This document shows, piece by piece, positions 1-36,212 of a DNA stretch of 36,212 nt. This stretch comes from Anaerolineales bacterium (GTDB lineage Bacteria > Chloroflexota > Anaerolineae > Anaerolineales > UBA11858). Below the pieces are notes generated by a model. It searched no databases. It worked only from the letters and a program-made list of their open reading frames with translations, and was not told the origin of the DNA. The position numbers and the translations under genes are program-made. The DNA is taken from contig JADHXE010000008.1 of NCBI GenBank assembly GCA_016783125.1, positions 1-36,212 on the forward strand. Direction: 5' to 3'. Within the stretch, counting starts at the first letter, position 1. Each line of letters begins with the position of its first letter.

Positions 1-9
1 CTAAAGAGC

Positions 10-573
10 ATGACTCCCCCCTCTCCTGCCAGGGGAGGGGCCGGGGGTGGGGTCGGGCGCTGCGCCATTCTCTTCCTGCATGGGGTACTCTTCCGCAAAG
101 AAGAAGCTGAAATGCGCCAGAAGTTAGTTGAAGCCGATTTAGTAGAATGCGTATTGGGATTGGGGCCGAATTTGTTCTACAACTCGCCGATGGAAGCCTG
201 CATCGTGATTTGCCGCAGCCAGAAACCCACAGAGCGGCAGGGCAAGGTGCTTTTCATTGCTGCGGTCAACGAAATTGCCCGTGAGCGCAGCATGAGCTTA
301 ATCAAAGCCGAACATCAGAAACGCATTGCGGATGCTTATCGGGCTTATGCCGATGAAATTGGCTTCGCCCGCGTGGCTTCACTAGAAGACATTGCCGCAC
401 AGGATTACAGCCTGTCTATTCCGTTGTATGTCAAACGAAATGCGGGGATTCGGGAATCTCAGGCAGGTTATGAAACTCGCAGCCTGCATCAGTTGTGGCA
501 AGATTGGGAGCAGGGTGGCGCCCAGTTCTGGCAGGAGATGGATGCGTTGGTGGAAATGCTTGACTCTCTCTAA
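10..573 (+). CDS. hsdM: Type I restriction-modification methyltransferase subunit HsdM, C-terminal part (continues off the left edge)
   Basis: HGVLFRKEEAEMRQKLVEADLVECVLGLGPNLFYNSPMEACIVI matches the HsdM segment after the NPPY motif; reading frame is open to the window edge. Confidence 0.85.
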   Translation: MTPPSPARGGAGGGVGRCAILFLHGVLFRKEEAEMRQKLVEADLVECVLGLGPNLFYNSPMEACIVICRSQKPTERQGKVLFIAAVNEIARERSMSLIKAEHQKRIADAYRAYADEIGFARVASLEDIAAQDYSLSIPLYVKRNAGIRESQAGYETRSLHQLWQDWEQGGAQFWQEMDALVEMLDSL

Positions 574-634
574 TCTTTTTTACACAATAAAACACATGCT
601 ATAATATGTATTCAAGTACATAGAGAAGGAGCAT

Positions 635-910
635 GTGATGCAAGAAATTGTTGGTGTAACCGAATTGCAGCGTCATTTCCGTTCGTTCTTTGATCAGGTG
701 GCTCGCGAGCGCACGCGGATTGTGCTGACGCGCGGCTCGCGTCCTGAAGCCGCTTTGATCCCCTACGAAGACTATTTGCGCTTTCAACAGATGCAAGAGA
801 ATGAAGTTTTGGCACGCTTTGATCAGGTTTGGGATCGCCTGGATGAACTCAACGCTGCTTACAGCGATGATGAAATCGCTGCCGATATTGCCGCAGCGCG
901 ACAAGGCTAA
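635..910 (+). CDS. Phd/YefM-type antitoxin
   Basis: VTELQRHFRSFFDQVARERTRIVLTRGSRPEAALIPYEDY is typical of the Phd/YefM fold; immediately upstream of a PIN toxin; GAAGGAG RBS. Confidence 0.8.
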   Translation: MMQEIVGVTELQRHFRSFFDQVARERTRIVLTRGSRPEAALIPYEDYLRFQQMQENEVLARFDQVWDRLDELNAAYSDDEIAADIAAARQG

Positions 911-913
911 GCG

Positions 914-1324
914 ATGCGTGCCGTAATTGATACCGGAGTTTTTGTTAGCGCGTTGATTCGCCCTCAAGGAACGACTGGGGCGGCATTAAAAGCGCTGCGA
1001 GATGGTCGCTTTACGGTCCTGTATTCGACGGATATGCTCGTGGAAATTATTGATGTGCTGGGGCGAGATAAATTTCGGACCAAATATCATATCCATCCCG
1101 ATGACATTACTGCCCTGGTCAACTTGATCCGTTTGCGCGGGGAGTTAGTCATTCCCTCCCAAAAGGTGACCGCCTGCCGCGATCCCAAAGATGATAAATT
1201 CCTGGAAGCCGCGCTAGCCAGCGATGCGGATTGCCTGGTTTCGGGAGATTTCGATTTGCTCGATATGGTTTCTTTTGAAAACATTCCCATTTTGCGCCCA
1301 GCGGAATTCTTGGCCCGGTTATAA
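914..1324 (+). CDS. PIN-domain toxin (COG1569-like)
   Basis: MRAVIDTGVFVSALI start, conserved acidic residues, DPKDDKFLEAALAS and DCLVSGDFDLL motifs. Confidence 0.85.
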   Translation: MRAVIDTGVFVSALIRPQGTTGAALKALRDGRFTVLYSTDMLVEIIDVLGRDKFRTKYHIHPDDITALVNLIRLRGELVIPSQKVTACRDPKDDKFLEAALASDADCLVSGDFDLLDMVSFENIPILRPAEFLARL

Positions 1325-1331
1325 CCAAAAA

Positions 1332-1451
1332 ATGGGGAGCCTTCAAGCCGAATGGGGGCAGGATGGTGGCATATTTTGGCAAGAGATGGATAGATTAGTA
1401 GAGATGTTGGATAATATAGGCAACCCAGCTTCAAAGCAATGGTTCTCATAA
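1332..1451 (+). pseudogene. Remnant of a second hsdM 3' end
   Basis: SLQAEWGQDGGIFWQEMDRLVEMLDNI parallels the end of the upstream hsdM, SLHQLWQDWEQGGAQFWQEMDALVEMLDSL. Confidence 0.75.
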
Positions 1452-1525
1452 AAAATTAACGAAAAGTCTGCTATAATTTCATTAACCCTTTTCGTTAATG
1501 AAAATATAGCTTGATAGTTAAAAGG

Positions 1526-1869
1526 GTGAAACTATTGATCATTCAATTTCAAGACCCAAAATTCCGTGATGAATGTAACAACCAAAAACTTCTGATTAGA
1601 CGCCAAGGAAACGTGCGTGCTAAAAAATCCGCCAACGACTGGATGATTTGAGAGCCGCTGATACCCTCAGTGTGATGAAGTTTCTACCTGGCAGGTGCCA
1701 TGAATTATCCGGTGACCGGCGTGGTCAATTATCACTCGATCTAGATCACCCATGGCGGTTAATTTTTGTACCCGTTGATGATCCATCTTCGCTAAAAGAA
1801 GACGGCGGGATAGATTGGCAGAATGTACGAGTTGTAGAAATACTCGGGATAGAGGATACCCATGGATAA
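1526..1869 (+). pseudogene. higB: HigB-like toxin (plasmid maintenance killer family), split by a -1 frameshift at an A6 run
   Basis: LIIQFQDPKFRDECNNQKLLIRRQGNVRAKK in one frame continues as RQRLDDLRAADTLSVMKFLPGRCHELSGDRRGQLSLDLDHPWRLIFVPV...VEILGIEDTHG in the next; followed by HigA. Confidence 0.8.
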
Positions 1870-2953
1870 GTTTATTCAAAATGAATATTTGCCAGATGTT
1901 GTATCGCCGCCCGGTGATTCTTTGTTGGAAATTATTGAAGGACGGGGCATGTCACAAGCTGAACTTTCCGAACGAACGGGTCGTCCCAAGAAGACGATCA
2001 ATGAAATTGTCAAAGGGAAAGCGGCTATAACCCCTGCCACTGCGCTCCGGCTGGAGCGGGTACTTGGCGCGCCTGCCAGTTTTTGGAATGATCGCGAGCA
2101 GCACTATCGTGAAAGTCTGGCCCGGCAAGCTGAACGCAATTCATTACAAGGCCAGGTAGACTGGCTAAACCAGTTCCCTATTAAAACGATGGTGGAATTT
2201 GGTTGGCTGCCAGCCGGTGATGATCCAGTGGAGATGCTTCGCAATGTGATTAGCTTTTTTGGCATTGCCTCGCCAATCCAATGGCACGAAATTTGGCAGA
2301 AGCCAGGTGTAGCATTTCGTAAATCTCCAGCCTTTGAAAGTGATCCTTTTGCCATCTCTGTCTGGATTCGTCGCGGAGAAATTGAAGCCCAACAAATAGA
2401 CTGCCAACCCTATGATGCTGACCGTTTCATTACCGCACTTCATTCAATACGCACTTTGACAATGCAATTGCCTGAAAACTTTTATCAAGAAATTGTGCGC
2501 CTTTGTGCGAGTGCAGGTGTGGCGGTAGTTTTTATGCCCCAGTTGCCAAAAGTTCGTGTCAGCGGTGCAACTCGCTGGTTGACCCCCACTAAGGCAATGC
2601 TTCAAGTATCCATCCGATATAAGACTGATGACCAGTTGTGGTTTTCATTTTTCCATGAAGCTGGGCATATTTTGAAACATGGCAAACGCGATATTTTTAT
2701 AGAGGGGAATGGTGATGGCAATGAGAAAGAAGCAGAAGCACACCGTTTTGCAGCCGACTTTCTCCTTCCGCCATCGGAATATCGCCAGTTTAAACCTCGG
2801 GGAAAATATTATAGCAAGGCAGAGATTGTTGAATTCGCCAGACAACTTGGCATTGCTCCGGGGATTGTCGTTGGACGGCTCCAGCATGATGGTAAGCTGC
2901 CAAATAAAAATTGCAATGATTTGAAACGCGCTTTACGTTGGGCTGACCATTGA
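1862..2953 (+). CDS. higA: HigA-like XRE antitoxin fused to an ImmA/IrrE metallopeptidase domain
   Basis: N-terminal HTH (MSQAELSERTGRPKKTINEIVKGKAAITPATALRLERVLG) and C-terminal FHEAGHILKH (HExxH); overlaps the toxin stop. Confidence 0.9.
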   Translation: MDKFIQNEYLPDVVSPPGDSLLEIIEGRGMSQAELSERTGRPKKTINEIVKGKAAITPATALRLERVLGAPASFWNDREQHYRESLARQAERNSLQGQVDWLNQFPIKTMVEFGWLPAGDDPVEMLRNVISFFGIASPIQWHEIWQKPGVAFRKSPAFESDPFAISVWIRRGEIEAQQIDCQPYDADRFITALHSIRTLTMQLPENFYQEIVRLCASAGVAVVFMPQLPKVRVSGATRWLTPTKAMLQVSIRYKTDDQLWFSFFHEAGHILKHGKRDIFIEGNGDGNEKEAEAHRFAADFLLPPSEYRQFKPRGKYYSKAEIVEFARQLGIAPGIVVGRLQHDGKLPNKNCNDLKRALRWADH

Positions 2954-4131
2954 ACCAGGCATTCTCCACCCTCAAACCCGGCTGGAAAACCGTCAAATTC
3001 AGCGACGTTGTCAATCTCAACCGCGACCGCGTCGCTGACCCTCTAGCCGAGGGAACTGAACGCTATGTCGGACTGGAGCACATCACCCCCGAAGACCTGC
3101 GCATCCGCAGTTGGGGACTGGTCGCTGAAGGCACCACCTTCTCCAACTACTTCAAGCCGGGACAGGTGCTCTTCGGCAAGCGCCGCGCCTACCAGCGTAA
3201 AGTCGCTGTGGCGGATTTCGATGGCGTTTGCTCCGGGGATATTTACGTGCTCGAACCCAAAGACCCTGCCGTGCTGCTGCCCGAACTGCTGCCTTTCATT
3301 TGCCAAACGGAAGGATTTTACGAGCACGCCGTAGGCACTTCAGCCGGATCGCTTTCGCCGCGCACCAACCGGACCCAGCTTGCCAAATACGAATTCCCCC
3401 TGCCGCCGCTGGATGAGCAGCGCAGGATTGCGGAAGTATTTTCTTCTGCAGATCAGCTTATTTATTCTCTGATGGAGTGTTTGATATCTGCTAATTCTTT
3501 GTTAGCATCAATTCGTAAAGCAGAATTTGACCCGGAAAAATACCCACCTCGTATGCTTCGCGAATTGTGTTCCGATGGAGCTGGTATTCAGATAGGTCCT
3601 TTTGGAGCGCAATTACACAAATCTGATTATGTTGAAGAAGGTATTCCAGTTGTAATGCCTGCGAACATGAATGATGAGAAAATTGATACGTCCAATATAG
3701 CGCGTATCACTGAAGAAAAAGCGGATGAGCTAAAGACTCATAGAGTTCTAGTTGACGATATTCTCTTACCCAGACGTGGTGAACTAGATAGAAGAGCATT
3801 CATTGAAAAAGAAAACGAAGGTTGGCTTTGTGGAACTGGTTCTTTACGTGTAGGAGTAGATAATTCAATTTTACCCAGAGCGGTATTCCATGCTCTTGCT
3901 TCTTCTCACGCTGTTCGATGGTTGATTGGCAATGTTGTTGGCACCACAATGCCAAATTTGAATAGCAAAATTGTTGCAAAAATCCCCATTGCTCTACCGC
4001 CAGAACCGCGCCTAACAGAAGTCGTTGAAAAGCTAGTTGTCTTGAAGAGACAAATTGGAATTTTGGAAATCCGCTTCGAAAAGGCTCAGGAAATGAAGAA
4101 CAAATTATTGCTCAGAACTCTTGGAGTTTAG
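2950..4131 (+). CDS. hsdS: Type I restriction specificity subunit HsdS
   Basis: Two TRD-like halves; FPLPPLDEQRRIAEVF and IALPPEPRLTEVVEKL conserved regions; TTG start overlapping the higA stop. Confidence 0.9.
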   Translation: MNQAFSTLKPGWKTVKFSDVVNLNRDRVADPLAEGTERYVGLEHITPEDLRIRSWGLVAEGTTFSNYFKPGQVLFGKRRAYQRKVAVADFDGVCSGDIYVLEPKDPAVLLPELLPFICQTEGFYEHAVGTSAGSLSPRTNRTQLAKYEFPLPPLDEQRRIAEVFSSADQLIYSLMECLISANSLLASIRKAEFDPEKYPPRMLRELCSDGAGIQIGPFGAQLHKSDYVEEGIPVVMPANMNDEKIDTSNIARITEEKADELKTHRVLVDDILLPRRGELDRRAFIEKENEGWLCGTGSLRVGVDNSILPRAVFHALASSHAVRWLIGNVVGTTMPNLNSKIVAKIPIALPPEPRLTEVVEKLVVLKRQIGILEIRFEKAQEMKNKLLLRTLGV

Positions 4132-4133
4132 CA

Positions 4134-4262
4134 ATGTCTTTTACTGAAGAAAACACCGTCGAAAACTTTCTCCGGGATACGCTCTGTGGGCAGCAGCCCA
4201 AAACGCAGAAGTCCGACTTTTTCGAAAAAGTCGGACTTCTCAGCAGCCGGGGTAGCAGTTGA
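4134..4262 (+). pseudogene. Truncated first copy of the hsdR 5' end
   Basis: MSFTEENTVENFLRDTLCGQQ matches the real hsdR start at 5015, MFNELNTVENFIRDTLCGQQ; terminates after a palindrome. Confidence 0.85.
4207..4240. repeat. 34-bp perfect palindrome
   Basis: AGAAGTCCGACTTTTTC|GAAAAAGTCGGACTTCT, 17-bp arms with no spacer. Confidence 0.95.
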
Positions 4263-4282
4263 ACTCCTGCTGGATAGAGCTT

Positions 4283-4669
4283 TTATGTTTCGATCAGACT
4301 GGCGATTTCAGCCAGCACCCTATGCAAATCAGGCGGTGATGCTGAAATGACTTCGTCTTCACCGATATGCTTGTGGTGCGGTGCTTTGGGTAAGTCAGGA
4401 TAATGCGGCGAGTTATCGTAACGGAATATCAGCGTTCCATCGGCTTTTTGGTAGTGATATGTATAGGTCTTCTTGTACGGTTCATCACGCCGGATATACA
4501 ATTCTCGAAAGTGTAGGCGTGTGTTGTCAATGAAATAAATATCGCCGCGCAGAAACCAGACTTCGCCGCGATCATCTACCGAGATTTTTGGCTCATGGAC
4601 AAACGGCGAATCTCGCAATGCCGCCTGGATGGCTTCGATGTAAGTGTTAATCGAGTCGGGCATCTTCAA
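4283..4669 (-). CDS. TumE-like (DUF6516) toxin
   Basis: DIYFIDNTRLHFRELYIRR...YTYHYQKADGTLIFRYDNSPHYPDLPKAPHHKHIGEDEV resembles the TumE toxin family. Confidence 0.7.
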   Translation of the reverse strand: MKMPDSINTYIEAIQAALRDSPFVHEPKISVDDRGEVWFLRGDIYFIDNTRLHFRELYIRRDEPYKKTYTYHYQKADGTLIFRYDNSPHYPDLPKAPHHKHIGEDEVISASPPDLHRVLAEIASLIET

Positions 4670-4937
4670 GAGAATGGCGCTGTTCTTCCAGGTGATGCAA
4701 GGCTTCGATTTCCATCCACCAGTCGAGATAATCGAGGGTTTCTTCGATCTCTCTGGCCTTGAATTGGCGTTCGAATTCGCTGGAATTCAGGCCATAGCGT
4801 TCTTCATATACCTTGAGGGCTTCCATTGTGCGCTGGATCGAAAAATCCAACAACCTGGCTTCCCGCACTAAGGCAGAGCGCAGCAATGGCTTGAACTTTT
4901 CAGCATTTTGCGTAGAGATTGTAATTTGCTGGAACAT
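4647..4937 (-). CDS. Small protein, putative antitoxin partner of the TumE-like toxin
   Basis: Immediately upstream of and overlapping the TumE-like gene on the same strand; 96 aa, charged, helical. Confidence 0.5.
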   Translation of the reverse strand: MFQQITISTQNAEKFKPLLRSALVREARLLDFSIQRTMEALKVYEERYGLNSSEFERQFKAREIEETLDYLDWWMEIEALHHLEEQRHSLEDARLD

Positions 4938-5014
4938 CAGGTTTCTCCAGGTTTTGCGTGGTCACGGTCTATTTGATTATACTCTATCGCGTTTAGATGT
5001 CCGGGAGTTTATTC

Positions 5015-8000
5015 ATGTTCAATGAATTGAACACCGTCGAGAACTTCATCCGGGATACGCTCTGTGGGCAGCAGTCCACCTCAAAGAGGGGGGATCAGCG
5101 AAACCCCCGCGCCGTACTTCCCTGTCGGGCGCAATTCCAAAGGCGTCGGCTGGTATTCCGTCCCCGCCCTCAGCCTGCCGCGGCGCATCAGCGATGTTTT
5201 CATCGAAGAATACGCCCACCAGGCCCTCATCCGCCTCAACCCCAGCATCGCCGAGAAACCCGACCGCGTCGATGAAGTGCTCTACAAGCTGCGCGCCATC
5301 GTGCTTTCGGTGCGTTCCGACGGCCTGATCCGCGCTAACGAAGAGTTCACCGCCTGGCTGCGTAACGAGCGCTCCATGCCCTTTGGGCCGGGCAACGAAC
5401 ACGTCACCGTGCGCCTGATCGACTACGATGATCTGGATCAAAACCAATACATCGTCACGACCCAATATACTTTTAGAGCAGGGAGCGCCGAACGTCGCCC
5501 CGACCTGATGCTCTTCGTCAACGGCTTCCCCCTGGTGCTGGTAGAGGCCAAAACCCCCGTGCGCCAGTCCGTTAGTTGGTTCGATGGCGCCAAACAAGTC
5601 CACGACGATTACGAGCGTTTCGTCCCCGAACTCTTCACGCCCAACATCTTCAACGTAGCCACCGAGGGCAAAGACCTGCGCTATGGGGCCATCCACACCC
5701 CGGTCGATAAATGGGGACCCTGGCGGCCTGCCGAGGCACTCGCTTCCGGGGGGCTGGTCGACATCCAAAAGGTCGCCCAATCCCTGCTGCGTCCCAGCGT
5801 GGTGCTCGACATCCTGGCCCACTTCACCCTCTTCGCCACCGACAAGCAAAAACGTGTCCTGAGCGGAGTCGAAGGGCGCCGTCTCAAAATCGTCTGCCAC
5901 TACCAGCAGTACGAGGGCGCCAACCAGATCGTGCAGCGCCGTCCTGGCCGGTTTCCCCCGCAAAGGGCTGATCTGGCATTTCCAGGGGTCGGGCAAATCC
6001 CTGCTGATGGTCTTCGCCGCCCAAAAACTGCGCCTGCAACCCGCCCTGCGCAACCCCGCCGTCCTGATCGTCGTCGACCGCCTCGACCTCGACACCCAGA
6101 TCAGCGCCACCTTCCACGCCTCCGATATCCCCAATCTGATTAGTGCTGATTCACGCCAGGATTTGGAAACCCTGCTGCGCCAGGACACCCGCAAGATTAT
6201 TATCACGACGATTTTCAAATTCGGGGAAGCCGAGGGAGTCCTGAACGAGCGGGAGAATCTCGTGGTTTTGGTGGATGAAGCCCACCGCACCCAGGAGGGG
6301 GATCTGGGCATGAAGATGCGCGCCGCCCTGCCGAATGCCTTCCTATTTGGGTTGACCGGCACCCCGATTAATCGCCGTGACCGAAATACCTTCTACGCCT
6401 TTGGGGCCGAAGAAGATGAGCGCGGCTATATGAGCCGCTACGGCTTCGAAGAGTCTATCCGCGATGGGGCCACCCTGCCGCTGCACTTCGAGCCCCGCCT
6501 GGTGGAATTGCATATCGACAAAGACGCCATCGACCAGGCCTATGCCGAACTCACTGGCGGCCTGACTGATCTAGACCGTGAGACCCTGGCGCGTGCCGCT
6601 GCCAAGATGGCCGTGCTGGTCAAAGTCCCCGACCGTATCGAGGTAATCTGCGCCGACATCGCCCACCACTATATGGAGAAAGTCCGCCCCAACGGCTTCA
6701 AAGCCATGGTGGTGACCTACGACCAGGAGAGCTGCCTGCTCTACAAAGCCCAACTCGACCGCTACCTGCCCGAGGAAGCCAGCGAAATCGTCATCTCCGT
6801 CTCCGGCAAAGAGCGCGAAGATAAGCGCTACCGTCCGCTCAAGCGCGACCGCGACGCTGAAGAAAAGCTGCTCGACCGCTTCCGCGACCCTAACGACCCG
6901 CTGGAGATCCTGGTGGTCACCGCCAAGCTCCTCACCGGCTTCGACGCCCCCATCTTGCAGGCCATGTACCTCGACAAGCCTACGCGCGACCACACCCTGC
7001 TGCAGGCCATCACCCGAACCAACCGTACCTACGGCGACCGCAAAACCCACGGCCTGATCGTCGATTACCTGGGCGTCTTCGATGATGTCGCCAAGTCGCT
7101 GGATTTTGACGAGGCCGGTTTCCGCCAGGTGGTCTCCGACATCGTTGGCCTGAAAACCAAGCTCCCCGCAGCGATGCAGAAATGTCTGGCCTACTTCCCC
7201 GGTGTGGATCGCACCGTGAGCGGCTACGAGGGCCTGATCGCTGCCCAGGAATGCCTGCCCAACAACCAAGTCCGTGATACCTTTGCTGCCGATTACAGCT
7301 ACCTCTCCAAACTTTGGGAAGCCATCTCTCCTGACCCGATCCTGAGCGAGTATGAAACCGACTACCGCTGGCTCTCACGGGTCTACGTCTCCGTGCAGCC
7401 CACCACCGGTACCGGCGCGCTCATCTGGCACTCGCTGGGGGCCAAGACCATCGACCTGATCCACCAGAACATCCACGTCGAAGCCGTGCGCGACGACATC
7501 GACGAAATCATCCTGGACGCCGAACTGCTCGACGCCGTGCTCAACTCCCCCGATCCCGACAAAAAAGCCCAAGAACTGTCAATCAAGGTTGCTCAACGCC
7601 TGCGCAAGTATATGGGCAACCCTCGCTTTAAGAAATTATCAGAGCGTTTAGAGAAACTCAAAGAGCAGCACGAAGCCGGGCAATTGCTCAGCATCGCCTT
7701 CCTCAAAGCCCTGCTCGACCTGGCCCGTGATGTGGTCAATGCGGAGAAGGACACCCCCCAAGAAGAAGACGAAGACCGCGGTCTGGCTGCCCTGACCGCT
7801 CTCTTCGAAGAAGTCCGCAACGAGGAAACCCCCATCATCGTCGAGCGCGTCGTTGAAGACATCGACGAAATCGTGCGCCTGGTGCGCTTCGATGGCTGGC
7901 AGGCCACCAGCGCCGGAGAAAGAGAAGTGCGCAAAGCGCTCAGGAAGACATTGTTCAAGTATAAGTTGCATCAGGATAAGGAACTTTTTGAGAAGGCGTA

Positions 8001-8025
8001 TGGGTATGTGAGGGAATATTATTAG
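5015..8025 (+). pseudogene. hsdR: Type I restriction endonuclease subunit HsdR, disrupted by two single-base frameshifts
   Basis: NTVENFIRDTLCG..., PDLMLFVNGFPLVLVEAKTP (nuclease motif), FQGSGKSLLMVFAA (Walker A), VDEAHRTQEGD (DEAH box), GLTGTPI, ITRTNRTY; spread over three frames. Confidence 0.92.
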
Positions 8026-8175
8026 AAACTGCGATCAGATTCTGTACACGTAGTTTGTGCGAACGAGTGATCATTTATTCCAATCAAAAGGTGATTGGCT
8101 GAAAAGGGAGTTTGCGAGAGAGAGTAAGATTAGCCATCTCTCACGAGAATGTGATTACCAATTCGTGGGGACATA

Positions 8176-8796
8176 TCATTCAGTCTCAGGCGGTTTATCC
8201 AAAAACCGAAAATCAGCTAACAGCCCTTTTCGCCGCAACTTGGCGATCGAGGCAATCAAATCATCCAGGTTGATAAAAGCATCCGAGGAGAGACAGTAAC
8301 GTTGGATGATCGTTGTTTCTAAACCTGATTCCTGAATGGCGTTAGCTACCCGGATTACATCATCTTCGAACATCGCTCCGAGGACAGCCACCCGCCAGGC
8401 GGGATGATCTTGAGCAACACCCTGGATATAGAAGCGTAAATCCTCGTATTCTTCATAGTCGCGGTTGAAGACAACCCTGGCATAAATCTCGGCAATTTCA
8501 TCATAAAACGCTAGTGCCGTTCCTCCAACCCAGAGTATCCGCGGGAAAACGACATCAGAAGCTAGTTCTACGCCTTCCCAAGTCTGTTGTTCATCCGGGT
8601 CCAGTTCGTCGAAGATGATTTCCGAATAGAGTTCCAGGGTCGAGCTGAGTTTCGACCCATCGCCCAGAAATGGCATCCAGCTTTCCGGGTCAGGCTCGAC
8701 AAGAGCAATGATGTGGAAGTTGAACAAGGGAAGGTGGGCAAAATCCTGATCAGAGATATTGATTTGGGGGTTGGGCTGAACAATGAAGTCGTTCAT
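8176..8796 (-). CDS. Hypothetical acidic protein
   Basis: 206-aa ORF with coherent composition, on the strand opposite hsdR; no family recognised. Confidence 0.5.
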   Translation of the reverse strand: MNDFIVQPNPQINISDQDFAHLPLFNFHIIALVEPDPESWMPFLGDGSKLSSTLELYSEIIFDELDPDEQQTWEGVELASDVVFPRILWVGGTALAFYDEIAEIYARVVFNRDYEEYEDLRFYIQGVAQDHPAWRVAVLGAMFEDDVIRVANAIQESGLETTIIQRYCLSSDAFINLDDLIASIAKLRRKGLLADFRFLDKPPETE

Positions 8797-8822
8797 AAGA
8801 TTTTGTCTCTCGCTGGTTGTGA

Positions 8823-8985
8823 TTATCGGTCTTTGGATGCTAGATTACCCACTAATCCCTTTTCAATAACTTCCCTCTTTACCATATCTTCAATCTGATA
8901 TCCATGCATATCGGATGCCGCTGCAGCCTTACGTGCCTCTTCTATCTCGTTATAATCCCCATGGAAATGCAGCCGACCATGTGGA
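8823..8985 (-). pseudogene. C-terminal remnant of a lost coding sequence
   Basis: Reverse strand reads GPHGRLHFHGDYNEIEEARKAAAASDMHGYQIEDMVKREVIEKGLVGNLASKDR*, with stops directly upstream. Confidence 0.35.
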
Positions 8986-9086
8986 CCCTATCATACGCAT
9001 GCAGCAAGTATAGAAGATATCTTTTCATCACGCCGATTATACGATAGGCGACCTCTACGAGCACTTAAAAATGATAGAATATCACC

Positions 9087-9416
9087 ATGCCACGTAAACC
9101 AGCTATCCCCAACGAAGTACGCACTGAAGTGGAGCGCATTATCACCGACTTCAATCGCAGAACGTTCCGAAATTCTGGCATTGCCTATTCGGCGCATTAC
9201 CGGGGCAAACACCTCTACCTGAAGCGGAATGAATACGGCAAACCGATCCCGATTTGCTGCCTGACCTATACTGGCGACATGAACCGGTGGGAATTTGCGA
9301 TTTTTAAGTACACCGATGAACGCTACGCCGACCACGAGATGTTTCCCGGCATGGGCGAAGTGGACGGCACCGTCGAGGGGGCTATGCGAGCTGGTTTGGA
9401 AGCTTACCAGGTATAA
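9087..9416 (+). CDS. Conserved hypothetical protein
   Basis: 109-aa ORF in a non-overlapped region, coherent composition. Confidence 0.6.
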   Translation: MPRKPAIPNEVRTEVERIITDFNRRTFRNSGIAYSAHYRGKHLYLKRNEYGKPIPICCLTYTGDMNRWEFAIFKYTDERYADHEMFPGMGEVDGTVEGAMRAGLEAYQV

Positions 9417-9450
9417 AAAAGAGCAAGACTGGCAAAGAAAGGTTATCAGC

Positions 9451-11406
9451 TTACTTTTTCTTTCCTCTGCGGCCGCGCTTGGCCTTCTTTTTCGGCTTTT
9501 CTACGTGTTTTTGTTCGGCGGGCTGGGTTTGTTCTTTCAGCCAGGTTACAACCCCACGTGTCTTGCGCCAGAAGTTTAGATGGGTGGATGCATAGCTGAC
9601 GGCTTCGCTTTCCCTTCCCGGAGAAATTAATTCAGGCAATCGGTTAGGAATCCGTTTTGCCCCCGTCAGGTAGTTTGGAACATGGGGATTTTGTTCCAGG
9701 GCTTCTTCCAATGCCTCTTGCGCGGCTGGCGAGTCTCCCTCTTTTTGGAATGCTCTCAGAACCTGGGTGTAGCGCCATTCCGAAGACCAATCGTCTTCGT
9801 GTTCACCCAGGAGAGTATCCACTTCGTCATTTCGGTTTAATTCCATCAGCAAAATCATCAGGGAGTATCGGATACCCTGATTGTCGCCAGGGTTCAGGCG
9901 CAGCATTTCCCGGTAGTGGGCCAAAGCGTCTTCCTTTTTTCCAAAATCCCAAAGGGTGTTCGCCAAACCAGCTCTGGCGCGCATATAGGGGCGGGTTTCC
10001 AACAGGCCCCAAAAGTAGCCCACATTTTCATCGAAAAATGCTTCCCCCAGGGCTTGTTCTCCAGCTTCCACGCCCTTTTGATAGTATTCCAGGGCTCGGC
10101 CAAGGGTGTCGGCTTCTTCTTCCGCCAACAGCACATAGGCATCCGCGCAATTGGGGGAGATAGCGATGGCCTGATGTGCCAGGTTGATACGCTTGGCCGG
10201 GTTCTGTTCTTCCCAGGCTGCATACATCATCTCCTGGGCCCGGTTCTCCTTGGGGTCCTCGAATCTGCTCCCAAACATTTGCATGGAACCTTCCATGGCG
10301 CGGCGGTCAAAGCCCATTGGCACATCGAAATCGTCATCTTTCGCATCGAATTCAGCCCAATCCAGCATATCGACAGGCCGGTTTTCGACAGGAATATCTC
10401 CGGCCGGGTATTCGATCACAACTTTTTTCACCCCCGTGTGGGTTGAGATGGTGAATTCAGCCCTGGCCGGGTGATAGTCTCCTTGATCATCGGATTTGAG
10501 ATGCTCTGGTGCGAATTTGGGGATGGCGAGCATGGCTGTCTCGTACCAGAGCAAGTCAGCGCGTTCTGGCCGTTTGGCTTCTCCATCCCGAGTAAAGACC
10601 GCGGGAATGGGGTAGCCTTCCTCATCGATCACTTCCCATCCATATTTAGCAATAGCATCCAGGTCCTCGAAAGGCACCTGGGTGATATCGCCAAAGAAGA
10701 GCGAATGTGCTCCCATTTCTGGCAGCATTTCGATTGGATTATCCACATGGTCAAACTGCAGCATATAGTCATCCCATTGTTTGTACAGCGCTAACCCATA
10801 TTCAACGCCCCCATTGCCCATCACAACAACGTAGCGGGGATCAGTATCTGGCTCTACCTGGATGGCCAGCGGCTGCATGTTGGTCAGGTGCACCCAGGGG
10901 GCAGTGCGGTAGTACTGGGCGGCAGCATCAAAAAGCGCTTCAACCAGCTCTGGCGAAACATTTTCCTGGGAAAGAAGACCGGGGATATTTGCTGGTCCTC
11001 CCATCAAATGCGCCGCCATCTCCGCTAAGATTTCATCTGCAATCTCTTCTGCTGGCTGGAACACAGCTGAGACGCCGATTTCTTCCAACGCCGGGGCCAT
11101 GGCTTCAATCAGGATTTCGTCTTCGAAATGTATTTGTTTGGGACGGTGGGGTTTCTGCGAGTTTCCTGGAAATCGGTTTCTCATCGCTTCGAAGAGTGTT
11201 TCGATAACCTGATCGGGCGTTGGCGGGGATGGATAGGTTTCGAAACCCTGGATGATGCCCTGGTCGAGATTCACCACTAAGGCACCATATGGGCGATACG
11301 AATCTTCGCCGGGGGGAGTAATCCAGATGCGCAGTTCTCGGACAGCGAGATACCAGGTTTCCTGGCGCTGAGGTAATTTCAAGGGGGATTTATGTGAGCG
11401 AGCCAT
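9451..11406 (-). CDS. Large hypothetical protein with TPR-like repeats and a basic C-terminal tail
   Basis: AHQAIAISPNCADAYVLLAEE, ALAHYREMLRLNPGDNQGIRYSL are TPR-like; ends KPKKKAKRGRRGKKK. Confidence 0.75.
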   Translation of the reverse strand: MARSHKSPLKLPQRQETWYLAVRELRIWITPPGEDSYRPYGALVVNLDQGIIQGFETYPSPPTPDQVIETLFEAMRNRFPGNSQKPHRPKQIHFEDEILIEAMAPALEEIGVSAVFQPAEEIADEILAEMAAHLMGGPANIPGLLSQENVSPELVEALFDAAAQYYRTAPWVHLTNMQPLAIQVEPDTDPRYVVVMGNGGVEYGLALYKQWDDYMLQFDHVDNPIEMLPEMGAHSLFFGDITQVPFEDLDAIAKYGWEVIDEEGYPIPAVFTRDGEAKRPERADLLWYETAMLAIPKFAPEHLKSDDQGDYHPARAEFTISTHTGVKKVVIEYPAGDIPVENRPVDMLDWAEFDAKDDDFDVPMGFDRRAMEGSMQMFGSRFEDPKENRAQEMMYAAWEEQNPAKRINLAHQAIAISPNCADAYVLLAEEEADTLGRALEYYQKGVEAGEQALGEAFFDENVGYFWGLLETRPYMRARAGLANTLWDFGKKEDALAHYREMLRLNPGDNQGIRYSLMILLMELNRNDEVDTLLGEHEDDWSSEWRYTQVLRAFQKEGDSPAAQEALEEALEQNPHVPNYLTGAKRIPNRLPELISPGRESEAVSYASTHLNFWRKTRGVVTWLKEQTQPAEQKHVEKPKKKAKRGRRGKKK

Positions 11407-11821
11407 AAGGGATTTCCTTCTTTGACCGTATATGTGTTTTTTCAAACACACGAAAATGACGCCGATAGGCTTCTTCCACGCCAGGATGGGCTGTTTTTGA
11501 AAAGTGTAAGGTCACGCGTTGGTGTTTGCCTTTGTGGGTGTAATTTCTGATCACCGGTTCCAGGTTCAGATCATGCGCGTGGAAGCGCAAAATTCGCAGA
11601 ACGCGGTTGGCCTTGCTCAAATTGCAGCGGATAACTTTCTCCAGGTACAGCACACGCCCGGCGCGCCAGTTTTCAAGGTCACGCACCTGGAGAAAATCCA
11701 TGGCTGCGAATACGTCTACCGGCGCGACTTCCCGTTGCTTTTCGAGGATCCCTGCCACTGCTCGAACAATACGTGGATAGAGACTATCTTTCCGGTAATT
11801 TTCCAGGGTCACTGTCTTCAT
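11390..11821 (-). CDS. Hypothetical protein co-directional with the TPR-like gene
   Basis: MKTVTLENYRKDSLYPRIVRAVAGILEKQREVAPVDVFAAMDFL; overlaps the start of the downstream gene. Confidence 0.6.
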   Translation of the reverse strand: MKTVTLENYRKDSLYPRIVRAVAGILEKQREVAPVDVFAAMDFLQVRDLENWRAGRVLYLEKVIRCNLSKANRVLRILRFHAHDLNLEPVIRNYTHKGKHQRVTLHFSKTAHPGVEEAYRRHFRVFEKTHIRSKKEIPYGSLT

Positions 11822-12061
11822 GTGTGGCCATGATACCATACTTACATCCACCATCACTTCCCTATGAATTCCGCAATCACTTGCTTTCACCACAGGCAGA
11901 GATTGATTACAATAAAGAGCGAGGCTTGTGCCGTAGGCATGCCTTTGGCAAGGTCTCGCTCTTTGGCTATCAGGAGACGATATTTCCCTCTGTTCTACTC
12001 TAACCTTTGAAACTGCAAATTACCGTTAGGCACGCTCACTTGTTTGACGAATATCATTGGC

Positions 12062-12514
12062 TCAGAATCCCCAGACTTCTCCCATATCTGTAATGGATGG
12101 GTCATCATAACGTGATAAGGTTGCTATCCACTCTGGCATTTCTTCCTTGATGGTCTCTTTGATAAACTCTAAATCTTCTTTGTTTACTACCCCTCTCTCT
12201 TGTAGAAAAATATAGAATTTTTTCAGGCTCGCCGCATTACTTCTTATCGATGATTCGCTTGCCCACATAGCCTTTTTGATAAACCAATATCCGAGGAACA
12301 TGCCGATGTCGTATGTGCCGTCTTCAGGGGCAGTGGCATCTTCATATAGCAGGTACTCGTTGATGAAAAAATCGACATTATCAATATGCTTCTTGATTGT
12401 TCTTGCGGTTAGATTTGCATCTTGTAACCAGCTCGCAAAAACATCTAGCAGCTTTTTATTTGATGCCCTGATTTTTTTGCACTCGATCTCATATCGCTCA
12501 TAATCGTCCATCAT
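12062..12514 (-). CDS. Small protein resembling the N-terminal SAM-like domain of tyrosine recombinases
   Basis: FASWLQDANLTARTIKKHIDNVDFFINEYLLYED...SSIRSNAASLKKFYIFLQERG; no catalytic domain present. Confidence 0.6.
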   Translation of the reverse strand: MMDDYERYEIECKKIRASNKKLLDVFASWLQDANLTARTIKKHIDNVDFFINEYLLYEDATAPEDGTYDIGMFLGYWFIKKAMWASESSIRSNAASLKKFYIFLQERGVVNKEDLEFIKETIKEEMPEWIATLSRYDDPSITDMGEVWGF

Positions 12515-12802
12515 AAGCCAATTTCCATATATCTCGCTGAAGCACTTCTAATCAACATATTATATTGTACTTTTTTTGTCGTCTAAGAAAACTTACACTC
12601 GCTGGAAAGGTACGGGCTAACAAATGCGATTGCGGCAGGGCATTTGTGACCCGAAAGAACCTTTACCCGATAGGTTGCTGGACGGCGACGTGAGATGGAA
12701 ATGCTCATGCGTCGTTCGGAGGGGGGCGGTTGGAAAAGGGCTACTTTTGTACCTCGCTGGCGCCTACCCAACGTCACGTTCGGTTCTGAATTGAGGACGA
12801 GG

Positions 12803-13510
12803 TCAGCGATGATCCCTCCGACCATAACGTGGGCGGATTTTCCCTTGGTCAACCGCATCATTCGGGAATACTGATTTTACCGATGATGTTATCTCTCTAT
12901 TTATTTTACCAACATGAAGACCAATTAATACCAGTTTTTTCTGAAACCACTTTCTTTGAACTTGTTGAACCGCGATGCGATATTTATCTATCCTGCCATT
13001 GCTTGCCGATCCTAGGTTTTGATATAGCGTAAGAAGTGAAGCAAAGGATAGCGATGTTATGTATTGATTGATTTCTTGAGCGAATTTCGTAGCTTGCTCT
13101 TCACTTATTCCCATTGCATTCAATGCGATATTATATGTGCCCGATAAAGATTTCCTGACTGTTTTTACACGCAGAATGTTGAAAAACTCCAGTATGATTG
13201 TGCAATCCTGGGAAGATAGTTCATTATTTTGCCAATATAAAGGGAATTTCCGCTGAATGATTTTTGGTAAATTTAATTTATCCGATAAACAATGTGCCAG
13301 ATATCCATGTAAAAAGGATTTTAGATGGGGGTATCGACCAAAATAACCCAGCATTTCTTCAGGCGAAATATGTGTTTGGCTTCGGCTCATACCCGCCACA
13401 AGGTATCGAATATCCGGAGCGATTGCTCCCCAGTAATATTCTTGAGGATTATCTGGCTTGATATAAGTTTCAAGTTCACTTGCTAATATGATATGAGAGT
13501 ATGGTCCCAT
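12803..13510 (-). CDS. Zinc-dependent phospholipase C-like protein, possibly with an altered C-terminus
   Basis: MGPYSHIILASELE...YYWGAIAPDIRYLVAGMSRSQTH matches the N-terminus of Zn_dep_PLPC-type proteins. Confidence 0.6.
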   Translation of the reverse strand: MGPYSHIILASELETYIKPDNPQEYYWGAIAPDIRYLVAGMSRSQTHISPEEMLGYFGRYPHLKSFLHGYLAHCLSDKLNLPKIIQRKFPLYWQNNELSSQDCTIILEFFNILRVKTVRKSLSGTYNIALNAMGISEEQATKFAQEINQYITSLSFASLLTLYQNLGSASNGRIDKYRIAVQQVQRKWFQKKLVLIGLHVGKINREITSSVKSVFPNDAVDQGKIRPRYGRRDHR

Positions 13511-13666
13511 AAACACTCAAACCATCAGACTGTGGATATTCATCATGATTACCTTCAAACCAATTTTAAAACCTGAAATCGCCAAGCCACAGGCTGTTGG
13601 TTCGGTTCCAGCTTGGCGATTCTACGGGGTATCCGAATCAAGGCCAAGTATGCTCACCTTGACCCA

Positions 13667-14119
13667 CTAATCCAACATCCCCGGCAAATCTTCTGGAAAT
13701 AGCCTAAATCCCCGTTGCCGGGCGGCTTTCCATAATTGACGGTCGAAAGTTGCCAGGGTTATTTCCCGGCCCAAGGCGTCCTGCCAAACAAGCATGGCTG
13801 CCAGGTGAACAGCATCATAACCCCGTAAGCCATCGCTCCAGGCTAAGTCGCCAGCTCGCGCCACTAAGGGCGGAGTGATCTCGATCACAGCCAACGACTC
13901 CCAGTCTTCAAGGAACATGCTCCAGGCGCGCTGTGCTTCCTCTGCCTCCAGCCATCCCATCCGGCTGGCTTTGGCCAGGGCAGCTGCCATCTCAGCACGC
14001 GTAATCAAAGCTGACCCGAACAAGTCCATCAAGGACCACCAGCTTTTGAGTTCTTCGCTGCCCAACTCTTCGACATACCGTTTGAGCAATGCGCTGGTAT
14101 CAAGGTAGGTAATCGACAT
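13667..14119 (-). CDS. vapC: VapC-like PIN toxin
   Basis: MSITYLDTSALLKRYVEELG, GLRGYDAVHLAAML, LATFDRQLWKAA. Confidence 0.85.
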   Translation of the reverse strand: MSITYLDTSALLKRYVEELGSEELKSWWSLMDLFGSALITRAEMAAALAKASRMGWLEAEEAQRAWSMFLEDWESLAVIEITPPLVARAGDLAWSDGLRGYDAVHLAAMLVWQDALGREITLATFDRQLWKAARQRGFRLFPEDLPGMLD

Positions 14120-14384
14120 CGCGATCCTCACTCACCAGGTCTGAGATCATTTTTGGGCCGCGATTTATGGCCACCGGTTTCCTGACTGGAAGATTGCGAC
14201 CACTCCAGGACACCAATCCGGCTGCGACCAGAGCTTGCATGCGTTCTTCCAGGGTTGCTCCCTCGGGCACAATGCGGCCGATGGGTTTGCCCCGCTTGGT
14301 GATGGTGATCGTCTTCCCGCTCTCAACCTGGCGGAGATACTTGCTCAAGTTGGCTTTCAAATCCCGAATACTGGTTTGAGTCAT
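14100..14384 (-). CDS. vapB: Phd/VapB-like antitoxin
   Basis: MTQTSIRDLKANLSKYLRQVESGKTITITKRGKPIGRIVP; overlaps vapC. Confidence 0.9.
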   Translation of the reverse strand: MTQTSIRDLKANLSKYLRQVESGKTITITKRGKPIGRIVPEGATLEERMQALVAAGLVSWSGRNLPVRKPVAINRGPKMISDLVSEDRDVDYLP

Positions 14385-14734
14385 GTGGCACCTCTTTATT
14401 GATGTGGACACATTATACCCTAGGTGGACATAACGGGAAACAGAAAAAGTGTGAGAGTCGAAGCATATTTCTGATTCATAGCGTTTCTAGCCAGAACTGC
14501 GAAATCGCTGAAACTGTGTGTACGACGAGCCCAATAAATTTGTGCTAAAATTAACTAGCCCTAATACTGTGGCGGGGAATTCAATAAGACTGCGAGCTCG
14601 CCCCGTGCTTTTTATATCCCTCTGAGTAAAGAACTGAGGCTTCGATATAAAATTCGCCGTGAGCGCTGCGGCCTTACATTATCCGGTGAACCCAGAATAT
14701 GCCTTCCCAAAGAAGTGCCTTGAAGGAGTACACC

Positions 14735-15850
14735 GTGAAAAGAAATCCAGTATTTCAAAGACCACTCATCATCGTGATCCTGCTCTTCTTGGCTGGGGGG
14801 ACGCTCTCCTGTGTTCGAGAGGAAGGGGCTCGGATTCAGGTTTGGATTGATTCTCCTCGTGATGGGTATACCGCTCCCTTGGGCAAACCCATCAGCATCA
14901 TTTCTCATACCTACGCGCGCCAGGGCATCGCTGAAATCGTGCTTTCAGTAAACGGTGAAGCCTACCGCCGCGATGCTCCCACCGAAGCAGGAACTGATTT
15001 CTGTGAAATTTGGCAGGAGTGGATACCTGTTGAGCCGGGAATATACACCTTGCAGGTTCGGGCGTACGACACACAGGGGGAAATCAGCCAGCCTGCCTCG
15101 ATATCTGTGCGGGTGCTTGGAGATGTCGCACCAGAAATGGTTGCCCCACCCACAGTGACGATTTCACCCGAGCTACCTATCACACCCACGTTAGTTACCA
15201 TCACGCCAACCGAAGAGACTGTTCCAATCACCTGCCCGCCCATGGCAACTGGGTGACACAATGCCAATTGTCGTTCAGGACCGGGTTCGGACTACAAAAT
15301 TGTCAGTTCTTTAGGCCAGGGACAATCAGCAGCGGTCGTGGGTCGCAACACGGACAGTTCCTGGTGGATGATCGATGGCATAGATGGAGGGGGCACATGC
15401 TGGATATGGGGTGATTTGGTGACATTGAGCACGGATACTTGTGAAGTGTCGATCATTGAGGCGCCACCATTACCTCCAACAGTGACTCCAACCCCCACGA
15501 ATACCCCAACACCTACGCTTACAGAAGACAATACCCCGCCCCCCGTACCCACTCCACTCAAGCCAATCAACGGCAGCAATCTGGGCTGCACCGCCTCTGC
15601 TATGCTGCGCTGGGAGGCTGTCTCTGACGCTAGCGGCATCGCTGAGTACCAGATTGAAGTACAACGTCATGCGGGTGACAACAATTGGAAAACCGCCCCT
15701 GGCAGCCCTTTCAACGGCATCGGCGGTACCGAAAAAGAAATCTCCTTAGAGTGCGGTTGGGAATATCGCTGGCGGGTCAGGGCCGTGGACAACCAGGACA
15801 ATATCAGCAACTGGTCCGGTTGGTTCACCTTCGTCGTTCCACTGTCGTAA
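14735..15850 (+). pseudogene. Lipoprotein with Ig-like and SH3-like segments, interrupted by an in-frame TGA at 15254-15256
   Basis: Lipobox LSC; the same frame continues after TGA as HNANCRSGPGSDYKIVSSLGQGQSAAVVGRNTDSSWW then a PT-rich linker and a fibronectin-like end. Confidence 0.75.
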
Positions 15851-16489
15851 TTTCCAGGATGACGCCATCACCCATCTGCCTCCTGAGACAAGTGCTACAG
15901 GAAAGATGAATCATGAAAAGATCATATCCACCCCCAGATTATCAGCATTCCGCTGCTGGTTCAGTCAGACACAGTAAACCCTGGTATAGGAAGTTCTTGC
16001 CACTCCTGGGGATCTTGGGAGGCCTGTGCGCAATCCTCGCCTTCATATGTCAGATGCGCTGCATCCTTCGACACTTCCTACGGTCGCAGGACAGGCTTTG
16101 AAAGAGCAACGCACCTGACGCATAAAGCCCACCGCCGTGAGTTTCTTACCTCACCACCGTGATTTGGTCAGGTGATCAGGAATGCTTTCGATAGCATCTA
16201 TAGACAAAAAGGATTGGGATTAGATTCAGGAATAAAGACCCCGGGATTTTTCACATGGTGTGTGGACTTCTGGGGTTTTTTCTTACCAACGCAAGGCTGC
16301 GAAGGTGCAAAGCTATGGAAAATAAATCACAACCAAACCAAACACCCTGTCCTGGCTACTTCATTCATCCACTGGAAACCGCCGCCATTAGTAGAACGTA
16401 TTCCCAAGATCAACACTCATATGGCGCCGGATCACCCTGTTGCAAACTATAGTTTGCTGTGATATACTCAATAGAAAGCAGGCTTATTG

Positions 16490-16828
16490 ATGTCCAACGC
16501 CAATCCATCCAAAACCGTCATCATCTACCACGACACGGTGGGCAAGGAACCTTTTACCGACTGGCTAAATAGTCTGCGCGACCCCTGCACCCGGCGGCGA
16601 ATACTCAAACGTCTTTGGCGAGTCGAAAGCGGCCATTACGGCGATTGTAAGATCGTGGGTGGTGGCGTGCGCGAACTACGCTTCTTTTTTGGCGCAGGTT
16701 ACCGCGTTTACTTTGGCGAAGACGGCGACCAAATCGTGGTCTTGCTCTGCGGCGGCGATAAAGACAGCCAGCGCCATGATATTCAACAGGCCCAAACCTA
16801 CTGGAAGGAGTATTTGAGCCATGCCTGA
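16490..16828 (+). CDS. RelE/HigB-type toxin
   Basis: GKEPFTDWLNSLRD...RRRILKRLWRVESGHYGDCKIVGGGVRELRFFFGAGYRVYFGEDGDQIVVLLCGGDKDSQ. Confidence 0.9.
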   Translation: MSNANPSKTVIIYHDTVGKEPFTDWLNSLRDPCTRRRILKRLWRVESGHYGDCKIVGGGVRELRFFFGAGYRVYFGEDGDQIVVLLCGGDKDSQRHDIQQAQTYWKEYLSHA

Positions 16829-17138
16829 GTACCGAACCCTCGATGAAATCAGCATTGATTACTTTTCCGAGCGACCCGAAGAGATCGAAGATTTTCTGAC
16901 CGAGATCTTTGCCGATTACGCGCAAGATGGCGATTCGGCAGCCCTGCTTTCGGCCCTGCGGGTGATTGCACGCGTCAAGGGGGTTTCCAATATGGCCGCA
17001 GAAATCGGGATGACCCGCCAAGGCTTGCAGAAGGCGCTCTCCGCCAAAGGCAACCCGCGGCTGGATAATATCAATGCCATCATGCGAGCGATGGGCTATC
17101 AACTAATGCCGCATCGTCTGGGAGTGCCTGCGGGATAA
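16821..17138 (+). CDS. HigA-type antitoxin
   Basis: GVSNMAAEIGMTRQGLQKALSAKGNPRLDNINAIMRAMGYQL; overlaps the toxin gene. Confidence 0.9.
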   Translation: MPEYRTLDEISIDYFSERPEEIEDFLTEIFADYAQDGDSAALLSALRVIARVKGVSNMAAEIGMTRQGLQKALSAKGNPRLDNINAIMRAMGYQLMPHRLGVPAG

Positions 17139-17340
17139 GTCCGTAGTGTGCAAATACTTTATCAGAGACATCCTGATAACTAAACGGCCCAAACCCAAAC
17201 CAATGGGGCATAGGGCAAGCCAAAACTCCATGTTCTATTGGTCTGATTATTCAGGATGATGTTTGTAGCACGGGAGTAAGGATGAAAGAAAGCAGGGAGC
17301 GATCAAAATAATGTGTAATTGATATGTAGAACGCGCGTGC

Positions 17341-17369
17341 TTGACAAAACAACAACACTTTGATATAGT
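17341..17369 (+). promoter_or_regulatory. Sigma70-like promoter for the LacI-family gene
   Basis: TTGACA at 17341-17346, 17-bp spacer, TATAGT at 17364-17369. Confidence 0.75.
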
Positions 17370-17371
17370 AA

Positions 17372-17385
17372 TGCAAACGTTTGCA
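17372..17385. promoter_or_regulatory. LacI/GalR-type operator 1
   Basis: TGCAAACGTTTGCA, perfect palindrome with the central CG typical of LacI-family sites. Confidence 0.85.
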
Positions 17386-17410
17386 CACGCAAGTATTTTT
17401 TTCTCTGTTT

Positions 17411-17428
17411 GTGCAAACGTTTGCGCAC
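17411..17428. promoter_or_regulatory. LacI/GalR-type operator 2
   Basis: GTGCAAACGTTTGCGCAC, near-perfect palindrome; centre 40 bp from operator 1. Confidence 0.85.
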
Positions 17429-17451
17429 CTTTTGATTATGGAGGGCTTCTC

Positions 17452-18444
17452 GTGCCAATCACGATTAAGGATGTTGCTAAAAAAGCCAATGTTTCGCCAT
17501 CAACGGTATCACGCGCCTTAAACGATCATCCCCGTATCAGCACAGAAACCAAAAAACAGGTACAAGAGCTGGCCAAGAGTATGGGATATGTCCCCAGTCA
17601 GGCGGCGCGCAATTTGGTGACTCAGCGATCTGCAACAATCGGCGTGGCAGTTGCCGATTACCTGGACCCGTTTTACGTGAGCCTGCTGGCCAGCATCGAG
17701 GATGTTGCCCTGGCTAACAACTACGATCTATTTGTATCCAGTTTCTATCGAGATCGCCGGCGGGAAGAAAAACTATTCGATTCTTTTTACGAAAAACGAT
17801 TGGCTGGAATCATTGTCGCGGGATCATTAATCGATGAAGGATATTTATCTCAAGAAAATCGCTCCGTACCAGTGGTTTTGATAAATTGTTTCTCGTACCC
17901 ATTTTCTGTTTCAGCCGATAAATTAGCGGGGGCAAAAATGGCCATGGAATACCTGGTTGGGTTGGGACACCATCGGATAGCTTACGTCTCTCAGGGCAAG
18001 CCTTTGAACACCGAACTTCTACGTCTTCAAGGATATCGCTCTGTATTGCGCAAACACGATATCCCAATAGACGACTCTCTAATCGTGCCGGGAGATGGCG
18101 GTGTAATTGGCGGCATTAAAGCCGTATCCCGATTGCTGGATTTGCCAGAAAAACCAAGCGCTATTTTCTGTTTCAACGATATGACAGCTATTGGCGTGAT
18201 GAATGCCCTGCAAAAGCGTGGCTGTCAAGTGCCGCGTGATTGCTCTGTCGTGGGCTTTGATGACCTGGAGATTGCTACCTACTACCATCCTTCTCTAACA
18301 ACTATCCGGCAGCCCATTTACCGGCTCGGGTATAGGGCTACCGAAATGCTACTTGATCTCATTCGGAGCGATGGTGAAGTCGGTTCTGAGATTTTAGAAC
18401 CAGAATTGATTGTCCGAGATTCGACAGCTCGCGCCCAGGATTAG
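17452..18444 (+). CDS. LacI-family transcriptional regulator
   Basis: VPITIKDVAKKANVSPSTVSRALNDHPRISTETKKQV HTH and periplasmic-binding-like effector domain; GGAGGG RBS before GTG. Confidence 0.95.
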   Translation: MPITIKDVAKKANVSPSTVSRALNDHPRISTETKKQVQELAKSMGYVPSQAARNLVTQRSATIGVAVADYLDPFYVSLLASIEDVALANNYDLFVSSFYRDRRREEKLFDSFYEKRLAGIIVAGSLIDEGYLSQENRSVPVVLINCFSYPFSVSADKLAGAKMAMEYLVGLGHHRIAYVSQGKPLNTELLRLQGYRSVLRKHDIPIDDSLIVPGDGGVIGGIKAVSRLLDLPEKPSAIFCFNDMTAIGVMNALQKRGCQVPRDCSVVGFDDLEIATYYHPSLTTIRQPIYRLGYRATEMLLDLIRSDGEVGSEILEPELIVRDSTARAQD

Positions 18445-18551
18445 AGTACGAAGAAAGGAGGTGATACTATCGAAAAAGTCTAATATCCGTCACTGAATAC
18501 CGTAACGTAAAAACCCATTTAGATACATTATTTCCTACGGAGGAGTTTTCC

Positions 18552-20029
18552 ATGTACAACAAAAAGATGCTTTTCTTTTTTAGCAGCCTGATCATTCTGG
18601 TTGTACTTCTGGCTGCTTGCCAGCCGCAAACAGTCGTCGGACCGTTGTGGTCGAGAAAGAGGTTGTGGTCGAGAAAGAAGTGGAGGTCGTCAAAGAAGTA
18701 GAAGTGATCAAAGAGGTCGAAGTCGAAGTTCCGACTGGCGGCGAACTGGTCACCCTCGTTGCTCGCTGCCGGGCCAAGCCCCCCACAGAGGACTGGCGCT
18801 GCAACAACCTGCTCTTCGCTGTGGCCGAGGTCAATGCCGACCTGGAAGCCGCCGGCGATTCCCGCCGTGTGGTGGTCGAGACCATCCAGGACAACACCGA
18901 TTGGGGCGACATCATGCAGGAGTTTGCCCTGTCCTACGAAGATGACAAGGCGCCGGACATCCTGCTGACCGGCCACGAGTTCATCGGCACCGAGGCCGAG
19001 GCCGGCCGCATCATCCCCTTGGAGGATATGCTCGGCAATTACCCGGAATTCGACAATGTGATCGACGCGCTGTGGAATTCAGTCATGTACAAGGGCCAGC
19101 GCTGGGGTGTCCCCCAGGACACCGAAGCCCGGCCAGTCTACTGGGACAAGACGCTGCTGGCGCAGGTTCCGGGATGGGACGAGGCTCGCATGGCCGGATT
19201 GGCCGATGAGATCGCGGCTGGTAACTTCACCCTGGACGACATGCTAGAGACAGCCGAAGCAGCCGTAGCGGCCGGCGTTGTGGAGCCGGGCATGGGCTTC
19301 TGGATGCGGCCCAAGAACGGCCCCGATTTCACCGCCCTGTACTACGCCTACGGCGGCGAGACCATTGACGCCGATACCGGCAAGCTGGTCTTCGACACAG
19401 AGGCCGGCCTGAAGTACTACCAGTTCTTCGAGCGCGGCTTGACCGGCGACGGTGCACACAGCTTCCTGACCGCGGACTGGGGCGGCAGTTACCACCCCAG
19501 CGTCTCGGGCAGCGCGGTGCTGTTCTGGGGCGGCGGCGCCTGGCAGTGGGCCGAGTGGGCCTCTCAGTGGACCGCGGACAAGGGCGGTCAGGACTACCAG
19601 TTTGAAAACTGGGGCTACGGCTTGTACCCGGCTGCCCCGGGTGGTTCCCCGGTCACGCTGTCGCACCCGGTGGTTTACCTGGTCAGCGCCCAGAGCGAGC
19701 ATCCTGACCTGGCCCTGGCCCTGATCGCCAAAGCGACCACCGACGAGGCCAACACCCGCCACGCCATCAACAGCACCCACCTGGGTATCCTCAAGTCGCA
19801 GGCCGGATATGAGGCTTACACGCAGGACGTCTTCCTGTCCGACGTGCTCTACATGTTGGACTACACCACTTTCCTGCCCAACAACCCCAACTGGGGACCG
19901 TACTCGACGATCACCTACGAAGCTCTGGCAGCGGTGCAAACCGGCGACTTGACCGCCCAAGAGGCTGTTGATCTGGTCGTAGATGGACTTCAAAATGAGT
20001 TGGGTGATGAGATCATCATCCTGCCATGA
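18552..20029 (+). pseudogene. ABC transporter sugar-binding lipoprotein (family 1 SBP); signal peptide and mature region are in different frames
   Basis: MYNKKMLFFFSSLIILVVLLAACQPQ (lipobox) in one frame, then VVVEKEVVVEKEVEVVKEVEV...GGELVTLVARC in the frame of ORF 18617-20029. Confidence 0.85.
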
Positions 20030-21042
20030 ACGTTAAAAACAGGCTAGAGAGGGGGGGGACGCCCCCCCTCTCTCCTGCTACTCCAGAGCGGGAGACGTCC
20101 CCCATTGGGGCCAGATTGCGCTCGAAACTGGAAGCCTATGGTTTCTTGTCTCCAGCCGTCTTGTTGGTCACGCTCTTCTTTTTCATCCCGGTGGTCATTA
20201 TCTTCGTGCTCAGCCTTTCCGACCTGAAATCCTCGAACTTTGGCATGCTGCAATGGTGGCTGCCGGTTAACTGGAGCCTGGAGAATTACGCCAAGATCTT
20301 TGGCAATAAATTCTTCCCCAAAATTTTGGGCAACACTTTCTTTTACGTGGCAGTCACGCTGACCCTGTTCAATTTCAGCAGCGCACTGCTGATCGCCGTA
20401 CTCACCACCCACATCGACCGCCGCGCGGGCTTTTTCTTCCGCGTGCTGTGGCTCTTGCCCCGCCTGACCCCTTCGGTTATCTACATTATGATGTGGCAGC
20501 GCATGGCCTCGCGCGCCCCTCACGGCATCCTCAACCAGTTGCTCGTTCCCCTGGGAATAGGCACAGGGGGTGACTTGATCCAGGCCGCGCCCTGGTTCTT
20601 CGTCATCATTGTGAATGGAATGATCGGCGCCTCGTTTGGCATGGTGATCTTTACCTCGGCCATCGAGGCCATCCCCAGGGATTTTATGATGGCCTCCAAG
20701 GTAGACGGTGCCTCGACCTGGCAGACCATCCGCCACGTCATCCTGCCCTCGATCAAGTGGCCGATCCTGTTCGTGATCACCTACCAGACGCTCTCGCTGC
20801 TCACCTCCTTTGAGCAGATCATGCTGCTCACCGATGGCGGGCCGGGGTTGTACAAGACCGAGGTGTGGGCGCTGACAGCCTACCACCGGGCCTTATCCAA
20901 CTACTTTGGCAACAACCAGTGGGGCTATGGTTCGGCCTGGGCGGTGATCCTGGTGATCATCGGTGTGGGCGCGGCTGCTATCTATATGCGCGTGTTCAAG
21001 TTCGATGAACTGGTGCAAGAACCTAAGATCGACTTGCTGTAA
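20026..21042 (+). CDS. CUT1-type ABC transporter permease (MalF/UgpA-like)
   Basis: Multiple TM segments; EAA-like motif EAIPRDFMMASKVDGASTWQTIRHVILPSIKWPI. Confidence 0.95.
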   Translation: MNVKNRLERGGTPPLSPATPERETSPIGARLRSKLEAYGFLSPAVLLVTLFFFIPVVIIFVLSLSDLKSSNFGMLQWWLPVNWSLENYAKIFGNKFFPKILGNTFFYVAVTLTLFNFSSALLIAVLTTHIDRRAGFFFRVLWLLPRLTPSVIYIMMWQRMASRAPHGILNQLLVPLGIGTGGDLIQAAPWFFVIIVNGMIGASFGMVIFTSAIEAIPRDFMMASKVDGASTWQTIRHVILPSIKWPILFVITYQTLSLLTSFEQIMLLTDGGPGLYKTEVWALTAYHRALSNYFGNNQWGYGSAWAVILVIIGVGAAAIYMRVFKFDELVQEPKIDLL

Positions 21043-21057
21043 CGCACAAGGAGAAAT

Positions 21058-21903
21058 ATGATGACACTTCGACAAAGGATCATGGCAGTCATTCCCTACG
21101 TACTCCTGGTTCTCACCGTGCTGCCCATCGTCGTGGGCTATTTCTGGCTGGCGCTCAGTTCCTTCTCAGTCAGTACGGAAGGGCTGCGGTCAACAGGCTT
21201 CACCTTGAGCAACTGGAGTTTCTTGAGCGAGCCGCCCTTCGGCCGCGGCTATCCCAGCATCTGGAGGGTGACCTTCAACACCTTCGTGATCGCCATATCA
21301 ATGACTACCGCTGTGGTTATAGTTTCATCACTGGCCGGTTATGCGCTGTCACGCCTAAACTTCCCAGGGCGCAAGTCGTTCCTCTCGCTGACGCTGATAC
21401 TGCATGCCTTTCCCAGTGTGACCCTGCTGATCGGCATCTACTTCGTGCTGCGCACCCTCAAACTATACAACACGCTTACAGGCGTAGGCCTGGTGATGAT
21501 CGGTTTCGAACTGCCCTTCGGCATCTGGCTGATGAAGGGCTTTTTCGACAACGTCTCCTGGGACATGGAACGGGCCGCCCTGATCGACGGCGCCTCCCGC
21601 CTGCGGGTTTGGGGGGAGATCATCCTGCCCACCATCAAGCCGGGCATTGCCGCATTATCCATCTTCGCTTTCATCTCCGGCTGGAACGCCTGGCTGATCC
21701 CCAAAACCTTTACCATCGGCGCTGGTCAAAACGCGACCCTGTCTGTCTTTTTGAATAATTTTAGGGGCGATACAGTGGCTGTCCAATGGGGAGCGGTCAC
21801 CGCGGTGGGGCTGTTCCAGCTCATCCCGGTGGCTATTTTCTTCATCTTCACCCAGGACCTGCTGTTGAGCATCTATGCCGGCGGGGCCAAAGGTGGCACG
21901 TGA
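21058..21903 (+). CDS. CUT1-type ABC transporter permease (MalG/UgpE-like)
   Basis: SWDMERAALIDGASRLRVWGEIILPTIKPGIAALSIF EAA motif. Confidence 0.95.
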   Translation: MMTLRQRIMAVIPYVLLVLTVLPIVVGYFWLALSSFSVSTEGLRSTGFTLSNWSFLSEPPFGRGYPSIWRVTFNTFVIAISMTTAVVIVSSLAGYALSRLNFPGRKSFLSLTLILHAFPSVTLLIGIYFVLRTLKLYNTLTGVGLVMIGFELPFGIWLMKGFFDNVSWDMERAALIDGASRLRVWGEIILPTIKPGIAALSIFAFISGWNAWLIPKTFTIGAGQNATLSVFLNNFRGDTVAVQWGAVTAVGLFQLIPVAIFFIFTQDLLLSIYAGGAKGGT

Positions 21904-21905
21904 CT

Positions 21906-21959
21906 CGTATTGCGTATTCCGTACAGCGTATAGCGCAATGATACGGAATACGCAATACG
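21906..21959. repeat. Inverted repeat with 18-bp perfect arms
   Basis: CGTATTGCGTATTCCGTA (21906-21923) and TACGGAATACGCAATACG (21942-21959), 18-nt spacer. Confidence 0.95.
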
Positions 21960-21977
21960 CTATATGAGGAGTGAACC

Positions 21978-23057
21978 ATGAAAGTAAAACTCGAAAACCT
22001 GAGCAAACGTTGGGGGAAGGTCGTGGGCGCCGACCGCATCGACCTGGAGATCACCGACGGCGAGTTCGTGGCCTTCCTGGGGCCTTCGGGCTGCGGGAAA
22101 ACCACAACATTGTTGATGGTCGCTGGAATTTACAAGCCCACAGAAGGCAGCATTCGTTTCGACGAACGCGTCGTCAACTACGTAGCGCCCAAAGACCGCA
22201 ACATCGGTATGGTTTTCCAGAGCTACGCCCTCTACCCTCACATGACCGTATTCCAGAACATCAGCTATCCCCTCAAATTGCAGAAAACATCCAAGGAGGA
22301 AATGAAACAGCGGGCGCAGAAAGTGGCCGATATGATGGACATCGGACACTTGATGGATCGCAAGCCAGCCCAGCTCTCCGGCGGACAGCAGCAACGCGTG
22401 GCTCTGGGCCGGGCGCTGGTCAAAGAGCCTAAACTGCTGCTGTTCGACGAACCGCTTTCCAACCTGGACGCTCGCCTGCGCCTCTCCATGCGCGGCGAAA
22501 TCAAACGGCTTCAGGTAGAGCTAAGAGTCACATCAATTTACGTCACCCACGACCAGGTGGAGGCCATGACTATGGCCGACCGCGTGGCAGTGATGAAAGA
22601 TGGCAAACTGCAAGCCTACAGCCCGCCAGATGAACTGTATGATCAACCGCGCACCCTCTTTGTAGCCAGCTTTGTGGGTAACCCGCCGATGAATCTCATC
22701 GAGGTCGATGTTACCCGCGAAAACGGTGACTACCACGCCCGTGCAGATGGGATCGATTTGATCGTCCCTGCTGAGCGGGGTGAAAAGGCGGCTGGCAAAG
22801 GCCGGGTCATCATGGGCATCCGCCCTGAAGACGTAACCATCAGCGAGCAGGAGCAGGAGGGTGTCTCTGGCGAAATCTATGTCGTTGAGCCGCTGGGCCG
22901 CGACGACCTGATTGACGTGCGCGTTGGAGAGACCAGCATTCGCGTGTTGGCCGACCCCGCCTTGCGGCTGAAAATGGGTGAAAATACCGCGCTCGACTTC
23001 AACACCAGCAAGGCGCAGTTCTTCGACCCGGCAACAGAGCAGTCTTTGCTCTGGTAA
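21978..23057 (+). CDS. Sugar ABC transporter ATP-binding protein (UgpC/MsmX-like)
   Basis: GPSGCGKTT Walker [17 protein letters not shown] signature, [13 protein letters not shown]-terminal TOBE-like domain. Confidence 0.95.
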
Positions 23058-23216
23058 CAACGAATCCGGCATGAAGAGGCTCGCCGTCATCGCTTGTATG
23101 CGTACCGCGAGGTTTATCGCTCTGGCGGGCTGCCTCCCATCCGTTCGAAGACGACTTTGGCTCTCTCCGAGCAGGTCTTGGAGAGAGTTGTTTATTGCGA
23201 GTTGGAAACGGAAACG

Positions 23217-24056
23217 ATGACAACTCACCGTGACTCTTTGCGCAATTTTGACAGCGCCCGGCGCAAGGCGTTCGTCCAGCGCATCCTGGCTTTCATCACG
23301 CGGCAGCCGCTGGATCTGCTGCCTTTCGAACAGGTACGCCAGCAACTGCGCCTTCGTGATCGCCACTTCCGAGACTTGCAAGAGATACCGCTGAATCAAA
23401 TCGTGGGCAGTGTGGGGCGCTACCGGGATTTTACGCGCACATTTCTGCCTCGCAGTGACGGGTTGCGAGAACGCTGGGCTGCCGTCGAAGATCGTGTGAA
23501 AGCAGGCGGCCTGCCTCCTGTGGAGCTTTACAAGGTGGGTGAGGCTTACTTCGTGCGCGATGGCAACCACCGCATCTCTGTCGCCCGTGCCCAGAACGTG
23601 CCTGACATCGAGGCTTTCGTGTGGGAATATCCCAGTCTGGTGCCCCTCAGTCCTGATGACGATCTAGATGACCTGCTCATCAAGCAAGGCTACGTGGCGT
23701 TCCTGGAAAAAACGCGCCTTAATAGGCTGCGTCCAAACCAGCACATCGAATTGACCGCCCCGGGACGGTATCGTGATTTGCTCGAACATATCGCCGTCCA
23801 CCGCTATTATCTGGGCCGGGAGTATAATCGGGAAACTTCAAATGAAGAGGCGGTTACCGGTTGGTACGATAACGTCTACCAGCCCATTATTCGTGCGATC
23901 TGCAAACAGGGCATTCTAAAACAGTTTCTGGGACGCACCGAGGCAGACCTGTACATTTGGGTTTCGCGCTGGCAGCATGAGTTGAGCGAACGCTACGGTA
24001 AACCCATCGACGCTGAAGATGCTGTCATTAATTTTTACAGAACGAGGGAAACATGA
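23217..24056 (+). CDS. ParB/Srx-like nuclease-fold protein
   Basis: GGLPPVELYKVGEAYFVRDGNHRISVARAQ matches the ParB-like GxxRxxA core. Confidence 0.7.
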   Translation: MTTHRDSLRNFDSARRKAFVQRILAFITRQPLDLLPFEQVRQQLRLRDRHFRDLQEIPLNQIVGSVGRYRDFTRTFLPRSDGLRERWAAVEDRVKAGGLPPVELYKVGEAYFVRDGNHRISVARAQNVPDIEAFVWEYPSLVPLSPDDDLDDLLIKQGYVAFLEKTRLNRLRPNQHIELTAPGRYRDLLEHIAVHRYYLGREYNRETSNEEAVTGWYDNVYQPIIRAICKQGILKQFLGRTEADLYIWVSRWQHELSERYGKPIDAEDAVINFYRTRET

Positions 24057-24946
24057 CTTTGCCCACCAAGAACAAGATTGACATTATGATGATCGGCCAC
24101 TTCGCCAGGGACATACTGGTGGTAGATGGCCTTGCTAAGACCTCCTCCGGGGGTGGCGTCTACTACGGCAGCGTGACCTTGCGTCACCTGGGGTTGGATG
24201 TGGCTGTGGTCACACGCCTGCACTCAGGCGATTTTTCACGTATCGAGGAACTAAAGCTTGCTGGAGTGCAGCTCTTCGCTACTCCTGCACCAGAGACCTC
24301 GGGGATCGAAAATATTTACGACTCGGCCGACATGGAGCGGCGCGTTTGCAAAACTCTGGGGTTTGCCGGGCCTTTTCAAATCGCCGATATTCCGGATGTC
24401 GCAGCCCGCATCTACGCGATTGTCCCCATCATCGCCGGCGAGGTGGACCTGCCGCTGCTCAAATCCCTGGCCAGTCGAGGCCCGGTCGCACTCGATGTGC
24501 AGGGGTTCGTGCGCGTCCGTGATAATGGCAGTCTCGTTTTCCGTGAGTGGGTCGAGATGGAAGAGGGCCTCTCGCACGTAACCTATCTAAAAGTGGACCG
24601 CGCCGAGGCCGAGTTGCTCACTGGCCAGACTGATTTGCGATTGGCAGCCCACCGATTGGCTGATTTTGGCCCCCGCGAGATTGTCGTCACCCAGTCATCG
24701 GGTGTGACCGTCTTCGCTGAGGGGCACATCTACCAGGCCCCTTTCACCCCACATTCCCTCGATGGTCGAACCGGCAGAGGAGACACTTGCTTTGCCACCT
24801 ACCTGGGAAAAAGATTGAGCACCTCCCCACAAGAGGCCTGCCGCTTTGCGGCCGCCGTCACCACCCTGAAGCAAGAGCAGCCTGGCCCCTGGAATGGCAA
24901 TCTGGCTGCCGTAGAAGAATTGCTGGCAGGCGTCAAACTGGAGTAA
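24053..24946 (+). CDS. PfkB-family carbohydrate kinase (DKG kinase or inositol kinase candidate)
   Basis: C-terminal GRTGRGDTCFATYLGKRL anion-hole/catalytic Asp motif; SGGGVYYGSVTLRHLG N-terminal glycine motif. Confidence 0.85.
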   Translation: MTLPTKNKIDIMMIGHFARDILVVDGLAKTSSGGGVYYGSVTLRHLGLDVAVVTRLHSGDFSRIEELKLAGVQLFATPAPETSGIENIYDSADMERRVCKTLGFAGPFQIADIPDVAARIYAIVPIIAGEVDLPLLKSLASRGPVALDVQGFVRVRDNGSLVFREWVEMEEGLSHVTYLKVDRAEAELLTGQTDLRLAAHRLADFGPREIVVTQSSGVTVFAEGHIYQAPFTPHSLDGRTGRGDTCFATYLGKRLSTSPQEACRFAAAVTTLKQEQPGPWNGNLAAVEELLAGVKLE

Positions 24947-24953
24947 ATGAATT

Positions 24954-25748
24954 GTGTCATACCAATTGCCTCATCACACCCAACTCATAGCCCACCGGGG
25001 GAATTCTGGCCCCGCTCCTGAGAATACACGCTTAGCGATCCAACAGGCAATCGCCCTAGAAGTCGATATGATTGAAGTGGATGTTCATATCAGTCAGGAT
25101 GGAGTCCCGGTTTTAATCCACCACTCGAGACTTGAACACACGACCAACGGGCAGGGGCATGTGATTGAGCACACGTTATCGGAACTCAAATTACTGGACG
25201 CCGGTGATTGGAAAGCCCCCGAATTCGCAGGGGAACGTATCCTGACACTGTGCGATGTTTTAGAGCTGACCCGGAATCGGATACCATTAAACCTGGATTT
25301 GAAAACAGAGCGCGCTATTCCAGCCACACTAAAAGCTGTTCGAGAGATGAATGTCTTGAACGAGGTCGTCATTAGCGGATGTACGCAAGACTGTGTAAAA
25401 ATGATCCGTTCGCGAGAACCGCGCCTGACTGTTCTCTTGAATCTCGATGAGGTGTTGGAACAATTGGCTCTCACGGGGCCGGCAGCGATATTCCGATCAC
25501 GTTGCCTGAACGTGGCCGAGCAGACTGGCGCAGCCGGAATCAATATTGCCCACGTTTTTGTCAATCGCCCCCTTGTCCAACAAGCTCATCGAAAGGGATT
25601 GTCTGTTTGGGTCTGGACAGTGGATGACGAAGAGCGCGTACAGGAACTGTTGGGAATGGGAGTTGACTCGATCACAACCAATTGGCCTGAAAAGATGATG
25701 CCAATCATAAAAGGTTTGACAGCGGGCGTGGAACGAGGGCAACAATGA
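24954..25748 (+). CDS. Glycerophosphodiester phosphodiesterase (GDPD)
   Basis: LIAHRGNSGPAPENTRLAIQQAIALEVDMIEVDVHISQDGVPVLIHH and VWVWTVDDEERVQELLGMGVDSITTNWPE. Confidence 0.95.
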   Translation: MSYQLPHHTQLIAHRGNSGPAPENTRLAIQQAIALEVDMIEVDVHISQDGVPVLIHHSRLEHTTNGQGHVIEHTLSELKLLDAGDWKAPEFAGERILTLCDVLELTRNRIPLNLDLKTERAIPATLKAVREMNVLNEVVISGCTQDCVKMIRSREPRLTVLLNLDEVLEQLALTGPAAIFRSRCLNVAEQTGAAGINIAHVFVNRPLVQQAHRKGLSVWVWTVDDEERVQELLGMGVDSITTNWPEKMMPIIKGLTAGVERGQQ

Positions 25749-27235
25749 CAGCCAAATGGATGCGAGCCCTCTCAGCCCAGTTCGAACGTGTCTGTCAGGC
25801 CTACCCCGGCGAGCGTCTGATGCTATTGTTGGATATTGACGGCACCATCATTGACATGCGTCACATGATTTTGGCCGTGCTCTATGCGTATGATCGTACC
25901 CACGCCACCAGTTATTTCGAAAGATTGCAATTCGCGGATATTAACGTGCACGAGAACCAGGTGGATGCGCTGTTCACTGAATTGAACGTGCCCGCCGAGG
26001 CGCAGGCCGACATCTTGGCCTGGTACCTGGAGCAACGCTGGACCCCTGAAGCTATCCGCGAAATGCATCATCCGTTTCGAGGGGTGCTGGATGTTGTCCG
26101 TTGGTTTCAGCTTCAGACCAATACTACCGTTGGTCTGGTGACTGGTCGTCCAGAAACACTGCGGGAAAACACCCTGCGTTCGTTGAACCGGCTTGGTAAG
26201 CCCTACCGGGTACAGTTTGTCGACGATCTGCTCTATATGAATCCGGGCAAATGGGAGGAAAAGGTTCCCGATATCAAAGTAGCAGGGATCAATCATTTCA
26301 GGGAGGCTGGCTACCACGTATTCGCCTTCATCGATAACGAGCCAGCCAATCTAAAAACGCTGGCCACCGCTGACCCGGAGAGAGATGTGCTTCTTTTACA
26401 CGCCAACACGGTTTTCGAATCTAAAAGAACACGCCTGCCGCGCGGCACGGTGCGCGGCAAAGAGTATCGCTTGGCGGAGCTCATCCCGGATGAGAAGGCC
26501 CTGCCCGCTCACGTCCAGTTAGCCTGGCACGGGGTGAATGATAAGGCCAATTTGCGCCAGTTTCTGGCTTCTGACGTGCGATGGGCAGAGGTGGATGCCA
26601 TGCTTGAACCCACCTGCCGCTGGGTAATTTTACGGCACGACTCGTTTGCGGCAACCCTACTAGAGACTAATGAGCAATGGTTTATGCTGGCCGACGTGTT
26701 GGACAAAATCACAGCCTTTGGCCGGGCGATTAAGATCGATTTTAAGGCTGGTGGCATGCTGCTGGATCGAGTGCTGGAGATGGTCGCTGAGAGAGAGTTG
26801 ACCGACGACAGACTGTGGTTCAATGCCAACATTGAGATATTAATGGAAAGCGGCTTTAAACACCTTTGTCTCAGGCATCCAGAAGCCATCATCCAATGCC
26901 CGATAGACTTTCTGGCGCCTCTGATCGTAGCCGCGCCGGAGCAGGCGCATAGAACCCTGCAAATGCTGAATGATTGGGGCATCAACCGTTTTTCGATTAG
27001 CTGGGAGCGGCCAAATCTGAGGGAACTCTTCGATCAGATGGATCTTTGGAATTATCAGGTGAATATCTACGGCGTCCCTGATCTGGAAACTTTCCTCCAG
27101 GCAGTGCTTTTGCTGCCGCGCTCGGTGACATCGGATTTTAATTTCCCACAGTGGCACTATTACGGTCACGGGTCGGGCAAAGGCGGCGTCCACCTCGCCT
27201 ACCGGCAGACGAAGAAAGGCGATCAATATTTATAA
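25745..27235 (+). CDS. Two-domain protein: N-terminal HAD-like phosphatase, C-terminal FAM151/Menorin (DUF2181)-like domain
   Basis: HAD motifs LLLDIDGTI, LVTGRP, FIDNEPAN; C-terminal AWHGVNDKANLRQFLASDVRWAEVDA resembles the Menorin/FAM151 start. Confidence 0.65.
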   Translation: MTAKWMRALSAQFERVCQAYPGERLMLLLDIDGTIIDMRHMILAVLYAYDRTHATSYFERLQFADINVHENQVDALFTELNVPAEAQADILAWYLEQRWTPEAIREMHHPFRGVLDVVRWFQLQTNTTVGLVTGRPETLRENTLRSLNRLGKPYRVQFVDDLLYMNPGKWEEKVPDIKVAGINHFREAGYHVFAFIDNEPANLKTLATADPERDVLLLHANTVFESKRTRLPRGTVRGKEYRLAELIPDEKALPAHVQLAWHGVNDKANLRQFLASDVRWAEVDAMLEPTCRWVILRHDSFAATLLETNEQWFMLADVLDKITAFGRAIKIDFKAGGMLLDRVLEMVAERELTDDRLWFNANIEILMESGFKHLCLRHPEAIIQCPIDFLAPLIVAAPEQAHRTLQMLNDWGINRFSISWERPNLRELFDQMDLWNYQVNIYGVPDLETFLQAVLLLPRSVTSDFNFPQWHYYGHGSGKGGVHLAYRQTKKGDQYL

Positions 27236-27246
27236 AAAGGAAACCT

Positions 27247-28122
27247 ATGCCTACAACAAAATCCCCTCTTTTAGTTTCACCCCAAACGGATTCAGGGGAA
27301 TACCTTCGCATCAGTCCTGAATCAGCAGGCTGGGAGTTCTTGAACCTCTCTGCCCGGAAAATGAGACAAGGCGAAAAATGGTCTTTCCAAACCGATGAAA
27401 ATGAATTGGCTCTGGTTGTGCTGGGTGGAGTTTGCCATGTGCGCTCTAGCCGTGGAGATTGGAAAAACATAGGCCGCAGACCAAACGTCTTTAGCGGCAT
27501 GCCCTATACGCTCTATCTGCCGCGCCACACCGAGTTCAGTGTGGAAGCCGCCAGTGAAAATCCGGATATTGCCTGCGGCTGGGTCCCCACGGATGAAGAT
27601 CACCCCCCGCAATTGGTCACCCCCGATGATGTAGACACCGAAATCCGCGGTGGGGATAATTTCACCCGTCAAATCAACGGCATAATTCCGCCCGGATTTG
27701 ACTGTCACCGTTTAGTGGTTGTCGAAGTTTATACCCCCTCTGGCAATTGGAGTTCCTATCCTGGGCACAAACATGACGTCCATCGCGAAGATGCTGAGGG
27801 CAATATCCTCGAGGCTGATCTGGAAGAAATCTACTTCTACAAAATAGACAAGCCCGAAGGCTACGCCTATCAACGGTTATACAACGACGACAAAAGTCTG
27901 GACGAATTGATCTTGGCTCGCAATAGCCACGCCGTCTTGGTCCCTGAAGGCTATCACCCCGTCGTCTCTGCCCCGGGCTATACCACCTATTACTTGAATT
28001 TTCTGGCTGGCACAGCCCAGGTTTTGACCGCCACCGACGATCCGGAGTATGCTTGGGTCAAAGATACTTGGAAGGCAAGAGACCCGCGCCTGCCCGTTGT
28101 CAGCATGGCAATGGAAAAATAG
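27247..28122 (+). CDS. iolB: 5-deoxy-glucuronate isomerase
   Basis: YPGHKHD...LEEIYFYKIDKPEGYAYQRLYNDD...VLVPEGYHPVVSAPGYTTYYLNFLAG. Confidence 0.95.
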   Translation: MPTTKSPLLVSPQTDSGEYLRISPESAGWEFLNLSARKMRQGEKWSFQTDENELALVVLGGVCHVRSSRGDWKNIGRRPNVFSGMPYTLYLPRHTEFSVEAASENPDIACGWVPTDEDHPPQLVTPDDVDTEIRGGDNFTRQINGIIPPGFDCHRLVVVEVYTPSGNWSSYPGHKHDVHREDAEGNILEADLEEIYFYKIDKPEGYAYQRLYNDDKSLDELILARNSHAVLVPEGYHPVVSAPGYTTYYLNFLAGTAQVLTATDDPEYAWVKDTWKARDPRLPVVSMAMEK

Positions 28123-28145
28123 AACACGATAAAGGAATAAACAAA

Positions 28146-29231
28146 ATGTCTACCTACAAAAGTCCCCTCCACGAGACCATTTCCACTACGGTCACCGATT
28201 TCTGGAACGACTCCTGCGCGATCGAGGAGTTAACTTACGCCATCGAACACGGTGCTGTTGGCGCTACCAGCAACCCTACTATCGTCTTAAGTGTTGTCCG
28301 ACAGGAAATGCACCTATGGCGCGAGCGTATCTTTGAGGTCATCGCTGAAAACCCGACTTGGTCAGAGGTTGAAGTCACCTGGAAAGTTTCTGAAGAAGTC
28401 GCTGTCAAGGGCGCTGAATTGTTGCTGCCTGTTTTTGAGCGTGAGGGCGGCAAAAAGGGACGTCTCTCCATTCAGACCAACCCAGCCAATTACGGCAACG
28501 CGACCGCCATCGTCGAGCAGGCGCGCTATTTTAATGAGTTGGCGCCTAATATGCAGATTAAAATCGCGGCAACATCAGCAGGCATCCAAGCCATCGAAGA
28601 TGCCACTTATCACGGAGCCAGCATCAATGCCACGGTAAGCTTCACTGTTCCGCAAGCTATCGCTATCGCCGAGGCTGTAGAACGCGGCCTGGATCGCCGC
28701 GCTGCTGATGGACTGGATATATCCAAGATGAGTCCAGCCTGCACCATTATGGTGGGGCGCGCCGACGATTGGATGCAGGTGGTGACGAATCGAGACAATA
28801 TCATCCTCAACCCGGCTCATATCCATTGGGCTGGTGTCGCCATCTTCAAGAAAGCCTATCAACTCTACCAAGAGCGCGGCTATCGGGCACGCTTGTTGGC
28901 TGCGGCTTACCGTAACCACTTGCACTGGTCAGAATTCATCGGCGGCGACGTTATTCTTACTATCCCCTATAACTGGCAAAAACGCTTCAACGCCTCCGAT
29001 GTGGGAGTTAAAGAACGTATGGACAACCCTGTTGATTCTGCCATCATCCAAGATTTGTATGACCATACCCCAGATTTCCGCATGGCTTACGATGAAGACG
29101 GGATGAGCGTGGACGAATTCGACACCTATGGAGCAACGGTACGCACTTTACGGGGCTTCATCAAGTCCTATCACGACCTGCAAGCCATGATCCGCGAAGA
29201 GTTCATGCTGCCCAACCCGGATGTGAAGTAG
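28146..29231 (+). CDS. Transaldolase-family protein
   Basis: GATSNPTIVL, LSIQTNPANYGN, IKIAATSAGIQAIE (Schiff-base lysine region). Confidence 0.9.
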   Translation: MSTYKSPLHETISTTVTDFWNDSCAIEELTYAIEHGAVGATSNPTIVLSVVRQEMHLWRERIFEVIAENPTWSEVEVTWKVSEEVAVKGAELLLPVFEREGGKKGRLSIQTNPANYGNATAIVEQARYFNELAPNMQIKIAATSAGIQAIEDATYHGASINATVSFTVPQAIAIAEAVERGLDRRAADGLDISKMSPACTIMVGRADDWMQVVTNRDNIILNPAHIHWAGVAIFKKAYQLYQERGYRARLLAAAYRNHLHWSEFIGGDVILTIPYNWQKRFNASDVGVKERMDNPVDSAIIQDLYDHTPDFRMAYDEDGMSVDEFDTYGATVRTLRGFIKSYHDLQAMIREEFMLPNPDVK

Positions 29232-29302
29232 AACTCTTTATCCACGAAGCGTACCAAGCATACGAAAGAATGTGGTTTCTCAAAATTTTGTTGGGTAAAA
29301 GT

Positions 29303-29418
29303 GTCCAGTCTCTGAGCGGAAGTGAAGCGATAGCGGAACTGTAGTCGAAGAGCGGCTTTACTAGATAACCCGTCCTTCGACTACGCTCCCTATCGTCCGC
29401 TCCGCTCAGGAACTGTCA
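29303..29418. repeat. Dispersed palindromic element, copy 1
   Basis: Ends CAGTCTCTGAGCGGA...TCCGCTCAGGAACTG; internal GTAGTCGAAGAGCGGCTT...CCGTCCTTCGACTAC. Confidence 0.8.
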
Positions 29419-29469
29419 TCTTCTTGTTAAACCTCTAACATTTTGAGCAATTAAGAAAGAATACCTTTA

Positions 29470-29577
29470 GGACTTACGCATTTTTATAATCCTTGTCCCA
29501 ATGCTCTGCGTTGGGATACTGTGGACAAATCGCAACGCAGAGCATTGCGATTAGAAAAAGGTGTTTTGTGTAAGTCC
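29470..29577. mobile_element. MITE-like element
   Basis: Terminal inverted repeats GGACTTACGCA / TGTGTAAGTCC (10/11) and inner 15-bp inverted repeat CAATGCTCTGCGTTG / CAACGCAGAGCATTG; no ORF. Confidence 0.7.
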
Positions 29578-29601
29578 CATAAATAGAACAAAGGAAAATC
29601 T

Positions 29602-31461
29602 ATGAGCACAATTCGCCTCACCACCGCGCAAGCCATTATCCGCTTCCTGCAAAACCAGTATGTCGAGCGTGATGGTCGCAAAAACCCCTTCTTCGCCGGA
29701 TGCTGGGGCATTTTCGGTCATGGCAACATCGCCGGCATCGGGCAAGCCTTGCAGCAAAATCCCGATTTTCGCTATTTCCAATCCCGCAACGAACAAGCTA
29801 TGGTGCATACCGCCGCGGCTTACGCAAAGGTGAAAAATCGCCTGCAAACATTTGCCTGCACATCTTCGATTGGTCCCGGCGCTACGAACATGGTTACTGC
29901 CGCAGCCGGGGCAACGATCAACCGTTTGCCTGTATTGCTCTTACCCGGTGACCTCTTCGCCCGCCGCAATGTAGCCCCCGTATTGCAGCAACTGGAAATG
30001 CCCTCCTCGCAAGATATTTCCGTCAATGATGCCTTCAAGCCGGTTTCGCGCTATTGGGATCGCATCAACCGTCCCGAGCAAATTATCTACGCGTTGCCCG
30101 AAGCGATGCGCGTACTTACTTCTCAGGCAGACACCGGCGCGGTGACGCTGGCTCTGCCACAGGATGTGCAGGCTGAGGCATTTGATTATCCTGAGGAGTT
30201 ATTCGCGCGCCGGGTGTGGTTGATTCCGCGTCCCAGACCGGATATTACCCTTTTGCAGCGTGCCGTTAAACTGATCAAATCCAGCAAAAAACCGCTCATT
30301 ATCGCCGGTGGCGGCGTTATCTACGCTGAAGCCACCGAGGCATTAAAGAAATTTGCCGAGCAAACCGGTATTCCCGTTGCTGAAACGCAGGCGGGGAAGG
30401 GCGCAATCTCTTATGATCACCCTCTGGCGCTGGGCGCAATGGGCGCAACCGGTACGCCGGGAGCTTTTGAACTGGCGCGTGATGCCGACCTGATTATCGG
30501 CATTGGCACCCGCTATAGCGACTTCACCACCGCGTCCAAGACAGCTTTCCAAAACCCTGGTGTCAAGTTCATCAACATCAATATAGCCGAATTTGATGCT
30601 TTCAAGCAGGCAGCCCTTCCATTGGTGGCGGATGCGCTGGTTACTCTCGAAGAGTTAGGCATCGCTTTGCAGGGCTACCGCACCGACGAGGGCTACCAGG
30701 CCCGCATTGCTAAGTTCAATCAGGCGTGGGATGCCATCGTTGAAAAAGCCTACAATCTGGATCACGGTGTGCCCATCAGCCAGAGCGAAGTGATCGGCGT
30801 GATTAACGAGCGTTCCCGCCCTCAAGATGTGGTGGTCGGCGCTGCCGGCAGCTTGCCTGGGGATTTGCACAAACTCTGGCGGACGCGCGACCCCAAAGGC
30901 TATCATCTGGAATATGGCTATTCTTGCATGGGTTACGAAATCGCCGGTGGGCTGGGCGTCAAGATGGCAGACCCTGATCGGGAAGTGTATATAATGGTAG
31001 GAGATGGTTCTTACCTGATGCTGTCTCAGGAAATTGTCACGGCGGTACAAGAGGGGATCAAGATCAATATCATCTTGCTCAACAATCACGGCTACGCCAG
31101 CATTGGCAGTCTATCCGAAGCTCTGGGCAGCGGCGGCTTTGGCACCCGCTACTTATCTCGCAACGCAGCAACAGACCAGTTGGATGGGCAGCGCCTGCCC
31201 GTAGATTTCGCCGCCAACGCCCGCAGTCTGGGCGCGCACGTCATCGAAGCCAGCGACAAGGCCAGTCTGGAATCTGCCATCAAAGAAGCCAAAAAGCAGA
31301 CCCAAACGACCGTCATCGTTATAGAGACTGACCGCGAAGAACGAGTGCCTGGATATTCCTGGTGGGATGTCCCCATTGCGGAAATATCTACTAAAGAAAG
31401 CGTGCTGGAAAAATACGCAGCCTATGAAAAAGCGATCAAGAAAGAAAGGCACCATCTATAA
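29602..31461 (+). CDS. iolD: 3D-(3,5/4)-trihydroxycyclohexane-1,2-dione hydrolase
   Basis: ThDP enzyme with FFAGCWGIFGHGNIAGIGQAL, GDGSYLMLSQEIVTAVQEGIKINIILLNNHGYASIGSLS. Confidence 0.97.
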   Translation: MSTIRLTTAQAIIRFLQNQYVERDGRKNPFFAGCWGIFGHGNIAGIGQALQQNPDFRYFQSRNEQAMVHTAAAYAKVKNRLQTFACTSSIGPGATNMVTAAAGATINRLPVLLLPGDLFARRNVAPVLQQLEMPSSQDISVNDAFKPVSRYWDRINRPEQIIYALPEAMRVLTSQADTGAVTLALPQDVQAEAFDYPEELFARRVWLIPRPRPDITLLQRAVKLIKSSKKPLIIAGGGVIYAEATEALKKFAEQTGIPVAETQAGKGAISYDHPLALGAMGATGTPGAFELARDADLIIGIGTRYSDFTTASKTAFQNPGVKFININIAEFDAFKQAALPLVADALVTLEELGIALQGYRTDEGYQARIAKFNQAWDAIVEKAYNLDHGVPISQSEVIGVINERSRPQDVVVGAAGSLPGDLHKLWRTRDPKGYHLEYGYSCMGYEIAGGLGVKMADPDREVYIMVGDGSYLMLSQEIVTAVQEGIKINIILLNNHGYASIGSLSEALGSGGFGTRYLSRNAATDQLDGQRLPVDFAANARSLGAHVIEASDKASLESAIKEAKKQTQTTVIVIETDREERVPGYSWWDVPIAEISTKESVLEKYAAYEKAIKKERHHL

Positions 31462-31567
31462 ACTCATATACAACGTAAGTACCTGAGCATAAGTAAATTA
31501 GTGACATGTAAAGCGACATTATGGAGATTAAGAAAATAAATCGGTAATAGAAATTTGAAAAATCAAC

Positions 31568-31682
31568 CAGTTCCTGAGCGGAAGGCGACTGCACTTGAGC
31601 CTGTAGTCGAAGGACGGGGTTCGCGAGAAGCCGCTCTTCGACTGCGCCTTCGCTATCGCTACGGCTCCGCTCAGAGACTGTG
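31568..31682. repeat. Dispersed palindromic element, copy 2 (inverted relative to copy 1)
   Basis: Ends CAGTTCCTGAGCGG...CCGCTCAGAGACTG; its reverse complement aligns with 29303-29418. Confidence 0.8.
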
Positions 31683-31832
31683 ATTTTATTACCGAATTAA
31701 TTAGCCAAAGCCCATTATGTCGCCTTGCCCTGAAATACGACATAAATGTCGTGCTACAAATACCGAAAAACTTTTGCTCGAGTACTTATAAGCTACCTAA
31801 CATACGCACAAAGTACGAAACAGGAGAAAAGC

Positions 31833-33305
31833 ATGGCAAAGAAACTACTGAACTACATCAACGGCGCGTGGTCAGAATCCACTGCCACGGAATATTTGGA
31901 TGTACTAAACCCGGCTACAGGAGAAACGCTTGGTCAAGTGCCGCTCTCCCCGATAAAAGACGTGGATACCGCAGTGCAAGCCGCATCCGCCGCCTTCAAC
32001 GGTTGGCGGCGCACGCCAGCAACCACGCGGATTCAATATTTGTTTAAACTTAAAACCCTGATGGATGAGAGATTTGAAGATTTCTCCCGCATGATTGTGC
32101 AGGAGAATGGAAAAACCCTGGGTGAGGCTCGTGGTGAGATGCGCCGAGCAATTGAAAATGTGGAAACAGCTTGCGGTATCCCATCCCTCATGCAAGGGTA
32201 CCTGAACGAGGATATTGCCCGCGGTATCGACGAAATGATGATTCGCCAACCATTGGGAGTGGTGACCATTATTGCGCCCTTCAATTTCCCCGGCATGATT
32301 CCATTTTGGTTCCTGCCTTATGCCATCGCCACAGGCAACACGGTAATCATTAAGCCCTCCGAGCGTTGCCCCATGACCATGCAACTCGTCGTGGAGATTA
32401 TGGAAGAACTTGACCTGCCAAAAGGCGTCGTAAATCTGGTTCATGGCGGGGCTGAAGCCGTCAATGCACTGCTCGATCATCCGACCGTCAAGGCAATCAG
32501 CTTTGTTGGCTCCACACCTGTTGCGCTGCATGTTTACAGTCGCGGGGCTGCCAACGGAAAACGCGTCCAGGCACAGGGCGGAGCTAAGAATCCGCTGGTG
32601 ATTATGCCTGATGCCGATGTAGAAATAACCACCAGCATTATTACCGACAGCGTTTTTGGCAATGCCGGTCAGCGCTGTCTTGCAGCCGCCAATATTATCA
32701 CCGTGGGCGAAGCTCAAAACATATTTGCCCCTGTACTAAAAGAAGCCGCCCTTTCTCGTGTCGTCGGATATGGACTGGATGAGAATACCCAAATGGGACC
32801 GGTGATTAGCCCACAAAGTAAAACTCGGATTGAAAGCCTCATCAATAAGGGCATGGAAGAAGGGGCTGAACTTGTGCTGGATGGTCGTCAGGCAACGATT
32901 TCAGGATATGAAAAGGGAAACTTTCTGAATCCCACAATTTTGAGTAATGTCTCGCCGAAAGGCGAACTCGCTCAGACAGAAATCTTTGGGCCCGTTATGA
33001 GCATGATGCACGCCGAGACTCTGGATGACGCCATCAAGATCGTCAACGGCGGCAACTACGGGAACATGGCTTGCATCTTTACCAACAGCGGCGGCGCAGC
33101 GCGACGTTTCCGCTATGAAGCGACGGCTGGCAATATCGGTGTCAATATTGGTGTGGCTGCTCCAATGGCATTCTTCCCCTTCAGCGGATGGAAAGATAGC
33201 TTCTTTGGCACATTACACGGACAGGGTCACCATGCAGTCGAGTTCTATACCCAGACCAAAGTCGTTATTGAACGCTGGCTCAAAGAATGGTCTAGGCAAT
33301 TTTAG
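31833..33305 (+). CDS. iolA: (Methyl)malonate-semialdehyde dehydrogenase (CoA-acylating)
   Basis: [13 protein letters not shown]...[45 protein letters not shown] catalytic Cys region. Confidence 0.95.
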
Positions 33306-33354
33306 ATAGAGAGAGATAGAGTATAGAGAGATAGAGATAGAGAGGGCAGCGGAG

Positions 33355-33699
33355 ATGAGTTTTAAATTTGAGTACTTGGATGTTTGGAAGCGGAGTATTG
33401 ACTTCGCTGATACGATGTTTGACATTGCTGATAGGCTGCCTCAGAAGTATCAGTTTTCGCTCGGAGAGCAGTTACGCCGCGCTGCATTGAGCATTCCCAC
33501 GAATATTGCCGAGGGTACTGGCCGTGACGGCGTCAAAGAAAGCAGGTATTTTTACCGTATTGCCAAAGGCTCTACTTACGAAGTGGTCAGCTTATTGACA
33601 ATGTTTTATAAACGTCAGTTTTTGTCCCAAACAAACCTTGACCGGCATTACACCGAAGCCAACGAAATCGCCGCTATGCTCACCGGCCTCCAGCGCTAA
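33355..33699 (+). CDS. Four-helix-bundle protein (S23 / 23S rRNA-intervening-sequence protein family)
   Basis: DVWKRSIDFADTMFDIADRLPQKYQFSLGEQLRRAALSIPTNIAEGTGRDGVKESRYFYRIAKGSTYEV. Confidence 0.95.
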   Translation: MSFKFEYLDVWKRSIDFADTMFDIADRLPQKYQFSLGEQLRRAALSIPTNIAEGTGRDGVKESRYFYRIAKGSTYEVVSLLTMFYKRQFLSQTNLDRHYTEANEIAAMLTGLQR

Positions 33700-33743
33700 C
33701 GTTCTATCTCTACACTCTATCTCTATCTTTCCCGGAGGTTCCT

Positions 33744-34655
33744 ATGATTACGATCGCAAATGCCCCCTGTTCGTGGGGTGTACTCGAATTTGACCTGGAT
33801 GGCGAGTCTGCTGGTTTTGAACAAGTATTAGATGAAATGCAAGCGACTGGTTACGATGGTACCGAATTGGGGGATTGGGATTTCATGCCCACCGACCCCG
33901 TGGCACTCAAGGATGAGTTGGATGCCCGTAAACTGGAGCTGCTGGCTGCGTTTGCGCCTGTAGATTTATCCGATCCCGAGGCTCATACTTCTGGCGCAGA
34001 AGTTGCCGTGCGCACGGCCAAGCTGCTGGCTGCCGTAGCTAAGAATCCTTTTATTGTGTTGGCCGATGAAAACGGAAAAAACACAACCCGCACGCAACAT
34101 GCCGGTCGGATTAAACCCGAACATGGATTAACGGATGAACAATGGGAAACCTTTGGTCAAGGTGCAGAACGCGTGGCTCGTGACGTATATGATCAAACCG
34201 GCGTGCGCACTGTTTTTCATCATCACTGTGCGGGATTTGTAGAAACGCCTGCTGAAGTCGAGAAATTGCTTTCAATGACCGATCCGGATGTGCTTGGCCT
34301 GTGCTTTGATGCAGGACACTATATGTTTGGCGGCGGCGACCCGGTAGCAGGGTTGCGCAAACACGCCGACCGGATTTGGCATGTACATTTCAAAGATTGC
34401 CATCCTGAGATTGCAGCCCAAGCGCGCACCGAGTCGTGGGACTACTTTGAGTCTGTGCGCAAGGGAATCTTCTGCGAGCTTGGCTTGGGAGCGGTAGATT
34501 TCCCCGCGCTGAAAGCCATTCTTAATGAACTGAACTACGATGGTTGGATTGTAGTTGAACAAGATGTTTTGCCTGGCATGGGTAACCCCAAAGACAGCGC
34601 CCAGCGCAACCGAGATTATCTGGAATCGATTGGCTTTGAAAAGCCTTCTACATAA
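33744..34655 (+). CDS. iolE: Inosose (2-keto-myo-inositol) dehydratase, TIM-barrel family
   Basis: ITIANAPCSWGVLEFDL...VFHHHCAGFVETPAEVEKLL...GLCFDAGHYMFGGGDPV...RIWHVHFKDC. Confidence 0.9.
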   Translation: MITIANAPCSWGVLEFDLDGESAGFEQVLDEMQATGYDGTELGDWDFMPTDPVALKDELDARKLELLAAFAPVDLSDPEAHTSGAEVAVRTAKLLAAVAKNPFIVLADENGKNTTRTQHAGRIKPEHGLTDEQWETFGQGAERVARDVYDQTGVRTVFHHHCAGFVETPAEVEKLLSMTDPDVLGLCFDAGHYMFGGGDPVAGLRKHADRIWHVHFKDCHPEIAAQARTESWDYFESVRKGIFCELGLGAVDFPALKAILNELNYDGWIVVEQDVLPGMGNPKDSAQRNRDYLESIGFEKPST

Positions 34656-34707
34656 GGGTCTATAAAAAAAATAGTTCCCGCACTTGCTTGATAAAAACAA
34701 ATCCAAA

Positions 34708-34793
34708 CTTGTCACTGCGAGGAGCGTTTTTTGCGACGAAGCAGTCCCCAAGGCTGTCAAGGAGATTGCTTCAGCGATAAAGCTGCTTCGCAA
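34708..34793. repeat. Dispersed palindromic intergenic repeat
   Basis: CTTGTCACTGCGAGGAGCG...GCTGCTTCGCAATGACA, imperfect inverted ends. Confidence 0.7.
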
Positions 34794-34851
34794 TGACAGG
34801 GGTGCGGGAAGTTATATTTTTACGAACCCTAAGCATATTTAACAGGAGAAT

Positions 34852-35877
34852 ATGATGTCTGAGAAAAAGATGATAACTTTTGGCGTTATCGGTGCTGGAC
34901 GGATTGGCAAAATCCACGCCGAGAATCTGGCTACTCGTATCCCTGGAGTGCAGGTCATCTCTATTGCGGATATTACGCTGGAAGCCGCCCAAGAAACTGC
35001 TGCCCACCTACGCGTCCCCACTTCGACTGCTGATTATCACGATATTCTGGCAGACCCGAACATCGACGCGGTGGCTATTTGCTCGTCGACAGATACTCAT
35101 GCCCAAATCATCATCGAAGCCGCAGAGGCTGGCAAGCATATCTTCTGTGAGAAACCCATCGATCATGATTTAGCAAAAATCGACGCTGCGCTGGCCGCAG
35201 TTGAGAAAGCGGGCGTAAAACTACAAATTGGCTTCAATCGACGTTTTGATCCCAACTTCCGCAAAGTGCGTGAAATGATCGCTGCCAATAAAGTTGGCAC
35301 CCCGCATATTCTGCGTATTACCAGCCGGGACCCTGCGCCCCCGCCTGTTGAATATATCAAAGTTTCTGGCGGTATCTTCCTCGATATGACCATCCACGAT
35401 TTTGATATGGCTCGCTATTTAATGGGCAGCGAAGTGACCGAGATCTACGCCGCTGGCGGCGTGATGGTTGATCCTGCCATTGGCGAGGCGGGCGACATCG
35501 ATACCGCAATTATCACCTTACGCTTTGAAAATAGCGCTATCGGTACGATTGATAACAGTCGCAAAGCCGTCTATGGCTATGACCAACGCGTGGAAGTCTT
35601 TGGTTCCGGCGGCATGGTAGCTACTGGCAACAACACACCAGATTCACATGTCTACAGTAACGCCGATGGCGTACAATCGGCGCAGCCGTTGTATTTCTTC
35701 CTGGAGCGCTACGCAGAATCTTTCACTCAAGAAATGTGTGAGTTTGTGGAGAGTATTCAAAATGATACAGCCCCTCCAGTTATCGGCATGGATGGTCGTA
35801 TACCCGTCGTCATGGGCATGGCGGCCCTAAAATCCTATCAAGAAAACCGCCCTGTGAAGTTGGTTGAGGTTGCATAG
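34852..35877 (+). CDS. iolG: Inositol 2-dehydrogenase
   Basis: GFO/IDH/MocA family: FGVIGAGRIGKIHAENLA, HIFCEKPIDHDL, GGIFLDMTIHDFDMARYLMG; iol context. Confidence 0.93.
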   Translation: MMSEKKMITFGVIGAGRIGKIHAENLATRIPGVQVISIADITLEAAQETAAHLRVPTSTADYHDILADPNIDAVAICSSTDTHAQIIIEAAEAGKHIFCEKPIDHDLAKIDAALAAVEKAGVKLQIGFNRRFDPNFRKVREMIAANKVGTPHILRITSRDPAPPPVEYIKVSGGIFLDMTIHDFDMARYLMGSEVTEIYAAGGVMVDPAIGEAGDIDTAIITLRFENSAIGTIDNSRKAVYGYDQRVEVFGSGGMVATGNNTPDSHVYSNADGVQSAQPLYFFLERYAESFTQEMCEFVESIQNDTAPPVIGMDGRIPVVMGMAALKSYQENRPVKLVEVA

Positions 35878-35883
35878 CGGCCG

Positions 35884-36156
35884 TCAACCTTTTTCGAATT
35901 CTTCTTCCGGATGCACAATAGACTCCACCTTTACTTCATCTATCCCGTATACCCGCTTCAGATTGCCATCCGTTTGGCGGCGTTTGTCGAATACTAACAA
36001 TGATGAATCTTTCAACGAGAACATCGCAAACCCTGCCATCAAGCTGTCTTTGAAGGCTATCACCGCATTCCCTGCCCGATGATCCTTGATTTGGCTAAAC
36101 CGCTCCCCTATCCTACAATACAACCCACTGGCTGATAAATGTTTCCGGATTTTCAT
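35884..36156 (-). pseudogene. Truncated transposase N-terminal fragment
   Basis: HRAGNAVIAFKDSLMAGFAMFSLKDSSLLVFDKRRQTDGNLKRVYGID resembles the start of a DDE transposase; no catalytic domain. Confidence 0.6.
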
Positions 36157-36212
36157 GCTTGCTCCCTTTTTCTTGCCTACGAACCTGACTGTCCTGAGCA
36201 TTCATTATACCC

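What the first reader, a model, noticed from the sequence alone, without database searches (positions are those of the whole stretch)
28146..29231. Transaldolase-family enzyme at the position expected for the IolJ aldolase
It sits between iolB and iolD; no class II aldolase (IolJ) is visible in the window. The protein keeps TSNPTI and the IKIAATSAG lysine region of Schiff-base transaldolases. It could cleave 2-deoxy-5-keto-gluconate 6-phosphate to DHAP and malonate semialdehyde, a class I replacement for IolJ.
Basis: partly seen in the sequence, partly recalled or inferred. Interest (0 to 1): 0.66.

Follow-up and report, generated by a model that had tools for sequence, protein, structure and literature searches.

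The report
Transaldolase-like aldolase in inositol breakdown
A gene annotated only as 'transaldolase family' very probably encodes the missing carbon-carbon-cleaving enzyme of inositol breakdown in many Chloroflexota and some other bacteria, and it appears to replace two standard enzymes (a kinase and an aldolase) at once.

Summary
Window 28146-29231 encodes a 361-aa transaldolase/FSA-family protein between iolB and iolD. All Schiff-base catalytic residues are present. It is no ordinary transaldolase: it falls far below every curated cut-off, and all 63 clade members carry Gln where transaldolases carry catalytic Glu, as fructose-6-phosphate aldolase does.

The gene is repeatedly adjacent to true iolB, iolD and/or mmsA. 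It therefore sits between the enzyme that makes 2-deoxy-5-keto-gluconate (DKG) and the one that uses malonate semialdehyde.

Among 102 iolD-bearing genomes of the phylum, the gene and the DKG kinase IolC never co-occur (27 vs 40, overlap 0; two have sub-cutoff IolC-like kinases on other contigs). Its genomes also lack DUF2090, nearly always lack class II aldolases, and lack the iol-linked LacD/DeoC aldolases that accompany IolC. In sister genomes it occupies iolC's exact operon slot. The simplest reading is a kinase-free route: DKG is cleaved unphosphorylated to a dihydroxyacetone unit plus malonate semialdehyde.

No activity has been measured. I rate it a new variant of a known pathway.

The parts
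28146..29231 (+). Transaldolase-family enzyme (TAL), proposed DKG aldolase
   Evidence: PF00923 131 bits; below all NCBIfam transaldolase/FSA cut-offs; AF2 pLDDT 94.3, transaldolase fold
28560..28562 (+). Lys139 codon, predicted Schiff-base lysine (TalB K132, FSA K85)
   Evidence: alignment, conserved in all 63 loci
28473..28475 (+). Gln110 codon, at the position of TalB Glu96 / FSA Gln59
   Evidence: Gln in all 63 clade members and in seven more distant relatives; the genome's own classical transaldolase has Glu
28749..28760 (+). Met202 to Arg205 (TalB F178 and R181 positions)
   Evidence: Met in 62 of 63, Arg in all
28911..28913 (+). Arg256 (TalB R228), preceded by Ala254 where TalB has Ser226
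   Evidence: conserved in the clade
27247..28122 (+). iolB, 5-deoxy-glucuronate isomerase (makes DKG)
   Evidence: TIGR04378 325 bits vs cut-off 205
29602..31461 (+). iolD, THcHDO hydrolase
   Evidence: TIGR04377 936 bits vs cut-off 715
31833..33305 (+). mmsA/iolA, (methyl)malonate semialdehyde dehydrogenase (uses malonate semialdehyde)
   Evidence: TIGR01722 552 bits vs cut-off 448
33744..34655 (+). iolE-like inosose dehydratase
   Evidence: TIGR04379 212 bits, below cut-off 290
34852..35877 (+). iolG, inositol 2-dehydrogenase
   Evidence: TIGR04380 481 bits vs cut-off 355
24053..24946 (+). weak PfkB-family kinase in the upstream module; not IolC
   Evidence: PfkB 32 bits; not among the genome's IolC-model matches at E<=0.001; not seen in the TAL operons of L015, L022, L115

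Best explanation
The protein is a class I aldolase on a transaldolase scaffold that carries out the carbon-carbon cleavage step of myo-inositol catabolism. Lys139 forms a Schiff base with the C5 ketone of 2-deoxy-5-keto-D-gluconate (DKG), the product of IolB. The C3-C4 bond breaks, malonate semialdehyde leaves for MmsA, and the dihydroxyacetone unit is released by hydrolysis or passed to an aldehyde phosphate. Most likely the substrate is unphosphorylated DKG, so the enzyme replaces both the kinase IolC and the aldolase IolJ. Shown by computation: fold, catalytic residues, Gln signature, genomic linkage, mutual exclusion with IolC and its aldolases. Inferred: substrate, phosphorylation state, products.
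For: (1) Catalytic set D22, N43, K139, T163, R205, R256 conserved; Gln110 in all 63 members. PMC13259622 reports, citing Stellmacher et al., that swapping the residues holding this water interconverts FSA and TalB activities. (2) Linkage: 37 of 63 loci (one pair is the same contig) have an iol gene directly adjacent on the same strand; 42 have iolB, iolD or mmsA within 5 kb. Triads iolB-TAL-mmsA (L131, L077, L132) and mmsA-TAL-iolD-iolB (L079, L080, L084, L087) bracket exactly the DKG-to-malonate-semialdehyde step. Most of the 32-39%-identity IolBs tested are true equivalogs. (3) Of 102 iolD+ genomes: TAL only 27, IolC only 40, both 0, neither 35; Fisher 9e-8; 19 vs 25 genera, none shared, p 1e-5. 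(4) Slot swap: G351 (single contig) LacI-iolB-TAL-iolD-iolE-iolG vs G401 (same family) LacI-iolB-iolC-iolD-iolE-iolG. (5) iol-type LacD/DeoC aldolases in 32/40 IolC+ vs 4/27 TAL+ genomes (strong hits 22 vs 0); DUF2090 absent from all TAL+ genomes tested; class II aldolase in 3 of 27 TAL+iolD+ genomes and none in G351. (6) Transaldolases use a DHA, not DHAP, donor and make 3S,4R bonds (PMC3962226); by my own stereochemical reading DKG has that configuration at C4/C3, and its carboxylate lies where the Arg pair would bind.
Against: L014 and L018 carry iolB-TAL-iolC-iolD and L011 has TAL beside IolC. They nest among kinase-less TALs, so a common substrate could be DKG-6-phosphate with other kinases standing in for IolC. 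35 iolD+ genomes have neither gene, so lack of IolC alone is weak evidence. No DHA kinase gene lies beside any TAL, Dak1 is not enriched (14/27 vs 27/40) and is absent from the window genome and G351. FSA's Tyr131 is replaced by Met. About a third of clade loci show no iol neighbour.
Confidence: 0.55

Rival explanations
1. One reading: TAL is a class I DKG-6-phosphate aldolase giving DHAP and malonate semialdehyde. It replaces IolJ only, and another kinase phosphorylates DKG where IolC is missing.
For: iolB-TAL-iolC-iolD operons L014 and L018, with no DUF2090 or class II aldolase in those genomes. Every TAL+ genome examined still has several PfkB kinases; the window genome has an IolC-like kinase at 177 bits on contig C303.
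Against: Strict mutual exclusion of TAL and IolC in 102 iolD+ genomes is the opposite of what a partner kinase predicts. Anaerolineaceae L015/L022 genomes have no IolC match better than 45 bits. The C303 kinase sits in its own LacI/ABC cluster. Transaldolase-type enzymes bind phosphate at the acceptor end, not at the DHA end.
Confidence: 0.3
2. TAL is an ordinary transaldolase, or an aldolase for another sugar, that merely happens to lie in inositol clusters.
For: Transaldolase fold; about a third of clade loci show no iol gene in the DNA held, and 15 of 42 TAL+ genomes lack iolD.
Against: The window genome has a separate classical transaldolase on C117 with Glu at the key position. TAL is far below transaldolase cut-offs. 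Linkage recurs across Chloroflexota, an Actinomycetota plasmid and Hydrogenedentes. TAL and iolD co-occur with Fisher p 2e-8.
Confidence: 0.08
3. TAL is a true DKG transaldolase: it moves the DHA unit from DKG to glyceraldehyde-3-phosphate, giving fructose-6-phosphate plus malonate semialdehyde, much as sulfofructose transaldolase does. This is a sub-case of the best explanation (its probability is part of the 0.55).
For: No DHA kinase gene is linked and Dak1 is absent from G000 and G351; this route needs no kinase at all. The phosphate-binding Arg pair is kept.
Against: Gln110 (not Glu) is the aldolase-type residue; Ser226 of the phosphate site is replaced by Ala.
Confidence: 0.2

Closest known systems
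Fructose-6-phosphate aldolase (FSA/TalC, EcFsaA)
   Same: Transaldolase-family class I aldolase; Lys, Asp, Asn, Thr and the Gln59-type residue align
   Different: 361 vs about 220 aa; no Tyr131 (Met202); scores 38 bits against the FSA equivalog, cut-off 246; linked to inositol genes
Classical transaldolase (TalB; Neisseria and Corynebacterium Tal)
   Same: Fold (TM-score 0.80 to 7bbx/3clm/3r5e), size, Schiff-base Lys, Arg181/Arg228 equivalents
   Different: Glu96 to Gln, Phe178 to Met, Ser226 to Ala; 19-23% structural identity; below equivalog cut-offs
IolJ, class II DKG-6-phosphate aldolase
   Same: Pathway position (retro-aldol to malonate semialdehyde)
   Different: Different family and mechanism class (metal vs Schiff base); needs the IolC product
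IolC-DUF2090 fusions (PMC9007349) and LacD/DeoC-type iol aldolases
   Same: Class I alternatives to IolJ in inositol clusters
   Different: DHAP-type aldolases that occur with IolC; the TAL occurs instead of IolC
Sulfofructose transaldolase (SF-TAL, e.g. BmSF-TAL 8bc3)
   Same: Transaldolase-family enzyme recruited as the cleavage step of a catabolic pathway; acceptor end carries a non-phosphate acid (from general knowledge)
   Different: Short FSA-like subfamily; different substrate; only a weak partial sequence match to it

Membership tests
Transaldolase/FSA superfamily (PF00923) | profile match over gathering score and fold | tested here: met
   131 bits vs 27; AF2 model best matches all transaldolases
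Transaldolase/FSA superfamily (PF00923) | Schiff-base Lys with Asp, Asn, Thr | tested here: met
   K139, D22, N43, T163 near-invariant in 63 loci
Classical transaldolase (EC 2.2.1.2) | equivalog score | tested here: not met
   best 104.8 bits (subfamily model, cut-off 367); TIGR00874 59.7/396, TIGR00876 71/234
Classical transaldolase (EC 2.2.1.2) | catalytic Glu96 | tested here: not met
   Gln110 in all members
Fructose-6-phosphate aldolase | Gln59-type residue | tested here: met
   Gln110
Fructose-6-phosphate aldolase | Tyr131 and equivalog score | tested here: not met
   Met202; 38.3 bits vs 245.95
IolJ (class II DKG-6-phosphate aldolase) | PF01116 metal-dependent aldolase | tested here: not met
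   only PF00923 matches
IolC-DUF2090 / LacD aldolases | PF09863 or PF01791 domain | tested here: not met
   no match
DKG (or DKG-6-phosphate) aldolase by function | cleaves the substrate in vitro; needed for growth on inositol | not testable with these tools
   needs enzyme assay and deletion
IolC-dependent inositol pathway | IolC over TIGR04382 cut-off in genome | tested here: not met
   best 176.8 bits vs 300 in a genome 88% complete

The most novel reading that the evidence does not exclude
A kinase-free branch of inositol catabolism in which a transaldolase-type enzyme passes the dihydroxyacetone unit of DKG straight onto glyceraldehyde-3-phosphate (fructose-6-phosphate + malonate semialdehyde), so that no ATP-dependent step and no free dihydroxyacetone occur.
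Probability: 0.2. Interest if true: 0.75.

Novelty: new variant of a known kind. Interest (0 to 1): 0.6.

Why it matters
The DKG-6-phosphate aldolase step is a documented gap: PMC6741124 could not find iolJ in inositol growers such as Gaiella occulta and Solirubrobacter soli, and PMC9007349 found IolJ in none and DUF2090 in 7 of 15 inositol users it examined. Surveys take IolC as a core gene (PMC9430895), so genomes that use a kinase-free route would be miscalled. The prediction names one gene, one substrate and a simple test, and would give enzymologists a natural transaldolase-to-aldolase conversion.

Tried and rejected
IolJ elsewhere in the genome: two class II aldolases exist (C248 beside FAD-oxidoreductase/GCV_T and aminotransferase genes; C133), with no inositol context; not favoured but not excluded. 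PfkB gene at 24053 as a hidden IolC: rejected, it does not match the IolC model and was not seen in the other TAL operons. DHA kinase as the partner gene: no linkage, no enrichment. DUF2090: absent. Single-sequence AlphaFold gave a poor model (pLDDT 42) and was discarded for the 15-row alignment. Literature searches found no inositol paper naming a transaldolase for this step, within an open-access library only.

Full report
What is there. The ORF 28146-29231 (+) is a 361-residue member of the transaldolase/FSA superfamily (PF00923, 131 bits). It lies 23 bp after a true iolB and 370 bp before a true iolD, with mmsA, an iolE-like gene and iolG following. The window lies in a fragmented 4.3 Mb genome, 88% complete. 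A related contig named as Chloroflexi (L020) is identical in the TAL protein to one in its phylum sample (L131), so the phylum is taken to be Chloroflexota.

It is not an ordinary transaldolase. Every NCBIfam transaldolase or FSA model matches far below its cut-off. The genome has a separate classical transaldolase (contig C117) and a short FSA/transaldolase homologue (C240). In an alignment of 63 clade members with TalB and FsaA, D22, N43, K139, T163, R205 and R256 are conserved. The transaldolase acid/base Glu96 is Gln in all, as in FSA; Phe178 is Met in 62 of 63 and Ser226 is Ala. PMC13259622 describes Gln59 as part of the FSA water network and reports that swapping these residues interconverts aldolase and transaldolase activity. 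AlphaFold on 15 homologues gave pLDDT 94.3, and Foldseek's best PDB matches are transaldolases at TM 0.80.

Linkage. Related genes (49-72% identity) were found in Chloroflexota, Actinomycetota, Hydrogenedentes and Bacillota and on a Clavibacter plasmid beside a full iol operon. Of 63 clade loci (L020 and L131 are the same contig), 37 have an iol gene directly adjacent on the same strand, most often iolB (23), iolD (13) or mmsA (12). Units such as iolB-TAL-mmsA and mmsA-TAL-iolD-iolB recur. The more diverged IolB neighbours tested are genuine equivalogs, except one at 189 bits against the 205 cut-off. This places the enzyme between DKG (made by IolB) and malonate semialdehyde (used by MmsA).

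Which substrate. I sampled 400 genomes of the phylum for TAL, IolD and IolC. Of 102 iolD+ genomes, 27 have TAL, 40 have IolC, none has both over the cut-off, 35 have neither (Fisher 9e-8). By genus: 19 and 25, none shared. Two TAL+ genomes (G327, G209) have sub-cutoff IolC-like kinases on contigs separate from TAL; in G327 a LacD/DeoC-type aldolase lies beside it. In sister genomes of one family, G351 (a single contig) has LacI-iolB-TAL-iolD-iolE-iolG and G401 has LacI-iolB-iolC-iolD-iolE-iolG: the kinase and the TAL take the same slot.

IolC clusters often carry a DeoC/LacD class I aldolase. Such aldolases occur in 32 of 40 IolC+ genomes and 4 of 27 TAL+ genomes (strong hits 22 and 0). DUF2090 was absent from every TAL+ genome tested, and class II aldolases are rare in them. 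TAL thus replaces a kinase-plus-aldolase pair, not an aldolase alone. That fits transaldolase chemistry, whose donor is dihydroxyacetone (PMC3962226), and, by my own reading of the stereochemistry, the configuration of DKG.

Against this, L014 and L018 have iolB-TAL-iolC-iolD, L011 has TAL beside IolC, and these nest among kinase-less TALs. Free dihydroxyacetone would need an outlet: Dak1 kinase is absent from the window genome and G351 and not enriched in TAL+ genomes. Either another kinase acts, or the DHA unit is transferred directly. 35 iolD+ genomes have neither enzyme, so other solutions exist. The genomes are mostly draft MAGs, so single absences are weak; the pattern is what counts.

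Known context. IolJ-less inositol users are a recorded puzzle (PMC6741124). DUF2090 fused to IolC was proposed as one class I solution (PMC9007349). I found no paper in the open-access library naming a transaldolase for this step. The role in inositol cleavage is, in my estimate, about 85% likely; cleavage of the unphosphorylated acid about 55%.

Noticed in passing
window 17341-27235: Upstream co-directional module: LacI regulator, sugar ABC transporter, an unknown 320-aa protein, weak PfkB kinase, glycerophosphodiester phosphodiesterase, unknown 496-aa protein. A Thermus plasmid (L138) and L083 also have GDPD and ABC genes beside iol genes, suggesting scavenging of glycerophosphoinositol.
   Followed up: partly
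L183:15262-16410, L184:10915-11892, L186:14000-15079, L194, L196, L197: IolC-containing inositol clusters of Chloroflexota carry unfused LacD/DeoC (PF01791) class I aldolases, likely unrecognised DKG-6-phosphate aldolases.
   Followed up: partly
L022:88-7846 (also L015; similar gene sizes in L115): A divergent cluster (ABC transporter, RpiR regulator, two alkaline-phosphatase-superfamily enzymes, HAD phosphatase) sits next to the iolB-TAL-iolD operon, perhaps for uptake of inositol phosphates.
   Followed up: no
L085:7630-9561, L129:1-1164, L090:7610-10279: IolD-like TPP enzymes at 31-33% identity in TAL clusters; the L085 one scores 312 bits against a cut-off of 715, possibly a parallel pathway for another cyclitol.
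   Followed up: partly
window 33305-33731: A 114-aa ORF (33355-33699) resembling four-helix-bundle 23S rRNA-intervening-sequence proteins lies between mmsA and iolE, flanked by 36-nt imperfect inverted repeats.
   Followed up: no
window 29306-29358 and 31628-31680; 29496-29550: Imperfect inverted repeats (53 nt, 83% complementary) in the gaps before and after iolD, and a separate strong hairpin in the TAL-iolD gap; look like intergenic mobile hairpin elements.
   Followed up: no
L136:8806-10026 (Shinella plasmid): A distant (29%) relative of the TAL lies in a TPP-dehydrogenase cluster near a triose-phosphate isomerase and a class II aldolase; substrate unknown.
   Followed up: no
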